From: Modestobacter sp. VKM Ac-2986
Lineage (GTDB): Bacteria; Actinomycetota; Actinomycetes; Mycobacteriales; Geodermatophilaceae
Reading direction: 5' to 3'
Length of the DNA: 64,000 nt
Assembly (NCBI RefSeq): GCF_026967795.1
Contig: NZ_JAPVBH010000005.1
Coordinates: forward strand, 1-64,000
The position numbers and the translations under genes were made by a program. Of the stretch, positions 1 to 64,000 are shown piece by piece. Each line of letters begins with the position of its first letter. The first letter of the stretch is position 1. The notes under the pieces were generated by a model. That model saw only the letters and a program-made list of their open reading frames with translations, had not been told where the DNA came from and did no database searches.

Positions 1-28
1 CGGGTCCGTTCGGCGCCGAACGGACCCG
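1..28. terminator. 28-bp perfect palindrome, probable terminator of an upstream gene
   Basis: The arms CGGGTCCGTTCGGC and GCCGAACGGACCCG are exact reverse complements with no spacer. It lies at the window edge just before the epimerase gene. There is no T-tract, as is usual for actinobacterial hairpins. It could instead be an operator for the epimerase gene. Confidence 0.5.
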
Positions 29-50
29 CCGGGTGTCTAGGCTCCGCCGC

Positions 51-1046
51 GTGACGGAGGAGACCTGGGTGGTCACCGGTGGTGCCGGGTACATCGGCGC
101 GCACGTCGTCGAGGCGCTGCGCGGGGCCGGCCGGCAGGTGGTCGTCGTCGACGACCTGTCCACCGGGGCCACGTCGCGCGTCCCGGCGGACGTCGACCTC
201 GAACAGCTCAGCGTGCTGGAGACCGGGCGGCTCACCGGTCTCCTGCGGGACACCGGGGCCGTCGGCGTCGTGCACCTGGCAGGCAAGAAGTCCCCGACCG
301 AGTCGATGTCCGACCCGCTGCTCTACGCCCGGGAGAACGTCGGCGGCGTGGTCAGCCTGGTCCAGGCGGTCCGGGACAGCGGTGCGCGCCGGGTCGTGTT
401 CTCGTCGAGCTGCTCGGTCTACGGCTCGCCGGACCTGCCCAGCGTGGGGGAGGACGCCCCGACCCTGCCGCAGAGCCCCTACGGCGAGTCCAAGCTCTAC
501 GGGGAGCAGGTGCTGGCGGCGGCCGCCCGCGCCCATGGCATCGGGGTGGTCAGCCTCCGGTACTTCAACGTCGTGGGCGCCGCCGGCCCGGCCCTGCGGG
601 ACACCGGCACGTACAACCTGGTGCCACTGGTGTTCCAGGCGCTGCGGGAGGGGCGCGCGCCGCTCGTCTTCGGCGACGACTACCCGACCCCCGACGGCAC
701 GTGCGTCCGGGACTACGTCGACGTGCGGGACCTCGCCGACGCACACGCCCTCGCGGCGACCGCCCTCGGGTCGGGCCGGTCCGGCGGGACCTACAACGTC
801 GGCCGGGGCACCGGCTACAGCGTCCTGGAGGTGCTCGACACCGTGCGGGCGGTGACCGGGCGGCCGCTGGACCACCGGGTGGTGGACCGCCGGCCGGGAG
901 ACCCGGCCAGCGTCGTCGGGGACGTGCGGCGCATCGCCCGCGACCTGGCGTGGACGGCCACCCGGGACCTCGCCGAGATGGTCGCGAGCGCCTGGGCCGC
1001 GGACCGGGACCAGTCGGCCCCCCGGCGTGGACCTGACAGGTCCTGA
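51..1046 (+). CDS. galE: UDP-glucose 4-epimerase (GalE-like, extended SDR)
   Basis: NAD-dependent interconversion of UDP-glucose and UDP-galactose in the cytoplasm, supplying nucleotide sugars for the EPS locus that follows. The N-terminus carries the Rossmann motif GGAGYIG (residues 10-16). The SSSCSVYG segment supplies the catalytic Ser region, and YGESK gives Tyr144/Lys148. The stretch DGTCVRDYVDVRDLADAH is typical of GalE. Its 331 residues match the family. GTG at 51 was chosen because it leaves a few residues before the first beta strand. GTG at 33 is the alternative, and neither has a clear Shine-Dalgarno. Substrate specificity (Glc versus GlcNAc) cannot be read from sequence. Confidence 0.88.
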   Translation: MTEETWVVTGGAGYIGAHVVEALRGAGRQVVVVDDLSTGATSRVPADVDLEQLSVLETGRLTGLLRDTGAVGVVHLAGKKSPTESMSDPLLYARENVGGVVSLVQAVRDSGARRVVFSSSCSVYGSPDLPSVGEDAPTLPQSPYGESKLYGEQVLAAAARAHGIGVVSLRYFNVVGAAGPALRDTGTYNLVPLVFQALREGRAPLVFGDDYPTPDGTCVRDYVDVRDLADAHALAATALGSGRSGGTYNVGRGTGYSVLEVLDTVRAVTGRPLDHRVVDRRPGDPASVVGDVRRIARDLAWTATRDLAEMVASAWAADRDQSAPRRGPDRS

Positions 1047-1380
1047 CCAACCGGCCCCCGGGCCCGTGCTCTCATGACGAGTGGTGACGTTGTGATGAAC
1101 ACCATCCGTCATCTGCGGACGTGGAACTCGTCCGATGCGGCCAGTTGTGACGTTGCGTGTGCGCACCACTGCTGGTCGTCCAACAACACGCCTCTGATGA
1201 CACCGCGTGCGGAGTCAGTCACAGATCAGGGCTGCCCGCGGGCTCACAGCTCGGATAGCTTTCCGCCAACCGGTCGAACAAGGTCGTTCCCGGATCCATG
1301 TGACATCCATTGACCGCGATCACTCGCGGTCGACGGCCCGGGGGTGCGTCAGACTGGATCTGCTCGAGCAGTTGAACGAC
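1047..1380. other. Intergenic region before the initiating transferase; lower GC
   Basis: No coding region is supported here. GC is visibly below that of the flanking genes. It holds two copies of the 9-mer GTGACGTTG (1084-1092 and 1147-1155), 63 bp apart, and an inverted repeat at 1312-1331. A promoter and operator region for the initiating sugar transferase is a reasonable inference. Confidence 0.5.
1312..1331. promoter_or_regulatory. 8+8 bp inverted repeat upstream of the sugar transferase
   Basis: GACCGCGA and TCGCGGTC are exact reverse complements around a 4-base spacer (TCAC). The repeat lies 50 bases before the proposed start at 1381. It could be an operator or a small hairpin in the leader. 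Confidence 0.4.
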
Positions 1381-2874
1381 ATGGCGGTCGCCGAGGCCCG
1401 GGTGTCCCAGCGGCGCCGGTTCTTCTCCGCCGCCCGCCTCCGCGGTGAGGGTACGGAGGCCCGCCGCGCCTGGCGCGGGGCCTATGTGCGCCGCATCCTG
1501 CTCGGCGACGTCGTCGCCGGTCTGATCGCCGCGACGGTCGGCTACCTGGTGAAGTTCGGGCCGGAGGCCGGGCAGCTGAGCTCGGCGCACGCCCCGATGT
1601 GGGCGGCGGCACTGCTGCCGGTGGTCTGGGTGGCCGGCCTGGCCTTCGCCCGCACCTACGAGCAGCGCTTCCTGTGGATCGGCCCCGACGAGTTCCGTCG
1701 GGTGTTCGACGCGTCGGTGGTCCTGCTCGCGGTGGTGGGCACGGTCTCGTGGGCGTTCCGCTACGACGTCGCTCGCGGCTTCGTGGTGGTGGCCCTGCCG
1801 CTGGTCGCGGTGCTCACCCTCGGGCAGCGTCTCGTCCAGCGCTGGTGGCTGCAGCGGCAGCGGGCGCACGGGCGGTTCCAGCAGACCGCGGTCCTCGTCG
1901 GCCACCGTGAGGGTGTCGCGGCGATGCACGAGCAGATCGACCGCCAGACCGGCCACGGCTACCGGGTGATCGGGTGCTGCGTCCCCGGTGGCGAGTTGGC
2001 CGACTCGGTCCCCAGCTTCGACGGCCTGCCGGTGCTCGGCGGGCTGGGCGACGTCCTGGCGGTCGTGCGCCTGTACGAGGTGGACTCGGTCGCCGTCCTG
2101 CCCTCCCGCGAGCTCGACGGCCCCGCCCTGCGGCGGCTCGGGTGGGACCTGGAGACCACTGACGCCGAGCTGCTGCTCGCCCCCGCGGTGACCGACGTCG
2201 CCGGCCCCCGGGTGCGCATCCGTCCGCTGTCGGGCCTGCCCCTGATGCACATGGAGCGCCCGGAGTTCAAGGGCGTCCGCCGGATCGCCAAGGACGTCTT
2301 CGACCGCTCGGCCGCCGGCCTGGCGATCGTCCTGCTCGGTCCGGTCCTCCTCGCCCTCGCCCTCGCCGTCAAGGCGACCAGCCGGGGCCCGGTCTTCTTC
2401 CGGCACGAGCGCATCGGTCGGGACGGTCAGCCGTTCCACGTGTTGAAGTTCCGCAGCATGGTCGCCGGGGCCGACAAGAAGGTCGACACCCTGCTCGACC
2501 AGAACGAGGGCAACGACGTCCAGTTCAAGATGAAGGCCGACCCCCGGGTCACCCGGGTCGGCCAGGTGCTGCGCCGCTACTCCCTCGACGAGCTGCCCCA
2601 GCTGTTCAACGTGCTCAGCGGCACGATGTCGCTGGTCGGTCCGCGGCCGCACGTCACCCGCGAGGTCGAGCAGTACGGCTTCGACATGCGGCGGCGCCTG
2701 CTGGTCAAGCCCGGCATCACCGGCCTGTGGCAGGTCAGCGGCCGGTCGGACCTCTCGTGGGACGACTCGGTCCGGCTCGACGTGCGGTACGTGGAGAACT
2801 GGTCGCTCGCCTTCGACCTGATGATCCTGTGGAAGACGCTCGGAGCGGTCCTGCGGGGCTCGGGCGCCTACTGA
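1381..2874 (+). CDS. Polyprenyl glycosylphosphotransferase (WcaJ/CpsE type), initiates EPS repeat unit
   Basis: Expected to transfer a sugar-1-phosphate from a UDP-sugar to undecaprenyl phosphate, the first membrane step of EPS synthesis. The N-terminal part has several hydrophobic segments (about residues 40-150), then a CoA-binding-like middle domain. The bacterial sugar transferase domain runs from about residue 297 to 497. It shows the family signatures RIGRDGQPFHVLKFRSM, SLDELPQLFNVL, GPRP and KPGITGLWQVSGRS. About 497 residues is normal for the family. The reading frame is open further upstream. ATG 1381 was chosen from family length, because the upstream part reads as low-quality coding. 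A 5' extension cannot be excluded. Confidence 0.9.
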   Translation: MAVAEARVSQRRRFFSAARLRGEGTEARRAWRGAYVRRILLGDVVAGLIAATVGYLVKFGPEAGQLSSAHAPMWAAALLPVVWVAGLAFARTYEQRFLWIGPDEFRRVFDASVVLLAVVGTVSWAFRYDVARGFVVVALPLVAVLTLGQRLVQRWWLQRQRAHGRFQQTAVLVGHREGVAAMHEQIDRQTGHGYRVIGCCVPGGELADSVPSFDGLPVLGGLGDVLAVVRLYEVDSVAVLPSRELDGPALRRLGWDLETTDAELLLAPAVTDVAGPRVRIRPLSGLPLMHMERPEFKGVRRIAKDVFDRSAAGLAIVLLGPVLLALALAVKATSRGPVFFRHERIGRDGQPFHVLKFRSMVAGADKKVDTLLDQNEGNDVQFKMKADPRVTRVGQVLRRYSLDELPQLFNVLSGTMSLVGPRPHVTREVEQYGFDMRRRLLVKPGITGLWQVSGRSDLSWDDSVRLDVRYVENWSLAFDLMILWKTLGAVLRGSGAY

Positions 2875-2973
2875 GTCACCGGGGGCTGCACCGTCCGACG
2901 CGGACTGGCGGTACCGTTTGTCCCCGTGATCGGTGGGCATGCTCCACCGCAACTGTTCCGCTGAGGGTCAAAG

Positions 2974-3135
2974 GTGATCCGGATGTCGTGGTTGCTCGTG
3001 TTGTTCGTGTGCTGGGCGGCTGTCGCCGCAGTGGGGGCCGTCTGGCTGGGCGGCGCTGCCCGGCTGGTGGCCGACCGGGGCGGACGGCCGCCCGAGTCCT
3101 CGCTCTCCGACGAGATGGCTGCCCTGTACCGCTGA
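2974..3135 (+). CDS. Small single-span membrane protein, unknown function
   Basis: A 53-residue protein: a hydrophobic N-terminal helix (SWLLVLFVCWAAVAAVGAVW) followed by a short cytosolic tail ending SSLSDEMAALYR. The GTG start at 2974 has GAGGG about 8 bases upstream, and ATG at 2983 is an alternative. It sits between the initiating transferase and UDP-glucose dehydrogenase on the same strand, so it may belong to their transcript. I do not recognise a family. The clean membrane segment, the ribosome site and the codon pattern support a real gene. Confidence 0.55.
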   Translation: MIRMSWLLVLFVCWAAVAAVGAVWLGGAARLVADRGGRPPESSLSDEMAALYR

Positions 3136-3307
3136 CGCCCCGGCGGGCCCGGACACCGGGACCAGGGGGCGTCGGCACAGACGGATGACGTGACCGAGGG
3201 TGCTCCCTCGGTGCCGACGGTGGCTGGCGCACGTGGGGTCGCTTCTTCTACCGTGCAGGTCAGCGGGGCGGTCGCCCTCGTGTCACACGGGGAAGAGAGC
3301 GGCGTCC

Positions 3308-4627
3308 ATGAAGATCTCCGTCATCGGTTGTGGTTACCTGGGTGCGGTCCATGCCGCGTCCATGGCCGAGCTCGGGCACGACGTGGTCGGCATCGACGTC
3401 GACCGGGTGAAGATCGAGCAGTTGCAGCACGCGCGGGCGCCCTTCTACGAGCCCGGCTTCGAGGCGCTGCTGGGCACGTCGCTGGCGTCGGGCCGGTTGC
3501 GCTTCAGCACGGACATGGCCGACGCGCGCGAGGCCGTCGTCCACTTCCTCTGCGTCGGGACGCCGCAGAAGCGGGGGGAGTACGCCGCGGACCTGCGCTA
3601 CGTGGAGTCGGCGGTCGAGACGCTGCTCGAGGCGCTCAAGCCCGGTGACCTGGTCGCCGGCAAGTCCACGGTGCCCGTCGGCACCGCGGCACGGCTGGCC
3701 GAGCTGATCGAGGGCAAGGTGCCCGGGGCGATGCTGGCCTGGAACCCGGAGTTCCTCCGCGAGGGCTTTGCGGTGGAGGACACGCTGCACCCGGACCGGC
3801 TGGTCTACGGCCTGTCCGCCGGCCCCGACGGCCAGGTGGCCCGGGCGGTGCTCGACGAGGTCTACGCACCGATCGTGGCCGCCGGCACCCCGCAGGTCGT
3901 CACCGACCACGCCACCGCCGAGATGGTCAAGGTGGCGGCCAACTCCTTCCTGGCCACCAAGATCTCCTTCATCAACGCCATGGCCGAGCTGTGCGAGGCC
4001 ACCGGTGCCGACGTCAAGCAACTGGCCGACGCCATCGGCCACGACGACCGGATCGGCCGCAAGTTCCTCAACGCCGGCCTCGGCTTCGGTGGTGGTTGTC
4101 TGCCCAAGGACATCCGCGCGTTCATGGCCCGGGCCGGGGAGCTGGGTGCCGACCAGGCGCTGACGTTCCTGCGCGAGGTCGACAACATCAACATGCGCCG
4201 CCGGATCCGCATGGTCGACCTGGCCCGGGAGGTCTGCGACGGCTCGCTGCTCGGCAAGCGGATCGCGGTGCTGGGGGCTGCGTTCAAGCCCGACAGCGAC
4301 GACATCCGCGACTCCCCGGCCCTCAACGTCGCCGCCCAACTGCAGCTGCAGGGCGCGGTCGTGCGGGTCACCGACCCCGCCGCCGGGGACAACATCCGCC
4401 GCAGCTGGCCGCAGCTGGACGTCGTCGACAGCCCCGAGGAGGCGGCCGAGCGGGCCGACGCCGTCCTGCTGCTCACCGAGTGGGTGCAGTACCGGGAGCT
4501 GGACCCGGTCCCGTTCGGGGAGATCGTGGCGAGGAGGCGGGTGCTCGACGGCCGCAACGCCCTGGACATGGACCGCTGGGTGGCCGCCGGGTGGAGCTAC
4601 CGGGCGCTGGGGCGCCGCGCCGGCTGA
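3308..4627 (+). CDS. ugd: UDP-glucose 6-dehydrogenase
   Basis: Oxidises UDP-glucose to UDP-glucuronate with two NAD, giving an acidic precursor for the polysaccharide. The Rossmann motif GCGYLG is at residues 7-12. STVPVGT and the Glu-containing NPEFLREG motif follow. The catalytic Cys264 lies in GFGGGCLPKD, and GAAFKPDSDDIRDSPAL marks the C-terminal UDP-binding domain. The 439 residues fit the family. ATG 3308 is preceded by GGGGAAGAG, whereas the longer open frame upstream lacks a ribosome site. Its position after the initiating transferase fits EPS precursor supply. Confidence 0.95.
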   Translation: MKISVIGCGYLGAVHAASMAELGHDVVGIDVDRVKIEQLQHARAPFYEPGFEALLGTSLASGRLRFSTDMADAREAVVHFLCVGTPQKRGEYAADLRYVESAVETLLEALKPGDLVAGKSTVPVGTAARLAELIEGKVPGAMLAWNPEFLREGFAVEDTLHPDRLVYGLSAGPDGQVARAVLDEVYAPIVAAGTPQVVTDHATAEMVKVAANSFLATKISFINAMAELCEATGADVKQLADAIGHDDRIGRKFLNAGLGFGGGCLPKDIRAFMARAGELGADQALTFLREVDNINMRRRIRMVDLAREVCDGSLLGKRIAVLGAAFKPDSDDIRDSPALNVAAQLQLQGAVVRVTDPAAGDNIRRSWPQLDVVDSPEEAAERADAVLLLTEWVQYRELDPVPFGEIVARRRVLDGRNALDMDRWVAAGWSYRALGRRAG

Positions 4628-4795
4628 CCAGCCGGCCCCGCCCGGCCGCCCTCCGCGGAGCGGTGAGGCGGGCACCCCGACCCGGCAGGGTCGGCCGCCG
4701 GTCCCTGCGGGGAGCCGGGGGCCGGAGACCGGCCATGACAGGATGGATCGTCCCGGCTCACGGTGATCGAGGCCAGCCCGAGCGGAGAGAGCTGC

Positions 4796-6127
4796 ATGTC
4801 CGACACCGGAGACTTCCGCCGCGCCATGCTCGTCATGACGGCGTCCAGCATGCTGGTGCCCGTGGTGGGCATCCTCACCGCACCCATCCTGGCGCAGTCG
4901 CTCGGCGTCGCCGGCCGGGGCGAGGCCGCTGCGGCCGTGGCCCCGAACCTGCTCGTGGTGAGCGTCGCGACGCTGGGGCTCCCCGAGGCGCTCACGTTCC
5001 ACCTGGCCAAGCGCCCGCACGTCTCCCGTCGCGCGCTCTGGTGGGCGAGCCTGTTCAGTTCGCTCCTCGGCGCGGTCAGCCTCGTCGTCGTGCTGCTGCT
5101 GGCCTCACCGCTGTCCGCCGGGGACGACGACCTGGCCCGGCTGATGGTGCTGGGGGCCGTGCTGGCCATCCCCACCCTGCTGGTCAACCTCCTGCGGGGA
5201 GCTGCCTCGGGGCGGCAGATGTGGACGGCGGTGGCCGCCGAACGCATCCTCAACTCGGTGCTGCGGCTCGTGGTCCTCGGGGCGCTCGCGCTGACCGGCC
5301 ATCTGGACGTGCTCAACGCGGTGCTGGTCATGACGATCGTCCCCATGGTCGCCGGCATCGTGTACTGGCGACTGGTGCTGCCGGTCCCCCCGCCGCCCGA
5401 GGGGGTCGGCCCCGCCCCCGCCATGGCCTCGGCGCTGCTCGGGTTCGGCTCGAAGATCTGGCTCGGGTCGGTGGCCAGCGTTCTCATGGCCCGGCTGAGC
5501 CAGCTCCTGGTCACGCCGTTGTCGGACGTCACCCAGCTCGGGCTGCTCGTGGTCGCCATCACCATCTCCGACGTGCCGTTCATCGTCGCCCAGACGGTGC
5601 GGGACGTGGTGTTCGGGACCAGCAGCGCGCAGGCCGACCCCGAGCGGCTGGCGTCGACCTCCCGGCTGGGTGCGCTCATCGCGCTGGTCGGCTCGCTCGT
5701 GCTCGGGGCGTCCCTGCCCCTGTGGATCGGGCTCCTCTTCGGTGAGGGTTTCACCGGTGCGGTCTTCCCGACCTGGTTGCTGCTGGCGAGCTCGGTGATC
5801 GCCGTCCCGGGGTTGATCGCCGGTGCGGGCCTGGCCTCGGCGGGGCGTCCCGGACTCCGGTCGGCTGCCCTGGTCGTCGCGCTGCTGACCAACCTCGTCG
5901 GCATCTTCGTGCTGGTCCCCGTGATCGGGGCGGTCGGCGCGGCCACCGCGGCCCTGGCGGGGAGCGTCCTGTCGACCGGTTTCGGCGTCGTCATGGCCGC
6001 CCGGCAGCTCAGGATCCCGGCGGACCGGTTCCTGGTGCCCAGGGTGGCGGACGTGGTCTTCCTGGTCTCCGAGAGCAGGAAGGCGGCCGGGCGCCTCACC
6101 CGGGGCGGCCGCCGGTCCCGACGCTGA
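4796..6127 (+). CDS. Wzx-like polysaccharide flippase (MATE/MOP superfamily)
   Basis: A 443-residue polytopic membrane protein with about 12-14 hydrophobic spans and hardly any soluble domain, starting MLVMTASSMLVPVVGI. The MOP-superfamily look (early PILAQSLGVAGRGEAAA, pairs of helices repeated twice) fits an exporter that flips lipid-linked oligosaccharide to the outer face. ATG 4796 has GGAGAG seven bases upstream. It lies 168 bases after ugd on the same strand. The charged tail (RKAAGRLTRGGRRSRR) is probably cytosolic. A second flippase gene lies at 32642, so this locus may export two glycans or may have duplicated the step. Substrate unknown. Confidence 0.82.
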   Translation: MSDTGDFRRAMLVMTASSMLVPVVGILTAPILAQSLGVAGRGEAAAAVAPNLLVVSVATLGLPEALTFHLAKRPHVSRRALWWASLFSSLLGAVSLVVVLLLASPLSAGDDDLARLMVLGAVLAIPTLLVNLLRGAASGRQMWTAVAAERILNSVLRLVVLGALALTGHLDVLNAVLVMTIVPMVAGIVYWRLVLPVPPPPEGVGPAPAMASALLGFGSKIWLGSVASVLMARLSQLLVTPLSDVTQLGLLVVAITISDVPFIVAQTVRDVVFGTSSAQADPERLASTSRLGALIALVGSLVLGASLPLWIGLLFGEGFTGAVFPTWLLLASSVIAVPGLIAGAGLASAGRPGLRSAALVVALLTNLVGIFVLVPVIGAVGAATAALAGSVLSTGFGVVMAARQLRIPADRFLVPRVADVVFLVSESRKAAGRLTRGGRRSRR

Positions 6128-6273
6128 CGGAGTCCGCGCGGGGGTGAGCGCCCGGCGCCCGTCCCGGGCCCGCGGCCGGACCCCGGGGACTGCGTCGAGC
6201 CGGCAGCCGGGCACGGGTCAGCCACTGCCGGGCCGGTGGGGGACCGGCTGCCCACGTCATGCCGGTGGCGGCG

Positions 6274-7380
6274 TCACGAGGAGGTGTCGGACATCTCCGG
6301 ACGGGGGCGTGCGTGCCGCCACCGCTTCTCCAGCGGCTTCTCCACCCCGAGGTAGAGGCAGACCGCGACGAGGAGCGAGGCGGCGCCTGCGACCGGGACG
6401 GCGACGACGAACACGGCGTCCGGTGGGACGGTCTGCCGGACCAGCCAGAGGGTCGTGCTGAGCACCACCTGGTGGACCAGGTAGAAGGAGAACGACCACT
6501 CCCCGAGCAGGCGCATGACCCGTCGTCCGGCGAGCGTGCCGCTGCCGTCGGCATCGGCCTGGGTCACGGCCGCGATGAGGACGAGGAAGGGCACCAGCAT
6601 CAGGAGCGAGGTCTGGGCCCACAGGGGGGCGAGGCCGGAGAGCAGGTAGCAGGTGGTGACCAGCACCATCGCCCCGACCGGGCCGATCGGGACCCTGCGG
6701 CCCGCGCGCATCGCGGTCGCCAGCAGCATCCCGCAGACGAACTCGCCGATCCGCTGGAGCGGGAAGATGTAGACCGCCCAGAAGGCGAGGTCGTCCACCT
6801 GGACCGGGTGCAGGGCGACCGGGGGCACGACGACGACCGCGAGGGCCACCGCGCCGAGCGCGATCCGGGTCCGCCTGCCGTCGAGGAGGGGGACCAGGAG
6901 CGGGAAGGCGGCGTAGAAGAAGAGCTCGGCCGACACCGACCACCCGACCGCGTTCCCCCCGAAGTGCACCTCCGGCGCCGGGAACCACGCCTGCACCCCG
7001 ACCACCGACGGGAGGGCCGGGACGAGCAGGCTCTCCGGACCGCTGGGCGGGGGGTTCAGGGTCCGGGCGGCGAGTGCGAGCACGAGCGCCGCCCAGTAGG
7101 CGGGTGCGATCCGGGCGAACCGGCGCCGGTAGAAGCGGGCCGCCGAGTCGTCGGTCCGCCGGGACCACGTGAGGACGAACCCGCTGAGGACGAAGAAGAA
7201 CGAGACGCCCACGAGCCCGTGGTCGAACACGGCGGAGATGACGGCGCCGAGGGGACCGTCCGGTGCGTACTCGGCGACGTGGAAGCCGAAGACCAGGAGG
7301 GCCGCCACGAACCGCAGACCGGTGAGCGAGGGGAGCCGAGGCACCGTGTCCGGGGACGTCCGTCCCGATGCGTGCGCCAC
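6274..7380 (-). CDS. Acyltransferase family 3 (OafA/YrhL-like) integral membrane protein
   Basis: Probably transfers acetyl or another acyl group to a sugar of the polysaccharide at the membrane. The N-terminus has the hallmark SLTGLRFVAALLVFGFHV with the conserved Arg and His, followed by about ten transmembrane segments. FFVLSGFVLTWS and FFYAAFPLLVPLL are further family signatures. The 368 residues fit the transmembrane-only subgroup; no SGNH domain is attached. The GTG start at 7380 has GGGAGG 5 bases upstream. It is convergent with the flippase at 4796. The acceptor sugar and acyl donor cannot be deduced. Confidence 0.88.
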   Translation of the reverse strand: MAHASGRTSPDTVPRLPSLTGLRFVAALLVFGFHVAEYAPDGPLGAVISAVFDHGLVGVSFFFVLSGFVLTWSRRTDDSAARFYRRRFARIAPAYWAALVLALAARTLNPPPSGPESLLVPALPSVVGVQAWFPAPEVHFGGNAVGWSVSAELFFYAAFPLLVPLLDGRRTRIALGAVALAVVVVPPVALHPVQVDDLAFWAVYIFPLQRIGEFVCGMLLATAMRAGRRVPIGPVGAMVLVTTCYLLSGLAPLWAQTSLLMLVPFLVLIAAVTQADADGSGTLAGRRVMRLLGEWSFSFYLVHQVVLSTTLWLVRQTVPPDAVFVVAVPVAGAASLLVAVCLYLGVEKPLEKRWRHARPRPEMSDTSS

Positions 7381-7665
7381 TTCGACCTCCCACGTGTTCC
7401 CGGCCGCTGGTGAGCGCCGGCCACGTCGGTGGGGCCTGCTCTCCAGGAGCGTAGTGACGCCGGACGTAGCGGTGGGGTGACCATCGCCTCACCTGCCCGG
7501 TGCGGTGGGGCGTCCGCGCCGATGGCTGGGTCGCCGGGGGATGGTCCTGACGGTGCCCGGCACCCGGACCGTGGCGGTCCGTCCGGGGCTCCTCATCCCA
7601 TGGTCCCAGTCCCCTCGAGGAACGGGACGTTAAAGAACTGCCCCCGCCGTACCGATGGGCTGTGC

Positions 7666-8523
7666 ATGCCGTGGTGGGGATGGTCGCTGATCGGGTGGGT
7701 GGGGCTGTCGCTCCTGCTCGCCCCGCTGGTGGGCACGGCGATCCGGGAAGCCGATCGTCGTGAGGTGCCAGGGGCCCTCGCACGCCCAGAGCCCCGGCCC
7801 GCACGCCGACGCGTCCCCCTGCCGCCGGTCGCAGCGGTGCTCCTGCTGGTCGGCGTCTGCCTGGAGGCGGTCGGCTTCGTCATCCGCGCGACCGGACGTG
7901 AGCAGGGTGCCGCCCGGCTGTGGTCGATGGACCTGCCGCTCGCCGTCCCGCGGATGTTCATCGCCGCACTGTTCACCGTTGCCGCGGTGGTCGCCCTCGT
8001 GGCCGCCGCCCGCGACGCCGGACGCCGCCCCTGGTGGTTGTCAGTCGGACTGGTCACCGTGCTGATCGCCCAGGTCAAGGCCGGTGGGACCGTGCACGTC
8101 CGGGCACTGGAGGCCGCCGGGGTCGCCGACCGACCGGACGTGGGCCTCCTCGTCAGCACCGCCGTCGTCGGTGTGGTCCTCGCCCTGCTCTGGTACTGCA
8201 GCCGCAACGAGCGCCGGGACCGGCGCCGGGTGCTCACCGCCCTGGGTCTCTACTCCGTCGCCTCTGTCGGGCTCTCCGCCCTGTCCGCCGTCGTCAGCAG
8301 GGGCGGCGACCCGTTCTGGTCCGCTGCTGCCACCTTCGCCGAGGAGACCGGCGAGGTCTTCGGCGGGGTCGCCGTCCTGGTCGCCGTGCTGGTGGGGGTC
8401 GTACCGCGCCTGGTGCTGCCGACCGAGTGTCCGCTGCGCCGGCAGGCCGACGCCGAGACCGTGGACGCCCCCGGGGTCCTCCGGCACCCGAGCGCCCGTG
8501 CTCACCGGTTGGACTGGTACTGA
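7666..8523 (+). CDS. Polytopic membrane protein of unknown function
   Basis: A 285-residue protein with about six to seven hydrophobic segments. The start is MPWWGWSLIGWVGLSLLLAP, followed by the motif GTAIREADRRE, and a soluble tail ending in PRLVLPTECPLRRQADAE. No catalytic motif is visible. ATG 7666 was chosen because the protein becomes coherent there; the frame is open upstream but reads as non-coding. A decayed relative of its C-terminal half is found at about 39972-40266, and the short protein at 44492 shares the helix-plus-IRQAD pattern. It therefore seems to belong to a lineage-specific membrane family. Confidence 0.7.
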   Translation: MPWWGWSLIGWVGLSLLLAPLVGTAIREADRREVPGALARPEPRPARRRVPLPPVAAVLLLVGVCLEAVGFVIRATGREQGAARLWSMDLPLAVPRMFIAALFTVAAVVALVAAARDAGRRPWWLSVGLVTVLIAQVKAGGTVHVRALEAAGVADRPDVGLLVSTAVVGVVLALLWYCSRNERRDRRRVLTALGLYSVASVGLSALSAVVSRGGDPFWSAAATFAEETGEVFGGVAVLVAVLVGVVPRLVLPTECPLRRQADAETVDAPGVLRHPSARAHRLDWY

Positions 8524-8754
8524 CGGTGTGGGCCTCGCTGCGCTGCCGCAGACCCGGGGGGTGATCGACGCCCTGGCGCGGCACCAGCACCCCCGCACGC
8601 CGTCGACGCGCACGCCTGGTCCCGGCGGCCCGCCGCCAGGGGTGCGCGCATCGTGCCCGGGCCGACGGTCCTGCGCCGGCCGAGGGGCCGTGGACGACAC
8701 CGGATCCGCGGACGGCGAGGATGAGCAGCCACCTCCTCCGACGGAAGACCGGCT

Positions 8755-9495
8755 GTGACCGCACTGGAACACGACCACGACGCCGCTGCCTCACTGGCCA
8801 CCGAGGCAGGCGAGCTGCTCATGCAGGTCCGCACCCGGCACTTCGCCGACGCCGACGCCCGCAAGGACGCCGGGGACCGCGAGTCCCACCGCTTCCTCAC
8901 CGAGCAGCTCGCACGGCTGCGGCCCGACGACGCCGTCCTCTCCGAGGAGGGGGCGGACGACCCGATACGGCTGGTCAGCGACCGGGTCTGGATCATCGAC
9001 CCCCTCGACGGCACCCGTGAGTTCTCCGAGCACGGCCGGGCCGACTGGGCGGTGCACGTCGCGCTCTGGGAGCGGGGCGCGTTGGTCGCCGGCGCCGTTG
9101 CCCTGCCGGCCGAGGGCACCACGCTGAGCACCGCGGAGTCCCTCGCGGTGCCGCCGCGCGCCGACGGAGCGATCCGGCTGGCGGTCAGCCGCAGCCGTCC
9201 GCCTGCCCTCGTCGTCGACCTGGCCGAGCAGGTGGGTGCCGAGCTGCTGCCCATGGGGTCGGCCGGGGCCAAGGCGATGGCCGTCGTCCGCGGCACGGCC
9301 GACGCGTACGTGCACGGCGGCGGTCAGTACGAGTGGGACTCCGCCGCGCCCGTCGCCGTCGCCCGGTCCGCCGGCCTGCACACCAGCCGGCTCGATGGTT
9401 CGCCATTGCGCTACAACCGGCCGGACCCATGGCTCCCCGACCTGCTCGTCTGCCGGCCCGAGCTCGCCGATCAGCTGCTCCGGTCCCTGACCTGA
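8755..9495 (+). CDS. cysQ: 3'(2'),5'-bisphosphate nucleotidase, CysQ-like (inositol monophosphatase fold)
   Basis: Expected to remove the 3' phosphate from PAP, the by-product of sulfotransferases, or from PAPS, in the cytoplasm. The metal-binding motifs of the FIG/IMPase superfamily are in order: VLSEEGADD, WIIDPLDGTREF, and a C-terminal YEWDSAAPVAVA. The 246 residues match CysQ. GTG 8755 gives the family start MTALEHDHD. An APS-kinase gene lies at the other end of the locus (38352), so PAPS turnover is represented at both flanks. No sulfotransferase was recognised. A sugar-phosphate substrate remains possible, since the fold is shared. Confidence 0.85.
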   Translation: MTALEHDHDAAASLATEAGELLMQVRTRHFADADARKDAGDRESHRFLTEQLARLRPDDAVLSEEGADDPIRLVSDRVWIIDPLDGTREFSEHGRADWAVHVALWERGALVAGAVALPAEGTTLSTAESLAVPPRADGAIRLAVSRSRPPALVVDLAEQVGAELLPMGSAGAKAMAVVRGTADAYVHGGGQYEWDSAAPVAVARSAGLHTSRLDGSPLRYNRPDPWLPDLLVCRPELADQLLRSLT

Positions 9496-9903
9496 GCCGT
9501 CGCCCGTGCCGCTGACCGGTCGCCTCCAGCCTCTCGCCGGGGACGGAGCGCAGCGCGTTCGCCGTCCGGTCGATGGACGTCGTCTCGGGCAGGACCGGAC
9601 GGGCGCTCGGTAGGACCGGGCTGACCGACCCCTGGTCCAGTCGGGCGCGGACGTTCGGCGTTGGTTGGCTTGGCCCTGCGTCACGACCCACGGCGAGACA
9701 CCCCGCAGACAGGCCGACACCCTGAGCCCACTGCTGCGGTTCGATCACCCACCGTGACGCTTGCGTCGGAGTGTCGCATCCGGTGCCGAACAGGGTTGAC
9801 CCGACGTCAGCCCGAGGCCAGCGTGGCTCCACGACGGGTGACACGGGGACCGTTCGGGTACCCGGCTGGCCCACACCCGGTGATGCGGAGTCGGGGGCGG
9901 GTG
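9496..9903. other. Intergenic region, nothing recognised
   Basis: A 408-base gap between the CysQ-like gene and the Pro/Ala-rich secreted protein. Open frames run through it but have no ribosome site, no conserved motif and unconvincing codon choice. It presumably holds the promoter of the secreted protein. Confidence 0.4.
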
Positions 9904-11664
9904 ATGAGCAGAAGTGCACGTGCCAGCGGCGCGGCACCGTCGCTGACCCTCCTCGGGCTCCACCCCCTCGCCGCGCATCCGCCGGTGTGGTGCCGTCGGC
10001 TGCTCCTCGCGACCGTCCTGCTGCTGGGGCTCTGGGGGCTGCTGCTCGCCGTGGCCGGTCCGGCGTGGGCCGATGACCCTGCCGCGCCGACGGAGTCGGG
10101 TCAGCAGACGGCGGACCGGCCCGCTGGCCAGGCTCCGCGCGCGGCCCACCCCGGCGAGGGGGTCGACGACCCCATCGACGGGGGCGAGGACTCGATGCGC
10201 TCCGCCGCCGACGACGAGAGCGTCGTTGGCGCCGGGGAACTGCCTGCCGACGGCGCGGACGCCCCCCGGCCGCTCGTGACCGGTCCTGACACCGGGACCA
10301 CCGAGCCGGCCCCGGCCCCTGCGTCCGACACCTCGACCGTGACGCCCCCGTCGGCCGTCCCGGTTCCTGCTCCGGCCACTCCGGCTCCTGCTCCGGCCGT
10401 CCCGGTTCCTGCACCGGCCACTCCGGCTCCTGCTCCGGCCGTCCCGGTTCCTGTACCGGCCACTCCGGCTCCTGCACCGGCCACTCCAGCTCCGGCCGTC
10501 CCGGCTCCGGCTCCGGCCGTCCCGGCTCCAGCAAAACCGACCCCCACTCCGGCGAAACCGACCCCCACTCCGGCGAAACCGGCGACTCCGAGTCCGGCTC
10601 CGGCGACCCCGATGCCGGCGACCCCGACTCCAGCGACCCCGACCCCGGTCGGTCCAGGCGCCTCGACCGTGGCGACTCCGGTGGCCGCCATCCCGACCAC
10701 CGCGAACCCAGCACCCGGCTCCCCGACCGGCGCCACTCCGGCTCCGGTCGTCCCGGCTCCGGTCGTCCCGGCCCGCGTCACCCCGGCCCCTGCCACCTCC
10801 CTCCCGGCATCGGGCGCAGCTCCCTCGATGTCGACCTCGCTGCCGTCCTGCACCGTCGGCGCTGCCGTCACCTCCGCCGGTGTGCCGGCCGGCGGTGGCT
10901 CCGCAGGCACCTCGAGTGGTGAGGCGGTCATCGGGACGCGGGTGACCTCGGGGCAGGACCCGACGAGGCAGCCCGGTCCCGGAGCACCGGCCTGCACCCC
11001 GGCGGCCGACTCGGTGCGGTCCACGGGCCAGGGGACGTCGGCAGCCGTGCCACCAGCCGACACCGTGCTGGTGGTGAAGGGGACCAGTGCGGCGGCCGAC
11101 CCGCCTCGCAGTGGCACGGTGGTGACCGACCGCCCGGCCGAGCAGGTGGCGCCGCTCGGGACGCGAGAGGTGTCGGTGGCTGTGCCGACGCCGTCGGGAG
11201 TCGAAGCGGCGCCGTGCCTGACACGCGAGGCAGCTGCCGCGGCCGACCTGGCGACCGGTCAGGGTCGTGAGGAGCTCACCGGCGCCGTCTCTTCCCGCAC
11301 CCGTGCTCCCGCAGTCACCGGCGTGGGATCCGGTGCTGCACCGTCCTCGGCAGCCGTCGACGTCGCACCGGTCCTCGTCGCGGGCGACGAACCCCTGACG
11401 CCCTCGCGCGGGCACGGCCCCGGCTCCACACCCAGCCCCATGCCCACCTTGCCGCCACCGCCGCCGTCGCCGACCGGGGTCGGTTCGACCGGTGGCACCA
11501 GCGTCTCCGCAGGGCAGCACGGACCGCACGAGCACGGGCTGCCCTCAGCAGTGCTCCCGGCGGACCACGCAACGCTGTTCGCCGGCTCGCCGGTCGCGCC
11601 GGGCGGTGCCGTAGCCGCCCGGGTGGTCGGTGGGACGCACGACTCGGGCATGCAGCCCGACTGA
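9904..11664 (+). CDS. Secreted Pro/Ala/Thr-rich low-complexity protein
   Basis: A 586-residue protein with a signal sequence: basic start, hydrophobic LLLATVLLLGLWGLLLAVAG, then AWA followed by DDP as a likely signal peptidase I site. The mature part is almost entirely Pro, Ala, Thr and Val, with a block of 14-residue repeats near residues 150-195 and KPTPTPA units after it. There is no LPXTG motif, C-terminal anchor or recognised domain. It is likely an extended wall-spanning or extracellular protein. ATG 9904 (or GTG 9901) has a G-rich ribosome site, GGGGGCGG. Function unknown. Its place in the EPS locus suggests a cell-envelope or matrix role, which is inference. Confidence 0.65.
   Translation: MSRSARASGAAPSLTLLGLHPLAAHPPVWCRRLLLATVLLLGLWGLLLAVAGPAWADDPAAPTESGQQTADRPAGQAPRAAHPGEGVDDPIDGGEDSMRSAADDESVVGAGELPADGADAPRPLVTGPDTGTTEPAPAPASDTSTVTPPSAVPVPAPATPAPAPAVPVPAPATPAPAPAVPVPVPATPAPAPATPAPAVPAPAPAVPAPAKPTPTPAKPTPTPAKPATPSPAPATPMPATPTPATPTPVGPGASTVATPVAAIPTTANPAPGSPTGATPAPVVPAPVVPARVTPAPATSLPASGAAPSMSTSLPSCTVGAAVTSAGVPAGGGSAGTSSGEAVIGTRVTSGQDPTRQPGPGAPACTPAADSVRSTGQGTSAAVPPADTVLVVKGTSAAADPPRSGTVVTDRPAEQVAPLGTREVSVAVPTPSGVEAAPCLTREAAAAADLATGQGREELTGAVSSRTRAPAVTGVGSGAAPSSAAVDVAPVLVAGDEPLTPSRGHGPGSTPSPMPTLPPPPPSPTGVGSTGGTSVSAGQHGPHEHGLPSAVLPADHATLFAGSPVAPGGAVAARVVGGTHDSGMQPD
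10357..10482 (+). repeat. Three tandem 42-bp repeats inside the Pro/Ala-rich gene
   Basis: Units start at 10357, 10399 and 10441 and differ by only a few bases. Each encodes VPVPAPATPAPAPA or a close variant. Degenerate copies continue to about 10650. Such tandem in-frame repeats change number easily, so length may vary between strains. Confidence 0.85.
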
Positions 11665-11954
11665 CGCACTGATCGCTCGTCGCGCCGGCGGCTCGCCGCA
11701 GCGACGTGCCGACCGACCGTCCGGCCCGATCGTCGGGCCGACGCGCCGTTCGAGCATTCGGGGCACTGCTCGCGACCGTGACCCCGTGTCGCAGGCGGCC
11801 CCGGTCGGCAGCGTGACGGCCGAGGCCGTCCGGCACCGACCGACGGACCTCATCCCCGTGACCCGCGCACCGCAGCGCTGCGCCACGTGCGACCACCGCG
11901 CCTCGTCCAGCAGCACCTCCAGGACCGTCTCACCACGGGCAGAGAAAGGCTCAC

Positions 11955-13052
11955 ATGTCTGCAGCAACCGACCACCTGACCACCTCCGACGACGGCGCTC
12001 TCGCCGCCACGGCCCGCGATCGAGTGCACGGGGACCCCCTGCGGGGGCGACGTGCGCGATCGGCCGGCGTGCGCGCTGCTGTCCCGGGCTCGTCCCACAG
12101 CGACGACGGCCAGCACCAGACCGACCTCGTCCGGGAGATGCCACCCCTGGGACTCGACGTCCGCGAGGACGGCGACGCCACCCCCGCCCTCCCGGCCGAT
12201 CGCACCGCTGACGTCCCGGTGGGCACGTCGGCGACGCATGCCCCGGCCCGGCTCTCCCGGCGCTCGCCTCGGGTCAGCGTGGTCATCCCCACCTACAACG
12301 AGGCGAGGAACCTGCCGCACGTGCTGCCCCGGCTCCCCGCGGACCTGCACGAGGTCATCCTGGTCGACGGGCGCAGCGTCGACGACACCGTCGAGGTGGC
12401 TCGTGCGCTCCGGTCCGACGTGAAGATCGTCATGCAGAACCGGATCGGCAAGGGCAACGCCATGGCCTGCGGCTTCGCTGCGGTGACCGGCGACATCGTC
12501 GTCATGCTCGATGCCGACGGTTCGGCCGACCCGGAGGAGATCAGCCGCTTCGTCGCGGCCCTCGTCGGAGGAGCCGACTTCGCCAAGGGCAGCCGCTTCA
12601 CGGCCGGTGGGGGCAGCAGCGACATCACCGCCGTGCGCGCCTGGGGCAACCGGTGGCTCAACCGCACGGCGAACGTGCTGTTCGGTACCCGCTACACCGA
12701 CCTCTGCTACGGCTACAACGCCTTCTGGCGGCACTGCCTGGACTCCCTCGAGCTCGACCCCAGGGCCGGGGACCGGGGCGGCAAGCAGTGGGGTGACGGC
12801 TTCGAGATCGAGACCATCATCAACACCCGGATCGCGAAGGCCCGGCTGGTGATCGCCGAGGTGCCGAGCTACGAGCTGTCCCGGATCCACGGGCAGAGCA
12901 ACCTGAACACCTGGCGGGACGGCTTCCGGGTGCTGGGTGCGCTCGTCGTCGAGCGGCTCAGCAGCACGGGCCGCAGGGCGCGCCCCCAGCCCCGCACGGC
13001 CGCGCCCGTCGCTGTCCCGGGTGTCGGGCGCGGGGGTGATCGCGTGGCCTGA
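11955..13052 (+). CDS. GT2 glycosyltransferase, polyprenyl-phosphate-sugar synthase-like (copy 1 of 3)
   Basis: The GT-A domain starts around residue 103 with VSVVIPTYNEARNLPHVLP. EVILVDGRSVDDT, GKGNAMACGFAA and the metal-binding MLDADGSADP follow. The family resembles dolichol-phosphate mannose synthases but lacks a C-terminal membrane anchor, so it probably makes a lipid-linked sugar or extends the repeat unit. Copies 2 (14314) and 3 (31279) are closely similar. This copy has an extra N-terminal stretch of about 90 low-complexity residues absent from the others. ATG 11955 has AAAGG 6 bases upstream. GTG 12219 would give a protein the size of the paralogues. It lacks the conserved leader seen before copies 2 and 3. 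Confidence 0.88.
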   Translation: MSAATDHLTTSDDGALAATARDRVHGDPLRGRRARSAGVRAAVPGSSHSDDGQHQTDLVREMPPLGLDVREDGDATPALPADRTADVPVGTSATHAPARLSRRSPRVSVVIPTYNEARNLPHVLPRLPADLHEVILVDGRSVDDTVEVARALRSDVKIVMQNRIGKGNAMACGFAAVTGDIVVMLDADGSADPEEISRFVAALVGGADFAKGSRFTAGGGSSDITAVRAWGNRWLNRTANVLFGTRYTDLCYGYNAFWRHCLDSLELDPRAGDRGGKQWGDGFEIETIINTRIAKARLVIAEVPSYELSRIHGQSNLNTWRDGFRVLGALVVERLSSTGRRARPQPRTAAPVAVPGVGRGGDRVA

Positions 13053-13443
13053 CGCCCGGCTGCGCGCTCCAGAGGCCAGGGGTGCACCCCGGTGCAGGCC
13101 GTGGCGTGGTGACCGTCCATCGCGCTCCGGAGCCCGCGCTGCCGTCCAGGGCAGCGCGGGCTCGGGTCGGTCGATCCGCGGCAGGGGCGGCGCGTCCTGC
13201 TGGCACGACGGGAGCCGGTGCCCGCTGCCGGTCCTGGACGGCCGGGGTCACGCCGTCGGGGACCTGGGAGACGTCAGGCGGACCGGCGTCCCGTGGGAAC
13301 ATCAGGACCATGACCCGTGCGCTCCGTCGTCATGGCTGACAGGACGCGGGACGTGGACGCACTGCGTGGACAGGGGTGCACAGCTCGAACGGCATGCTGC
13401 CGCCCGGTGGTCGCGACCCCACCCTTGCCCCCGGAGTGACCCG
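13053..13443. other. Intergenic region
   Basis: A 391-base gap. Apart from the hairpin at 13131-13162 I see no gene or recognisable motif. Its right end must carry the promoter for the small cysteine-rich protein at 13444. Confidence 0.4.
13131..13162 (+). terminator. Hairpin terminator after GT2 copy 1
   Basis: A perfect 13-bp stem: AGCCCGCGCTGCC pairs with GGCAGCGCGGGCT around a 6-base loop, about 80 bases downstream of the GT2 stop codon. There is no T-tract. Confidence 0.7.
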
Positions 13444-13635
13444 GTGACCGCGCTCCAGCCCTCCGTCGCCGTGCAGCTCGCGTCCTGGCGCCTCGCGCCG
13501 CAGGCGGCTCCGCACGGGGGGAGCTGCACGTGCGGGCACCCGCGGGTCGCTCACCTGCACTACCGGAAGGGCACCGACTGTTCGCTGTGCCCCTGCCTGA
13601 GGTTCCACCGACCGTTCCGGTTCCCCGGGCGCTGA
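13444..13635 (+). CDS. Small Cys/His-rich protein, probable zinc-binding (family member 1)
   Basis: A 63-residue protein with CTCGHPRVAHLHYRKGTDC followed by SLCPCLRFHRP. The ligand pattern is C-x-C-G-H-x5-H-x-H-Y-R-x-G-x-D-C-x2-C-x-C, suggesting one or two zinc sites. A second member sits at 38055 with the same spacing. GTG 13444 has GGAG 8 bases upstream, and the paralogue also begins with GTG after GGAG. It is convergent with the DUF457-like gene at 13679. No function is established. It could be a small regulator or a metal-binding accessory protein. Conservation of the motif in two genes is the main evidence that it is real. Confidence 0.65.
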   Translation: MTALQPSVAVQLASWRLAPQAAPHGGSCTCGHPRVAHLHYRKGTDCSLCPCLRFHRPFRFPGR

Positions 13636-13678
13636 GCACACGGTGCCGTGACGCCGCCGGGTCCGACGGCGGAGTCGC

Positions 13679-14317
13679 TCAGGAGCTGTGGACGCCACCC
13701 GGCTCGGTCTCCCGGCGCCGGCCGACCAGCACGGCAGCGGCCGTGACGACCACCAGTGCCGCGACGTAGACCGCGTAGGGGAGGAGGACGCCACCGCCGT
13801 GGACCGGCCAGGCCAGTGTCACCCCGGGACCGGTGACCAGGTCGCGGGTCAGGTGGAGCACCAGGCCGAGCGCGAGTCCGGCCGCCGGTGCCCGCAGCCG
13901 GGGGACCGCTGTCAGCGCGAGCAGCAGCACGACGGTGGCGAGTGAGTGGGTGACCGGTCGGCCGTCGGGCGCGGGGATCAGGTGCCAGTGCAGGTACAGC
14001 GGCACGTGGTCGACGTCGATGGCGATCGCGGCGAACAGCGCCCAGCCCTGCACCGTGGTGCTGAGCCGGAAGCCGAGCGCGGCGAGGACGAGCCACGCGG
14101 TGAGCAGGTGCGCCGGCCAGTCCAGCAGCCCGACCACTGCCGTCGGCCAGGTGCGCAGTGACGCCACGACGTCCAGCAACCCGATCGTGACGAGTGCGGC
14201 CACCAGCACCGCGGCGGGCGGCCGGAGTCCCGATGCCCAGGGCAGTCGCAGTCCGCGGCCGGCGGCCCAGACCCCGCCGGCCCAGCCTCCGTCGGACTGC
14301 GGTGCCCTGTTGCTCAT
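13679..14317 (-). CDS. Membrane-bound metal-dependent hydrolase-like protein (YdjM/DUF457 type)
   Basis: A 212-residue protein with about five to six transmembrane segments. Motifs of the YdjM/DUF457 family are present: AIDVDHVPLYLHWH, a following VTHSLATVV, and LHLTRDLVTGPG. These His/Asp residues are thought to form a metal site facing the membrane. The ATG at 14317 overlaps the stop of the GT2 gene by 4 bases (ATGA), so the two are translationally coupled and probably act on the same glycan or lipid carrier. Enzymatic activity is not proven for the family. Confidence 0.72.
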   Translation of the reverse strand: MSNRAPQSDGGWAGGVWAAGRGLRLPWASGLRPPAAVLVAALVTIGLLDVVASLRTWPTAVVGLLDWPAHLLTAWLVLAALGFRLSTTVQGWALFAAIAIDVDHVPLYLHWHLIPAPDGRPVTHSLATVVLLLALTAVPRLRAPAAGLALGLVLHLTRDLVTGPGVTLAWPVHGGGVLLPYAVYVAALVVVTAAAVLVGRRRETEPGGVHSS

Positions 14318-15216
14318 GCGCTCCGGATCCCCGCCGCGTCGGGCGCCGTCGGCAGGTCCAGGACGGCGTCCGGCACCTGTGCTGCGGGCCGCAGGTCCTG
14401 CGACGGCAGAGCTGCGACCGGCATCCGGCGCAGCGCCGCTGCCTGGGTGCGGCCCTGCCCGTTGACCCGCTCGATCCCCAGTGCCCTGAGCACGCGGAAC
14501 CCGTCCCTCCAGGTGTTGAGGTTGCTCTGACCGTGGATGCGCTCGAACTCGAAGCTGGGGACCTCGACGATGTGCAACCGGGCCTTGGCGACCCGGGTGT
14601 TGATGATCGTCTCGATCTCGAAGCCGTCGCCCCACAGCTTGCCAGTGCTGCCGCGGTCGCTCGCATCGAGGGCGAGGACGTCCAGGCAGCGGGTCCAGAA
14701 GGCGTTGTACCCGTAGCAGAGGTCGGTGTACCGGGTGCCGAAGAGCAGGTTGGCCGCGTGGTTGAGCCAGCGGTTGCCCCAGGCACGGACCCGGGTGATG
14801 TCGGAGCTGCCACCGCCGTTGGCGAACCGGGTGCCCTTGGCGAAGTCCGCACCGCCGACGAGGGCCTCGACGAACCGGGGGATCTCCCGGGGGTCCGCGG
14901 ACCCGTCGGCGTCGAGCATGACGATGACGTCACCGGTGACGGCGGCGAAGCCGCAGGCCATCGCGTTGCCCTTGCCCTTGCGGTTCTGCCGCACGATCCG
15001 CACGTCGGACCGCAGCGACCGGGCGACCTCGATGGTGTCGTCGACGCTCCGGCCGTCCACCACGATCACCTCGTGCACGTCCTGGGGCAGCAGTGCGAAC
15101 ACGTGCGGGAGGTTCTTGGCCTCGTTGAAGGTCGGGATGACCACGCTCACCCGCGGGGCGGAGGACCGGTGTCCTGCGGGGGAGACGGAGAACTCGGCAG
15201 AGGTTCGGCGACGCAT
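14314..15216 (-). CDS. GT2 glycosyltransferase, polyprenyl-phosphate-sugar synthase-like (copy 2 of 3)
   Basis: A 300-residue GT-A enzyme: VSVVIPTFNEAKNLPHVFAL near residue 24, the metal-binding MLDADGSADP, and the conserved tail IHGQSNLNTWRDGFRVLRAL. It is very close to copy 3 (31279). One 76-base tract (14877-14952) is identical to 31857-31932. It overlaps the downstream DUF457-like gene by ATGA. Upstream is a conserved structured leader (15248-15305) also found before copy 3. It is divergent from the A-PCP-TE synthetase at 15714. Likely role: transfer of a nucleotide-activated sugar onto polyprenyl phosphate or a lipid-linked intermediate. The sugar is unknown. Confidence 0.9.
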   Translation of the reverse strand: MRRRTSAEFSVSPAGHRSSAPRVSVVIPTFNEAKNLPHVFALLPQDVHEVIVVDGRSVDDTIEVARSLRSDVRIVRQNRKGKGNAMACGFAAVTGDVIVMLDADGSADPREIPRFVEALVGGADFAKGTRFANGGGSSDITRVRAWGNRWLNHAANLLFGTRYTDLCYGYNAFWTRCLDVLALDASDRGSTGKLWGDGFEIETIINTRVAKARLHIVEVPSFEFERIHGQSNLNTWRDGFRVLRALGIERVNGQGRTQAAALRRMPVAALPSQDLRPAAQVPDAVLDLPTAPDAAGIRSA

Positions 15217-15247
15217 GTGTGTTCAGTCCTGTCCAAGAGGGACGGGT

Positions 15248-15305
15248 CCGGTTTCGCCTCTGCTCACCGCTGGGCTCTGGCGACCAAGAGGGCGCCCAGC
15301 GGGTC
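15248..15305 (-). promoter_or_regulatory. Conserved structured 5' leader (element A), candidate cis-regulatory RNA
   Basis: On the minus strand, 31 bases before the GT2 start. An 8-bp stem CGCTGGGC/GCCCAGCG (15294-15301 with 15268-15275) encloses an 18-base loop holding GGTCGCC (15279-15285). Downstream GGCGAAACC (15250-15258) is complementary to that loop: TCGCC with GGCGA, and GGT with ACC across an AA bulge. An H-type pseudoknot is therefore possible. The same 58-base layout is present at 32215-32272 with a compensatory change in the stem. It matches no riboswitch class I can recognise. Confidence 0.55.
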
Positions 15306-15713
15306 ATCGCTCACCCGTGCATGTGCTCGTTCGTGTGTTCGTGCTGTGACCGGACAGCGGTTCATCCGGGCACCGTGTCCGTGGTGCTGATCCCTTCTCG
15401 GCCGGTCCGCGACGGCGGGAGCGGGGTGGGGCCGACTCGGCAGCCACACCTCGCACGAGCCGCGGACCTGCTCACGCTCGGTGAGGACTGAGCCGCTGGT
15501 GCACCAGTAAGGTAAGTCGGCAGAGCCCGTCTGGAGCCGCTCTGTCACCAACAGTGGTGGTCGGATCACCCGATGAGGTGACAGTGCGACCGTTGGGGGG
15601 CTGCCGGCTGCGAGTGGTCGGAGGATCAGACCGGTGACGTCCGGCGACCCGGTGCCCGGGGACGGGTGAGGGCGCAGGACCTGGCGGTGCGCTGCACGCG
15701 GAGGTGGCGCCCG
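15306..15713. other. Divergent promoter region between GT2 copy 2 and synthetase 1
   Basis: No gene is supported. It contains small inverted repeats near the middle, for example CACCA/TGGTG and TCACC/GGTGA around 15546-15584. A strong ribosome site, GGAGGTGG, lies at its right end for the synthetase. Confidence 0.4.
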
Positions 15714-18362
15714 ATGAGAGCCCCTACGACGGAGGACGACGACGCAGTGGACCAGAGCGCTCTCGGATCTGCCCTGACGGCGGTCGACCTGGACCGGACG
15801 GGCAGCGTCCTGGACCGGCTGGACGAGGTGGCCGCACGGCTGCCCGACCAGCTGGCGGTGACCTCGGCGGACGGCGACCTCAGCTGGGCCGAGCTGCACC
15901 ACCGCACCTGCCTGCTGGCCGACGAGCTGGACGCCGTGCTGCCCGGCACGGCCGACGGTGGTGGGCCGGCGGGCGACCGGGAGAACCGGCGGCCCATCGG
16001 CATCTTCGCCGCCCAGGGGACGGACGCGGTGGCCGCGGCCCTGGCCGTCGTGGCCACCGGCCGGCCCTTCGTGCTGCTCGACGTCCTCCTCCCGGACGCC
16101 CGGGTCGGGCAGCTGGCCCAGCAGGCCGGGGTGACCGTCGTCCTGGCCGACGACCTCAGGCGCCCGCGGGCGGCGGGGCTGCCGGGCGTGGAGGTGGTGC
16201 GCGGGCTGGTGCCGTGCGCCGGTGACGTCGACGCGGGCACCTCGCGCGCCGGGCGGCTGTCCCGGCCGGATGTCCGGGCCGGGGACTCCGTCTCGATCAT
16301 CTTCACCTCGGGCACCACCGGCGCCCCCAAGGGCATCGACTACCTGCACCGCACGGTGCTGGCGAACACGGTCATCGGCCGGGACTGGATGCGCTTCGGC
16401 CCGACCGACCGGGTCGCGCTGGTGATGCCCTGGGCGTTCGCGGCCGGTCAGGAGCTCATGCTCATGGCGCTGCTCAACGGGGCCACGCTGTGTGTCCGCG
16501 ACCCCCGCGAGCACGGCATCCGCGACCTCGCCGCCTGGTTGGCGGCCAGCCGGGTCACCACCCTGCACGGCACCCCGTCCTTGCTGCGCGCACTCGTCGC
16601 GGTCCTCCCACCCGACCAGGTGCTGCCCTCGTTGCGGCTGGTGACCACGGCCGGCGAGCGGGTGCACGGCCGGGACGTCACCGCCGTGCGCCAGCACCTC
16701 GACGCGCAGGCCAGCGTGCTCAACTACCTGGGTTCCTCGGAGACCGGCATCTACAGCCGTTACGAGGTCGCCGCCGGCGACCCGGCTCCCGACGGGGTGG
16801 TCCCCGCCGGGGCCGGCGGCCGGCTGCGCGAGATCACCGTCCTGGACGACGCCGGCCGCCCGGTGTCCGCCGGTGAGACCGGCTTCCTCCACGTCACCTC
16901 GGGGCACCTGTCCGGTGGGTACTGGGACGACCCCGAGCAGACGGCGGCGCGTTTCTCACCGCTGCCGGACGGCCGCACCCGGTACGCCTCCGGCGACCGG
17001 GCCCGGATCGACGCCGACGGCGTCCTGCACGTGCTGGGACGCGGCGACGACGCCGTGAAGATCCGCGGCTACCAGGTGGAGCCGGCCGAGGTCGAGGTCG
17101 CGCTCCGGGCGCTCCCGGAGGTGCGGGACGCCGTCGTCCGGGCCCTGCCCGACGGTGAGGGTCGACGCCTGGTGGCCTGGGTGGTGCCCGACCCGCGGCA
17201 GCGCCCGCCGTCGACCGTGGGCGTCCGGACCGAGCTGGCCCGGACCCTGCCCGACTGGATGGTGCCCCGCGACGTCGTCCTGATGACCGAACTGCCGCGC
17301 AACACCGGCGGCAAGGTCGACGTGGCGGCGCTGCCGGCTCCCGCCCCCCGCCCGGCGCCGGTGCCGCCGGTGACGGACGCCGAGCGCCGGCTGGAACAGC
17401 TGTGGGCGCCGCTGCTGCGGGTGGAGCACGTGGGCCGGACGGAGAGCTTCACCGCCCTGGGCGGCGACTCGCTGTCGGTCGAGGAGATGCTCGCCGCCCT
17501 GCCGGAGCTGTTCGGCACCTCCCTGACCGCCGGTGACCTCGCCGAGGACCCGACGCTGGCCGGGTTCGCCGCCCGGCTCGAGCGTGGGGCTCCCGAGCGG
17601 AGCCGCCGGTCGCGGCAGACGGTGCTCCGGCTGCGTGGACCGGGCAGCCGCCCCCCGGTGTTCTGCTTCGCCGGCGCCGGTGGGGCGGCGGCTGCCTTCG
17701 CCGACCTCGCCGAGCTGCTCGGCCCCGACCAGCCGGTCACCGCCTTCCAGGCCCGCGGCTTCGAGGGCCGGGGCGTCCCGGACTGGAGCGTGTCGCGCAC
17801 GGCCCGGCGGCACCTGGAGGACCTCGAGCGGCTGGCCCCGGAGGGGCCGGTGGTGCTCGTCGGGCACTCGCTGGGAGGGCTGGTGGCCCTGAAGGTCGCG
17901 CACCTCCTGGCGGCGCGGGGTCGCGTGGTGCCGCTGGTGGTGCTGCTGGACACCTACCTCCCACCGGCCGCCCGGCCCGCGGGTACGGGACACCACGCGC
18001 TCCCGGAGGTGGCTCCGGCCGCGGGCCGCCGGGACCTCTGGCGGACGCGCGTGCAGGTGGCGCTTGCCGGCATCTGGCGGCACGCCGACCCTGCGGTGCA
18101 CCGCGAGGTCTTCCACCAGCACGGCGTCCGCGTCGCCCACCTGCACCGGCCGACCGCGTGGCCCGGGCGCACCGTGGTGTTCATGTCCAACGAGAACCTG
18201 GACGAGCCGGAGTGGTGGGACCTCGTCCTCACCGGCGAGCACGAGGTGCGCCAGGTCGACTGCGACCACCTGGCGATGCTGCGGCGGCCCTACGTGGACG
18301 GTGTCGCCGAGCAGTTGGCCCCGGCGGTGGAGGCGCTGCGCACCGGGCGGTCCGCCGGCTGA
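15714..18362 (+). CDS. NRPS-like A-PCP-TE synthetase (copy 1)
   Basis: An 882-residue enzyme with adenylation (about 20-540), carrier (about 555-630) and thioesterase (about 645-880) domains, and no condensation domain. A-domain cores: TSGTTGAPKG from residue 198, YLGSSETG, YASGDRARID, KIRGYQVEPAEVE, and Lys534 in NTGGKVD. The phosphopantetheine Ser586 is in LGGDSLS. The TE nucleophile Ser719 is in GHSLGG, with an Asp in LLDTYLP and His in CDHLAMLRRPYV. Core A4 reads MPWAFAAGQE, so the Asp that binds the alpha-amino group is replaced by Ala. The substrate is probably not an ordinary amino acid; an aryl, keto or fatty acid is more likely. ATG 15714 follows GGAGGTGG. Its setting among GT genes suggests it makes or transfers an acyl group for the glycan. 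Confidence 0.88.
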   Translation: MRAPTTEDDDAVDQSALGSALTAVDLDRTGSVLDRLDEVAARLPDQLAVTSADGDLSWAELHHRTCLLADELDAVLPGTADGGGPAGDRENRRPIGIFAAQGTDAVAAALAVVATGRPFVLLDVLLPDARVGQLAQQAGVTVVLADDLRRPRAAGLPGVEVVRGLVPCAGDVDAGTSRAGRLSRPDVRAGDSVSIIFTSGTTGAPKGIDYLHRTVLANTVIGRDWMRFGPTDRVALVMPWAFAAGQELMLMALLNGATLCVRDPREHGIRDLAAWLAASRVTTLHGTPSLLRALVAVLPPDQVLPSLRLVTTAGERVHGRDVTAVRQHLDAQASVLNYLGSSETGIYSRYEVAAGDPAPDGVVPAGAGGRLREITVLDDAGRPVSAGETGFLHVTSGHLSGGYWDDPEQTAARFSPLPDGRTRYASGDRARIDADGVLHVLGRGDDAVKIRGYQVEPAEVEVALRALPEVRDAVVRALPDGEGRRLVAWVVPDPRQRPPSTVGVRTELARTLPDWMVPRDVVLMTELPRNTGGKVDVAALPAPAPRPAPVPPVTDAERRLEQLWAPLLRVEHVGRTESFTALGGDSLSVEEMLAALPELFGTSLTAGDLAEDPTLAGFAARLERGAPERSRRSRQTVLRLRGPGSRPPVFCFAGAGGAAAAFADLAELLGPDQPVTAFQARGFEGRGVPDWSVSRTARRHLEDLERLAPEGPVVLVGHSLGGLVALKVAHLLAARGRVVPLVVLLDTYLPPAARPAGTGHHALPEVAPAAGRRDLWRTRVQVALAGIWRHADPAVHREVFHQHGVRVAHLHRPTAWPGRTVVFMSNENLDEPEWWDLVLTGEHEVRQVDCDHLAMLRRPYVDGVAEQLAPAVEALRTGRSAG

Positions 18363-18370
18363 CGCCGTGG

Positions 18371-18401
18371 CCGGGGTCGGGCCCTCACGGGTCCGCCCCG
18401 G
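18371..18401. terminator. Hairpin between convergent synthetase and hydrolase genes
   Basis: CCGGGG-T-CGGGCCC pairs with GGGTCCG-CCCCGG around TCAC, with one bulged T and one G-T pair. It lies in the 42-base gap between two convergent stop codons, so it can serve both strands. Confidence 0.6.
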
Positions 18402-18404
18402 ACC

Positions 18405-19334
18405 TCAGTCGGTGGCGGCGATCGCCTGGTCGAAGAAGGCGATGAGCTCCTCGGTGTTCCCGAAGTGGCTCTCCGTCCCGTGCTCCCCGGTCGCCTGCGA
18501 GTCGAACACCTGGGCAGCCTGGTCCCGGACCAGGTCGATCCAGCGCAGTGCGTTGGTGTTCTGGTCGATGGCCGTGTCCTCGGGTGAGGACCGGACCAGC
18601 GCCCGGATCCCGGCATAGGCCGACGGCGGCTGCCGCATGGGGTCGTAGGCAGCGCTGTTGACCCGGAACTCCTCGGGCCCGCTCGCGTCGTAGGCGGCGA
18701 ACAGCGCAGCCGAGGCCCGGAACGTGAAGTCGTCGTGGATGGTCGGGTAGACCTCCGACCAGTCCAACAGCGGTGCGGTGAGGAAGGCGCCCCGCACGTC
18801 GGACAGGGTCTTCTGGTGCAGCGCCACGGCGGAGATCCCCCCGCCCATGGAGAAGCCCAGGAGCACGGTGCCGGAGACCCCCCAGACGTTGCCGATGTAG
18901 GTCCGGGCGCGCTGGATCCGGGACTGTCCGTCGGCGTTGCCGAACGAGGCCTCGTGGTACGGCGAGACGATGAGGTAGCCGGCGTCGAGCAGGGCGTCGC
19001 GCATCGGGCTCGCGGCGCCCTGGTCCAGCCAGGTCGCGGCGTCGTCCCCGTAGCCGTGGGCGGCCATCACCACTGGGACGCTGCGGACGTCGGTGGACAG
19101 CAGGCTGTCCGGGACGTACAGGACCGCCCGGCCGGCCAGGCCCGGGGTCACGCCCGCGTCGGTCCGGACGTCGTACTTCTGGGCGGCCACCTTGCCGCGG
19201 GTGGTGACCACCGTCGGCTCGCCGACCTGGTCGGGGACGTCGCGGACGCCCGGCCCGCCGCAGGCAGTCGTCACGACCGGGCTGAGGGCGAGCAGTGCGG
19301 ACAGGCCCATGAAGTGCCTCCGACTCAACGACAC
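18405..19334 (-). CDS. Exported alpha/beta-hydrolase, Tat-type lipoprotein signal
   Basis: A 309-residue protein starting MSLSRRHFMGLSALLAL. The SRRHFM twin-arginine motif is followed by VTTACGG, consistent with a Tat-exported lipoprotein. The hydrolase core has MAAHGYGDDAA, the nucleophile elbow GFSMGGG, and a late SHFGNTEE that may hold the catalytic His. It is related to the extracellular esterase/lipase (PET-hydrolase-like) group. GTG 19334 has AGGAGAG upstream. It is convergent with synthetase 1 and adjacent to the two GH16 glycanases, which suggests trimming or deacylation of exported polysaccharide. That role is inference. Confidence 0.78.
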   Translation of the reverse strand: MSLSRRHFMGLSALLALSPVVTTACGGPGVRDVPDQVGEPTVVTTRGKVAAQKYDVRTDAGVTPGLAGRAVLYVPDSLLSTDVRSVPVVMAAHGYGDDAATWLDQGAASPMRDALLDAGYLIVSPYHEASFGNADGQSRIQRARTYIGNVWGVSGTVLLGFSMGGGISAVALHQKTLSDVRGAFLTAPLLDWSEVYPTIHDDFTFRASAALFAAYDASGPEEFRVNSAAYDPMRQPPSAYAGIRALVRSSPEDTAIDQNTNALRWIDLVRDQAAQVFDSQATGEHGTESHFGNTEELIAFFDQAIAATD

Positions 19335-19882
19335 GCTGCACTCTCCTGACGACTCGATGCCGGTGGCCGGCCGAAAGGTACGACATGCCGCAGCTCAGTG
19401 GACCGGACAGCGACCGGCGGGGTGCCGGGCCTGCCGGCTCTCCGGCCATTCTGCGGGGTGCACATGTGCGGATCCTGGACGCCGGTCGCGAGTCGGCCGC
19501 GTCCCCGGTCCGCCGGCGCGACGTCCCGGACCGACACCGCCGGCTGCACCGGGCCGCGGGACGCTCTCCGTCGCCGTCCGGAGGGCGGCCGCGACGCGCG
19601 GACGGGCCCCGGCGGGGCGCGACTGCTGCGACCGGCGAGGTGGGTGTGACTCGTGGGACCCGGGATGTTTCGACCCAGCATGTGGGGGATGAGGTCGGTG
19701 GGGCGCCCGGGGACGGCGTCCCACCGGACCGGGCGGCCGGTGGAGGGCGGCGGCAGGGCGGTGACCTGCAGGTTCCCCGGCGCGTGCGGCCGCTCAGCCG
19801 GACGGCCCCGTGTCAAGTGGGACGCGCCGTTCGTCACTTCAGCACGTAATTGCCCGGTAGCTCTTGGCTACGCTTCCCCGTG
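19335..19882. other. Intergenic region between hydrolase and GH16 gene 1
   Basis: A 548-base gap between divergent genes. Open frames exist but lack ribosome sites, motifs and plausible composition. Just before the GH16 start, a short hairpin GTAGC-TCTTG-GCTAC (19857-19871) occurs in a locally AT-richer stretch that is likely the promoter or leader. Confidence 0.4.
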
Positions 19883-21025
19883 ATGAGGCGCATACGGAAC
19901 GTGAAGCGACATGTACTGGCGGCATCCGCGGTCGGGCTCTGCGTCGTCAGTGGCCATGGGGTCCTGACCGTCGACCAGCCCAGCGACCAGGCTGCCTCGG
20001 CGTCACCCGAGATGGTGACGGAGGCGCAGCGGCTGGCGACCGGCACGGGGACCTCCCGCGCGCGCCGTCCCTGGCCCACGTCCACGGTGACGCCGCCGAG
20101 CACGCCCGCCGCGACCCCGACGTCCTCCGCCCCGTCGACGACCGCGGCGCCGGCGCCCACGGCGGCCCCGCCCGTCGCGACCAAGCCCGCGGCGACCCCC
20201 ACCGCCACCCGGCCCGTGACGACCCCGCCCGCCGCCACCGCGCCCGTGGCGGCCCCGCCCGTCACCACCGCGCCCGCCGCGCCGCCGCCCGCCGCGACGG
20301 CCCCCGTCGTCCCCGCGCCGGCCGGGGTCGGTGGCAGCGCCGGGACCTACGCCGTCAGCCAGGAGTTCGACACCCCCGTCGCGCAGGGGTCGTGGCCGTC
20401 GGACGGGCGGGCACCCAGCGCCTACCCGAACTACCTCAGCTACCCCGACGGGACGAGCGGGAAGTACTTCCCGTCCAAGGTCCTGAGCGTCCACGACGGC
20501 GTGCTGGACTGGTACTGCCACTCGAGCATGGCCGCGGCCGTCCTCCCCTTCGGCTACGAGGGGTTCACGTACGGCACGTACACGGTGCGCATGCGTGCCG
20601 ACCAGTTCGAGCAGTACCACATCGCGTTCCTGCTGTGGCCGGTGACGAACAAGTGGACGCACGAGATCGACGGTCCGGAGCAGGAGACCTCCGAGCCCAA
20701 GCCCTACCCCGCGGTGCTGCAGTCGACCAGCCCGTCGGTGCGGTTCCAGCCCGCCGGCCAGCTGGCCGTCCCGAAGTCCTGGAACGAGTTCCACGACTAC
20801 ACGTGGCAGTGGGCCCCCGGCTCGCTGACCTTCTTCCAGGACGGCGTGGAGGTCACCAGGGTCACCTCCAACGTGCCTGACCAGCCCATGCGGCCCGTGC
20901 TCCAGGTGGAGTTCTCCAACCGGCTGGCGGAGGGGCAGAAGCCCGACCCTCGGATCACCGGTCACGTCCAGGTCGACCGGGTCGCCTACGACCCCAGCTA
21001 CACGATGGCCGTGCCGCGCAGCTGA
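19883..21025 (+). CDS. Secreted GH16-family glycoside hydrolase (copy 1)
   Basis: A 380-residue protein with an N-terminal membrane/signal segment, a Pro/Thr/Ala linker of about 100 residues, then a jelly-roll GH16 domain from about residue 155. The catalytic motif is E261-I-D263-G-P-E266 (E-x-D-x-x-E). It would cleave beta-1,3 or beta-1,4 glucan/galactan chains outside the cell; such enzymes in EPS loci trim or release the product. ATG 19883 was chosen at the start of the basic MRRIRNVKRH segment; the ribosome site is weak. A second GH16 follows directly. Substrate not determinable. Confidence 0.85.
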   Translation: MRRIRNVKRHVLAASAVGLCVVSGHGVLTVDQPSDQAASASPEMVTEAQRLATGTGTSRARRPWPTSTVTPPSTPAATPTSSAPSTTAAPAPTAAPPVATKPAATPTATRPVTTPPAATAPVAAPPVTTAPAAPPPAATAPVVPAPAGVGGSAGTYAVSQEFDTPVAQGSWPSDGRAPSAYPNYLSYPDGTSGKYFPSKVLSVHDGVLDWYCHSSMAAAVLPFGYEGFTYGTYTVRMRADQFEQYHIAFLLWPVTNKWTHEIDGPEQETSEPKPYPAVLQSTSPSVRFQPAGQLAVPKSWNEFHDYTWQWAPGSLTFFQDGVEVTRVTSNVPDQPMRPVLQVEFSNRLAEGQKPDPRITGHVQVDRVAYDPSYTMAVPRS

Positions 21026-21059
21026 GCACTCCCGCTCCCGGATGGGTGCGCAGCCGGCC

Positions 21060-21093
21060 GGCCGGGCGGGGACCGAGGGGTCCCCGCCCGGCC
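21060..21093 (+). terminator. Perfect 15-bp hairpin after GH16 copy 1
   Basis: GGCCGGGCGGGGACC pairs with GGTCCCCGCCCGGCC around GAGG, 35 bases after the stop codon. It suggests that the two GH16 genes are separate transcripts. Confidence 0.75.
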
Positions 21094-21290
21094 GCCGCTG
21101 TGAGGTGCAGCACGAGGTCCCGGAGTCGGCTCACGGCGTGTCACCATGGGACACGCCGGTACCGGGCGCCCAGGGCCCCGGGAACCAGAAGCCGTTCCCG
21201 GGGGTTGTCCCCGACGACGCACTCGACGAGACGACCAGGGTCTGCGCCCGCGCAGCGGGCAGCGTCTCGACCAGCCTGAGGAGGACGGCC

Positions 21291-22235
21291 GTGACCCGCA
21301 GCACCGTGGACGGACCGAGCGTGGGTCCACCACGAGACGCACCCGGCCGACGGCGTCCGCGCCGCGGGAGGTGGGCGGCTGCGCTGGCCGGTGGCGTCGT
21401 GGTGGCCGTGGCTGCCACGCTCACGTCCGTGTGGTGGCCGGACGCAGACCCCCGGAGCGGGGACCTGCCCGGCTGGCAGCTGACCTTCGCCGAGGACTTC
21501 GCCACCGACGTCCCGCTCGGGTCCTTCCCCGGCGAGGTGTACGGGAGCCGCTGGACCGGCTACGAGGACCTCCAGGACACCTCGGGTGCCGGGACGTACT
21601 CCAGCTCCCGGGTCCTCTCCGTGGCTGACGGCAGGCTGGACATGCACCTGCGCACCGAGGACGGTCAGCCGCTCGTCGCCGCACCGATCCCGCTGGTCAA
21701 CGGCACCTGGGGGCAGTTGCAGTACGGCCGGTTCAGCGTCCGGTTCCGTGCCGACCCGGTCCCCGGGTACAAGACCGCCTGGCTGCTCTGGCCGGACTCC
21801 GACGAGTGGGCCGACGGGGAGGTCGACTTCCCGGAGGGCCGGTTGGACGGCACGCTCTACGCGGCCAACCTGTGCGTCGGTCGACCGGGCGTCTTCGACC
21901 TGCACAGCCCCGGCCTCGCCGAGTTCGACGACTGGCACGTGGCCACCGTCGAGTGGACGCCGGGCGCCGTCACCTTCTTCCTGGACGGCGAGGAGGTGGC
22001 CCGCTCAGGGAGCAGTCCCGTCGGCCCGATGCACTGGGTGCTGCAGACCGAGACCGCCTACGGGGTGCCGCCGGCGGACGCGCAGGGCCACGTGGAGGTC
22101 GACTGGGTGCGGGTCTGGTCGATGACGCCGGACAACCCGGCGGCCGGTGAGGCGGTCGGGACGGGCTGCCGGAACGCCGACCAGGAGACCGCGAGCAGCG
22201 GCCAGGGCAGCCAGGGCTACGGCCAGGACGGCTAG
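21291..22235 (+). CDS. Membrane-anchored or secreted GH16-family glycoside hydrolase (copy 2)
   Basis: A 314-residue protein: basic N-terminus, one hydrophobic segment (WAAALAGGVVVAVAATLTSV) and a GH16 domain from about residue 60. The catalytic motif is E177-V-D179-F-P-E182. Sequence and domain layout resemble the upstream copy, but the long Pro/Thr linker is missing, so this enzyme probably sits close to the membrane. GTG 21291 has a strong GAGGAGG site 8 bases upstream, which fixes the start within a longer open frame. The C-terminus has a Gln/Gly-rich tail. It likely acts on the same class of polysaccharide. Confidence 0.85.
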   Translation: MTRSTVDGPSVGPPRDAPGRRRPRRGRWAAALAGGVVVAVAATLTSVWWPDADPRSGDLPGWQLTFAEDFATDVPLGSFPGEVYGSRWTGYEDLQDTSGAGTYSSSRVLSVADGRLDMHLRTEDGQPLVAAPIPLVNGTWGQLQYGRFSVRFRADPVPGYKTAWLLWPDSDEWADGEVDFPEGRLDGTLYAANLCVGRPGVFDLHSPGLAEFDDWHVATVEWTPGAVTFFLDGEEVARSGSSPVGPMHWVLQTETAYGVPPADAQGHVEVDWVRVWSMTPDNPAAGEAVGTGCRNADQETASSGQGSQGYGQDG

Positions 22236-22240
22236 CGCGG

Positions 22241-22268
22241 CCCGTCCCGGTGCGCGGCCGGGAGCGGG
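22241..22268. terminator. Hairpin between GH16 copy 2 and convergent GT2
   Basis: CCCGTCCCGG pairs with CCGGGA-G-CGGG with one bulged G. It lies in the short gap between two convergent genes. Confidence 0.55.
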
Positions 22269-22273
22269 CGTGC

Positions 22274-23239
22274 TCAGGAGGTGCGCGGCCGGGTCCGCCG
22301 GGCCTGCCAGGTCTGCCGCCCACGCGCGAGCACGTAGCTGGCCGCGGTGAGCGTCAGCCCCTCCACGATCGCGACGGCCCGGGCGGCGCCGGCGCGGTCA
22401 CCGTGGACGGCGTCCCGCAGCCCGCGGAGCACGCCCTGCGGCAGGGTGTGGCGGACGTAGGTCAGCTCGGAGGCCAGTGCGGCGTCCGTACCGGTGAGCC
22501 GGCTGACCACGGCCTTGGACCGCCCCTCGCCCAGGCAGCGGCGCCGGAAGTACCGGCGGGTGACCCGGTCGGGGGAGACGTTGTGCAGGCAGCGCGCTCC
22601 GGGCTCGAGCACGACCCGGCCCCCGGGCTGCGTGCGGCGGGCCCGGATGGCGAACTCCGTCTCCTCGCACCCCGCCGCGTCCGCACCCAGGCGGCCCATG
22701 TCGACGTCGAACCCGCCGGCGGAGGCGAAGGTGCTCCGCCGGAAGCTCATGTTGGCGCCGATCGGGTTGCGGATCTCGGCCCGGGTGGTGGGCTGGCCGG
22801 TGTAGCTGCACCCGACGACCCAGAGGAACTCGTCGGGGAACCAGGCCGGCCGCGGCGCGCGCCACCCCGGCAGGACGGCGCCGCCCACGCCGATCACGTC
22901 GTCGTCCCGGTAGGCCTCGAGCATGGCCGCCACCCAGTCGGGGCCGGCCGCGGCATCGTCGTCCAGGAAGGCCACGACGTCACCGGTGGCGGCGGCCACA
23001 CCGGTGTTGCGCGCTCCGGACAGGCCCTGCGGCCCGGTGTTGGGCAGGCAGGTGACGTCGGGGAAGGCGGCTCGCGCCCGGTCGAGCAGCTCCGGGTTGT
23101 GGTCGCTCACGAGCAGCACCTGGTCGGGGCGCCGGGTCTGCTCGCGCAGGCTGGCGACGGCGGCGGTGATGTCCTCCCACCGGGCCAGCGTGTAGGCGCA
23201 CACGACCACGCTGATCGTGGAGCTCTCCTGGTTCAGCAC
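22274..23239 (-). CDS. GT2 family glycosyltransferase
   Basis: A 321-residue protein with a GT-A fold: ISVVVCAYTLARWEDI at the start, the DxD-type metal site FLDDDAAAGPDW, and an acceptor-side region with GANMSFRRS and a CEETEFAIRAR motif (ED-like catalytic base). It belongs to the group that transfers sugars onto lipid-linked oligosaccharides in the cytoplasm. The GTG start at 23239 lacks a clear ribosome site. It is convergent with GH16 copy 2 and divergent from the GT2 gene at 23416. The sugar donor is unknown. Confidence 0.88.
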   Translation of the reverse strand: MLNQESSTISVVVCAYTLARWEDITAAVASLREQTRRPDQVLLVSDHNPELLDRARAAFPDVTCLPNTGPQGLSGARNTGVAAATGDVVAFLDDDAAAGPDWVAAMLEAYRDDDVIGVGGAVLPGWRAPRPAWFPDEFLWVVGCSYTGQPTTRAEIRNPIGANMSFRRSTFASAGGFDVDMGRLGADAAGCEETEFAIRARRTQPGGRVVLEPGARCLHNVSPDRVTRRYFRRRCLGEGRSKAVVSRLTGTDAALASELTYVRHTLPQGVLRGLRDAVHGDRAGAARAVAIVEGLTLTAASYVLARGRQTWQARRTRPRTS

Positions 23240-23415
23240 CTGCCCGACAGTACTGCCGGGGCAGGTCCCCGGGCGCCCGTGGCGGTGACCCGGTGCCCCG
23301 GGTCACCACTCCGGGTGAAGAGCGCCGCCGCCGGCCGCCGGCTCGGTATCGTCGGGACGTCACGGAGCGTGGCCATCCTCCGCTCCCACCCGCCATCCCA
23401 AGGAGCTGAACCCCC

Positions 23416-24804
23416 GTGACGTCGGACGACGTGAGCCCGGAACGGTCCGTGCCCGGCCCCGCTGCGGGCACGTGGTGCTGCGAGTTCGAGCTGTCCGGGG
23501 ACGCCCGGCCCGTCGGCGTCACCGACCCTGCGGGCCAGGCCCAGGCCCGGGTGCTCGTCCGGCTGCACGGTGAGACCCTCGGTTACCTCACCGTCCCGTT
23601 CGGCGCCGAGGGCCTGGACACCGCGCTGCTGAGCCGTCGTGCGCAGGAGACCTACGGGGACCGGATCGCCGGGCACCTGACCGCGGAGGGCCTGCCGGTG
23701 GAGGGGTCTCGGCCGCCGGCCGCCGGCCCCGGCTGCCCGAACCACGTGGAGTCCGCAGCGCTCGTGAGCGTGGTGGTCTGCACCCGCAACCGCAGCGGGA
23801 TCCTCGTCGACTGCCTGGACCGGCTCCGTGCACTGACCCATCCGCACCTCGAGGTCATCGTGGTGGACAACGCCCCGACCGACGACAGCACCCGCCGGGT
23901 GGTGCAGGCGGTGGCCGACGTCGACGCCCGCTTCCGGTACGTGCTGGAGCCCCGGCCCGGCCTGTCGTGCGCACGCAACCGCGGACTCGAGGAGGCCCGT
24001 GGCGAGTACCTCGCCTACACCGACGACGACGTCGCGGTCGACGCCGACTGGGTGCAGGGGCTGCTGCGGGGCTTCCAGCGACGTGCGGACACCGGCTGCG
24101 TGACGGGACTGGTCTGCACCGCGAGCATCACCGGCCCGGCGGAGGAGTACTTCGACGCGCGTACGGCGTCCTGGTCGACCCGGGTCGAGCCGCAGGTCTT
24201 CGACCTGCGCGGCACCGGGCGCACCGATGCGCTCTACCCCTACTCGCCGGGCATCTTCGGCACCGGCGCGAGCCTGGCCTTCGACCGCGCGCTGCTCCTG
24301 GAGATCGGTGGGTTCGACGAGGCGCTGGGCGCCGGGACGCTGACCCGCGGTGGCGAGGACCTGGACGTGTTCATCCGGGTGCTCCGCGCCGGTCGAGCAC
24401 TGGTCTACGAGCCCGCCGCGGTGGTCTGGCACCACCACCGGGCCGACGAGGCCGCGCTGCTGGCGCAGATGTACGGCTACGGCACCGGCCTGTCGGCGTT
24501 CATGGCCAAGTGCCTGCTCGACCCCGCCACCCGCTGGGAGGTGCTGCGCCGGGTCCCGCTCGGGCTGCGCCGCATCGCCGCCATCCGCTCGCAGACCGAC
24601 GCCCGGCTGACCGACGCCCAGTCGACCGACGCCCAGCTGACCGACGCCCGGCCGACCGGCACGGTGCAGCGGCCGGCGGGGGCGATGCGCCGCGAGTTCA
24701 CCGGGTTCCTCACCGGTCCGCTGCTGTACCTGCGCGCGCGCCGCGCCGTCCCGCCGCGGTCACCGGGGACCCTGGAGCAGGACCGGGTCGGCGTCCGTGG
24801 CTGA
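23416..24804 (+). CDS. GT2 family glycosyltransferase with N-terminal extension
   Basis: A 462-residue protein. A roughly 110-residue N-terminal region of unknown role precedes the GT-A domain, which begins VSVVVCTRNRSGILVDCLDR. The metal site is YTDDDVAVDADW, and GGEDLDVFIRVLRAG is the ED-type catalytic region. The gene at 35649 encodes a paralogue with the same layout, including its own N-terminal region. Near the C-terminus a 15-bp tandem repeat encodes TDA-rich units. GTG 23416 has AAGGAG about 10 bases upstream. The N-terminal part may bind partner enzymes; this is not known. Confidence 0.87.
   Translation: MTSDDVSPERSVPGPAAGTWCCEFELSGDARPVGVTDPAGQAQARVLVRLHGETLGYLTVPFGAEGLDTALLSRRAQETYGDRIAGHLTAEGLPVEGSRPPAAGPGCPNHVESAALVSVVVCTRNRSGILVDCLDRLRALTHPHLEVIVVDNAPTDDSTRRVVQAVADVDARFRYVLEPRPGLSCARNRGLEEARGEYLAYTDDDVAVDADWVQGLLRGFQRRADTGCVTGLVCTASITGPAEEYFDARTASWSTRVEPQVFDLRGTGRTDALYPYSPGIFGTGASLAFDRALLLEIGGFDEALGAGTLTRGGEDLDVFIRVLRAGRALVYEPAAVVWHHHRADEAALLAQMYGYGTGLSAFMAKCLLDPATRWEVLRRVPLGLRRIAAIRSQTDARLTDAQSTDAQLTDARPTGTVQRPAGAMRREFTGFLTGPLLYLRARRAVPPRSPGTLEQDRVGVRG
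24594..24653 (+). repeat. Four tandem 15-bp repeats near the 3' end of a GT2 gene
   Basis: Units of the type GACCGACGCCCRGYY recur in frame and encode TDARL, TDAQS, TDAQL and TDARP. They form a short linker between the GT domain and the C-terminal segment and probably arose by slippage. Confidence 0.8.
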
Positions 24805-24921
24805 GCGCAGCGGCCTGCCCGGCGTCGGCGGCGGGGGCGTCCGTGCCCCGGGCGGACCCGGCCGCGTCGGCCGCAGGCCGGTGACGGAGGACGTCCACCC
24901 CCCTGGTGGGCGCGATGAGCG

Positions 24922-26817
24922 ATGGGGACCGATGAGCAACGCTGGACACCGCCGGCCGGGACGCACCCGGACGTCGACCGGGACGACGTCGACCGGGACG
25001 GCGTCCCGGTGACGGCGCCCACGGTGGAGCAGACCCCACCTGCTGCTGAGTCGTCCGGGGGGCGGTCGCGTCGGCGCTGGGTCCTGCTGGTCGGCGCGCT
25101 GGTGTGCGCGGTGCTCTGGGCGGTCTCCCTGGCGCTGGTCGACCTCGATGCCATCGCCGGCTGGGGCCTCGTCAACGCCCTGCCGGTGCTCTGGTACGTC
25201 AGCCTGGCCGGGGTCCTGGTGCTCTACCTGTCGGCCCTGCTGGACCGGAGGAGCGTGAGCCACGCCGTCGTGGCCTGCCACGTCGTGCTGGTGGCACTGC
25301 TGTACGGCACCACGTCGGCGGTCTACGACGTCCCGCGGTTCGCCTACGTCTACAAGCACATCGGCGTCGCCGAGTACCTGCTGGCCAACGGGTCGGTCGA
25401 CCGGTCGATCGACATCTACCAGAACTTCCCGGGCTTCTTCTACCTGGCCGCCGGCGTGCACCGGCTCACGGGCATCCCGGTCATCGACCTGGCCCAGTGG
25501 TCCCAGCCGTTCTTCGCCCTGGTCAGTGCGGCGCTCATCTACTGGGTCGTCGGTGCCCTGACCACGTCCCGTCGGGTGAGGTACGGCGCCGCGCTGCTGT
25601 TCACCCTCGGCGACTGGATCGCACAGAACTACTTCGCCCCGCAGGCGGGCGCCTTCGTCGTCAGCCTCGTCGTGGTCGGTGGCCTGCTGCGGACGGTGCC
25701 GGCCGGCAGTGCCGGGGTCCGCTGGCCCCGCCGGGCAGCGACGGCGGCGACCCCGCCGGCCGACGACCTGCCCCAGGTCAGCCGCTTCTGGAGCTCGTGG
25801 CGGGGCACGGCGGTCCTGATCGTCGCCTTCGCCTACATCGCGACGTCCCACCAGCTGTCCCCGGTGATCAGCCTGGTCCAGACGGGCGTCATCTGTGTGC
25901 TGCTGCGGCCTGCCCGGCCGTGGCTGCTGCTGGTCTTCGTCGCGATCGAGGCGGCCTGGTTGGCCCAGGCGTGGACCTTCGTCACGTCCAGGTGGACCTT
26001 GTTCGCCGCTGGGGGCGTCGAGAACGCCGCTCCGCCGACCATCGACCTCACCCAGGCGCTGCCCGGGCAGGCGCTCTCCCTGTGGGCCGCGCCGGTGCTC
26101 GTGCTCCTGGTCGCGCTGATGGCCGCGATCGCCCTGTTCATCGGGCTGCGGCAGCGAGTGGCCAGCCGCGTCGTCGTCCCTGCGCTGATCGGCGTCATGC
26201 CCGCGATGCTGGTGTTCGGTCAGCCGTACGGGCAGGAGGCCGTCTTCCGGATGTACCTCTTCGCCCTGCCGTGGGCCTGCTACCTCATCGCCCGGGTGCT
26301 GTTCGCCGACCGGGTCCGGGTGCCGGTCCTGCGCCGGGTGGTGGCGGTCGTGGTCGCCGCGGTGATGGCCACGCTGCTGCTCCCCGCGCTGTACGCATCG
26401 GAGCTGATCGGCCGGATCTGGGAGTCCGACGTCGCGGCCGACACCTGGTTCGAGACGTCCACCCCGGACGGGTCGCTGCTGCTGCCGATGACGCCCAACT
26501 TCCCGCTGCGTGCCACGGCCGACTACCCGCTGCACGCCGAGGACGGCCCGGGCAGCATCTTCGCCCAGCCCGACTTCGGCGTCTTCGCCGAGGACCCGGC
26601 CGGCCTGGTGACCTTCAGTGCCAGCCTGTGTGTCCAGGGCAGCGCCGCGGAGCCCCTGCACATCGTGGTCGGGCCGTCGGCGGAGGCGCACTCCCGGCTG
26701 TACGGGACCGTCCCGCCGTCGGTCTACCAGGACTTCGTCACCCGGCTGCAGCAGGCTCCGGCGTTCACCCAGGTGTTCCAGAAGGGGGACACCGTCGTCT
26801 ACCGGTGCAACTACTGA
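24922..26817 (+). CDS. Polytopic membrane protein, GT-C/polysaccharide-polymerase-like
   Basis: A 631-residue protein with about 12-13 transmembrane segments, a hydrophilic N-terminal tail containing a duplicated DVDRD unit, and a soluble C-terminal domain of about 120 residues after the last helix. A loop with PRFAYVYKHIGVAEYLLANG and DIYQNFPGFFYLAAG after the early helices resembles the external loop of GT-C transferases. No other gene in the locus looks like a Wzy polymerase, so this is the best candidate for polymerisation or for a lipid-phosphate-sugar-dependent transfer outside the membrane. ATG 24922 is the likely start; its ribosome site is poor. Exact family uncertain. Confidence 0.68.
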   Translation: MGTDEQRWTPPAGTHPDVDRDDVDRDGVPVTAPTVEQTPPAAESSGGRSRRRWVLLVGALVCAVLWAVSLALVDLDAIAGWGLVNALPVLWYVSLAGVLVLYLSALLDRRSVSHAVVACHVVLVALLYGTTSAVYDVPRFAYVYKHIGVAEYLLANGSVDRSIDIYQNFPGFFYLAAGVHRLTGIPVIDLAQWSQPFFALVSAALIYWVVGALTTSRRVRYGAALLFTLGDWIAQNYFAPQAGAFVVSLVVVGGLLRTVPAGSAGVRWPRRAATAATPPADDLPQVSRFWSSWRGTAVLIVAFAYIATSHQLSPVISLVQTGVICVLLRPARPWLLLVFVAIEAAWLAQAWTFVTSRWTLFAAGGVENAAPPTIDLTQALPGQALSLWAAPVLVLLVALMAAIALFIGLRQRVASRVVVPALIGVMPAMLVFGQPYGQEAVFRMYLFALPWACYLIARVLFADRVRVPVLRRVVAVVVAAVMATLLLPALYASELIGRIWESDVAADTWFETSTPDGSLLLPMTPNFPLRATADYPLHAEDGPGSIFAQPDFGVFAEDPAGLVTFSASLCVQGSAAEPLHIVVGPSAEAHSRLYGTVPPSVYQDFVTRLQQAPAFTQVFQKGDTVVYRCNY

Positions 26818-26850
26818 GGCAGCGGGGTCCCGTCCCGGGACGGTAGGGCC

Positions 26851-26876
26851 GGCCGCACCGTTCACACGGTGCGGCC
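26851..26876 (+). terminator. Perfect 11-bp hairpin after the polymerase-like gene
   Basis: GGCCGCACCGT pairs with ACGGTGCGGCC around TCAC, 33 bases after the stop codon. It separates this gene from the convergent GT4 gene at 27054. Confidence 0.72.
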
Positions 26877-27053
26877 GCCGTGCTGTCCGGCCTCCCGCGC
26901 CGAGCAGTGCACGAGCTGCTCCGCAGGGCGTGCGGGGGCACCGGCAGCGACCGGCAGCGGGTGGCGTCGTCCGGTCAGGACCGCGGAGCCGTGCCCTGCC
27001 GGTGCGTCCTGGGGTGGGGGAGCGGCCGCACCGGGCGCGACGGCCCGGTGCGG

Positions 27054-28241
27054 TCAGCCGTTCTGCCCGGCGACCCGTCGCGGCGCCCTCGACGGCCTCG
27101 GCCGCTCCGCGCCCTGGCAGGTCGCGTGGTCCAGGACGCTCTCGACCGCACTGAGGTGCGCCGTGAAGGAGAAGTGCGCCTCGGCCTCCGCGGCGCACCA
27201 GGCGCCGAACCCGGGCTGGGTGTCCCGCCAGTCGAGCAGCAGACGGAGCTGCTCCGCCAGGGCGCGTGCGTCCCCCGGGGGGACCAGCAGCCGGTCGAGC
27301 CGCCCGGTCAGGACCTCCGGCACGGCACCGATGTCGGAGGCCAGCACGGGGCGCCCGGTCATCAGCGCCTCCAGCGCCACGCGACCGAAGGCCTCCGGCA
27401 GCTTCGTCGGGAACAGGACGACGTCGGCGGCGTGCAGCAGGGGCAGCACGTCACGCTGGGTGGGCAGCCAGGTCACGGTGCCGTTGGCGGCCAGCTGCCG
27501 GACACGCGCCGCCAGCTCGGGGTCCCCCACGGGGTCGAGGTCACCGGCGAGCACCAGGGTGGCGCCGGAGACTCCCGGACCCAGCAGCTCCCAGGCGTCC
27601 AGTGCCACGTCCAGGCCCTTGTCCGCCGTCAGCCGGCCGTAGTACAGCGCCGTGCGGCTGTGCGCGGGGAGGCCGAACCGCGCCCGGGCCGCGGCCAGCT
27701 CGGCGTCCTGCCCAGGACGGTAGGTCTCCGGCGGGACGGCGTTGTGCACGACGTCGACGCGCGCAGGGTCGAGGCCCCGGTCGGCCCACTGCTGACGGAT
27801 GAAGTCGGAGACGGCGACGAACCGCGTGACGCCGGTGGCGAGGTAGGGCATCGCCCGACCGAAGTTCGGCATGTGGTGCAGGTGGCAGACCAGGGGCACG
27901 TTCGCGCGGCGCGACACCACCTGGCCCCACACGATGTGCTCGAAGCGCTGCAGCCAGAGGACGTCCGGCTGCAGCCGGGCGACCAGACGCGCGGCAGGCA
28001 GGAAGGACGGCAGCGCGGACGGTGCGCCGATCAGGGAGGTGGCCATCGGGAACGGGCCGTGCACGGTGACCCCGGCGGCCTCGTAGTCCGCGGTCATGTC
28101 GACGTCGGTGAGCCCGAAGGACGGCCCGTGGAGCAGGTGGACCTCGTGGCCCCTGGCCACCAGGGCGCGGGCGACCTCCACGGTGTTGACCTCGATGCCG
28201 CCGAGACGCTCGAGGCTCAGGGCCTGGGTGACGATCCTCAT
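27054..28241 (-). CDS. GT4 family glycosyltransferase (copy 1 of a paralogous pair)
   Basis: A 395-residue GT-B enzyme. The N-terminus MRIVTQALSLERLGGIEVNT carries the Gly-rich donor-side loop. DVLWLQRFEHIVWGQ and VCHLHHMPNFG are in the acceptor domain. The C-terminal domain shows ALYYGRLTADKGLDVALDA and the retaining-GT signature EAFGRVALEALMTGRPVLAS. The paralogue at 34295 shares all of these blocks. ATG 28241 was chosen at MRIV; the 48-residue open extension upstream is Arg/Pro-rich and not credible. It is divergent from synthetase 2. It likely adds a hexose to the lipid-linked unit. Confidence 0.9.
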   Translation of the reverse strand: MRIVTQALSLERLGGIEVNTVEVARALVARGHEVHLLHGPSFGLTDVDMTADYEAAGVTVHGPFPMATSLIGAPSALPSFLPAARLVARLQPDVLWLQRFEHIVWGQVVSRRANVPLVCHLHHMPNFGRAMPYLATGVTRFVAVSDFIRQQWADRGLDPARVDVVHNAVPPETYRPGQDAELAAARARFGLPAHSRTALYYGRLTADKGLDVALDAWELLGPGVSGATLVLAGDLDPVGDPELAARVRQLAANGTVTWLPTQRDVLPLLHAADVVLFPTKLPEAFGRVALEALMTGRPVLASDIGAVPEVLTGRLDRLLVPPGDARALAEQLRLLLDWRDTQPGFGAWCAAEAEAHFSFTAHLSAVESVLDHATCQGAERPRPSRAPRRVAGQNG

Positions 28242-28477
28242 CGCCCGGCCGCCTCGTGCCCGCGGCCCTGCGCGCGCCCCGGGCCGGCCGCTGCGCCGGC
28301 GTCTCGTCGGGGGCTGCGTGCGGTGCCGGGGGTCACAGCTGGAGGAAACACTGCCGTCATGTGCGGAGGCTAACGCTCCGAGCACGCCTGTTCGGGCTCC
28401 TGGAACGTCACCTCGCCCGCACGGGTGGCATGCGGGTGTCCGCCCGCTCGATCGGGTGACAGCGTGGCCGCGCGGCC

Positions 28478-31150
28478 GTGACTGGTGGTGCGACCCGGCG
28501 TCGGCGTGTCACTGTGGGTCGACCCCTTCCCGGCTCGACGACCACGGAGGCCACCATCGTCGCTCGCCCACGCTCCGTCGCTCCCGTCGCCACGTCACCG
28601 GGTGAGGCCGTGCCGCTGCCACCGCTCGTCGTGCCCGGTCCGCACTCCGGTGTCCTCGACCGGTTGGCCGAGCTCGCCGCAGCCCTGCCCGACCAGCCGG
28701 CCCTCGAGGCATACGACGGCGAGCTGACCTTCGCCGAGCTCTACGCCCGCGTGCGGGTCCTGGCCACCGAGCTGGCCCGCCGCGACGCCGCGGACGGCGG
28801 TGCCCGCCGTCCGGTCGGGCTGTACGCCGAACAGGGCACCGACTCCCTCGCGGCCTTCCTCGCCATCACCGCCAGTGGCTGCCCGTGCGTGACCCTCGAC
28901 GTGATGCTCCCCGACGCCCGGCTGGCCCAGGTGGTGCAGCTGGCCGGGGTGTCGACCGTCCTCGCCGAACCCGCACGGCAGGAGCGGGCGGCTGCGCTCC
29001 CGGGCGTCACGGACGTGCTCGGCCTGACCCCGACCACCGCCGGGCCCGTCGAGGACGCCGACGTGCCGGTCACGACGCCGGACGACGGGGCGTCCCTGGT
29101 GTTCACCTCCGGGAGCACCGGTGCGCCCAAGGGGGTGCTCTACACCCAGCGGTTCATCCTGAGCTGTGGGGCGCTCGGCCCGGAGGAGTTCCGGGTGACC
29201 CCGGCCGACCGGCTCGCGTTCGTCATGCCGATCGCGTTCGCCGCCGGTCAGATCACCTTCTGGGACGCCCTGCTCAACGGTGCGACCGTCTGCGCCCGGG
29301 ACCCGCGGGTGCGCGGTCTCCCCGGACTGCCCGGCTGGCTGGACGAGGTGCGCCCCACACTGCTGGTCAGCGCCCCCGCGCTGGTCCGAGCCCTGCACGC
29401 GACGCTCCCGGCCGGGGCCGTCCTCCCGTACCTCCGGCTGGTGGTGACCGGCGGTGAGAAGGTCAACGGCCGTGACGTCACCGCCTTCCGCACGCACCTG
29501 ACCCCCGAGGCCAGCTTCATGAACTGGATGGGCTCGTCGGAGACGGGGTCGCTGATGACCTTCGAGATCCGGTCGACCGACCCCGTCCCCTCGGGTGTGG
29601 TGCCCGGGGGCCGGGCGGTCTCGCTGCGCGAGCTGGAGGTGCTCGACGAGGACCGTCAGCCGGTCGCGCCCGGTGAGGTGGGCGGCCTGTACGTCCGGTC
29701 GGCGTACCTCGCGGCCGGTTACTGGGGCGCGCCGGAGCTGACCGCGGCGAGGTTCGAGCGCATGCCCGACGGGCGGACCCGGTACGGGACCGGGGACCGG
29801 GCGCGCATCGGCGAGGACGGTGTCGTGCACCTCCTCGGTCGCGCCGACGACTCGGTGAAGATCCGGGGCTACCTCGTCGAGCCCGGTGAGGTGGAGGCGG
29901 CGCTGCTGACCCTGTCCGAGGTCAAGGACTCCGTCGTCCGCGCGGTCACCTCGGACGACGGCGATCCCCGGCTGGTCGCCTGGGTGGTGCCCGACCCGGC
30001 GCAGCGCACCGCCTCGCCCGCCCTCGTGCGGGCGGGCGCCTCGGTGAAGCTGCCGGAGTGGATGGTGCCGCGGGACGTGGTGCTGCTGGACGCCCTGCCG
30101 CGCACCGAGCGGGGCAAGGTCGACTTCGCCGCGCTGCCGCCGGTCCCGCCGCGGCCCCGGCCGGTGCCGCCGGCGACCACGGCGGAGACGTCGCTGGCGG
30201 CGATCTGGGCACCGATCCTGCACCTGGACGAGGTCGGCCGGGACGAGAGCTTCACCGCGCTCGGCGGCGACTCGCTGGCCGTGGAGGAGATGCTCGCCGC
30301 GGTCACGGGGCGGCTGGGCGTCTCGCTGACGACCGCGGACCTCGCGGAGCACCCGACGCTGAGCGCCTTCGCCAGGCTGGTCGACGAGTCCTCGAGCGGT
30401 GGTCGGCCCCGAGGGCGCGCCGGCACGCTGGTGGAGTTCAGGACGACGGGCAGCCGACCGCCGCTGTTCTGCTTCGCCGGGGCCGGTGGCGCCGCCGCCG
30501 CCTTCGAGGCGCTCGCCGGGGCGATGGGCCCCGAGCAGCCCTTCTACGGCCTCCAGGTCCACGGCTTCGAGAACCGGGGCATCCCGGACTGGACCGTCGG
30601 CCGGGCGGCCCGTCGCTACCTCGAGGTGATCGAGCAGGTCGCTCCCGACGGGCCGGTCGTGCTGGTCGGCCACTCACTCGGCGGGCTCTTCGCCCTGGCG
30701 GTGGCGCACCTGCTCCAGGAGCGCGGGCGCCAGGTCGTCGACGTCGTCCTGCTGGACACCTACCTCCCGCTGCCGGCACGGGGTGAGGGCGCACCGCGGC
30801 AGCTGGGGCCGGCCGCCGAGCCGCTCACCCCGCGCGAGCTGTGGCGGACCCGCTTCCAGGTGGTGACGGCCGGCATGATCCGCCGCGCCCCCGAGGTGCA
30901 GAAGGAGGTCTTCCACCAGCACGGTGCCCGGGTGGCCCGCTTCCACCGGCCCCGGCCATGGGCGGGACGGGCCCTCCTCGTGATGTCCAACGAGAACCCC
31001 GACCTGGCCGCCTGGTGGGACGCACTCCTGGTCGGGGACCACGAGATCCGCAGCATCGACGCCGACCACCTGGCGATGCTGCGCCGGCCCTACGTCGACG
31101 GCATCGCCGAGCTCATCACCGCCGACGTCGACAGGTTCGTCGACAGCTGA
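28478..31150 (+). CDS. NRPS-like A-PCP-TE synthetase (copy 2)
   Basis: About 890 residues with the same A-PCP-TE layout as the gene at 15714. TSGSTGAPKG starts near residue 210, WMGSSETG is core A5, and Lys547 lies in RGKVD. The carrier Ser599 is in LGGDSLA, and the TE Ser733 in GHSLGG with Asp in LLDTYLP and His in ADHLAML. Core A4 is MPIAFAAGQI, so the Asp expected for alpha-amino acids is again missing. The pair is moderately similar, so substrates may differ. The start is uncertain: GTG 28478 has no ribosome site. A clear GGAGG at 28546-28550 sits 5 bases before an in-frame ATC (28556), not an ATG. It is convergent with GT2 copy 3. Confidence 0.86.
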   Translation: MTGGATRRRRVTVGRPLPGSTTTEATIVARPRSVAPVATSPGEAVPLPPLVVPGPHSGVLDRLAELAAALPDQPALEAYDGELTFAELYARVRVLATELARRDAADGGARRPVGLYAEQGTDSLAAFLAITASGCPCVTLDVMLPDARLAQVVQLAGVSTVLAEPARQERAAALPGVTDVLGLTPTTAGPVEDADVPVTTPDDGASLVFTSGSTGAPKGVLYTQRFILSCGALGPEEFRVTPADRLAFVMPIAFAAGQITFWDALLNGATVCARDPRVRGLPGLPGWLDEVRPTLLVSAPALVRALHATLPAGAVLPYLRLVVTGGEKVNGRDVTAFRTHLTPEASFMNWMGSSETGSLMTFEIRSTDPVPSGVVPGGRAVSLRELEVLDEDRQPVAPGEVGGLYVRSAYLAAGYWGAPELTAARFERMPDGRTRYGTGDRARIGEDGVVHLLGRADDSVKIRGYLVEPGEVEAALLTLSEVKDSVVRAVTSDDGDPRLVAWVVPDPAQRTASPALVRAGASVKLPEWMVPRDVVLLDALPRTERGKVDFAALPPVPPRPRPVPPATTAETSLAAIWAPILHLDEVGRDESFTALGGDSLAVEEMLAAVTGRLGVSLTTADLAEHPTLSAFARLVDESSSGGRPRGRAGTLVEFRTTGSRPPLFCFAGAGGAAAAFEALAGAMGPEQPFYGLQVHGFENRGIPDWTVGRAARRYLEVIEQVAPDGPVVLVGHSLGGLFALAVAHLLQERGRQVVDVVLLDTYLPLPARGEGAPRQLGPAAEPLTPRELWRTRFQVVTAGMIRRAPEVQKEVFHQHGARVARFHRPRPWAGRALLVMSNENPDLAAWWDALLVGDHEIRSIDADHLAMLRRPYVDGIAELITADVDRFVDS

Positions 31151-31195
31151 GCCACGCCGTCCCGCCGGGTGTGCGGCCTGCACAGCGGTGGGACG

Positions 31196-31233
31196 ACGGA
31201 GCGCCCCGGACCAGGTGGTCCGGGGCGCTCCGT
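31196..31233. terminator. Perfect 17-bp hairpin between convergent synthetase 2 and GT2 copy 3
   Basis: ACGGAGCGCCCCGGACC pairs exactly with GGTCCGGGGCGCTCCGT around a 4-base loop AGGT. It lies between two convergent stops (31150 and 31279) and can work in both directions. Confidence 0.8.
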
Positions 31234-31278
31234 CAGGGCCTCACCGGCCGGGGCGAGGGACGTGCCGTCGTCGCACCG

Positions 31279-32187
31279 TCACGCCGTGCGGATGTCGACG
31301 ACCTCCGCGAGGGCCTCGGCGGGACCGCCGTCCCGGTCGGGGGCCGACCGGCGCGGGACGGCGACCGCCGTCGGCACGGCCAGCTGCTCGGCAGCTGCTG
31401 CTGCGGCGGTCGGGCGGCGCACGGCGTTCCTGCCCTTGTCGTTGAGCCGCTCGACGCCGAGGGCGCGCAGCACGCGGAGACCGTCCCGCCAGGTGTTGAG
31501 GTTGCTCTGACCGTGGATGCGCTCGAACTCGAAGCTGGGCACCTCGACGATGCGGAGCCGGGCCTTCGCGACCCGGGTGTTGATGAGCGTCTCGATCTCG
31601 AACCCGTCGCCCCAGAGCTTTTGCTCCCGGGAGCGGCCCTCGGCGTCGAGCTCGAGGACGTCGAGGCAGTAGGTCCAGAAGGCGTTGTACCCGTAGCAGA
31701 GGTCGGTGTAGCGGGTGCCGAACAGCACGTTGGCCGCGCGGTTGAGCCAGCGGTTGCCCCAGGCGCGAGTCCGGGTGATGTCGGCGCTGCCGCCGCCGTT
31801 GGCGAACCGGGTGCCCTTGGCGAAGTCCGCGCCGGCGGTGAGCGCAGCGACGAACTGGGGGATCTCCCGGGGGTCCGCGGACCCGTCGGCGTCGAGCATG
31901 ACGATGACGTCACCGGTGACGGCGGCGAAGCCACAGGCCATCGCGTTGCCCTTGCCGATGCGGTTCTGCAGCACCACCGTGACGTCGGGGCGCAGCGAGC
32001 GGGCCACCTCGATGGTGTCGTCGACGCTCCGGCCGTCGACCACGATGACCTGGTGCACGTCCGGGGGGATGAGCGCGAAGACGTGCGGCAGGTTCTTCGC
32101 CTCGTTGTACGTGGGGATCACCACGCTCACCCGCGGCGCGGTCGTCGACTGCGGGGCACGGGCGTGGAGTTCTACGACGTTCGGCAT
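31279..32187 (-). CDS. GT2 glycosyltransferase, polyprenyl-phosphate-sugar synthase-like (copy 3 of 3)
   Basis: A 302-residue GT-A enzyme nearly superimposable on copy 2: VSVVIPTYNEAKNLPHVFAL, MLDADGSADP, the GNRWLNRAANVLFG block, and IHGQSNLNTWRDGLRVLRAL. The C-terminal 45 residues diverge. The ATG at 32187 was chosen because GGAGAGG lies 7 bases upstream and the protein then begins at the same place as copy 2. A longer open frame to 32277 would run through the conserved leader. Likely function is transfer of a sugar to a polyprenyl carrier or early intermediate. Sharp nucleotide identity with copy 2 suggests recent duplication or gene conversion. Confidence 0.9.
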   Translation of the reverse strand: MPNVVELHARAPQSTTAPRVSVVIPTYNEAKNLPHVFALIPPDVHQVIVVDGRSVDDTIEVARSLRPDVTVVLQNRIGKGNAMACGFAAVTGDVIVMLDADGSADPREIPQFVAALTAGADFAKGTRFANGGGSADITRTRAWGNRWLNRAANVLFGTRYTDLCYGYNAFWTYCLDVLELDAEGRSREQKLWGDGFEIETLINTRVAKARLRIVEVPSFEFERIHGQSNLNTWRDGLRVLRALGVERLNDKGRNAVRRPTAAAAAAEQLAVPTAVAVPRRSAPDRDGGPAEALAEVVDIRTA

Positions 32188-32214
32188 ACGAGTCCCTCTC
32201 CGAGGATGAAGGGC

Positions 32215-32272
32215 CCGGTTTCGCCTCTGCTCGCCGCCGGGCAAAGGCGACCAGTTCAGCGCCCGGCAGGTC
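32215..32272 (-). promoter_or_regulatory. Conserved structured 5' leader (element B), candidate cis-regulatory RNA
   Basis: On the minus strand, 27 bases before the GT2 copy 3 start. The stem TGCCGGGC/GCCCGGCG (32261-32268 with 32235-32242) has a C-G pair where element A (15248-15305) has U-A, and a U-G closing pair in place of C-G. The apical loop sequences differ, but GGTCGCC in the loop and GAGCAGAGGCGAAACCGG after the stem are identical to element A. Conservation of pairing with loop divergence supports a selected RNA structure. Confidence 0.55.
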
Positions 32273-32641
32273 ATCACGCACCCTGTGAACAGGCCTCAGG
32301 GGAGGAGGGAGCTGCGCGGGGGACATCGACGTCCCTGCCGCCACCGCCGTCGACCGCGTCGTCGCCACCGGCGCTCTGACTCTCCGTGACCTCAGGCCCA
32401 CTCCTTCATACCGAAGGGGGTACCCACTGTCCACCGGGGGAGGGTCACTGTGGCGCACGACATGGACCGCCCTCGTGGCGCAGCGCACACGGTGGTGACC
32501 GTGCGGCAGAGCACACACCCGGATTGAGGAGTCCGTTCGACGGCACGTGGCTCGTGTCGTCCCGCGGGTGTTGTACTGCAGAGACCCGCTGGGGCCGCCG
32601 TCGACGAGGTCGGCACGTCCGCTGACCGGGTCCGCGAGAGG
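32273..32641. other. Intergenic region before flippase 2
   Basis: A 369-base gap between divergent genes. No gene or recognised motif. It must contain promoters for GT2 copy 3 (minus) and flippase 2 (plus). Confidence 0.4.
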
Positions 32642-34336
32642 ATGGGTGTGCACGTTCCGGGAGATCGTCCACCGCAGCAGGACGGTGCGGACGCCGAGCG
32701 TCGGGCGGCCTCGTCCCCGGCCTGGCCGGTCGCCGACGGGGCCGCAGTGGTCCCTGGACCTGCTCCGGACGGCGTCGAGCCGCAGGGCGGTGCCGTGCGC
32801 ATGGTCTCCGCGCCGGCCGAGGACCCGGCCCAGGTGCCGTCCGGCCAGGACGCGGCCGAGGGGGACGGTCCGTCGAGCCTGTTCGGTCGTGACCTGCTCT
32901 ACGTGGGCGTCCTCGGGGTCCAGCTGCTCAGCGCCGTCGTGGTCTCACCGGTGCTGGCCTACCTGCTGCCACCGGAGCAGTTCGGGCAGCTGTCCTCGGC
33001 GATCGCGCTGCACCAGGTGCTCGTCATCCTCGCGGTGATGGGGCTGGACCAGTCGCTGATCCTGCTCCGCGCCGAGGCGGGCGGTGATGCGCCGGCCAGG
33101 GCGCTGGTCGGCGTGGGCCTGCTCGGTGCCGTCCTGCTCACCGTGATCGCCTTCCTCACCCAACCGCTCTGGGGCCCGGCGCTCGGCTTCGACCAGGGCG
33201 CCCGGATCCTGGTCGTCACCGTGGCCTGGACGCCGTTCGCCGCCGGGGTCCTGCTCGTCTCCGCCATGCTGCTGAGCCAGGACCGGCTCAGGGCCTTCGC
33301 GTTCATCAACATCTTCGCCGGGATCGGTGGCCAGGTCCTGGGGCTGGCCATCCTGGTGCTGGGCGGCGAACGGGACGCCGGCCACTACGCGGAGGGCAAC
33401 CTCGTCGCGCTCGCCGTGACCGTGGTGATCGGCCTGCTGCTCGTCCGGCCCGGGTGGCGCGGCGTCGCCGCGCTCGAGGTGAGCCGGCGGGGCCTCCAGC
33501 TCGGCATCCCGCTCATGATCAGCGGCCTGGCCATCTACGTGCTCAACGCCGGCGACCGGCTGGTCATCCTCAAGCTGATGGGCCCGGCGGACGCCGGCAG
33601 GTACCAGATCGCCTACACCATCGGGAACGTGGCGGTCCTGCTGCTGAGCATGACCGACGGGGCGTGGTTGCCCCGGATCGCCGCTGTCCGCGACCAGGTG
33701 GAGCGGTCGCAGGTGGTGGCCGGTGCCCGGAACGGACTGCTCAAGCTCATGCTGCCGGTCCTGCTCGGGATCACGCTGGGTGCCCCGCTGGGACTGCGGA
33801 TCGTCGCGCCACCGGACTACCGCCCGGGCGACCTGCTGCCGGTCGTCTTCGTGGTCGCGCTGGCCGCGTTCCCGGTGCTCATCGGCATCGCCTCGCACTG
33901 GGTGCTGGTCACCCTGGGGCGCACCAGGAACCTGGCGGTGAGCGCCATCGCGGCGGCCGTGGTCAACGTGGGACTGAACGTGGTGCTGGTGCCCGTGTGG
34001 GGGCTGGTCGGCGCAGCCGCCGCGACGGCAGCGGCGTTCGCCGTGCAGGCCCTCGGTCACCAGCTGGCACTGCCGGCCGGGGTGCGCATCCCCCGGACCC
34101 CGCCGAGGCTGGCCCTCGCCGTCCTCGCCGTCGTGGGCCTGAGCGCGGCGACGCTGTGGTTGCCGGACTCGCCGGCCTCGCTCGGTGTCCGGTTCGGGCT
34201 GGCCGTGCTCTGCCTGCCCTGGCTGCTGGTGCAGCTGCGGGCGGCCCGGAACGGGGACAGCGGTGGAGGTGTGGCCGGGCGCGACGCCCGTCCCTCAGGC
34301 CGGCACCGACGTGGCCGCAGGGCCGCGACCGACTGA
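32642..34336 (+). CDS. Wzx-like polysaccharide flippase (second)
   Basis: A 564-residue protein. A hydrophilic N-terminal region of about 75 residues (Pro/Ala/Asp-rich) is followed by about 14 transmembrane segments of the MOP superfamily. FGRDLLYVGVLGVQLLSAVV opens the membrane domain, and AGDRLVILKLMGPADAGRYQ is the typical Wzx/MATE-like signature. Expected to move a lipid-linked oligosaccharide across the membrane. ATG 32642 has GAGAGG immediately upstream; ATG 32801 is an alternative giving a shorter tail. The last 42 bases overlap the convergent GT4 gene. Confidence 0.85.
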   Translation: MGVHVPGDRPPQQDGADAERRAASSPAWPVADGAAVVPGPAPDGVEPQGGAVRMVSAPAEDPAQVPSGQDAAEGDGPSSLFGRDLLYVGVLGVQLLSAVVVSPVLAYLLPPEQFGQLSSAIALHQVLVILAVMGLDQSLILLRAEAGGDAPARALVGVGLLGAVLLTVIAFLTQPLWGPALGFDQGARILVVTVAWTPFAAGVLLVSAMLLSQDRLRAFAFINIFAGIGGQVLGLAILVLGGERDAGHYAEGNLVALAVTVVIGLLLVRPGWRGVAALEVSRRGLQLGIPLMISGLAIYVLNAGDRLVILKLMGPADAGRYQIAYTIGNVAVLLLSMTDGAWLPRIAAVRDQVERSQVVAGARNGLLKLMLPVLLGITLGAPLGLRIVAPPDYRPGDLLPVVFVVALAAFPVLIGIASHWVLVTLGRTRNLAVSAIAAAVVNVGLNVVLVPVWGLVGAAAATAAAFAVQALGHQLALPAGVRIPRTPPRLALAVLAVVGLSAATLWLPDSPASLGVRFGLAVLCLPWLLVQLRAARNGDSGGGVAGRDARPSGRHRRGRRAATD

Positions 34337-35491
34337 ACGCCGGCGCCGACGCGGGCGCCGGGTGGTGGCCGCCTCCTCCAGCACCCGTTCGATCTGGTCG
34401 GTGTAGGCGGCGAACGGGAAGTGCTCGTGGGCATGCGCGGCGCACTGCCGCCCGAGTTCCGGTTCCGTCGTCCGCCAGCCGAGGAGGTCCCGGAGACCGG
34501 CGGCCAGCGCGGGTGCGTCGCCGGTGGGGACGAGGAAGCGGCTCATCGGACCGGAGAGCACCTCGGGGACACCACCGTTGTGCGACGCCAGCACCGGGCG
34601 CCCGGTCATGAGCGCCTCCAGCGCCACACGGCCGAACGCCTCGACCATGATGGTGGGGAAGACGACCAGGTCGGCTGCGTGCAACAGGGGGAGGACGTCG
34701 CGCTGCGCCGGCAGGAGGGTCAGCGTGCCGGCTGCCACCAGGCGGTCGATGCGGGCGGTGAGCCCGGGCGGCGGTGCGGGCAGGAACTCACCGGCCAGCA
34801 CCAGGTGCGCCTCGTCCGCGCCGGGTGCGAGACGTTCCCAGGCCGACAGGGCGGTCTCGAGTCCCTTGTCCTCGGCCAACCGGCCGTAGAACAGGGCCGT
34901 GCGCGTCCCGGCCGGGAGCCCGAGCGCCGCCCGCGCGGCGTCACGTTCGGGCACGCCGCCCTCCCGGTACAGCTGCGGCGGCACGGCGTTGTGCACGACC
35001 TCCACGAGGCCTTCCGGTGCGCCCGCTGCGACGTACTGCTGCCGGATGTACTCCGACACCGCGACGTACCGGGACACGCCCCGGGACAGCAGCGGCAGAG
35101 CGCGGCCCAGGTTCGGTGGGTGGTGGAGGTGGACCACCAGCGGGGTGCCCGAACGGGTGGCGACGGCGTGCCCCCAGATGATCTGCTCGAAGCGCTGCAG
35201 CCACAGCACGTCGGGAGCCAACCGGGCGGCGTACGCCCCGGCCGACAGGGAGCGCCGGACCGCCAGCGGGGCGCCGCGCACGGACGACGCCATGTCGAAG
35301 GGGCCGTGCAGGGTGACACCCGCTGCCTCGAAGTCCGGGCGCATGCCGGCGCCCTCCACCCCTGGGAAGTCGGGGCCGTACAGCAGGTGCACGTCGTGAC
35401 CTCGGGCGGTGAGGGCGCGCACGCTCTCGAGGGTGTTGACCTCGATCCCACCGGAGCGTTGGAGGCTCGCTATCTGGCTGAGTATGCGCAT
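34295..35491 (-). CDS. GT4 family glycosyltransferase (copy 2 of a paralogous pair)
   Basis: A 398-residue GT-B enzyme paralogous to the gene at 27054: MRILSQIASLQRSGGIEVNT, DVLWLQRFEQIIWGH, VVHLHHPPNLGRA, VVHNAVPPQLY, ALFYGRLAEDKGLETALSA and VEAFGRVALEALMTGRPVLAS. ATG 35491 was chosen at MRIL, by analogy with its paralogue. The 3' end overlaps flippase 2 by 42 bases on the opposite strand, giving an Arg-rich tail (RRPRRRRRSVGRG). Retaining transferase of the repeat unit; donor unknown. Confidence 0.9.
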   Translation of the reverse strand: MRILSQIASLQRSGGIEVNTLESVRALTARGHDVHLLYGPDFPGVEGAGMRPDFEAAGVTLHGPFDMASSVRGAPLAVRRSLSAGAYAARLAPDVLWLQRFEQIIWGHAVATRSGTPLVVHLHHPPNLGRALPLLSRGVSRYVAVSEYIRQQYVAAGAPEGLVEVVHNAVPPQLYREGGVPERDAARAALGLPAGTRTALFYGRLAEDKGLETALSAWERLAPGADEAHLVLAGEFLPAPPPGLTARIDRLVAAGTLTLLPAQRDVLPLLHAADLVVFPTIMVEAFGRVALEALMTGRPVLASHNGGVPEVLSGPMSRFLVPTGDAPALAAGLRDLLGWRTTEPELGRQCAAHAHEHFPFAAYTDQIERVLEEAATTRRPRRRRRSVGRGPAATSVPA

Positions 35492-35648
35492 GACACCTGA
35501 TCTCGAGCGGGAGGGACGTGACGATCCTCTGTCGCCGGGCTCGCCGTGACCACAGTGTGAGCTGTGTGGTTCGTGTGACATGCGCCCCGACGGGTGAAGT
35601 CCGTCCGGACCAGGCCGGAGGGGCGTCTGCCCGGGCTAGGTTGGGACG

Positions 35649-36959
35649 ATGAGCGCTCAGCCCGTCGGACCCATCCCGGAGGTGCGGGTCGTCGTCGCCG
35701 TGGTCGACGCCGACCGTGACGTCCCGGCACTCCCCGCGGTGCGGGCGGACGGGCGCCGCTGGTCCGGGGCCTGGCTCGTGGTCCGCCGGGGCGGGGCGCC
35801 GGTCGCCGTGGTCGAGGCGGGCTTCGACGGTGCCGAGGCGATCCCCGCCGAGCGGCTGCGCCGGCTCGTCGACGCCGCGTCGTCGCCGGGCGCTCCGACG
35901 AGGGCCACCGTCCCGGACGCCCAGCTCCCCAGTGCGAGCGTCGTCGTCCCGACCAACCTGGCCCGACCCCAGCAGCTGCGGGCCAGCCTGGTCGCGCTGG
36001 ACCAGCTGGACTACCCCGACGCCGAGGTGATCGTCGTCGACAACTCCCGTGACAGCCCCCCGGGGGTCGCGGCACAGGTCGTCGAGGGGCTCCGGCGGGT
36101 ACGAGTGGTCCGGGAGCCGGTCCCCGGCATCTCCGCGGCCCGGAACGCCGGGGTGGCCGCAGCGCGCGGCGAGGTCATCGCGTTCACCGACGACGACGTC
36201 CAGGTCGACCCGGGATGGCTGCGGGCGCTGGGCACCCGCTTCGCGCTCCGGCCCGACGAGGACGCGGTCACCGGGCTCATCCTGCCCGCGGAGCTGGAGA
36301 CGGCAGCCCAGTTGTGGTTCGAGCGCCACTACGGCGGGTTCGGTGGCACCCGGGTGTTCCAGCCCCTGACCTACCGAGGTGGGGCGGGCGGCCCTGCGTC
36401 CCGCGCCGAGGTGCTCGTGCAGGACTGGGAGGGGCGCGAGGTGCGCCGCTTCGCCGTCTACGGGGCCGGCGCAGTGGGGGCCGGCGCCAACATGGCCTTC
36501 CGGGCGAGCGCCCTGCGGCGCCTGGGCGCCTTCGACGTCGCCCTGGGGACGGGGACGCCCGCGCGCGGTGGCGAGGACCTGGCGGCCTTCATCAGCCTCC
36601 TGTGGAACGGTGGCGTGATCGGCTACGAGCCGGCCGCCGTCGTCTTCCACACCCACCGGGCCGACTACCCCGAGCTGCGGGACCAGCTCCGGGCCTACGG
36701 GCTCGGGTTCACGGCCACGCTCACCTCGCTGGTGGCCCACGACCCCCGGCACCTGCTGGGTGTCGCGGCGCAGCTGCCGTACGCCGTGGTCCGGGCCAGG
36801 CAGCGACGCGGGGCCGGGACCCCCGTGCCGGCCGCCCGTTCGTTCGACGAGCCGGCCGCCCCGCAGGAGCTCAAGCGGGTCGAGCGACTGGGGGCGTTCC
36901 GCGGCCCCGACGCCTACGTGCGCAGTCGGCTGCGCGCTCGTCGCGCGACGAGCGCGTGA
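35649..36959 (+). CDS. GT2 family glycosyltransferase with N-terminal extension (paralogue of 23416)
   Basis: A 436-residue protein. An N-terminal region of about 100 residues precedes the GT-A domain, which begins ASVVVPTNLARPQQLRASL. VIVVDNSRDSPPG, the metal site FTDDDVQVDPGW and GGEDLAAFISLL follow. The layout matches the gene at 23416. The ATG at 35649 has only a weak purine-rich site. Its stop overlaps the start of the PIG-L deacetylase by 4 bases (GTGA), so the two are translationally coupled. That suggests the sugar it adds, probably an N-acetylated one, is then deacetylated. Confidence 0.88.
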   Translation: MSAQPVGPIPEVRVVVAVVDADRDVPALPAVRADGRRWSGAWLVVRRGGAPVAVVEAGFDGAEAIPAERLRRLVDAASSPGAPTRATVPDAQLPSASVVVPTNLARPQQLRASLVALDQLDYPDAEVIVVDNSRDSPPGVAAQVVEGLRRVRVVREPVPGISAARNAGVAAARGEVIAFTDDDVQVDPGWLRALGTRFALRPDEDAVTGLILPAELETAAQLWFERHYGGFGGTRVFQPLTYRGGAGGPASRAEVLVQDWEGREVRRFAVYGAGAVGAGANMAFRASALRRLGAFDVALGTGTPARGGEDLAAFISLLWNGGVIGYEPAAVVFHTHRADYPELRDQLRAYGLGFTATLTSLVAHDPRHLLGVAAQLPYAVVRARQRRGAGTPVPAARSFDEPAAPQELKRVERLGAFRGPDAYVRSRLRARRATSA

Positions 36960-37903
36960 ACGCCCGGCAACTGCGCACCCTCCTGGGCCGGCGGGGGCGC
37001 GACGTGGTCCTGCGGGGTCGCCACACGGGTGAGGTGGCGCTGGGACGGGCGGCGGCGGCGTGGTCGGACCGCAGGGGCGGCACCCTCCCGCCCCCGCCCG
37101 CCCCCGGGTGCACCGGGGGCGTGCTCACCGTGGTGGCGCACCCGGACGACGACCTCTTCTTCATCAACCCCGATCTCGCGAACGACCTGCAGGCCGGTGT
37201 GTGCACGACGACGGTCTACGTCACCTCCGGCGACGCGGGGCAGCGCAACGCCTACCACCGCGCGCGCGAGCGGGGCATCGCTGCGGCCTACGCCGCGATG
37301 GCCGGCGCCCCGGACGTCTGGGCGCGTGCCCGCGTCACGGTGGCGGGGCGCGTGCTGACGGAGGCCACGCTGACCGGCGTCCCGTCCGTCCGGCTGTTCT
37401 TCCTGCGCCTGCCGGACGGCGGCATGGACGGCTCCGGCTGGCCGCGGTCGGCCCGGACGAGCCTGCGGCAGCTGGTACAGGGGCAGGTCCCGGTGCTGTG
37501 GACCGTGGACAGCCCGGCTCAGGCCTACGGCGCCGAGGACCTCCTGGCGGTGCTGTCCGGTGTGATGACGCACGTCCGGCCCACGGGGATCCGCACGCTG
37601 GACGGGGAGCGGGGCCATGCCGATGGTGACCACAGCGACCACCACACGGTGGCGCAGCTGACGGCTGCGGCCTCCGCGCGGTGGGATGCGTCGGTGCCCG
37701 TGGCCGGCTACGTGGGGTACCCGTCGGCGGAGCTGCCGGCGAACGTGGACGGCCGGGAGCTGGCCGACAAGGCCGCCACGGTCGAGGTCTACGCGCGGTT
37801 CGACCGACTGCTCCACCTGGACCCGGTCCAGGACACGGTCTCACCGGAAGCGGCGTGGCTGGCGCGTCGGTACCGCACGGTGGACGTGCCGACGTCTCGC
37901 TGA
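36956..37903 (+). CDS. PIG-L family (LmbE-like) N-deacetylase
   Basis: Zinc-dependent removal of an N-acetyl group, usually from GlcNAc-containing substrates. The 315-residue protein has VVAHPDDDLFF near residues 60-70, where the family more often has HPDDE, and the second metal motif GDHSDHHTVAQL near residue 224. The N-terminal 45 residues are Arg-rich. GTG 36956 overlaps the preceding GT2 stop (GTGA), and no other start fits. It could act on a nucleotide sugar, a lipid-linked sugar or an unrelated small molecule, but coupling to the GT2 favours a glycan substrate. Confidence 0.85.
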   Translation: MNARQLRTLLGRRGRDVVLRGRHTGEVALGRAAAAWSDRRGGTLPPPPAPGCTGGVLTVVAHPDDDLFFINPDLANDLQAGVCTTTVYVTSGDAGQRNAYHRARERGIAAAYAAMAGAPDVWARARVTVAGRVLTEATLTGVPSVRLFFLRLPDGGMDGSGWPRSARTSLRQLVQGQVPVLWTVDSPAQAYGAEDLLAVLSGVMTHVRPTGIRTLDGERGHADGDHSDHHTVAQLTAAASARWDASVPVAGYVGYPSAELPANVDGRELADKAATVEVYARFDRLLHLDPVQDTVSPEAAWLARRYRTVDVPTSR

Positions 37904-38054
37904 GGCAGATGTGACGCAGCGGTACGGACGAGGCGATCGAGCCCCCTCGACGGGTGATCCGCAGGCATGTCGGCGGGGTGCCGGCACCCGACACGGCTAG
38001 TCTCCGAAGTGACCGCCTGTCAGCGGTGATTCACGTTGAGTATTGGAGACCGTC

Positions 38055-38282
38055 GTGGCACAGCCGGTGTGGGACAACAGCGTCGTGAGCGTGCCGGACC
38101 GCCGGGACGTCGTCCGGACGGTCGGCTCCCGCTCGGCTGAGGCGCTCCAGTCGCTGGGCAGGCCCTGCTCCTGCGGCCACGGCAAGCGGACGCACGAGCA
38201 CTACCGGGCCGGCAGCGACTGCGCACTGTGCGGATGCGGGAGCTACCGCGGGCCGTTGCGCCGCATGCTGCACCTCGGCTGA
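38055..38282 (+). CDS. Small Cys/His-rich protein, probable zinc-binding (family member 2)
   Basis: A 75-residue protein with CSCGHGKRTHEHYRAGSDC and ALCGCGSYRGPLRR, matching the ligand spacing of the protein at 13444. GTG 38055 has GGAG about 8 bases upstream. The N-terminal 40 residues differ between the two, so the conserved part is the zinc-ribbon-like core. It sits alone between the PIG-L gene and the convergent CysC-like gene. Function unknown. Confidence 0.68.
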   Translation: MAQPVWDNSVVSVPDRRDVVRTVGSRSAEALQSLGRPCSCGHGKRTHEHYRAGSDCALCGCGSYRGPLRRMLHLG

Positions 38283-38351
38283 CCCGGGGCCCCGCGGCAG
38301 TCGGGACAGGACTCCGACCCTCCTCGACCGCCGGCGCCACGTGCTCGGTCC

Positions 38352-39377
38352 TCACCGCCCCTCGAGGTGCTCCAGCACGAGCCGGGCGCTGGCGTCGACG
38401 TCCGACGACCGGGTGTCGATGGTCAGCTCGGCGTCCGTGGGTGCCTCGTAGGGGTCGCTGATGCCGGTGAACTCGGCGATCTCGCCTCGGCGGGCCCGGG
38501 CGTAGAGGCCCTTGCGGTCCCGCGCCTCGCACTCCTCCAGCGGTGTGGCCACGTGCACCAGGACGAACGAACCCGGACCGGCCTGCTCCTCGACCAGGCG
38601 CCGGGCGTCGGTGCGGGTGGCGGCGTAGGGGGCGATCGGCGCGCACACCGCCAGCCCGCCGTGCTTGGCGACCTGCGCGGCGACCCAGCCGATCCGCCGC
38701 ACGTTGGTGTCCCGGTCGGCCCGGGAGAACCCGAGCCCGGCCGACAGGTGGGTGCGCACGTCGTCGCCGTCGAGCAGGGTCACCGTGCGCCCGGACTCCA
38801 GCAGCAGCTCGACCAGGCGGCTGGCGATGGTCGACTTCCCGGCGCCGGACAGCCCGGTGAACATCACCACCCGCCCACCCGTGGACGGCGGCGCCGGCTC
38901 GACCCGGCTCGCGACCGGCCCGGCGCCGTAGGCCGCGGCCAGCTCGGTCCAGCTGACCTCGGGGTCGGCCGCGCTCACCGGGACCGGGACGACGAACAGC
39001 TCCACCCCGGGCGCGCGGGTCGCCCATGCCGCCGCGCTCAGCGAGATGACCGCCGAGTCGGGGGCGGTGCCGGCGACCGGCAGCAGCACCAGCAGCCGCT
39101 CGGGCAGGCCGGCGGGGTCCTCGGGCGGCGTGCCCACCCACGCCGCGGGCCGTTCCCAGCCGCGTGCGTCGAGCTCGGCCCGCACGGCGGAGGGGGAACG
39201 CCAGCGCGGGATCTCCCGCACGGTCAGCCCCCCGTCGTCGGCGGTGGCGACCAGGACCCCCTCGGCGTCCTCGAGGTCGGTCTGCGGGAGGTCGGGTGCC
39301 ACCGGGCTGAGTCCGAAGGCGTGCCGCGCCAGGTCGGCGAGCTGGGCGTGCGTCAGCCGGGTGCGGGTCTGCGCCAT
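38352..39377 (-). CDS. cysC: Adenylylsulfate kinase (CysC-like) with extra N-terminal domain
   Basis: The C-terminal half (about residues 165-341) is an APS kinase: P-loop GLSGAGKST, TLLDGDDVRTHL, FSRADRDTNVRRIGW, and CEARDRKGLYARARRGEI. It would phosphorylate APS to PAPS, the sulfate donor. The N-terminal half is a separate domain that includes RHAFGLSPV and WRSPSAVRAELDARGW. It may be a remnant of an ATP-sulfurylase or PUA-like domain, and I see no sulfurylase active-site motif in it. No sulfurylase or sulfotransferase gene is in the window. With the CysQ-like gene at 8755 it hints at sulfation of the glycan; general sulfur metabolism is the alternative. Confidence 0.88.
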   Translation of the reverse strand: MAQTRTRLTHAQLADLARHAFGLSPVAPDLPQTDLEDAEGVLVATADDGGLTVREIPRWRSPSAVRAELDARGWERPAAWVGTPPEDPAGLPERLLVLLPVAGTAPDSAVISLSAAAWATRAPGVELFVVPVPVSAADPEVSWTELAAAYGAGPVASRVEPAPPSTGGRVVMFTGLSGAGKSTIASRLVELLLESGRTVTLLDGDDVRTHLSAGLGFSRADRDTNVRRIGWVAAQVAKHGGLAVCAPIAPYAATRTDARRLVEEQAGPGSFVLVHVATPLEECEARDRKGLYARARRGEIAEFTGISDPYEAPTDAELTIDTRSSDVDASARLVLEHLEGR

Positions 39378-39434
39378 GGCAGCAGTCTGGCAAGCCCGTC
39401 GACCGGGTGGGGGAGCAGGTGCGGCGGGACCAGG

Positions 39435-39578
39435 TCACACGGCGGGGCGGACGACGCCGCAGCGGCAGGCGTAGAGGCCGGAGCCGCTGAACGGGTCGTC
39501 GCCGGCCCGGCGGAAGCGGTGGAGGTGGACCACCGGCAGCCGCCGACGGGCGACCGCGGCTGACGTCGAGTTCGGCAC
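39435..39578 (-). CDS. Very small protein with DPFSGS-x-LY-x-CRCGVVRP core (member 1)
   Basis: A 47-residue protein ending GDDPFSGSGLYACRCGVVRP. A neighbour at 39681 ends GDDPFSGSSLYRCRCGVVRP, so the pair is a tandem duplication with a strongly conserved 30-residue core including VHLHR/LHLHR. GTG 39578 was chosen to match the neighbour; GTG 39650 would give 71 residues. Two Cys only, so metal binding would need a dimer or partner. It lies just upstream of the CysC-like gene on the same strand. Function unknown. Confidence 0.55.
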   Translation of the reverse strand: MPNSTSAAVARRRLPVVHLHRFRRAGDDPFSGSGLYACRCGVVRPAV

Positions 39579-39680
39579 GACCCCAGGGTGCGGGGCGTGC
39601 GGCCCGGGCGGGACGGACGGGAGGTGAACTGTCGGTGACGGCTCATCCACCCGGGGTGTCGTGCGACCCGGACGGCGGGC

Positions 39681-39845
39681 TCACATGCCGGGGCGCACGA
39701 CCCCGCAGCGGCAGCGGTACAGGGAGGAGCCGCTGAACGGGTCGTCGCCCGACCGGGTGTAGCGGTGCAGGTGCAGGACGCGCCCGGCGGTGGCGCCCGG
39801 GACGGTCCCGGCACTGGTCACGTGCGCGGCGAGGGCTCTGATCAC
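39681..39845 (-). CDS. Very small protein with DPFSGS-x-LY-x-CRCGVVRP core (member 2)
   Basis: A 54-residue protein starting VIRALAAHVTSAGTV (GTG at 39845) and ending in LHLHRYTRSGDDPFSGSSLY and CRCGVVRPGM. Codon-level conservation with the downstream copy, while the N-termini differ, supports real coding. The two genes and the CysC-like gene share a direction and may be one transcript. Function unknown. Confidence 0.55.
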   Translation of the reverse strand: MIRALAAHVTSAGTVPGATAGRVLHLHRYTRSGDDPFSGSSLYRCRCGVVRPGM

Positions 39846-40509
39846 GCGACGATCATGCAGGTTCGGCGCCGGGTGGGGAGCGCCCAGGTGCCCGGGAACT
39901 CGTCATGTGCCGCATCCCTCACCTGGAGGACGCCACCGGTCGTGGTGCGGTGGTGACGATCGGTCGGTTGACCAGGCGCACGATGCGATCAGCACCCGGA
40001 CCGCGCAGCGCCCGAGCCGGGTGCCCGTGTCGACCACGGCCGTCGTCCTGCCCTGCGTGGCGCCCACGACTCCGCCTCGGGGAGGGGCTGTCGACCGTCT
40101 CGTCGGTCGTGTCCGGCGGGTGGGCCGCAACCGCGACCTCCGTCGTCGAGGAAGGAGCGAGGCGATGACCGGCGCATCCCTCCTCGTCGCCGTCCTGCGG
40201 GGCGTCGCACCCCGGCTGGTCCTGGCCGACGGCATGCCGCTGCGCCGCGCGTCCGACGCGCACGCTTCGACGTCCCGGGCGTGCGGTCGGGCGGGCCGAG
40301 GCCGGTCCCTGACCTCCCGGCCCCGCGACGTCAGCGGGTCGCGGGGCGGCTCTCCGGCAGCTTCACGCGCTGGTGGCCGGCGCGCTGGGCGGCGAAGCCG
40401 GACTGCAGGGCGTCGGCCAGTGCGAGGGCGGGGTCGACCGGGGCGGGCGCGGTGCTCGTCATGGCGGCACGCTACGGCCGCGGCGCCTTCCGGCACCGGC
40501 GACACCCGG
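39846..40509. other. Region without an intact gene
   Basis: It contains the decayed membrane-protein relic described separately (about 39972-40266). The rest shows no supported gene. An ATG at 40165 with a strong GGAAGGAG site opens a frame that keeps only the relic's last residues before running into non-coding sequence. Confidence 0.5.
39972..40266 (+). pseudogene. Decayed C-terminal part of the 7666-type membrane protein
   Basis: Three blocks, in at least two frames, match the protein at 7666. RVPVSTTAVVLPCVA matches LLVSTAVVGVVLALL. Then, in another frame, GLSTVSSVVSGGWAATATS matches GLSALSAVVSRGGDPFWSAA. Then, in the first frame again, LLVAVLRGVAPRLVLADGMP and LRRASDA match LVAVLVGVVPRLVLPTECP and LRRQADA. 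Order and spacing are kept, but the frame shifts and the N-terminal half is missing. This is a relic of a duplicated gene. Confidence 0.6.
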
Positions 40510-41694
40510 TCACTCCGTTGTGCGTCCTGATGACGGGTCCACTCCTGTCACAGCGGCCGGACGATCTCCCAGCGCGGCGTCCAGCCAGGCGTCCGTGCGG
40601 CGGTCCCAGGTGCGCGCGGCCGCCCAGCCGATCCGGTCGCCGGCCCAGCCGGTCGGCTCGTCGGCGGCGGCCTGCACGGCCTCGGCCATCTCCCGGGCGC
40701 CGTCCACCACGTAGGTGTGCGGTGGGACGTCGCTGGAGTGCTCGAGGTGCCCGGCGGTGGCGACCACCGGTACCCCGCGCGAGCAGTAGTCGTAGGTCTT
40801 CATCGACGACTGGCCCAGGGCGCGGCTGGCCACGTCGGGGATCAGCCCGACGGCCGCGGCGTCCAGCACCTCCGGGAGCCGGTCCCGGGAGAGCAGCCCG
40901 GCGTAGCGGAACCGGCCGGGGAACTCGCGCTCCAGGCCGAGGAACTCCTCGGCCGCGGCCTGCGCGCGCAGCGGGAAGACCAGCTGGCCGTGCACGGTGA
41001 GCGTCCAGTCCGGCAGGGCGGTGAGCACCGCGCGCACCAGGCCGACGTCAAAGCGCTCGGCGATGCTGCCCACGTAGACCGCCGACCGCGGCACCCGCGC
41101 GACCGTGCGCGGCGCGGTGAGCAGCTGCTCGTCGGTCCCGTTGGGGACGACGACCGGCGTCCGGCCGGGGAAGAGGTCGGCGAGCACCTGGTTGACCACC
41201 ACCACCTCGTCGGCCTCGTCGGCGATCCGGCGCAGCTGGTCGCGGAGCCCGCGGGCCTGGGGGAGCAGTCGCGCCCAGTCGTCGGTGCAGTCGAACACCA
41301 CCCGGCCGCCCAGCCCGCGGGTGGCCCGCCACTCCCACGGGAACATCACCACGGTGAGCTCCTCAGACCAGCCGGAGCGGCGCAGGAACCGGTGGTAGAG
41401 GGCCGCGTCGACCCGCTCGGCGACCGGGCCGCGCAGCCCGGGCAGCAGGGTGGAGCGCTCGGAGACCTCGATGCCGGGAGCGACGGGGAGGAACCGGCCG
41501 CGCCCGACGTGCCGGGTCCAGTTGCCCGGGTCGGTGGTGAGCCGGCGCCAGTCGCTGGGGGCCTGGACGAAGCGCACGGGCATGCCCCGGCGCACCAGCT
41601 GGGCGGCGATCATGTGCTCGCGACGGATCGCGGGGTGCCACGGGTCCTTGGCCAGGAAGCCGACCCCGGGGCGGGGGTCCGACGGGGTGTTCAG
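40510..41694 (-). CDS. GT-B fold glycosyltransferase (GT4-like)
   Basis: About 394 residues. The early part has VGFLAKDPWHPAIRREHMIA, then VVMFPWEWRATRGLGGRVVF and the pivot YVGSIAERFDVGLVRAVL. The C-terminal donor region includes GLIPDVASRALGQSSMKTYD and SRGVPVVATAGHLEHS. This places it among GT-B transferases of surface glycans. The best start is a CTG at 41694, because GGAGG lies 6 bases upstream and no ATG or GTG fits; the upstream open frame is not credible. It is divergent from the TupA-like gene, 70 bases apart. Confidence 0.75.
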   Translation of the reverse strand: MNTPSDPRPGVGFLAKDPWHPAIRREHMIAAQLVRRGMPVRFVQAPSDWRRLTTDPGNWTRHVGRGRFLPVAPGIEVSERSTLLPGLRGPVAERVDAALYHRFLRRSGWSEELTVVMFPWEWRATRGLGGRVVFDCTDDWARLLPQARGLRDQLRRIADEADEVVVVNQVLADLFPGRTPVVVPNGTDEQLLTAPRTVARVPRSAVYVGSIAERFDVGLVRAVLTALPDWTLTVHGQLVFPLRAQAAAEEFLGLEREFPGRFRYAGLLSRDRLPEVLDAAAVGLIPDVASRALGQSSMKTYDYCSRGVPVVATAGHLEHSSDVPPHTYVVDGAREMAEAVQAAADEPTGWAGDRIGWAAARTWDRRTDAWLDAALGDRPAAVTGVDPSSGRTTE

Positions 41695-41764
41695 CGCAGG
41701 CCTCCGGTGCTCACGGCTGCACCCTAGAAGGACCCCGCGCGGGGCGTCCCGGCAGACTGGCCGG

Positions 41765-42658
41765 GTGCGTCCGATCGCCGCGTCGTTGCCGGACGCCGTC
41801 CTCGTCCGGCTGCCGCTGGGCGCCAAGCGGGCCGTGCTCTACCGGCGGGCGCACGGCCGCTGGCCGGGCCGTCCGCCGCGGACGTTCACCGAGAAGGTGA
41901 ACTGGCGGGTGGTGCACGACCGGCGGCCGCTGATCGGGCAGCTGGGCGACAAGCTGGCGATGAAGGCCTACGCCGCCGAGGTGGTGCCGGCCGTGCAGGT
42001 CCCGCGGGTGCTGTGGACCGGCACCGACGTCGCCGCGCTGTCCGGGGTGGACCTGCCCGAGCGCTGGGTGCTCAAGTCCAACCACGGCACCATGCGGGTG
42101 CACATCGGCACCGGCACGCCCGACGTCGCCGAGCTCCGACAGGTCACGGCCGGCTGGCTGGACGAGCCGCTGTTCCGCGACCGTGGCGAGTGGGTCTACA
42201 GCCAGGCGCGCCGGCTGCTGCTGGTCGAGGAGTTCATCGGCGCGGACGGCGCCGTCCCGGCCGACCACAAGTTCCTCGTCTTCGGCGGCCGGGTGCGGCT
42301 GGTGCAGGTGGACACCGGGCGGTTCGGCGCCCACCAGCGGCGGCTCTACGACCCCGACTGGCGGCCGGTCACGGTCACCGAGGCGGTCGCCCCCGGGCCG
42401 GTGACCCCGCCGCCGGCGGCGCTGGCGGAGATGACCAAGGTGGCCGAGGCGCTGGGTGCGGCCTTCGACTTCGTGCGCGTCGACCTCTTCGACGTCGATG
42501 GCGAGGTGTGGTTCGGCGAGCTCACGCCCTACCCCGGCGGCGGGCTGGACGCCTTCGACCCGGCGCTGGACGCCGAGCTGGGTGGGTGGTGGCAGTTGCC
42601 ACCGCAGTCGGAGGTGCGGGGCTCAGCCGTGCGTGCGGGCCAGCAGGTCGTCCGCTGA
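41765..42658 (+). CDS. TupA-like ATP-grasp protein
   Basis: A 297-residue protein of the family named for the teichuronopeptide-synthesis protein TupA. Signatures: RTFTEKVNWRVVHDRRPLIG near the start, DKLAMKAYAAEVV, LKSNHGTM, an ATP-grasp core with LLVEEFIGADGAVPADHKFL, and the late FVRVDLFDVDGEVWFGELTP. It probably ligates an amino acid or peptide to an acidic sugar, or otherwise modifies the glycan, using ATP. GTG 41765 gives the natural start. Its final 36 bases overlap the convergent PHP gene. Uronic acid supplied by ugd (3308) would be a plausible acceptor; that is inference. Confidence 0.8.
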   Translation: MRPIAASLPDAVLVRLPLGAKRAVLYRRAHGRWPGRPPRTFTEKVNWRVVHDRRPLIGQLGDKLAMKAYAAEVVPAVQVPRVLWTGTDVAALSGVDLPERWVLKSNHGTMRVHIGTGTPDVAELRQVTAGWLDEPLFRDRGEWVYSQARRLLLVEEFIGADGAVPADHKFLVFGGRVRLVQVDTGRFGAHQRRLYDPDWRPVTVTEAVAPGPVTPPPAALAEMTKVAEALGAAFDFVRVDLFDVDGEVWFGELTPYPGGGLDAFDPALDAELGGWWQLPPQSEVRGSAVRAGQQVVR

Positions 42659-43675
42659 CAGGGTGTTGACCACCCGGTCGGCCGGGACGCCGCACTCGAC
42701 GGCCCGGGCGCAGCCGGCGTCCTGCCAGTCGAGCTGACCGGGGGCGTGCGCGTCGGTGTCGATGGAGAAGTCGCAGCCGAGGTCCACGGCGAGGGAGAGC
42801 AGGCGCAGCGGAGGGTCCAGCCGCTCGGGGCGGGAGTTGATCTCCACCGCCGTCCCGTGCTCGACGCAGGCCCGGAAGACGGCGTCGGCGTCGAACTGGC
42901 TCTCGGGTCGTGGCTTCTGACTGCCGTTGCGCTGCTGCCGCCCGATGACCAGCCGGCCCGTGCAGTGCCCGAGGACGTCGGTGTGCGGGTTCTCGACCGC
43001 GGCGAGCATGCGCTCGGTCATCTGGGCGGCGGGGGCCCGCAGCTCGGAGTGCACGCTGGCGACGACGACGTCCAGGCGGCCCAGCAGCTCGTCGGTCTGG
43101 TCGAGGCTGCCGTCGACGTTGATGTCGCACTCGATGCCGGTGAGGACGCGGAACGGTGCGAGCTCGGCGTTCAGCGCCGCGACGACGTCCAACTGCTGCT
43201 CGAGCCGGGCGGCGGAGAGCCCGTTGGCGACGGTGAGCCGGGGGGAGTGGTCGGTGAGGGCCAGGTAGTCGTGCCCGATGGAGATCGCCGCCTCGGCCAT
43301 CTCGCGGATCGGGCTGCCGCCGTCGGACCAGTCCGAGTGGGCGTGCAGGTCGCCCTTGAGCGCGGCGCGCAGGGCTGCGGCGTCGTCGGCGAGCGGGGCG
43401 AGTTCGGCGTGGGTCTCCTCCAAGCCGCGGAGGTAGGCCGGGACCTCACCGCGGTGCGCCTCGACGACCACCGCGGCCGTCTTGTCGCCGATGCCCTTGA
43501 GCTCGGTCAGCGTCTTCGTGCGCACCCGCCGGTCGAGCTCGGCGTCGTCCAGCCCGGCGATGACGGCGGCCGCGGTGCGGAAGGCCTTCACCCGGTACGA
43601 CGGCTCGCGGGCGCGCTCCAGGAGGAAGGCGATCCTCCGGAGCGCGCCCGCGGGCGGCAGTGGTGCAGTGCTCAG
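42623..43675 (-). CDS. PHP-domain phosphoesterase with N-terminal helix-hairpin-helix region
   Basis: About 350 residues, resembling the C-terminal part of family X DNA polymerases. Residues 1-70 hold a helix-hairpin-helix motif (LTELKGIGDKTAAVV). The PHP domain follows with DLHAHSDWSDGG, YLALTDHSPRL, GIECDIN, VVASVHSELRAP, GHCTGRLV and SIDTDAHAP, which give the metal-binding His/Asp/Glu set. It is likely a metal-dependent phosphoesterase in nucleic-acid or nucleotide metabolism. The probable start is CTG 43675, overlapping the upstream DoxX-like stop (CTGA). No ATG or GTG is suitably placed. Confidence 0.8.
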   Translation of the reverse strand: MSTAPLPPAGALRRIAFLLERAREPSYRVKAFRTAAAVIAGLDDAELDRRVRTKTLTELKGIGDKTAAVVVEAHRGEVPAYLRGLEETHAELAPLADDAAALRAALKGDLHAHSDWSDGGSPIREMAEAAISIGHDYLALTDHSPRLTVANGLSAARLEQQLDVVAALNAELAPFRVLTGIECDINVDGSLDQTDELLGRLDVVVASVHSELRAPAAQMTERMLAAVENPHTDVLGHCTGRLVIGRQQRNGSQKPRPESQFDADAVFRACVEHGTAVEINSRPERLDPPLRLLSLAVDLGCDFSIDTDAHAPGQLDWQDAGCARAVECGVPADRVVNTLSADDLLARTHG

Positions 43676-44220
43676 CGGCCGACCTTCTTGACCTGCTTGC
43701 TGGCGCGCTTCTGGGCCTTGGCGGCCTTCTTGGAGGCCTTGGTGTAGCTGGCCTCGGCGGCAGCGGCGGCGGCGGTGGCGCTGCGGCGGGCCCACCAGCC
43801 GACCGAGGGCTTGCCCTCGGTGTCGACGGCGGCGAGCAGCAGGCCACCGAGCATCGAGGTGTTCTTCAGGAAGTTGCTGGTCTGCCCGAAGCGCTCCTTC
43901 GGGTCCGTGTGCTCCCAGAAGCGGTGACCGGCCAGCGTGGTGGGCACCAGCGAGGTGGCCAGCACGAGGGCGGAGAAGCGCGGGAAGCGGCCCAGCGCGA
44001 ACAGCGAGCCGGCGCCGACCTGGGCGGCGGCGTTGAACTTCACCCACTGCTCGACGTCGTGGGAGACCTGGACGGGGAGCTGCTTGTCGGCGATCTCGGT
44101 GAGCTGCTCGACGATCGGGGCAGCACCCGGCACCCGGCTCTGCGGGTGGCGGAGGGTGTCGATGCCCCCGTAGAGGAACGTGCCGGCGATCAAGGGCCGG
44201 GCGATCCGGCGGACCAACAT
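43672..44220 (-). CDS. DoxX-family membrane protein
   Basis: A 182-residue protein with four hydrophobic segments. RPLIAGTFLYGGIDTLRHP and VGAGSLFALGRFPRFSALVL resemble the DoxX family, which is linked to redox stress and membrane electron transfer in mycobacteria. The C-terminus is a Lys/Ala-rich tail (KKAAKAQKRASKQVKKVG) that probably faces the cytoplasm. ATG 44220 follows GAAGAGG about 6 bases upstream. It overlaps the PHP gene by 4 bases. Confidence 0.82.
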   Translation of the reverse strand: MLVRRIARPLIAGTFLYGGIDTLRHPQSRVPGAAPIVEQLTEIADKQLPVQVSHDVEQWVKFNAAAQVGAGSLFALGRFPRFSALVLATSLVPTTLAGHRFWEHTDPKERFGQTSNFLKNTSMLGGLLLAAVDTEGKPSVGWWARRSATAAAAAAEASYTKASKKAAKAQKRASKQVKKVGR

Positions 44221-44491
44221 GGAGGTACCTCTTCCCATCGGTGACGTCTGCAGTGCGGTTGCCCGGTGCTGACCGGGACAACCTCCTGCTCGGTGACCGT
44301 AGTGAGAAGTGGCGATCATCGCTGGGCGAGCGCCGGTCGCTGTTTCCATCGTCGGGATCGCGAGGTGCCGGTCGGCCCCGCGTCTCGGTCCGGACCCGGA
44401 CCGGATGCGCTGTCGCGGTGCGACCTCAGGCCCGGGGGTGCCCAGGGGCAGTGGCAGGTGGGACCGGGTCAGCCCGGCGGACGACGGACCG

Positions 44492-44674
44492 TCAGTGGCT
44501 GGGCTGGACGGCGCGTGCGCCGAGGACGTCGGCGACGGTCAGCTCTGCGGGGAGGCCGACGAGGTGGTCGCTGAACGGCGCGTGCTCGTCGGCCTGGCGG
44601 ATGCCCCGCCCGACCACCAGCGCGAGCCCGGCGGAGGCGGTGACCCAGACGGCGGAGATGACGGCGATGACCAC
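44492..44674 (-). CDS. Small single-span membrane protein
   Basis: A 60-residue protein: hydrophobic VIAVISAVWVTASAGLALVV followed by GRGIRQADEHAPFSDHLVG. The helix plus GxxIRxAD pattern matches the N-terminus of the protein at 7666 (GTAIREADRRE), so it may be a minimal member of that family. The start at 44674 is a GTG. Function unknown. Confidence 0.5.
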   Translation of the reverse strand: MVIAVISAVWVTASAGLALVVGRGIRQADEHAPFSDHLVGLPAELTVADVLGARAVQPSH

Positions 44675-44709
44675 GTGTCGTGTCTAGTGGCCCAGGGTTG
44701 CGGTCCGTT

Positions 44710-44789
44710 GGACGATCCTCGGGCAAGTCATGCCAACGTCGGTGATGCATCTTGGGATCCAGCATGGTCGGGTTGCCAGCGGATCGTCC
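44710..44789. repeat. Long interrupted inverted repeat, 14 of 17 positions paired
   Basis: GGACGATCC-TCG-GGCAA (44710-44726) faces TTGCC-AGC-GGATCGTCC (44773-44789). The paired blocks of 9 and 5 bp are separated by symmetrical 3-base internal loops, around a 46-base centre. It lies in a lower-GC gap between two minus-strand genes. It could be a terminator or attenuator on the minus strand, or a relic of a mobile element. Confidence 0.5.
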
Positions 44790-44823
44790 ATACGGCCTAG
44801 TTGTTGCCGGTGGGGCGTCCCGG

Positions 44824-45765
44824 TCAGTCGTAGGGGTTGGTCAGCACCGAGCGCGCCTGGCGGACGGTGAAGGTCGTCGGGGCGCCGTCCGTGGTCGTGG
44901 TGCCCGGGACGTCGGCCTGCGCGCCGCCGTCGACGGAGTACGTGCCGCCCCAGGTGGTGGTGAGGCCGGCCGTGTAGGTGCCGGCGGCGTAGTCGTGCGT
45001 GATGGTCTGGTCGGGGTAGGGCGCACCGGGGTCGGTGGTGGTCAGGGTGGTGCCGTCGCCGGTGGTCCAGGCGAAGGACGTCGCCTGGGCGGTGATCGTG
45101 ACGGCAAAGCCGCGGATGTCGACGGTGAAGACCTGCGTCGTGGGGCTGTCGGTGAAGAAGACGACCGGCAGCCCGACGAGCGCCTCGCCGGGCGGCTGCT
45201 GGCGGGTGGTCAGCTGTGGCAGGGGGAGGGTCTGGAAGTATCGGAACACCTCGTCCGGCGACGGCGGCGGGTTCAGGTCGGTGATGTCGACGCAGATTTC
45301 TGCGTCATCGCCCCATGTGCCGTAGGGCGAGCCTGCGGGCAGTGGTGGGTCTGGCGTCAATCCGTCTACGTCGGGCTGGCGGCCGTCTGTTATCGGCTGG
45401 GCCAGGCGTTGTCGTTGGACCACGTACAAACCGATGATTCGGTCGGGTACGACAGGACACGCTGTTTCGCCGGGTAGGCAGCCGCCAGCTACTGGATCGG
45501 TCAGGGCGCATGGCGTCGACAGTCGCCAGCGGTACTGCGCAATAGCAGGCGCAGAGTTGCTGGCCCGCCAGACCGCCGAGTTTTCAGACGTTGTCACGTC
45601 GGCTGCCTGCAGGAACAGGGAGCCATCTTCCGCGCCGGCGCTGATGCAGTTGGCTAGGTAGTCGGGGCATGGATCGGCTGCCGCTAGAGCGACTGTTGGA
45701 ACCAGGAAAATAGTGAGGGCGGTAGCAACGACTGCGACGAAACGGCTGAAGCTAGATGTAGTCAC
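44824..45765 (-). CDS. Secreted protein with PKD-like domain
   Basis: A 313-residue protein with a signal peptide (VAVVATALTIFLVPTVALA then ADP). The mature part has several Cys pairs and a C-terminal PKD-like segment (SFAWTTGDGTTLTTT, then DQTITHDYAAGTYTAGLTT), a beta-sandwich used for extracellular adhesion. The GTG start at 45765 overlaps the stop of the upstream lipoprotein gene by 4 bases (GTGA), so the two form an operon. Its 5' half is clearly lower in GC than neighbouring genes. Possibly acquired. Function unknown. Confidence 0.72.
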   Translation of the reverse strand: MTTSSFSRFVAVVATALTIFLVPTVALAAADPCPDYLANCISAGAEDGSLFLQAADVTTSENSAVWRASNSAPAIAQYRWRLSTPCALTDPVAGGCLPGETACPVVPDRIIGLYVVQRQRLAQPITDGRQPDVDGLTPDPPLPAGSPYGTWGDDAEICVDITDLNPPPSPDEVFRYFQTLPLPQLTTRQQPPGEALVGLPVVFFTDSPTTQVFTVDIRGFAVTITAQATSFAWTTGDGTTLTTTDPGAPYPDQTITHDYAAGTYTAGLTTTWGGTYSVDGGAQADVPGTTTTDGAPTTFTVRQARSVLTNPYD

Positions 45766-46337
45766 TGGAAGGTGATGTTCGACATCAACCAGGTGTTTCT
45801 TTCGGCGTCCCAGGACAGTAGGGCGCCGCTCCCTGCGAATGTCGTATCCGCTTGATCGAATTCGGGCAGCGGCTCGCCAGCGGCTGACAGGAGGCGAGAC
45901 TTCCGCTGAGTAAGCGACATGGAGAACTCGGCAGTGCCGTTGCGAACTAGTGGATCGCTACTGCCGTTGATTGAGAATTCGGCGCCCTCGATACGCCGTT
46001 GCGAGTCAGACACTTCGTCCAACCCATCGGCAAACCTGCTGCAGGTCTGGCAGTCGCGACTCAAATCGCGCAGGGACTCTGTTGCAAGACTGGTCGTCGA
46101 GTAGTTCATCAACTCGACGTAGTAATCCAGGAAGGCTTTAGCCCCGGCCGCTGTCTGCTCGCGGGCCCCCGCGGGAAGCCGTAAGTCGGGCGGTCCAAGC
46201 GGCTGGAGAGCCTCGCTGGTCGGGGCGGCTGAGGACGTCACCGGGGGCAGGGTCTCGTTCGCCGTCTCGCCGCTCGAACAGCCCGCGAGCACCGCGATCG
46301 CCACAGCTGCCGCTGCAGCCCCTCGCCCCCACCGCAT
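45762..46337 (-). CDS. Lipoprotein, DUF6318-like
   Basis: A 191-residue protein with a lipobox (VLAGCSSG, lipidated Cys at about residue 20), a Ser/Pro-rich linker and a globular domain. The segment KAFLDYYVELMNYSTTS and the Cys pair in DCQTCSRF are typical of an actinobacterial lipoprotein family of unknown role (DUF6318, from memory). GC is unusually low, about 47-60% in 60-base blocks between 45721 and 46140. It is translationally coupled to the PKD-like gene, suggesting both act together at the cell surface. Confidence 0.7.
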   Translation of the reverse strand: MRWGRGAAAAAVAIAVLAGCSSGETANETLPPVTSSAAPTSEALQPLGPPDLRLPAGAREQTAAGAKAFLDYYVELMNYSTTSLATESLRDLSRDCQTCSRFADGLDEVSDSQRRIEGAEFSINGSSDPLVRNGTAEFSMSLTQRKSRLLSAAGEPLPEFDQADTTFAGSGALLSWDAERNTWLMSNITFQ

Positions 46338-46430
46338 CCGTCGTCCTCCCGCGTACGTCCAGAAAGTCCACCGGACACTACGCAGTCCAGCGGCCGTTCC
46401 GCGTCGCCCGAAAGGCCGAACTGTGGACGG

Positions 46431-46464
46431 TCGAGCCCTGCCCCCAGTGGGGGGCAGGGCTCGA
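46431..46464 (-). terminator. Perfect 15-bp hairpin after the PAP2/DAGK gene
   Basis: TCGAGCCCTGCCCCC pairs exactly with GGGGGCAGGGCTCGA around AGTG, 3 bases after the stop codon of the gene ending at 46468. Confidence 0.8.
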
Positions 46465-46467
46465 CTG

Positions 46468-47898
46468 TCAGCGCTCGCAGTAGACGGTCAGCCGCTCGCG
46501 CTTGCGGAACACGAACTCGGTCGCGAAGTCGCCGGTCTCCCCGTCGTAGGCGACCTGCTGCGGCCCCGACAGTGACCGCACCCGCAGCTCGGGCACCTGG
46601 AACTGCGCGTAGGTGCGGCTGTGCTCGCTCACCCCGAACAGCGTGGCCAGCACCGCGCGGGTGCGGCCGAAGCGCAGGTCGGCGCGCAGGTACTGCACGT
46701 CCAGCAGTCCGTCCTCCAGTCGCGGGCGCCAGGCCGGCGACATCCCGCGGGGCACGTAGACGCCGTTGCCGATGAACAGGATCCACGCGGAGATGCGCTC
46801 CCCGTTGATCTCCAGCTCCACCGGCGACCCGTGCCGCAGCACCTGTGCCGCGGCGACGCTCAGTGCGGCCCACTTGCCCAGCCGTCCGGAGAGTGCGTCC
46901 CGGCGCTCGACCATCTCCGGGTACGAGCCGATCGAGGCGGTGTTGAGGAACGGCACGCCGTTGACCTCCGCGACGTCCACCTGCACGGCCGAGCCGTGCA
47001 CCACAGCAGCAGCTGCCTCCCGCGGTGTGGCCACCCCGAGGTCGCGGGCGAAGTGGTTGAGCGTCCCGGCCGGCACGACGGCCAGGGGGAGCCCGGCCTC
47101 CAGTGCGACCGCCGCGGCAGCCGCGACGCTGCCGTCGCCACCGGCCACGCCCAGCGCCCTCGCCCGCCCCGACCGCACCGCCTCGCCCAGCAGCTCGCGG
47201 ACGCCGGCGTCCTCGGTCAGCTCGAGCACCTCGGCCGCCGGAAGCAGCTCGGCGATGTCGGCGGCGGGGGAGTAGTCCTCGCGCCCGGACCGCGGGTTCA
47301 CCGCGACCACCAGCCCCTCGCCCCCGGGCAGCGCCGGGGCGTCCCACGCCGTCCAGACCCGGGCGGGGTCGGTTGGGCGCACCCGCCACCAGTGCTGCGT
47401 GGCCGCGGCCACCGCGCCGCCGACCGCCATGCCGGCGAGCACGTCGCCCGGGTAGTGCACGCCGACGTGCACCCGGGAGTAGCCGACGCCCAGCGCCACC
47501 GGCGCGATCAGCGCGCCGGCCAGCGGGCTCTCCAGCGCCACGCCGGTGGCGAAGGCGGCCGCCGACGCGGAGTGGCCGCTGGGGAAGGAGAGGGTGTGCG
47601 GCGCCCGGCGCAGCGACCGGTCGGTCGCCACGTTCGCCAGGTCCGGCCGCACCCGGCCGAAGACCCGCTTGAGGACGACGTTGACCAGCGCGCTGGAGAA
47701 GGCCAGCGACCCCAGTCCCCGGACGGCGCCACGCCGCTGCTGACCGCGCTGCAGCCCGAGCACCAGGGCGAGGAGCAGCCAGAGCTTGCCGTGGTCGGCG
47801 GAGGTGGACAGCCGGCGCAGCCAGCGGTCGACCCGCGTCGTGGGCAGTCGGCCGACGTGGGCGAGCAGCATCGCGTCCCAGCGGCGGGGTGAGGCCAT
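46468..47898 (-). CDS. PAP2 phosphatase / diacylglycerol kinase fusion protein
   Basis: A 476-residue protein with two enzyme domains. Residues about 1-170 form a PAP2 phosphatase with membrane helices and the three motifs KRVFGRVRP, PSGHSASA and SRVHVGVHYPGD. Residues about 190-476 are a YegS/DagK-type lipid kinase with VAVNPRSG, GVAGGDGSVAAAA, PAGTLNHFARDL and NTASIGSYPEMV. It would dephosphorylate and rephosphorylate lipids such as phosphatidate and diacylglycerol or an undecaprenyl carrier. It lies 65 bases downstream of the CGNR gene on the same strand and ends in a strong hairpin. Confidence 0.9.
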   Translation of the reverse strand: MASPRRWDAMLLAHVGRLPTTRVDRWLRRLSTSADHGKLWLLLALVLGLQRGQQRRGAVRGLGSLAFSSALVNVVLKRVFGRVRPDLANVATDRSLRRAPHTLSFPSGHSASAAAFATGVALESPLAGALIAPVALGVGYSRVHVGVHYPGDVLAGMAVGGAVAAATQHWWRVRPTDPARVWTAWDAPALPGGEGLVVAVNPRSGREDYSPAADIAELLPAAEVLELTEDAGVRELLGEAVRSGRARALGVAGGDGSVAAAAAVALEAGLPLAVVPAGTLNHFARDLGVATPREAAAAVVHGSAVQVDVAEVNGVPFLNTASIGSYPEMVERRDALSGRLGKWAALSVAAAQVLRHGSPVELEINGERISAWILFIGNGVYVPRGMSPAWRPRLEDGLLDVQYLRADLRFGRTRAVLATLFGVSEHSRTYAQFQVPELRVRSLSGPQQVAYDGETGDFATEFVFRKRERLTVYCER

Positions 47899-47963
47899 GG
47901 GCGGACGCTAGTGGAGCACGAGCGCCACGGAGCCGGGAGCTGGGACTCCATGACCCCGTCGGG

Positions 47964-48494
47964 TCAACTGCGCTGGCGGGCCCGGTAGGCGGCCACGGTC
48001 GAGCGGCTGGAGCAGGTGTTGGAGCAGTACCGGCGGCTGGCGTTGCGCGAGGTGTCGACGTAGACGTTGCCGCAGCCCTCGGCCGAGCAGACCCCCAGCC
48101 GCTGCCACCCGTGCTGCACGACGACCTGGGACAGCCCCATCGCCACGGTGGTCGTCAGCTGCTCGACCGCCCCGGCGTCGGGTCGGGCGTAGTGCAGGTG
48201 CAGCTCGCCGTCGTGGTCGGTGGCGTAGGGCTTGGGGGAGGCCAGGTCCAGCAGGGCGTTGAGCCGGGTCATCACCTCGGGCTGGCTCTCGGCCAGCGCG
48301 ACCTCGCGCACGAGGGACGACGTCTGCCCGACCGCCTCGTCCTCCGGGTCGGTGAGCTCCGTCGCCGTCCCCTCGGTCCACCACTCGTGATGGGCGTCGA
48401 GGAAGGTGCGCACCCAGGCCGGATCGGCTCGGTCGACGTTGGCCAGGTCGATGGCGAGCTCGACGGCATTCGACCCGTAGGTGTCATAGTCCAT
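47964..48494 (-). CDS. CGNR zinc-finger protein, probable transcription regulator
   Basis: A 176-residue protein with an N-terminal helical stress-response-like domain (DLANVDRADPAWVRTFLDAH) and a C-terminal CGNR finger: CSAEGC-GNVYVDTSRNASRR-YCSNTC, with Cys ligands in CxxxxC and CxxxC and the RNxSRRYCS helix. This family is thought to bind DNA. ATG 48494 has GGTAGGGAG upstream. It is divergent from an MFS exporter, and the 102-base gap between them holds a near-perfect palindrome (48530-48559), making autoregulation and control of the exporter likely. Confidence 0.85.
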   Translation of the reverse strand: MDYDTYGSNAVELAIDLANVDRADPAWVRTFLDAHHEWWTEGTATELTDPEDEAVGQTSSLVREVALAESQPEVMTRLNALLDLASPKPYATDHDGELHLHYARPDAGAVEQLTTTVAMGLSQVVVQHGWQRLGVCSAEGCGNVYVDTSRNASRRYCSNTCSSRSTVAAYRARQRS

Positions 48495-48529
48495 TTGACT
48501 CCCTACCTCCGTGCTACCGTCGGGAAGCT

Positions 48530-48559
48530 GTAGGGGGTCAACGGCTGTTGAGCCCCTAC
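48530..48559. promoter_or_regulatory. Candidate operator: 13+13 bp palindrome between CGNR and MFS genes
   Basis: The left arm is GTAGGGGGTCAAC (48530-48542) and the right arm GTTGAGCCCCTAC (48547-48559), with a 4-base spacer GGCT and one mismatch. It lies midway between the two divergent start codons. It is a symmetrical dimer-binding site by appearance, and the CGNR protein is the obvious candidate to bind it. Confidence 0.65.
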
Positions 48560-48596
48560 GATTCCCCGTCTCGACCGTGCTGAAGTGAGTCCTGTC

Positions 48597-49805
48597 ATGC
48601 GTTCCTACCTGCCCGTGTGGCGGCTGCCGTCCGCCCCGGTGCTGCTGCTGGCCGGCTTCGCCGGCCGACTGCCGTCGGCGATGGTGCCGCTGGCCCTGCT
48701 GCTCATGGTGCAGCAGGAGACCGGTTCCTATGCGGTTGCCGGTGGGATCTCGGCCACGTTCGGCATCGCCACCGCGATGGTCGCGCCCGTGCTCGGCCGG
48801 CTCGCCGACCGGCGCAGCCCGCGCCCGGTGCTCCTCCTGCAGGCGCTGGCCTACCCGCTGCTGCTGCTCGGCGTCGCCGTCGCCGTCCTGCGCGGCGCCC
48901 CGGTCCCGGTCATGTTCGCCGCCGCAGCAGCGGTCGGGATGAGCACCCCGCTCATCTCGGGCACCGTGCGCGCGCTGTGGTCGCGGGTCGACCCGAAGAT
49001 CCGGCCCACCGCCTACGCGCTGGACGCCACCGCCACCGAGCTGGTCTTCGTCGCCGGCCCCACGCTCGTCGCCGCCCTCACCTTCCTGGCCAGCCCCGTC
49101 GTCGCGCTGGCCGTCGCCGGCGTGCTCGGCATCGGCGGCGCCCTCGGCGTGGTGATGAGCGCCCCGATGCGCGCCTGGCAGCCCGTGGCGGCACCCCGCC
49201 GCCGCCTCTTCGCGACCGTGACCCTGCCCGGCATGCCGCGCGTCCTGATCAGCGGCACAGCGCTGATGGTCGCCGTCGGTGGCCTCGAGGTCGCCGTCCC
49301 GGCCTTCGCCGACGCCGCCGGGTCGCCGGGGATGTCCGGTGTCCTGCTGGCCGTGTGGGCGCTGGGCTCCACGATCGGTGGACTGTGGTTCGGCGCCCGT
49401 GTCCTCAGTGCCTCGCTGCCGCGCCAGTACCGCTGGTGCCTGCTCGGCGTGACCATCGGCCTGGCGCCGCTCGCCGCGGTGTCCAGCCCCTGGGTGCTGG
49501 CCGCCCTGCTGTTCCTCGGCGGGACGGCGATCGCGCCCACCCTGACCGTGCAGAGCTCGCTGGTGGGCTCCATCGCCCCGGCGTCGGCGGTCACCGAGGC
49601 CTTCACCTGGCTGTCGACGGTGGCCTTCGGCGCCTCGGCGGTCGGCGCGGCGGTGGGCGGTGCGCTCATCGAGGGCCCGGCCGGCGTCGGCGGGGCGCTG
49701 GTGATGGCCACTGGTGCCGCAGCCGTGGCGGTCGCGGTGACGCTGGTCCCCGGGCGCGGCCCGGGCCTGCCGACGGCTCCCCGGCGGGACGTCGTCCACG
49801 CCTGA
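48597..49805 (+). CDS. MFS transporter
   Basis: About 402 residues with 12 hydrophobic segments. The A-like motif GRLADRRSPRPVLLL lies between helices 2 and 3, and the fold repeats in the second half (GARVLSASLPRQYRW). It resembles drug and sugar exporters of the major facilitator superfamily; substrate unknown. ATG 48597 was chosen; GTG 48585 in the same frame is possible. It is divergent from the CGNR regulator across a palindromic site. Confidence 0.85.
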   Translation: MRSYLPVWRLPSAPVLLLAGFAGRLPSAMVPLALLLMVQQETGSYAVAGGISATFGIATAMVAPVLGRLADRRSPRPVLLLQALAYPLLLLGVAVAVLRGAPVPVMFAAAAAVGMSTPLISGTVRALWSRVDPKIRPTAYALDATATELVFVAGPTLVAALTFLASPVVALAVAGVLGIGGALGVVMSAPMRAWQPVAAPRRRLFATVTLPGMPRVLISGTALMVAVGGLEVAVPAFADAAGSPGMSGVLLAVWALGSTIGGLWFGARVLSASLPRQYRWCLLGVTIGLAPLAAVSSPWVLAALLFLGGTAIAPTLTVQSSLVGSIAPASAVTEAFTWLSTVAFGASAVGAAVGGALIEGPAGVGGALVMATGAAAVAVAVTLVPGRGPGLPTAPRRDVVHA

Positions 49806-49903
49806 GGAGGCCTCCCGGCGCCCGGTCGGCCACCCCCGTGGAACCCGGGCGCCGGACGCTGGTAACCTCTCTCCTCGGTGGTTCCGGGGCGACTCGGGAC
49901 CCG

Positions 49904-49992
49904 GGAGGCTTCGCCTAGTCCGGTCTATGGCGCCGCACTGCTAATGCGGTTTGGGTTAATCCCCATCCCGGGTTCAAATCCCGGAGCCTCCG
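49904..49992 (+). tRNA. tRNA-Ser (anticodon GCT)
   Basis: 89 bases with acceptor GGAGGCT/AGCCTCC and discriminator G. The anticodon stem-loop CGCACTGCTAATGCG gives GCT, and the long variable arm is typical of serine tRNA. The T arm is CCCGGGTTCAAATCCCGG. CCA is not encoded. Confidence 0.95.
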
Positions 49993-50009
49993 CGCACAAC
50001 TGAACACAC

Positions 50010-50082
50010 GCACCCGTAGCTCAACGGATAGAGCATCTGACTACGGATCAGAAGGTTAGGGGTTCGAGTCCCTTCGGGTGCA
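50010..50082 (+). tRNA. tRNA-Arg (anticodon ACG)
   Basis: 73 bases with acceptor GCACCCG/CGGGTGC and discriminator A. The anticodon stem-loop TCTGACTACGGATCAGA gives ACG, and the T arm contains GGGGTTCGAGTCCC. It lies 17 bases after tRNA-Ser and probably shares its transcript. Confidence 0.95.
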
Positions 50083-50098
50083 CGTCTGGTTGAGACAG

Positions 50099-50139
50099 CG
50101 AACGGCCCCGTTCCTCTTCGTGAGGAGCGGGGCCGTTCG
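50099..50139. terminator. Hairpin after the tRNA pair
   Basis: CGAACGGCCCCG pairs with CGGGGCCGTTCG. The stem continues through a TT/AG mismatch to CCTC/GAGG around TTCGT. It terminates the tRNA transcript and possibly the convergent gene at 50152. Confidence 0.8.
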
Positions 50140-50151
50140 TGTTGTCCGGCC

Positions 50152-50430
50152 TCACCGGCGGAAGCCGGCCACCTGCACCTCGCCGGCCGGGAAGCGGGCC
50201 GCGGTGGCCTCGACGGAGGCGAGCGTGGCCGCGGCGCGCGAGCACGGGGAGCCCCAGCGCTCCTGCACGCGGCGGCTGGCCTCGCCCATCGCCTCGCGGG
50301 TGAGCGCGACGAACTCGCCCACCGAGTACGCCGCCCCGGCCGTGAAGACGTCCTCGACCACGGTCGAGGGCGAGTAGACCCACTGCTGCGACATGTCCGG
50401 CCACCGGACGTCGAACTCCACCTCGGGCAC
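50152..50430 (-). CDS. MSMEG_0570-like nitrogen-starvation-response protein
   Basis: A 92-residue protein: VPEVEFDVRWPDMSQQWVYS, then PSTVVEDVF, VGEFVALTREAMGEASRRV, and CSRAAATLASVEATAARFP. It matches the small family first noted in mycobacterial nitrogen-starvation gene clusters. The start at GTG 50430 fits the family's MPEVEF beginning, though no ribosome site is visible. The other genes of that mycobacterial cluster are absent here. Molecular function unknown. Confidence 0.8.
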   Translation of the reverse strand: MPEVEFDVRWPDMSQQWVYSPSTVVEDVFTAGAAYSVGEFVALTREAMGEASRRVQERWGSPCSRAAATLASVEATAARFPAGEVQVAGFRR

Positions 50431-50583
50431 GGGGTGAGTGTGCGTCAGGGAGGTGTGTGGCGGGCGGGGGGCCGGCCCTGACGGTCTGGCCGCGTTGGTC
50501 GGTCCATCCCCAGGAACTGGATGGCCATGTGTACCGGCTTCCCCCACCCGCACCTCAACTGTGACCCACGGCACAGCGGGGCG

Positions 50584-51486
50584 TCAAGAGGTGGTCGGCG
50601 AGCCGTTCGGGACGACGAGCAGGGGCACCGTCGCCGCCCGGAGGAGCTTGGTCGCGGTCGACCCCACGAACACCTGCCCGGGCGGACCGGACCGTGCGGA
50701 CCCGACCACCAGCACGTCGCCGGGCACCCACGGCGTCTCGGCCACCGCCCCGGCCCAGCCGGCGCCGCGGGCCAGCAGCGTGGCCGGCGCGGGCCCCGGC
50801 CCGGCCCAGCCGGCCGCCACCTCGTCCAGCGCGCCCTGCACCTGCCCGGCCCACTCCTCGCTGACCACCTGCTCCATGCGGTCGCCGGCGGCCGAGGGGA
50901 GCAGCGCCGCCCGCTCGGGCACGAACGTGACCAGCCGGACCGGCACCCGCCACCGCTCGGCGAACGCCAGGGTCGCCGCGAGCGCCTCCGCCGACCGTGC
51001 CGTTCCGGCCCACGCGCAGGTCAGCCGGGCCGGTGCGGCGTCGGCCGACCAGGCCCGCGGCGCCAGGGCCAGCGGCACCGGCGAGCTGTGCAGCAGCCGC
51101 TCGGCCACCGATCCGGCCGAAAAGCGCCCGGCCGGCGCCTCCGCCGCCGCCCCCAGCACCAGCAGCCGGGCCCGGTAGGTGGACGCCGCCTCGACCAGCC
51201 CGGCGGGCACCGAGGACGCCGGCACCACCGCCGTCCGGACGTCGTCCACGCCCGCCGCCCGCAGCGCGGTGAGCGCCTCGGCCTGCCGGGTCGCGGTCAG
51301 CGCCGCCCGCCACTGCAGGTACTCCCGGTCCAGCCGGGACGTGACCGGGGTGGCCGGGTCCGGCGGCACGACCGTGGTGACCACCACCGGCGACTGCTCG
51401 GCGCGGGCCAGCCGCACGGCCAGCCGCAGCGCGGCGTCGTCCCCGCCGCCGTGCTCGGCGGCCTCCCAGGCCAGCAGGACGGTCAT
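50584..51486 (-). CDS. Universal stress protein, two tandem Usp domains
   Basis: A 300-residue protein. Domain 1 starts MTVLLAWEAAEHGG and ends with the nucleotide-loop pattern LLVLGAAAEAPAGRFSAGSV. Domain 2 (about residues 155-300) ends with VLVVGSARSGPPGQVFVGST and the beta strand VPLLVVPNG. GxxGxxxxGS-type ATP-binding spacing is recognisable in domain 2 and partly in domain 1. It is likely a stress-induced ATP-binding protein with no visible enzymatic role. Confidence 0.87.
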   Translation of the reverse strand: MTVLLAWEAAEHGGGDDAALRLAVRLARAEQSPVVVTTVVPPDPATPVTSRLDREYLQWRAALTATRQAEALTALRAAGVDDVRTAVVPASSVPAGLVEAASTYRARLLVLGAAAEAPAGRFSAGSVAERLLHSSPVPLALAPRAWSADAAPARLTCAWAGTARSAEALAATLAFAERWRVPVRLVTFVPERAALLPSAAGDRMEQVVSEEWAGQVQGALDEVAAGWAGPGPAPATLLARGAGWAGAVAETPWVPGDVLVVGSARSGPPGQVFVGSTATKLLRAATVPLLVVPNGSPTTS

Positions 51487-51553
51487 CGTGGCCTCCTCGG
51501 CGGCGGTGTCGTCCCAGCCTGCCCGGCGGCGCCGCCGGCGGCCAGCACCGGCC

Positions 51554-52843
51554 TCACGGACGGCGTCGCAAGACCTTGCGGGAGAGCTGGCCGACCGCGG
51601 TGTGGCCGGTGAGCCCCAGGGTCAGGTCGAACTCGGCGAGCACGTCCTCCACGACCTGCCGGACGCCCTCCTCCCCGGCCAGCCCCAGGCCCCAGGCGAA
51701 CGGTCGGCCCAGCAGCACCGCGCGGGCACCGAGGGCGACGGCGACCAGCACGTCGGCGCCGCTGCGCACCCCGCTGTCCAGCAGCACCGGCACCCGGTCG
51801 GCGACGGCGTCGACCACGTCGGGCAGGGCGTCCAGCGCGGCGATCGAGCGGTCGACCTGGCGCCCGCCGTGGGTGCTGACCACCAGGCCGTCGACGCCCT
51901 CGTCGACCGCGCGCCGGGCGTCGTCGGGGTGCAGGACGCCCTTGAGCACGATCGGCAGCCGGGTGTGCTCCCGCAGGAACGCCAGGTCGTCCCAGGTGAT
52001 CGAGGGGCGGGAGTAGATGGCCAGGAAGGTCTCCACGGCCGCGCGGGGGAGCGGGGAGCGCAGGTTCTCCACCAGCGGGCCGGGCCAAGCGCGGGCCATG
52101 CCGACCAGCGCGCGCACCGCCGCGGACGTGGGTCGGGGCTGCGGGTCCCGCGGGGCGCCGGCCGAGGCGGCGACCCGCTCGGCCACCAGTCGGCGGAACA
52201 CCGGGTCGGAGGTGTACTGCGCGATCCCCTTGCCCAGGGCGAAGGGCAGGTGGCCCAGGTCCAGGTCGCGCGGGCGCCAGCCGAGCATCGTGGTGTCGAG
52301 GGTGACCACCACGGCCTCGCAGCCGCTGGCCTCCGCCCGGCCCAGCAGGCTGGCGACCAGCTCGTCGGAGCTCGACCAGTACAGCTGCAGCCAGCGCGGT
52401 GCCTCGCCCATCGCCGCCGCGGTGGTCTCCATCGGCACCGACGCCTGGTTGGAGAAGACCATCGGCACGCCCACGGAGGCGGCGGCCCGGGCCACGGCCA
52501 GGTCGGCGTCGGGGTGCACCAGCTCCAGGGCGCCCACCGGGCCCAGCAGCACCGGGGCGGGCAGTCGTCGTCCAAACAGCTCGACCGAGGTGTCCCGGGA
52601 GCTGACGTCGCGCAGCACCCGGGGCACCACCGACCAGCGGTCGAAGGCGGCCCGGTCGGCGCGCTGGGTGTCCTCGTCACCTGCGCCACCGGCGACGTAG
52701 TCGTGGGCGCGGGCACCCAGCCGGCGCCGTGCCTCGCGGGCCAGGGCGCGGTAGCTGGTCGGCACGCGCGGGGTGCGGCCGTAGACGCCGGCCCGGTAGA
52801 CCGCGTCCTGCCGCCGCCGTCCGGTCCCCGCCGCTGAGCTCAC
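51554..52843 (-). CDS. FMN-dependent alpha-hydroxy-acid oxidase, lactate 2-monooxygenase-like
   Basis: About 429 residues with a TIM-barrel flavoprotein fold. Signatures: YVAGGAGDEDTQRADRAAFD (FMN phosphate side), LLGPVGALEL, the active-site motif VVSTHGGRQVDRSIA with the catalytic His and Arg, and DSGVRSGADVLVAVALGARA with ALLGRPF-like FMN binding. It oxidises lactate or another alpha-hydroxy acid. The extended C-terminus (HTAVGQLSRKVLRR) fits the lactate monooxygenase branch. GTG 52843 was chosen; an Arg-rich open extension upstream is not credible. Confidence 0.87.
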   Translation of the reverse strand: MSSAAGTGRRRQDAVYRAGVYGRTPRVPTSYRALAREARRRLGARAHDYVAGGAGDEDTQRADRAAFDRWSVVPRVLRDVSSRDTSVELFGRRLPAPVLLGPVGALELVHPDADLAVARAAASVGVPMVFSNQASVPMETTAAAMGEAPRWLQLYWSSSDELVASLLGRAEASGCEAVVVTLDTTMLGWRPRDLDLGHLPFALGKGIAQYTSDPVFRRLVAERVAASAGAPRDPQPRPTSAAVRALVGMARAWPGPLVENLRSPLPRAAVETFLAIYSRPSITWDDLAFLREHTRLPIVLKGVLHPDDARRAVDEGVDGLVVSTHGGRQVDRSIAALDALPDVVDAVADRVPVLLDSGVRSGADVLVAVALGARAVLLGRPFAWGLGLAGEEGVRQVVEDVLAEFDLTLGLTGHTAVGQLSRKVLRRRP

Positions 52844-53040
52844 CGGCCCACCGTAGTGACGCGTGTCTCGCCGGCCTGCATGCACCTGCCGGCCCGACAC
52901 GCCCGTCGCGACACGCGCGCGACACGGACGTGACTGGAGTGACGAAGCGGCCACTGAGCGCATGCAGCGGAGATGATCGGGGCAGTGCAGCCAGGGGCCG
53001 GGGCAGTCGCCCTCCGGCCGGCGAGATCGGGGGGTCCACC

Positions 53041-54138
53041 GTGCCGACGTCGTACGCGCGGGCCCTGGCCGTCGCCGTCCTCGCGCTGGGCGCCGGCGGG
53101 GTCGCCCTCGCCACCCCCGCCGCTGCGATGGAGGACCCCCGCCGGCCCACCGCCACGGTCACCCACGGCCCCAGTTGCGGCCCCGGCGTCGTGCGCACGC
53201 TGGTCACGAACGGCACCCAGCCGCACCGGGTCGCGCTGGTGTTCGACGGCAGCGCCGAGCAGGACTCCGCGGTGCTGGCCGCCGGGCAGCAGGTCGAGCT
53301 GGTCAGCGCCCCCATCGCCTGGGGCGTGACCGTCGACGTCTCGGTCGCCGTCAGCGCCGGCGACGGGACGCCGGAGGCCCCGGTGGAGCTCGAGACCTAC
53401 ACCCGGCCCAGCGCCGAGGACTGCGCGGCGGTCGCCGCACCCCCGTCCAGCACCGCCCCGCCGGCCACGGCGACACGGCCCGGGCCCGCCACCTCCGTGG
53501 AGTCGGGGACCACCCCACCGACCACCGGCGGGCCGGGCTCCCCGGAGGCCGCCGTCCCGGCGATCCCGGTGCCGGGCACCTCGCAGCCGGCCGACCCGGC
53601 GACCCCGGCTCCCGGGACGACGTCGGGCAGCACGCCCGGACCCACCGGCGGGACGCCCACCGGCTCGCCGGACGCGGACACGCCGCCGCGCACCAGCAGC
53701 CCCGGCGCCCCGAGCGGCTCGGCCGGGCGGAGCAGTGTGCCGGCCGCCAGCAGCTCCGCGGCCGCGGTCTCCCCGGGCGGGGTGGTCACCGTGCGGGCCA
53801 CCGGCTTCACCGCCGGCGAGCCGGTCGCCGTGACGATCCCCGGGGTCAACGAGCCGCTGACCACCGTGGCCGCCGCCGCCGACGGCAGCGTGGAGACCGT
53901 CGTGCAGATCCCGCGCGGCGCGGCGCTGGGGTCGACCACGGTGCGGTTCACCGGCGGCGACTCCGCCGCGACCGCCGGGCTGGCCCTGGACGTGGCTGCC
54001 CGCGACCGGGCGGTCCCGGAGAGCACGGGCTCACCGGTCGCGGTCGCCGCCGGACTGGCGCTGGTCGGCGCGGCGGGGACGCTCGGGTTGCTGGGTGCGC
54101 GACGTTCCCGCGGCCGGCACGCAGACACGGACCGCTGA
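53041..54138 (+). CDS. Secreted Pro/Thr-rich protein with C-terminal membrane anchor
   Basis: A 365-residue protein: signal peptide (LAVAVLALGAGGVALA then TPAAAMED), an N-terminal beta-rich domain with two Cys, a long Pro/Thr/Gly linker, a second beta domain near residues 245-325, then a hydrophobic helix (VAVAAGLALVGAAGTLGLLG) and a basic tail. The end resembles a sortase sorting signal, but LPXTG is absent; the nearest string is VPESTGS. It is probably tethered at the membrane and spans the wall. GTG 53041 follows a G-rich ribosome site. Confidence 0.72.
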   Translation: MPTSYARALAVAVLALGAGGVALATPAAAMEDPRRPTATVTHGPSCGPGVVRTLVTNGTQPHRVALVFDGSAEQDSAVLAAGQQVELVSAPIAWGVTVDVSVAVSAGDGTPEAPVELETYTRPSAEDCAAVAAPPSSTAPPATATRPGPATSVESGTTPPTTGGPGSPEAAVPAIPVPGTSQPADPATPAPGTTSGSTPGPTGGTPTGSPDADTPPRTSSPGAPSGSAGRSSVPAASSSAAAVSPGGVVTVRATGFTAGEPVAVTIPGVNEPLTTVAAAADGSVETVVQIPRGAALGSTTVRFTGGDSAATAGLALDVAARDRAVPESTGSPVAVAAGLALVGAAGTLGLLGARRSRGRHADTDR

Positions 54139-54220
54139 GCCGGCAGACCACACCGGCACACTCGGACGCACCGGCCGGACGACCCGCACCGACACCCCGA
54201 CGACAGACGTGGACCCGCTC

Positions 54221-54739
54221 ATGGACCAGCACATGGACCGCCTGCACGACGGCGCGCCGCCCCGAGGCGTGCCCCGTGACGTGCGCGGCCTGGCTGCGGC
54301 CGGGCCCAGCAGCACCGAGACCTGGCTGCGCATCGTCCAGGTGCACGACCGCATCACCCACCGCGTGGACTCTGCCCTGCACCGCCAGCACGGGCTGTCG
54401 CTGACCGGGTTCGAGGTGCTGCGCCGGGTGGCGGAGTCGCCGGAGGAGTGGGCGTCGATGGGCGACCTGGCCGAGGCCGTCGGGCTCAGCCGCCCGGGCA
54501 TCACCAGCACCGTCAACCGGCTCGTGGACGACGGCCTGGTGACCCGCGAGCGACTGGGGGAGGACCGGCGGCTGCTGCACGCCCGGCTGACCGACTCCGG
54601 CCGGGAGCGGGTGCGCGCCGCGACCGCCACCCACGACGACCTGGTGGCCCACCTGCTCACCATGCTCGGCGACGACGCCCCCGTGGTCACCGACGCCCTG
54701 GCCCGGGTCTCCGCGGCCACCCGCCGCCCCCGCTCGTAG
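54221..54739 (+). CDS. MarR-family transcription regulator
   Basis: A 172-residue protein. The winged helix-turn-helix region has GLSLTGFEVLRRVAESPEEW, MGDLAEAVGLSRPGITSTVN with recognition helix, and RLVDDGLVTRERLGEDRRLL with the conserved DxR wing. It likely forms a dimer that represses a stress or efflux gene. ATG 54221 was chosen; ATG 54233 and GTG 54209 are alternatives. It lies 82 bases after the secreted Pro/Thr protein gene, but the target is not evident. Confidence 0.87.
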   Translation: MDQHMDRLHDGAPPRGVPRDVRGLAAAGPSSTETWLRIVQVHDRITHRVDSALHRQHGLSLTGFEVLRRVAESPEEWASMGDLAEAVGLSRPGITSTVNRLVDDGLVTRERLGEDRRLLHARLTDSGRERVRAATATHDDLVAHLLTMLGDDAPVVTDALARVSAATRRPRS

Positions 54740-54780
54740 CGTCCGCCGCCGGTGGCGGGCAGGCGGACCTCTCCACCGGG

Positions 54781-54818
54781 TCCCGCCCCGACGCAGGCAC
54801 CGCTGCCCCGGGGCGGGA
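54781..54818 (+). terminator. Hairpin after the MarR gene
   Basis: TCCCGCCCCG pairs with CGGGGCGGGA around an 18-base loop, about 40 bases after the MarR stop. It separates this gene from the heptose operon. Confidence 0.6.
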
Positions 54819-54951
54819 TAGGCGACCAGACCGGTGATCGCGACGGATCCGACGCGTGAGGGTCCCTCGATCGGGGTAATCCGCCGCCTGCCCGGCGAAA
54901 ACTTAAAGCCCGTAGTGTTTCTCCGGTGGACCTGCAGGGGATCGTGAGGGC

Positions 54952-56451
54952 ATGACGGGTGACCTGAGCGGCTGCACGGTGGTCGTGCCGACCGTCGGCC
55001 GCCCGTCCCTCGACGTGCTGCTCGAGGCCCTCGCCACCAGCACCGGGCCCCGCCCGGCCGAACTCGTGCTCGTCGACGACCGGCCCACCGGTGAGCCGCT
55101 GCGCCCCGAGCGCCCGGGTCTGCCCCCGGTGCGGGTGGTGCGCACCGGCGGCGGTGGCCCGGCCCGCGCCCGCAACCTGGGCTGGCGCACCGCGACCACC
55201 GAGTGGATCGCCTTCCTCGATGACGACGTCGTCCCCGACCCCGACTGGTACGACCGGCTCGCCACCGACCTGGCCGCGCTCCCGGACGACGTCGCCGGCA
55301 CGCAGGGCCGGGTGCGCGTGCCGCTGCCCACCGACCGCCGGCCCACCGACTGGGAGCGCGGCACCGCGGGCCTGGCCACCAGCAGCTGGATCACCGCCGA
55401 CCTCGCCTACCGCCGGTCCGCCCTGGCCGCGGTCGGCGGGTTCGACGAGCGCTTCCCGCGCGCCTTCCGGGAGGACTCCGACCTGGCGCTGCGGGTCATG
55501 GACACCGGGTCCACGCTGACCCGCGGGCAGCGCTGGATCACCCACCCGGTGCGCCCGGTCGACCGCTGGGTCTCCGCCCGCGTGCAGGCCGGCAACGCCG
55601 ACGACGTGCTGATGCGCCGGCTGCACGGCCCCACCTGGCGCGACCGCGCCGACGCCGCCGTCGGCCGCCGCCCCCGGCACCTCGCGGTCACCGGCGCCGC
55701 GCTCGCCACCGTCGGGCTGCTGGCCGCCAGGAGGCCCAGGGCCGCCGGGCTGGTGGCGCTGGGCTGGCTCGCCGGGACGGCGGAGTTCGCCTGGGCCCGC
55801 ATCGCCCCCGGCCCGCGCGACCGCGCCGAGGTCACCACCATGGCCCTGACCAGCGCGGTCATCCCGCCGCTGGCCACCTGGCACTTCCTGCGCGGCGCCG
55901 TCGTGCACCGCGACGTCCTGGCCTGGCGCGGTCTGCCGGACCTGGTGCTCTTCGACCGCGACGGCACGCTCGTGCACGACGTCCCCTACAACGGCGACCC
56001 GGCGCTGGTCGCCCCCGTCGACGGCGCCCGCGAGGCGCTGGACTCCCTGCGCGCCCGGGGCGTGCGGATCGGGCTGGTCACCAACCAGTCGGGGGTCGGC
56101 CGCGGGCTGATCACCCGGGCCCAGGCCGACGCCGTCAACGCCCGGGTCGCCGAGCTGCTGGGCCCCTTCGACACCGTGCAGGTCTGCCCGCACGCCCCCG
56201 AGGACGGCTGCGACTGCCGCAAGCCCGCGCCGGGCATGGTCACCGCCGCCTGCGCCGAGCTCGGCGTCGACCCGGCCCGCTGCGTCGTCATCGGCGACAT
56301 CGCCGCCGACCTGGGTGCTGCGGCCGCCGCCGGTGCGCACGGCATCCTCGTGCCCACGCCGGTCACGCTGCCGGCCGAGGTCACCGCCGCCCGGCACCGC
56401 GCGCCCACGCTCACCGAGGCGGTCGGTGACGTGTTGGCAGGAGCCTGGTGA
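54952..56451 (+). CDS. GT2 glycosyltransferase fused to GmhB-like HAD phosphatase
   Basis: A 499-residue fusion, first gene of the operon. Residues 1-250 are GT2: VVVPTVGRPSLDVLLEAL, FLDDDVVPDPDW, FREDSDLALRVMD. A hydrophobic stretch follows at about 240-315. Residues about 325-499 are a HAD phosphatase of the heptose-bisphosphate/histidinol-phosphate type: FDRDGTLVHDVPY near residue 334, VTNQSGVGRG, CPHAPEDGCDCRKPAPGM with the zinc-loop Cys residues, and VIGDIAADLGAA. The second half likely removes the 7-phosphate of a heptose 1,7-bisphosphate, while the GT2 half adds a sugar. The last four bases (GTGA) start the next gene. Confidence 0.88.
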   Translation: MTGDLSGCTVVVPTVGRPSLDVLLEALATSTGPRPAELVLVDDRPTGEPLRPERPGLPPVRVVRTGGGGPARARNLGWRTATTEWIAFLDDDVVPDPDWYDRLATDLAALPDDVAGTQGRVRVPLPTDRRPTDWERGTAGLATSSWITADLAYRRSALAAVGGFDERFPRAFREDSDLALRVMDTGSTLTRGQRWITHPVRPVDRWVSARVQAGNADDVLMRRLHGPTWRDRADAAVGRRPRHLAVTGAALATVGLLAARRPRAAGLVALGWLAGTAEFAWARIAPGPRDRAEVTTMALTSAVIPPLATWHFLRGAVVHRDVLAWRGLPDLVLFDRDGTLVHDVPYNGDPALVAPVDGAREALDSLRARGVRIGLVTNQSGVGRGLITRAQADAVNARVAELLGPFDTVQVCPHAPEDGCDCRKPAPGMVTAACAELGVDPARCVVIGDIAADLGAAAAAGAHGILVPTPVTLPAEVTAARHRAPTLTEAVGDVLAGAW

Positions 56452-57464
56452 CGCGCGGCCTCCCCAGCCGCACCGTCCTGGTCGCCCGGCTGGACAACGC
56501 CGGGGACGTGCTGTTGCAGGGCCCGCTGGTGCGGGCGGTCGCGGCCGGTGCCAACCGGGTGGTCTTCCTGGCCAGCCCGCAGGGCACCGCCGCCGCCGAG
56601 CTGCTGCCCGGCGTCGACGAGGTGCTGACCTGGCACTGCCCGTGGATCGACGGGCACCCCCAGCCCGTCGACGCCGCCGACCTGGCCGCGCTCGCCGACC
56701 GGGTGCGCGCCGCCGGGGTCACCGAGGCCGTCGTCTCCACGTCGTTCCACCAGTCGCCGCTGCCGCTGGCCCTGGTGCTGCGCACCGCCGGCGTGGCCCG
56801 GATCAGCGCGATCAGCGTCGACTACCCCGGCTCGCTGCTCGACGTCCGGCACCGCACCGACGACGACCAGCCCGAGCCCGAGCGCGCGCTGTCCCTGGCC
56901 CGGGCCGCCGGGTTCGAGCTGCCCGCCGGCGACGACGGCCGGCTCGCCGTCCGCCGTCCGCTGCCGGCCACCGACCGGGTCCCCGGCTACGTCGTCCTGC
57001 ACCCGGGCGCCTCGGTGCCCGCCCGCGCTTGGCCGGCCGAGCGTTGCGCCGAGGCCGTCGAGGCCCTCGCCAACGCCGGGTACCGCGTGCTGGTCACCGG
57101 CGGGCCGGGGGAGCGGGGGCTCACCGCCGCCGTCGCCGGCACCCGCGGCACCGACCTGGGCGGGGCCACCACGCTGGCCGAGATGGCCGCCCTCCTCGAC
57201 GGCGCCGCTGCGGTGGTCGTGGGCAACACCGGTCCGGCGCACCTGGCCGCCGCCGTGGGCACGCCCGTCGTCTCGCTGTTCTCCCCAGTGGTGCCGGCCG
57301 TGCGGTGGGCGCCCTACGGCGTCCCGACCGTGCTGCTGGGCGACCAGTCCGCCCCCTGCCGCGACTCCCGGGCCCGCGAGTGCCCGGTGCCGGGGCACCC
57401 CTGTCTGTCCTCCGTCACCGCGGCCGACGTCGTCGCCGCCGTCGAGAAGCTGGTGGCCGCGTGA
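56448..57464 (+). CDS. GT9 family glycosyltransferase (heptosyltransferase-like), first copy
   Basis: A 338-residue GT-B enzyme. The N-terminus TVLVARLDNAGDVLLQGPLV is the typical GT9 start. The C-terminal half shows VVLHPGASVPARAWPAERCA and VVVGNTGPAHLAAAVGTPVV (the NTG-PAHLAAA nucleotide-heptose binding signature). A Cys-containing tail CRDSRARECPVPGHPCL is also seen in heptosyltransferases. It would transfer heptose from the nucleotide-heptose made by this operon. GTG overlap with the previous gene. Confidence 0.9.
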   Translation: MTRGLPSRTVLVARLDNAGDVLLQGPLVRAVAAGANRVVFLASPQGTAAAELLPGVDEVLTWHCPWIDGHPQPVDAADLAALADRVRAAGVTEAVVSTSFHQSPLPLALVLRTAGVARISAISVDYPGSLLDVRHRTDDDQPEPERALSLARAAGFELPAGDDGRLAVRRPLPATDRVPGYVVLHPGASVPARAWPAERCAEAVEALANAGYRVLVTGGPGERGLTAAVAGTRGTDLGGATTLAEMAALLDGAAAVVVGNTGPAHLAAAVGTPVVSLFSPVVPAVRWAPYGVPTVLLGDQSAPCRDSRARECPVPGHPCLSSVTAADVVAAVEKLVAA

Positions 57465-58426
57465 AGGTCCTGCTCTGGCACGTGCACGGCTCGTGGACGA
57501 CGTCCTTCGTCCAGGGCGCGCACGAGTACCTGCTCCCCGTGGTGCCCGACCGTGGGCCCGACGGCCTCGGCCGGGCCCGCACCTGGGACTGGCCGGCGTC
57601 GGTGCGGGAGGTGACGCCGGAGCAGCTGCGCGCGGAGCAGCCCGACGTCGTCGTCCTCCAGCGCACCCGCGACCTGGAGCTCGTGCGGGAGTGGCTGGGC
57701 CGCGAGCCCGGCCGCGACCTGCCCGCGGTGTTCCTGGAGCACAACGCCCCCGACGGGTCGGTGCCGAACACGGCGCACCCGCTGGCCGACCAGCGCGAGA
57801 TCCCGATCGCGCACGTCACCTACTTCAACCAGCTCTTCTACGACAACGGGGTCGCGCCGACCACGGTGATCGAGCACGGCATCGTCGACCCCGGCGAGCG
57901 CTACACCGGTGAGCTCGCCCGGGCCGGCGTGGTGGTCAACGAGCCGGTCCGCCGCGGCCGGTACACCGGCGGCGACCTGCTGCCGCTGCTGAGCCGGGCC
58001 GCCCCGCTCGACGTCTTCGGCATGGGCCTGACCGGCCTGCACGAGCGCTACGACCTCGACCCCGCGCGGGTCGGGCTGTACGACGACCCGCCGCAGGCGG
58101 CGATGCACGACGAGCTGGCCCGCCGCCGGGTCTACGTGCACCCGGTGCGCTGGACGTCGCTGGGCCTGTCGCTGCTGGAGGCCATGCACCTGGGCATGCC
58201 GGTCGTCGGGCTGGCCACCACCGAGGCCGTCGAGGCGGTCCCGGCCGAGGCCGGCGTGCTGTCGACCAACCCCGAGGTGCTGGCCCGGGCGCTGGAGCGG
58301 TTCGTGCACGAGCCGGACGCCGCCCGGCTGGCCGGCAAGGCCGCCCGCGCCGCCGCGCTGGGCCGCTACGGGCTGGACCGCTTCCTCACCGACTGGGACG
58401 CTCTGCTCGCCGAGGTGACCCGGTGA
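57461..58426 (+). CDS. GT-B glycosyltransferase (GT4-like)
   Basis: A 321-residue protein: VKVLLWHVHGSWTTSFVQGA at the start, FLEHNAPDGSVPNTAHPLAD in the acceptor half, then YTGGDLLPLLSRAAPLDVFG. The retaining-GT signature RWTSLGLSLLEAMHLGMPVV is in the donor half. The GTG start at 57461 overlaps the previous stop (GTGA), and no other start is sensible. Donor unknown. Confidence 0.87.
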   Translation: MKVLLWHVHGSWTTSFVQGAHEYLLPVVPDRGPDGLGRARTWDWPASVREVTPEQLRAEQPDVVVLQRTRDLELVREWLGREPGRDLPAVFLEHNAPDGSVPNTAHPLADQREIPIAHVTYFNQLFYDNGVAPTTVIEHGIVDPGERYTGELARAGVVVNEPVRRGRYTGGDLLPLLSRAAPLDVFGMGLTGLHERYDLDPARVGLYDDPPQAAMHDELARRRVYVHPVRWTSLGLSLLEAMHLGMPVVGLATTEAVEAVPAEAGVLSTNPEVLARALERFVHEPDAARLAGKAARAAALGRYGLDRFLTDWDALLAEVTR

Positions 58427-59661
58427 CCGCCGACCTGGTGGAGGCCTACCGGCTCCGGATCAGCCTGGTCAGCGAGCACGCCAGCCCGCTCGCCGCGATC
58501 GGCGGGGTCGACGCCGGTGGGCAGAACGTGCACGTCGCGGCGCTGGCCGCGGGCCTGGCCACCCGCGGCCACGAGGTCACCGTGTACACCCGCCGGGACG
58601 ACGCCGCGCTGCCCGAGCGGGTGCGCACCGCCGACGGCTACGACGTCGTCCACGTGACCGCGGGGCCTCCCACCGTGCTGCCCAAGGACGACCTGCTCCA
58701 GCACATGGGCACCTTCGCCGACGTGCTCCGGGCCGCCTGGGTGCACCAGCCGCCGGACCTGGTGCACGCGCATTTCTGGATGAGCGGACTGGCCTCGGTG
58801 CAGGCCGCCGCGGGCCTGGGCATCCCGGTGCTGCAGACCTTCCACGCCCTCGGCTCGGTCAAGCGCCGGCACCAGGGCGACGCCGACACCTCGCCGGAGC
58901 AGCGCATCGAGCTCGAGCGCGGGCTGTGCGCCGACGTCGACCACGTCGTGGCCACCTGCACCGACGAGGTCCTCGAGCTCGGCCTGCTGGGCCTGACCGA
59001 CGACCGGGTCTCGATCGTGCCCTGCGGCGTCGACACCGCGGAGTTCACCCCACGCGGGCCGGTCGCCGAGCGCTCCGGCCGGCCGCGGCTGCTCGTGTTG
59101 GGCCGGCTGGTCGAGCGCAAGGGCCAGGAGGACGCCGTCCGGGCGCTGCCCGCGGTCCCCGGCGCCGAGCTGGTCGTCGTCGGCGGGCCGCAGAGCCACC
59201 TGCTCGACAGTGACCCGGAGGTGCAGCGCCTGCGCGCGATCGCCGACGAGCTGGGGGTCGGTGACCGGCTGGTGTTCACCGGCGCGGTGTCCCGGGCCGA
59301 CGTCCCGGGCTGGATCCGCTCCGCCGACGTCGTGCTCGCCGTGCCCTGGTACGAGCCGTTCGGCATCACCCCGCTGGAGGCGATGGCCTGCGGCCGCCCC
59401 GTGGTCGCCACCGCCGTCGGCGGGCTGGCCGACTCCGTCGCCGACGGCGTCACCGGCGACCTGGTGCCCCCGCGCGACCCCGCCGCCCTCGGTGCTGCGC
59501 TGGCGGCGCTGCTCGCCGACGACCAGCGCCGGGCCGGCTACGGCGCCGCCGGCGTGCAGCGCGCCCGCACCCGTTACCGCTGGTCCCGCGTCGTGGCCGA
59601 CACCGACGCCGTCTACCGCCAGGTCCTGGCAGTCCGCTCCCCTCTGGAGGTCGCTCGATGA
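58423..59661 (+). CDS. GT4 family glycosyltransferase
   Basis: A 412-residue retaining GT4 of the GT-B fold. SLVSEHASPLAAIGGVDAGG and QNVHVAALAAGLATRGHEVT hold the Gly-rich loop, VHAHFWMSGLASVQAAA and LVLGRLVERKGQEDAVRALP follow, and YEPFGITPLEAMACGRPVVA is the signature of the family. The layout resembles the MshA/sucrose-synthase group. Both ends overlap neighbours by 4 bases. Confidence 0.92.
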   Translation: MTADLVEAYRLRISLVSEHASPLAAIGGVDAGGQNVHVAALAAGLATRGHEVTVYTRRDDAALPERVRTADGYDVVHVTAGPPTVLPKDDLLQHMGTFADVLRAAWVHQPPDLVHAHFWMSGLASVQAAAGLGIPVLQTFHALGSVKRRHQGDADTSPEQRIELERGLCADVDHVVATCTDEVLELGLLGLTDDRVSIVPCGVDTAEFTPRGPVAERSGRPRLLVLGRLVERKGQEDAVRALPAVPGAELVVVGGPQSHLLDSDPEVQRLRAIADELGVGDRLVFTGAVSRADVPGWIRSADVVLAVPWYEPFGITPLEAMACGRPVVATAVGGLADSVADGVTGDLVPPRDPAALGAALAALLADDQRRAGYGAAGVQRARTRYRWSRVVADTDAVYRQVLAVRSPLEVAR

Positions 59662-60326
59662 CCGTCACCCCGTCCCGCTCCAGCGAGGTGGTGTCGCCGG
59701 ACACCTGCACGCACCTCACCGGGCACGACCACGTCACCTCGCTGACCGCCGCGCTGGGCAGCCTCACCGCCCAGGTCGAGGTCCTCGACCGCTGGGGCCG
59801 GATGCTGGCCGACGTGCTCACCGGCGAGGGCCGCGGCCGGCTGCTCGCGGCCGGCAACGGCGGCAGCGCCGCCCAGGCCCAGCACCTCACCGCCGAGCTG
59901 GTCGGCCGGTACCGCGCCGACCGCCCGCCGTTCTCCGCGATCTGCCTGACCGCCGAGACGTCCTCGCTGACCGCGATCGCCAACGACTACGCGGCCGACG
60001 AGCTGTTCGCCCGCCAGGTCGAGGCGCACGGCCGCCCGGGGGACGTGCTGGTGCTCCTGTCGACGTCGGGCCGCAGCCCCAACGCCGTCGCCGCAGCCCG
60101 CCGGGCCCGCGACTGCGGCGTCACCGTGCTGGCCATGACCGGGCCGGGCCCGAACCCGCTGGCCGCGGCCGCCGACGACGCCGTCTGCATCGACTCCGAG
60201 TGGACGGCGACGGTGCAGGAGTGCCACCTGGTCGCCCTGCACCTGCTCTGCGCCGCCTTCGACGCCGCGGTGCTGGCCGAGTCGCCGCGGGTGTCCACCA
60301 CCCACCACGTGGAGGTCGTCCCGTGA
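59658..60326 (+). CDS. gmhA: Phosphoheptose isomerase-like SIS-domain protein (GmhA)
   Basis: A 222-residue protein with one SIS domain: LLAAGNGGSAAQAQHLTAEL, FSAICLTAETSSLTAIANDY, VLVLLSTSGRSPNAVAAARR and the catalytic-region WTATVQECHLVALHLL. It should convert sedoheptulose 7-phosphate to D-glycero-D-manno-heptose 7-phosphate, the first step of the pathway. A neighbouring HldE-like gene and a GmhB-like domain in the same operon strengthen this over other SIS functions. Start ATG 59658 overlaps the GT4 stop (ATGA). Confidence 0.9.
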   Translation: MTVTPSRSSEVVSPDTCTHLTGHDHVTSLTAALGSLTAQVEVLDRWGRMLADVLTGEGRGRLLAAGNGGSAAQAQHLTAELVGRYRADRPPFSAICLTAETSSLTAIANDYAADELFARQVEAHGRPGDVLVLLSTSGRSPNAVAAARRARDCGVTVLAMTGPGPNPLAAAADDAVCIDSEWTATVQECHLVALHLLCAAFDAAVLAESPRVSTTHHVEVVP

Positions 60327-61729
60327 TCGTCGTCGTCGGTGACGCCCTGCTCGACGTCGACCTGGTCGGCACCGCCTCGCGGCTCACCCCCGACGCGCCG
60401 GTGCCGGTGATCGACGACGCGGTTATCCACGAGCGCCCCGGTGGTGCCGCGCTCGCCGCCGTCCTGGCCGCCTCCTCCGGCGAGGAGGTCACGCTGGTGG
60501 CCCCGTTCGGCGACGACGAGGGCGCCGACCGGCTGCGGGCGCTGCTCGCCGGCCGGGTGCAGCTGATCGAGATCCCGGCCAGCAGCCCGACCGCGGTCAA
60601 GCAGCGCATCCGGGTCGGTGACCACTCCGTGGCCCGGCTCGACACCGGGGGAGCGACGACGACCTTCGGCGCGCTGCCCGCCGCCGCGGTCGAGGCGATC
60701 GCGACTGCGTCCGCCGTGCTCGTCGCCGACTACGGCCGCGGGACGACGTCGGCCCCCGACGTGCGTGCCGCCCTGGCCGCCGCCCGCGGCCCGGTGGTCT
60801 GGGACCCGCACCCGCGCGGTGCCGACCCGGTGCCCTCGACCCGGCTGGTCACCCCCAACGGGTCGGAGGCCGCCCGCGTCACCCCCGAGGTCACCGGCAG
60901 CGGCCTGGCCGCGGTCGGCGCGCGGGCCGAGGCGCTCATCCGGGCCTGGGGCGTCGGCGCGGTCGCGGTCACCCTCGGCGCCCGCGGCGCGCTGCTGTCC
61001 TACGGGGAGGGCGCGCCGATGGTCGTGCCGGCCACCCCGGTCACCGGCGGCGACCCGTGCGGCGCCGGCGACTCCTTCGCCGCCGCGGTCACCGTCGCCC
61101 TCGCCGGGGGTGCCGTCACCGGTGAGGCCGTCACCGCCGCCGTCGCGGCCGCCGGCGCCTTCGTCGGCCGCGGTGGCGCCACCGCCTGGGACGCCGCGCC
61201 GGCCACCGCCGAGCCCACCGCCCCCGACGTCGACGCGCTGCTGGCCCGGGTGCGCGCCGCGGGTGGCACCGTCGTGGCCACCGGCGGCTGCTTCGACCTG
61301 CTGCACGCCGGGCACGTCGCCACGCTGCGGGCCGCCCGCGGGCTGGGCGACTGCCTGGTCGTCTGCATCAACTCCGACGACTCGGTGCGCCGGCTCAAGG
61401 GCCCGACCCGCCCGCTGGTGAGCGCCCCCGACCGGGCCCGGGTGCTGGAGGCGCTGGAGTTCGTCGACGCCGTCGTCGTCTTCGGCGAGGACACCCCCTC
61501 GGCTGTCCTGGAGCAGCTGCGCCCGGACGTGTGGGCCAAGGGCGGCGACTACGCCGGCGCCGACCTGCCCGAGTCCGCCGTCCTGCGCACCTGGGGAGGC
61601 CAGGCCGTCGTCCTGCCCTACCTGGACGGCCACTCGACCACCGCCCTGGTCGAGCGCTCCCGGACGAAGGACCCCGTTCCCCCCACGACTCGCAGGCTCG
61701 CCGCGGGCCCCGGAACGGGGCCGTGCTGA
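60323..61729 (+). CDS. hldE: Bifunctional heptose kinase / nucleotidyltransferase (HldE/RfaE-like)
   Basis: A 468-residue protein. Residues 1-305 are a PfkB-type kinase: VVGDALLDVDLVGTASRL, PGGAALAAVLAA, and GGDPCGAGDSFAAAVTVAL with the catalytic Asp. Residues about 315-445 are a cytidylyltransferase-type domain: ATGGCFDLLHAGHVATLRAA, VVCINSDDSVRRLKGPTRPL and VWAKGGDY. It would phosphorylate heptose 7-phosphate at C1 and later transfer AMP, giving ADP-heptose. The last 21 or so residues come from a repeat element that supplies the stop codon; the native end is probably near ALVERSR. GTG start overlaps gmhA. Confidence 0.9.
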   Translation: MIVVVGDALLDVDLVGTASRLTPDAPVPVIDDAVIHERPGGAALAAVLAASSGEEVTLVAPFGDDEGADRLRALLAGRVQLIEIPASSPTAVKQRIRVGDHSVARLDTGGATTTFGALPAAAVEAIATASAVLVADYGRGTTSAPDVRAALAAARGPVVWDPHPRGADPVPSTRLVTPNGSEAARVTPEVTGSGLAAVGARAEALIRAWGVGAVAVTLGARGALLSYGEGAPMVVPATPVTGGDPCGAGDSFAAAVTVALAGGAVTGEAVTAAVAAAGAFVGRGGATAWDAAPATAEPTAPDVDALLARVRAAGGTVVATGGCFDLLHAGHVATLRAARGLGDCLVVCINSDDSVRRLKGPTRPLVSAPDRARVLEALEFVDAVVVFGEDTPSAVLEQLRPDVWAKGGDYAGADLPESAVLRTWGGQAVVLPYLDGHSTTALVERSRTKDPVPPTTRRLAAGPGTGPC

Positions 61730-61792
61730 AGGACCCCGCTGCCCCCCACGACTCGCACGCTCGCCGCGGGCCCCTGCAGCGGGGCCGCACTG
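61667..61792 (+). repeat. Two tandem 62/64-bp hairpin repeats spanning the hldE/GT9 junction
   Basis: Both units begin AAGGACCCCG, share CCCCCCACGACTCGCA and CTCGCCGCGGGCCCC, and end GGGGCC. Each folds into a hairpin: CCCCGTTCC/GGAACGGGG in unit 1 and CCCCGCTGC/GCAGCGGGG in unit 2. The stem sequences differ but remain paired, like a dispersed REP element. They encode the HldE tail and the first residues of the next GT9. Confidence 0.8.
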
Positions 61793-62697
61793 CGGTCGTG
61801 CTGCGGCCGCTGGGGCTGGGGGACCTGCTCACCGGGGTGCCGGCGATCCGGGGGATCCGGGCTGCGGTGCCCGGCCACCGGCTGGTGCTCGCGACGACGC
61901 GGGCGCTGGAGCCGCTGGCCGCGCTGATCGACGCCGTCGACGAGGTGCTGCCCGCCGTCGAGCTCGAGCCGCTGGACTGGTCCGGTCCGCCGCCCGAGCT
62001 CGCCGTCGACCTGCACGGCAAGGGCCCCGCCTCGCACGTGGTCGTCGCCGGCCTGCACCCGCAGCGGTTGCTCACCTTCGACAGCCCCGGCTACCCCGGG
62101 CCCACCTGGTACGCCGACGAGCACGAGGTGCGGCGTTGGTGCCGGCTGGTCGACGAGGGGCTGGGCGTCACCTGCGACCCCGACGCCCTGGACCTGCGCG
62201 TCCCCGACGTCGATCCGCCCGTGCGCGGCGCCGCGGTCGTCCACCCCGGGGCGGCGTTCCCCGGGCGGCGCTGGCCGGTCGAGCGGTTCGCCGCCGTGGC
62301 CCGGCACCTGCGCGCGCAGGGGCACGACGTGCGGGTCACCGGCGGCCCGGCCGAGGTCGAGCTCGCCCGGGCGGTCGCCGCCGGGGCCGGACTGGGCGAC
62401 GACGCGGTGCTCGCCGGGCGCACCACCTCCCTCGAGCTGGCCGCAGTGGTCGCCGCGGCGTCCGTCGTCGTCTGCGGCGACACCGGGGTGGCCCACCTGG
62501 CCACGGCCTACCGGCGTCCCTCGGTGGTGCTGTTCGGCCCGGTGTCACCCGCGCTGTGGGGCCCGCCGCCGCGCCCGCAGCACGTCGTCCTGTGGCACGG
62601 CGACGGCGCCGGCGACCCGTGGGGCACCGAGCTGGACCCGGCCCTCGCGGAGGTCACCGTCGCCGAGGTCACCACCGCCCTCGACGCGCTGCTGTAG
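61723..62697 (+). CDS. GT9 family glycosyltransferase (heptosyltransferase-like), second copy
   Basis: About 324 residues. Start region TAVVLRPLGLGDLLTGVPAI, then VVHPGAAFPGRRWPVERFAA and VVVCGDTGVAHLATAYRRPS, the GT9 nucleotide-sugar site. The C-terminus closes with LFGPVSPALWGPP. The start is uncertain because a repeat covers it. GTG 61723 (overlapping the hldE stop) keeps the first beta strand and gives a normal length but includes about 25 repeat-encoded residues. GTG 61798 would start inside the first strand. Likely a second heptose transfer. Confidence 0.88.
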   Translation: MLKDPAAPHDSHARRGPLQRGRTAVVLRPLGLGDLLTGVPAIRGIRAAVPGHRLVLATTRALEPLAALIDAVDEVLPAVELEPLDWSGPPPELAVDLHGKGPASHVVVAGLHPQRLLTFDSPGYPGPTWYADEHEVRRWCRLVDEGLGVTCDPDALDLRVPDVDPPVRGAAVVHPGAAFPGRRWPVERFAAVARHLRAQGHDVRVTGGPAEVELARAVAAGAGLGDDAVLAGRTTSLELAAVVAAASVVVCGDTGVAHLATAYRRPSVVLFGPVSPALWGPPPRPQHVVLWHGDGAGDPWGTELDPALAEVTVAEVTTALDALL

Positions 62698-62738
62698 TGG
62701 AGTCCCAGGGCGCCAGAAGTGCACCCTGGGGACTCCAC
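62697..62738. terminator. Hairpin between the heptose operon and the vWA gene
   Basis: GTGGAGTCCCAGGG pairs with CCCTGGGGACTCCAC with one bulged G and a 13-base loop. It lies between convergent stop codons (62697 and 62744). Confidence 0.8.
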
Positions 62739-62743
62739 GAGCC

Positions 62744-64000
62744 TCAGCCCCGGCGGCGGATCGCGTCGAAGAGCACGCCCTGCAGGTCCTCGGGGTCCAG
62801 GCACGGGTAGGCCGCGCCCCCGGTCGCCTGGCCGATCTGCTCCAGCGCGCTGAGGTCGGCGTCCGGGCCCAGCGCGATCCCGACGACCTTGACCGGGCGC
62901 GCCGGGTCCGCCTCGGCGCGCAGCGTGTCCAGCAGCGGACCGAGGTCGATGCCGGCCTCGTCGTCGTCGTCCTCGCCGTCGGTGATCAGCACGACCGTGT
63001 TGACCGACCCCGGGTCGTAGGCCTCGCGGGCGGCCCGCACCGCGGCCAGCGTCGTGTCGTACAGGCCGGTGCCACCGGGGTCGAGGATCGAGGGCAGGGT
63101 GTCGAACTGCTCGTCGATCAGCTGACGGTGGGTCTTCCCGCCCCCGACGTCGGTGGCGAAGGTGCGCAGCGGGGCCAGCTCGACCCAGTCGCGGTCACCG
63201 TCCAGCCGGTGGGCGAAGGCCCAGACGCCACCCGAGTGGGAGTCCGGCAGCAGGGTCAGCGCGCTCTTGCCGGCGTCGCGGGCGAGCGTGGCCCGCGTGC
63301 CGTCCCCGGCGGCGGCCTCCATCGAGGTGGAGACGTCCATGACGGTCAGCAGCCGGGACGGCGTGGCCAGGCTGGCGAGCCGGCCCAGCAGCGCCTGGAC
63401 GGCGGCCGGGTCGAGCGCCACCTGCTGGGGGGCCGCCTCCTGCACGCCGGTGCCGGTGCCGGCACCGGCCGGGGAGCCGCCCTGCTGGTCCCGGAACCCG
63501 GCGGCGCGCGCCTGCTCGCCGGCCGTGCCCGCGGTCAGCGCCTGGACGACGGCGTCGACCGCGCGCCGCTGGCCGTCGTCACCCACCGGCAGCCGCAGCA
63601 CCGGGTAGTCCAGCGACGGGGAGCCCTCGCGGGGGTAGACCGCGACCAGGGCGTCGGAGCCGGCGGCCTGGTTGGCGGCGAGCACCTCCTGCTCGCTGAC
63701 CGGGACCAGCGGGGCGTCGGCGCCGCCCGCGGTGCCGGCGGCCAGGCCGTCGGCCACGGTCGGGACGTCCCCGCGGCCGGCGGCCAGCACGGCCTCGACG
63801 ACGGCGTTGTCGGCGGCCTCACCGCCACCGAGGGACTGCCGCACGGCGGCCAGGACCGAGACGCCCTCGGCGCTCGCGGCCAGGTCGGGCACGGCGAGCG
63901 GGCGGTCGGTGGTCAGCGCCTCGCCCCAGGTGGGCGGGGTCGTCGTCCAGCCCAGCTGGTCGGCGGCGGCGCGGCTGGTGGCCAGCACGAGCGGCGAGGT
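62744..64000 (-). CDS. Substrate-binding-like protein with C-terminal von Willebrand A domain (partial)
   Basis: The frame is open past the window edge, so the start lies outside. About 418 residues are visible. The N-terminal part resembles an extracellular solute-binding fold (QLGWTTTPPTWGEALTTDRP). A Gly/Ala/Gln linker follows, then a vWA domain with the MIDAS motif DVSTSM, a later TGLYDTT threonine and ITDGEDDDD. Such substrate-binding/vWA fusions are usually secreted lipoproteins of actinobacteria with metal-dependent binding, and ligand unknown. Residue numbering cannot be given because of truncation. Confidence 0.8.
   Translation of the reverse strand, partial: TSPLVLATSRAAADQLGWTTTPPTWGEALTTDRPLAVPDLAASAEGVSVLAAVRQSLGGGEAADNAVVEAVLAAGRGDVPTVADGLAAGTAGGADAPLVPVSEQEVLAANQAAGSDALVAVYPREGSPSLDYPVLRLPVGDDGQRRAVDAVVQALTAGTAGEQARAAGFRDQQGGSPAGAGTGTGVQEAAPQQVALDPAAVQALLGRLASLATPSRLLTVMDVSTSMEAAAGDGTRATLARDAGKSALTLLPDSHSGGVWAFAHRLDGDRDWVELAPLRTFATDVGGGKTHRQLIDEQFDTLPSILDPGGTGLYDTTLAAVRAAREAYDPGSVNTVVLITDGEDDDDEAGIDLGPLLDTLRAEADPARPVKVVGIALGPDADLSALEQIGQATGGAAYPCLDPEDLQGVLFDAIRRRG

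What the first reader, a model, noticed from the sequence alone, without database searches (positions are those of the whole stretch)
15248..15305. Candidate structured RNA leader with a possible pseudoknot upstream of a GT2 gene
An 8-bp stem encloses a loop with GGTCGCC, and a downstream GGCGAAACC can pair with that loop, giving an H-type pseudoknot 31 bases before the start codon. The downstream arm lies close to the ribosome site, so folding could affect translation. I could not match it to the c-di-GMP, c-di-AMP or other riboswitch consensuses I know.
Basis: partly seen in the sequence, partly recalled or inferred. Interest (0 to 1): 0.75.

Follow-up and report, generated by a model that had tools for sequence, protein, structure and literature searches.

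The report
c-di-GMP riboswitch before glycosyltransferase gene
The folded RNA in front of this sugar-transferase gene is a known kind of genetic switch, an RNA sensor of the bacterial signal c-di-GMP, and it probably lets the cell make more of the enzyme when that signal is high.

Summary
On the minus strand, 31 bases before the ATG of a GT2 gene (14314-15216), a 9-bp stem's loop pairs with a downstream arm to form a pseudoknot. It is not an unknown RNA: Rfam identifies 15237-15323 (-) as a c-di-GMP-II-GAG riboswitch (RF03169, 45.7 bits, cut-off 40). A second copy (32205-32290, -, 33.6 bits, below cut-off) precedes a paralogous GT2 gene; a third in the same genome precedes a BcsA-like GT2 gene. 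RF03169 was found in 31 of 112 genomes of the taxonomic family and 44 of 298 of the order, with changes on both sides in every stem and in two of seven pseudoknot pairs. Best mechanism: c-di-GMP stabilises P1, whose 3' strand otherwise pairs with the ribosome site, giving a translational ON switch. Class identity is firm; the ON direction is inferred, and covariation in the window's own subgroup does not support it. Beyond the Rfam label: in 112 of 113 collected elements two pocket letters are either U+A (window copies, as in canonical c-di-GMP-II) or C+G, never mixed (one unreadable), and 18 of 113 precede bldD.

The parts
15237..15323 (-). c-di-GMP-II-GAG riboswitch aptamer (RF03169), copy 1
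   Evidence: cmscan 45.7 bits, gathering 40, E 9.6e-6 for the window; E 1.5e-7 for the genome
15313..15318 (-). P1 5' strand ACGGGT
   Evidence: pairs with 15242-15247; the 4 P1 pairs counted all change on both sides across relatives, 87.8% of cells paired
15242..15247 (-). P1 3' strand ACCCGT; possible alternative partner of the ribosome site
15294..15302 (-). P2 5' strand, 9 bp
   Evidence: sequence; 9 of 9 P2 pairs with changes on both sides
15267..15275 (-). P2 3' strand
   Evidence: as above
15279..15285 (-). pseudoknot 5' arm GGTCGCC
   Evidence: compensatory GGTCACC/GGTGAGACC and GGTCGCT/AGCGAAACC in relatives
15250..15258 (-). pseudoknot 3' arm GGCGAAACC with two-base bulge; followed by a G that would be G73 in c-di-GMP-II numbering (register recalled)
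15226..15234 (-). ribosome-site region GGACAGGAC; 15228-15229 and 15231-15234 can pair with 15245-15246 and 15240-15243 (anti-SD hairpin)
   Evidence: RNA folding; inferred
14314..15216 (-). GT2 glycosyltransferase gene (300 aa) under the riboswitch
   Evidence: Pfam PF00535 4.6e-28
32205..32290 (-). second riboswitch copy
   Evidence: RF03169 33.6 bits, below the gathering score 40; 76% identical over 89 bases to copy 1
31279..32187 (-). paralogous GT2 gene (302 aa), start 17 bases after the second copy
   Evidence: Pfam PF00535 4.1e-25; gap 17

Best explanation
This is a class II c-di-GMP riboswitch (RF03169 scaffold) in the 5' leader of a GT2 glycosyltransferase mRNA. Shown by sequence comparison: the fold (P1, P2 and the pseudoknot), its conservation and its fixed place just before the ribosome site. 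Inferred: c-di-GMP binds beside the pseudoknot and stabilises P1. When c-di-GMP is scarce, the 3' strand of P1 pairs instead with the GGACAGG ribosome-site region and blocks translation. When c-di-GMP is high, P1 closes, the site is freed and the GT2 enzyme is made: a translational ON switch. My estimates by step: class II c-di-GMP riboswitch 0.95; ligand c-di-GMP 0.88; translational rather than transcriptional 0.8; ON rather than OFF 0.6. The single confidence below is for the class-plus-translation claim.
For: Rfam match above cut-off. Changes on both sides in all four helices including the pseudoknot. 26 of 26 GT2-linked elements of the family end 14-21 bases before the start. The genome has 28 GGDEF matches (27 over cut-off) and 21 EAL matches, so it very probably makes and degrades c-di-GMP. 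Of 113 collected elements (109 distinct sequences), 32 precede GT2 and 4 BcsA-like genes and 18 precede bldD; BldD is a known c-di-GMP receptor (PMC12564702, passages). The window copies carry U37, A61, A69, A70 and G73 like canonical c-di-GMP-II (27 of 27 aligned GT2-type elements; contact list from PMC7288161, passage; register recalled). For the window leader, P1+P2a+P2 (-26.5) and P2+anti-SD hairpin (-26.4 kcal/mol) are equal before the pseudoknot or ligand is counted, and mean P(unpaired) of GGACAGGAC rises from 0.27 to 0.61 when the aptamer is enforced. It rises in 15 of 21 GT2 leaders (mean 0.32 to 0.45). In 23 leaders that are neither bldD nor family GT2, P1 3' strand x ribosome site pairs better natively than with swapped partners (1 of 1000 swaps as good; over all 56 leaders, 24 of 1000).
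Against: In the window's own subgroup (21 of 26 GT2 leaders, 5 near-duplicates dropped) the swap test for the anti-SD pairing is negative: 373 of 1000 swaps as good, 129 of 500 and, for the hairpin form, 440 of 500. It is also negative for the 12 bldD leaders (348 of 1000) and weak for BcsA plus the other-family GT2 (64 of 1000). Folding of the tail is only marginally better than dinucleotide shuffles (28 of 200 sets as good). Accessibility falls or does not rise in 6 of 21 leaders. The swap test does not remove composition or relatedness. The second copy is below the Rfam cut-off. No binding or expression data exist here.
Confidence: 0.7

Rival explanations
1. Same riboswitch, opposite sign: the ligand-bound pseudoknot and P1, ending a few bases from the ribosome site, shut the ribosome out (translational OFF switch).
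For: In the window copy P1 ends about 7-11 bases before the ribosome-site letters; the anti-SD pairing is not supported by covariation in the GT2 subgroup; accessibility does not rise in 6 of 21 leaders.
Against: Anti-SD pairing is supported in the 23 more diverse leaders and the site opens when the aptamer is enforced in 15 of 21. c-di-GMP generally promotes polysaccharide production (general knowledge).
Confidence: 0.25
2. The RF03169 scaffold senses a different ligand than c-di-GMP (another cyclic dinucleotide).
For: RF03169 is named as a variant; a probable extra pseudoknot pair changes the geometry next to the bulge (register recalled). The ligand was not tested here, and the founding paper is not in the library.
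Against: Window copies keep the canonical U37, A61, A69, A70 and G73 letters. Partner genes (bldD, BcsA-like, GT2) fit c-di-GMP, and the genome is rich in GGDEF/EAL.
Confidence: 0.1
3. Chance structure in GC-rich intergenic DNA without function.
For: GC-rich sequence folds easily; the leader tail alone folds only marginally better than shuffles.
Against: Rfam E 1.5e-7 per genome, invariant core and compensatory changes, fixed distance to the start in 26 of 26.
Confidence: 0.01

Closest known systems
c-di-GMP-II-GAG riboswitch (Rfam RF03169)
   Same: Whole-length match, above cut-off for copy 1; P1, P2, pseudoknot, conserved GAGC-AG and G after the arm.
   Different: Pocket letters: window copies have U before GGUC and A as second bulge base (GGCGAAACC), whereas 66 of 113 elements collected here have C and G; one base shorter between GAGC and AG than the Rfam consensus.
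c-di-GMP-II riboswitch (Rfam RF01786; C. acetobutylicum structure 3Q3Z)
   Same: Same architecture and the same letters at U37, A61, A69, A70, C71, C72, G73 (the 3Q3Z register is recalled).
   Different: RF03169 is the better clan match; in the own-genome RF01786 search only the BcsA-linked copy appeared, below cut-off (150 of 291 candidates scored). By the recalled register, one extra U-A pair in the pseudoknot and G-C in place of C68-G40.

Membership tests
RF03169 c-di-GMP-II-GAG | covariance-model score at or above the gathering score | tested here: met
   copy 1: 45.7 vs 40. Copy 2: 33.6, not met on its own
RF03169 c-di-GMP-II-GAG | P1, P2 and loop-to-3'-arm pseudoknot with conserved pairing | tested here: met
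   all four helices show changes on both sides; in the pseudoknot 2 of 7 pairs
RF03169 c-di-GMP-II-GAG | C before GGUC and GAGACC arm, as in the Rfam consensus CGGuCGCC / GGCGAGACCG (whether this defines the family is my reading) | tested here: not met
   window copies have U and GAAACC; 46 of 113 collected elements have U and A. The score nevertheless passes for copy 1, so I file it as a member with the U/A pocket
RF03169 c-di-GMP-II-GAG | binds c-di-GMP | not testable with these tools
   needs in-line probing or ITC
RF01786 c-di-GMP-II | covariance-model score at or above 53.5 | tested here: inconclusive
   one search listed only the third copy (30.1 bits, below cut-off) but scored 150 of 291 candidates; RF03169 was the best clan match and lower clan matches were left out
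RF01786 c-di-GMP-II | ligand-contact letters U37, A61, A69, A70, C71, C72, G73 | tested here: met
   27 of 27 GT2-type elements incl. both window copies; contact list from PMC7288161 (passage), which also names A13, A14, G39, U60, C68, A74, of which U60, C68 and A74 do not map cleanly; the register rests on a recalled 3Q3Z sequence

The most novel reading that the evidence does not exclude
The RF03169 scaffold comes in two pocket subtypes that swap a tertiary ligand-pocket pair as a unit (U37 with A, or C37 with G, never mixed in the 112 of 113 elements that could be read), possibly tuning affinity or specificity. Both coexist in one genome, where they form a c-di-GMP translational regulon of glycosyltransferase genes; in relatives the regulon reaches secreted proteins and the c-di-GMP receptor gene bldD itself, a riboswitch-receptor loop.
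Probability: 0.35. Interest if true: 0.6.

Novelty: new member of a known kind. Interest (0 to 1): 0.38.

Why it matters
It moves an apparently orphan RNA into a known class and predicts direct c-di-GMP control of two GT2 genes and a BcsA-like gene in a genome inferred to be Modestobacter. The coupled pocket letters give a simple mutational test of how this class reads its ligand. The bldD-linked copies suggest that in some actinobacteria c-di-GMP may act on both the synthesis and the activity of its own receptor.

Tried and rejected
Transcriptional terminator: no terminator-like site in 15150-15720, but shuffles of that region give none either, so this is weak. Promoter scan uninformative. 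Alternative pairing of the P1 5' strand with the P2 5' strand: 2 of 1000 swaps as good in the GT2 group, but it would break a 9-bp stem, seems to rest on a few lineages, and the real P1 itself lacks support in the same test (225 of 1000); kept only as a lead. gntR-DTE match in L001: 28 bits against cut-off 63.6, chance. G091:C60 match: 30.9 bits, below cut-off, no pseudoknot seen, judged false and dropped. Third GT2 gene 11955-13052 (+): no element beside it.

Literature: ten searches. The name c-di-GMP-II-GAG (or its sister -GCG) turned up in two papers, which list it among covariance models (PMC9943018, PMC12452182; passages). PMC7266159, PMC12564702, PMC7288161 and PMC3764141 were read in passages only (the last held nothing relevant). 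One search found 27 papers with BldD, riboswitch and c-di-GMP (20 listed); I read passages of two of those listed, so I cannot say that a bldD riboswitch is unpublished. The founding paper of the GAG variant is not held.

Full report
What was checked. P2 is CCGCTGGGC/GCCCAGCGG (9 bp); its loop carries GGTCGCC, and GGCGAAACC downstream pairs with it, leaving two bulged bases.

Identity. Rfam lists three matches in the window at gathering scores: two tRNAs and c-di-GMP-II-GAG (RF03169) at 15237-15323 (-), 45.7 bits against 40; the full-length alignment is. A DNA search of the own genome found a second copy, 76% identical over 89 bases, at 32195-32283; RF03169 scores it 33.6, below cut-off. A third copy lies outside the window at C11:342721-342832 (+), 56.8 bits, 266 bases before an ORF of 600 aa with PF13632 and PF13641 GT2 domains that looks BcsA-like (my label). 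The other nine of twelve matches score 18.3 bits or less and count as chance; in that search, at E <= 10, 7 of 14 control genomes also had a match, none over the cut-off.

Spread. RF03169 was found in 31 of 112 genomes of the family at E <= 0.001 (28 over the cut-off) and in 44 of 298 of the order at E <= 1e-4 (37 over the cut-off); these larger searches use stricter filters that lose weak matches, and none of the 14 control genomes had a match in them. The genus is inferred to be Modestobacter: two same-genus genomes have contigs whose lengths (45342, 53792) equal those of Modestobacter excelsi and M. muralis records. Of the 80 best homologous GT2 loci in named genomes (a capped list), 9 have the element directly upstream (64-99 bits): four Modestobacter, four Geodermatophilus and one Frankiales MAG. 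Three weaker matches (16-20 bits) lie elsewhere and 68 loci have none.

Context. Of the 39 matches, one (G091:C60) was rejected. Of the remaining 38, 26 precede the GT2 gene, and all 26 end 14-21 bases before its start and encode the GT2 motif. Over 113 elements collected (39 + 25 + 50 matches less the rejected one; 109 distinct sequences; not every match was fetched), downstream genes by motif are GT2 in 32, bldD in 17, BcsA-like in 4, contig end in 1 and other in 59. The contig-end case (L018, window's own family) also starts bldD, making 18, at 32-49 bases from the element; the other 17 are from family f10 genomes. Many of the 'other' begin with signal-peptide-like sequences (by eye). The bldD label rests on Pfam BldD-like_C, E 1.5e-36, for one representative, and its solved-structure matches (2ewt, 4oaz; that these are Streptomyces BldD is recalled). 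The window's genome has its own bldD homologue (C8:130102-130569, 70% identity); none of its three RF03169 copies lies there. The genome has 28 GGDEF matches (27 over cut-off) and 21 EAL matches.

Structure test. An alignment of 60 matches from 65 loci (58 distinct rows) was scored with P1, P2a, P2 and the pseudoknot: 96.1% of cells paired, 17 of 22 pairs with changes on both sides, covariation score 0.411 against 0.119 shuffled (0 of 500) and at most 0.083 for slid versions. The alignment is fitted to P1, P2a and P2 but not to the pseudoknot. In the pseudoknot 3 of 7 pairs never vary, 2 change on both sides (12 and 3 sequences) and 2 depart only by unpaired cells; 7 to 10 rows have gaps there because long loops were misaligned. 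Counts are sequences, not events.

Pocket. PMC7288161 (passage) lists the 3Q3Z contacts A13, A14, U37, G39, U60, A61, C68, A69, A70, C71, C72, G73 and A74. Mapped with a recalled 3Q3Z sequence, the 27 GT2-type elements (26 of the family plus the Frankiales one) all have U, A, A, A, C, C, G at 37, 61, 69, 70, 71, 72, 73; U60, C68 and A74 are not kept in that register. Read directly from sequence, a strict pattern resolved 105 of 113 elements (U+A 42, C+G 63) and a looser one 112 of 113 (U+A 46, C+G 66); none is mixed, and one (G107_L046) could not be read. GT2 genes occur with both forms (29 U+A, 3 C+G). This looks like a coupled tertiary pair, but one old double change would give the same table, and whether the second bulge base is A69 or A70 is not settled. 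My guess that GAG names bases 69, 70 and 73 comes from no call.

Mechanism. The aptamer ends beside the ribosome site, and no terminator-like site was found (weak, since shuffles give none either), so translational control is favoured. The P1 3' strand can pair with the ribosome site: for the window leader the two states are equal in energy (-26.5 and -26.4 kcal/mol) and the site's mean unpaired probability is 0.27 free and 0.61 with the aptamer enforced. In 21 of 26 GT2 leaders (5 near-duplicates left out) the mean goes from 0.32 to 0.45, up in 15. Swap controls (56 of 64 leaders, 8 dropped; start codons of the non-GT2 leaders set by hand): all 56, 24 of 1000 swaps as good; 23 diverse leaders, 1; 16 of these labelled secreted, 3; 7 BcsA plus other-family GT2, 64; family GT2, 373; bldD, 348. 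Two further tests on the family GT2 leaders were also negative. So strand exchange is supported for part of the family and plausible but unproven for the window copies.

Verdict. What remains of interest is the coupled pocket letters, the paired GT2 paralogues each with its own copy, and the bldD link.

Noticed in passing
L058:1501-1600 and following gene 1642-2127; also L018, L052, L056, L061, L063, L067-L070, L072, L074, L156, L160, L162, L179, L193, L195: RF03169 elements stand 32-49 bases before bldD, a c-di-GMP receptor gene, in 18 of 113 elements: 17 in a second family of the order and one (L018) in the window's own family. A riboswitch-receptor loop would be notable.
   Followed up: partly
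L165 (G248:C200), L163 and L167 (G152), L159 (G227), L161 (G209), L157 and L194 (G263): Tandem RF03169 copies 19-29 bases apart, often before ORFs with signal-peptide-like starts (by eye), suggesting two-aptamer switches.
   Followed up: no
L003 (G000:C11:342721), L014, L019, L042: BcsA-linked copies have an AGGAG site and a short ORF (4, 19, 55 and 21 codons) right after the aptamer, roughly 120-240 bases before the main ORF; possible leader peptide or coupling.
   Followed up: partly
window 15666-18362 (+) and 28478-31150 (+): Two AMP-binding / carrier / thioesterase proteins of the same domain make-up, one beside each riboswitch-controlled GT2 gene: perhaps a duplicated cassette.
   Followed up: no
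window 11955-13052 (+): A third GT2 gene with the same domains but without the riboswitch.
   Followed up: partly
L170, L177, L187, L191: Some elements precede short secreted proteins whose N-termini resemble SipW/TasA-type matrix proteins (my reading; no family search).
   Followed up: no
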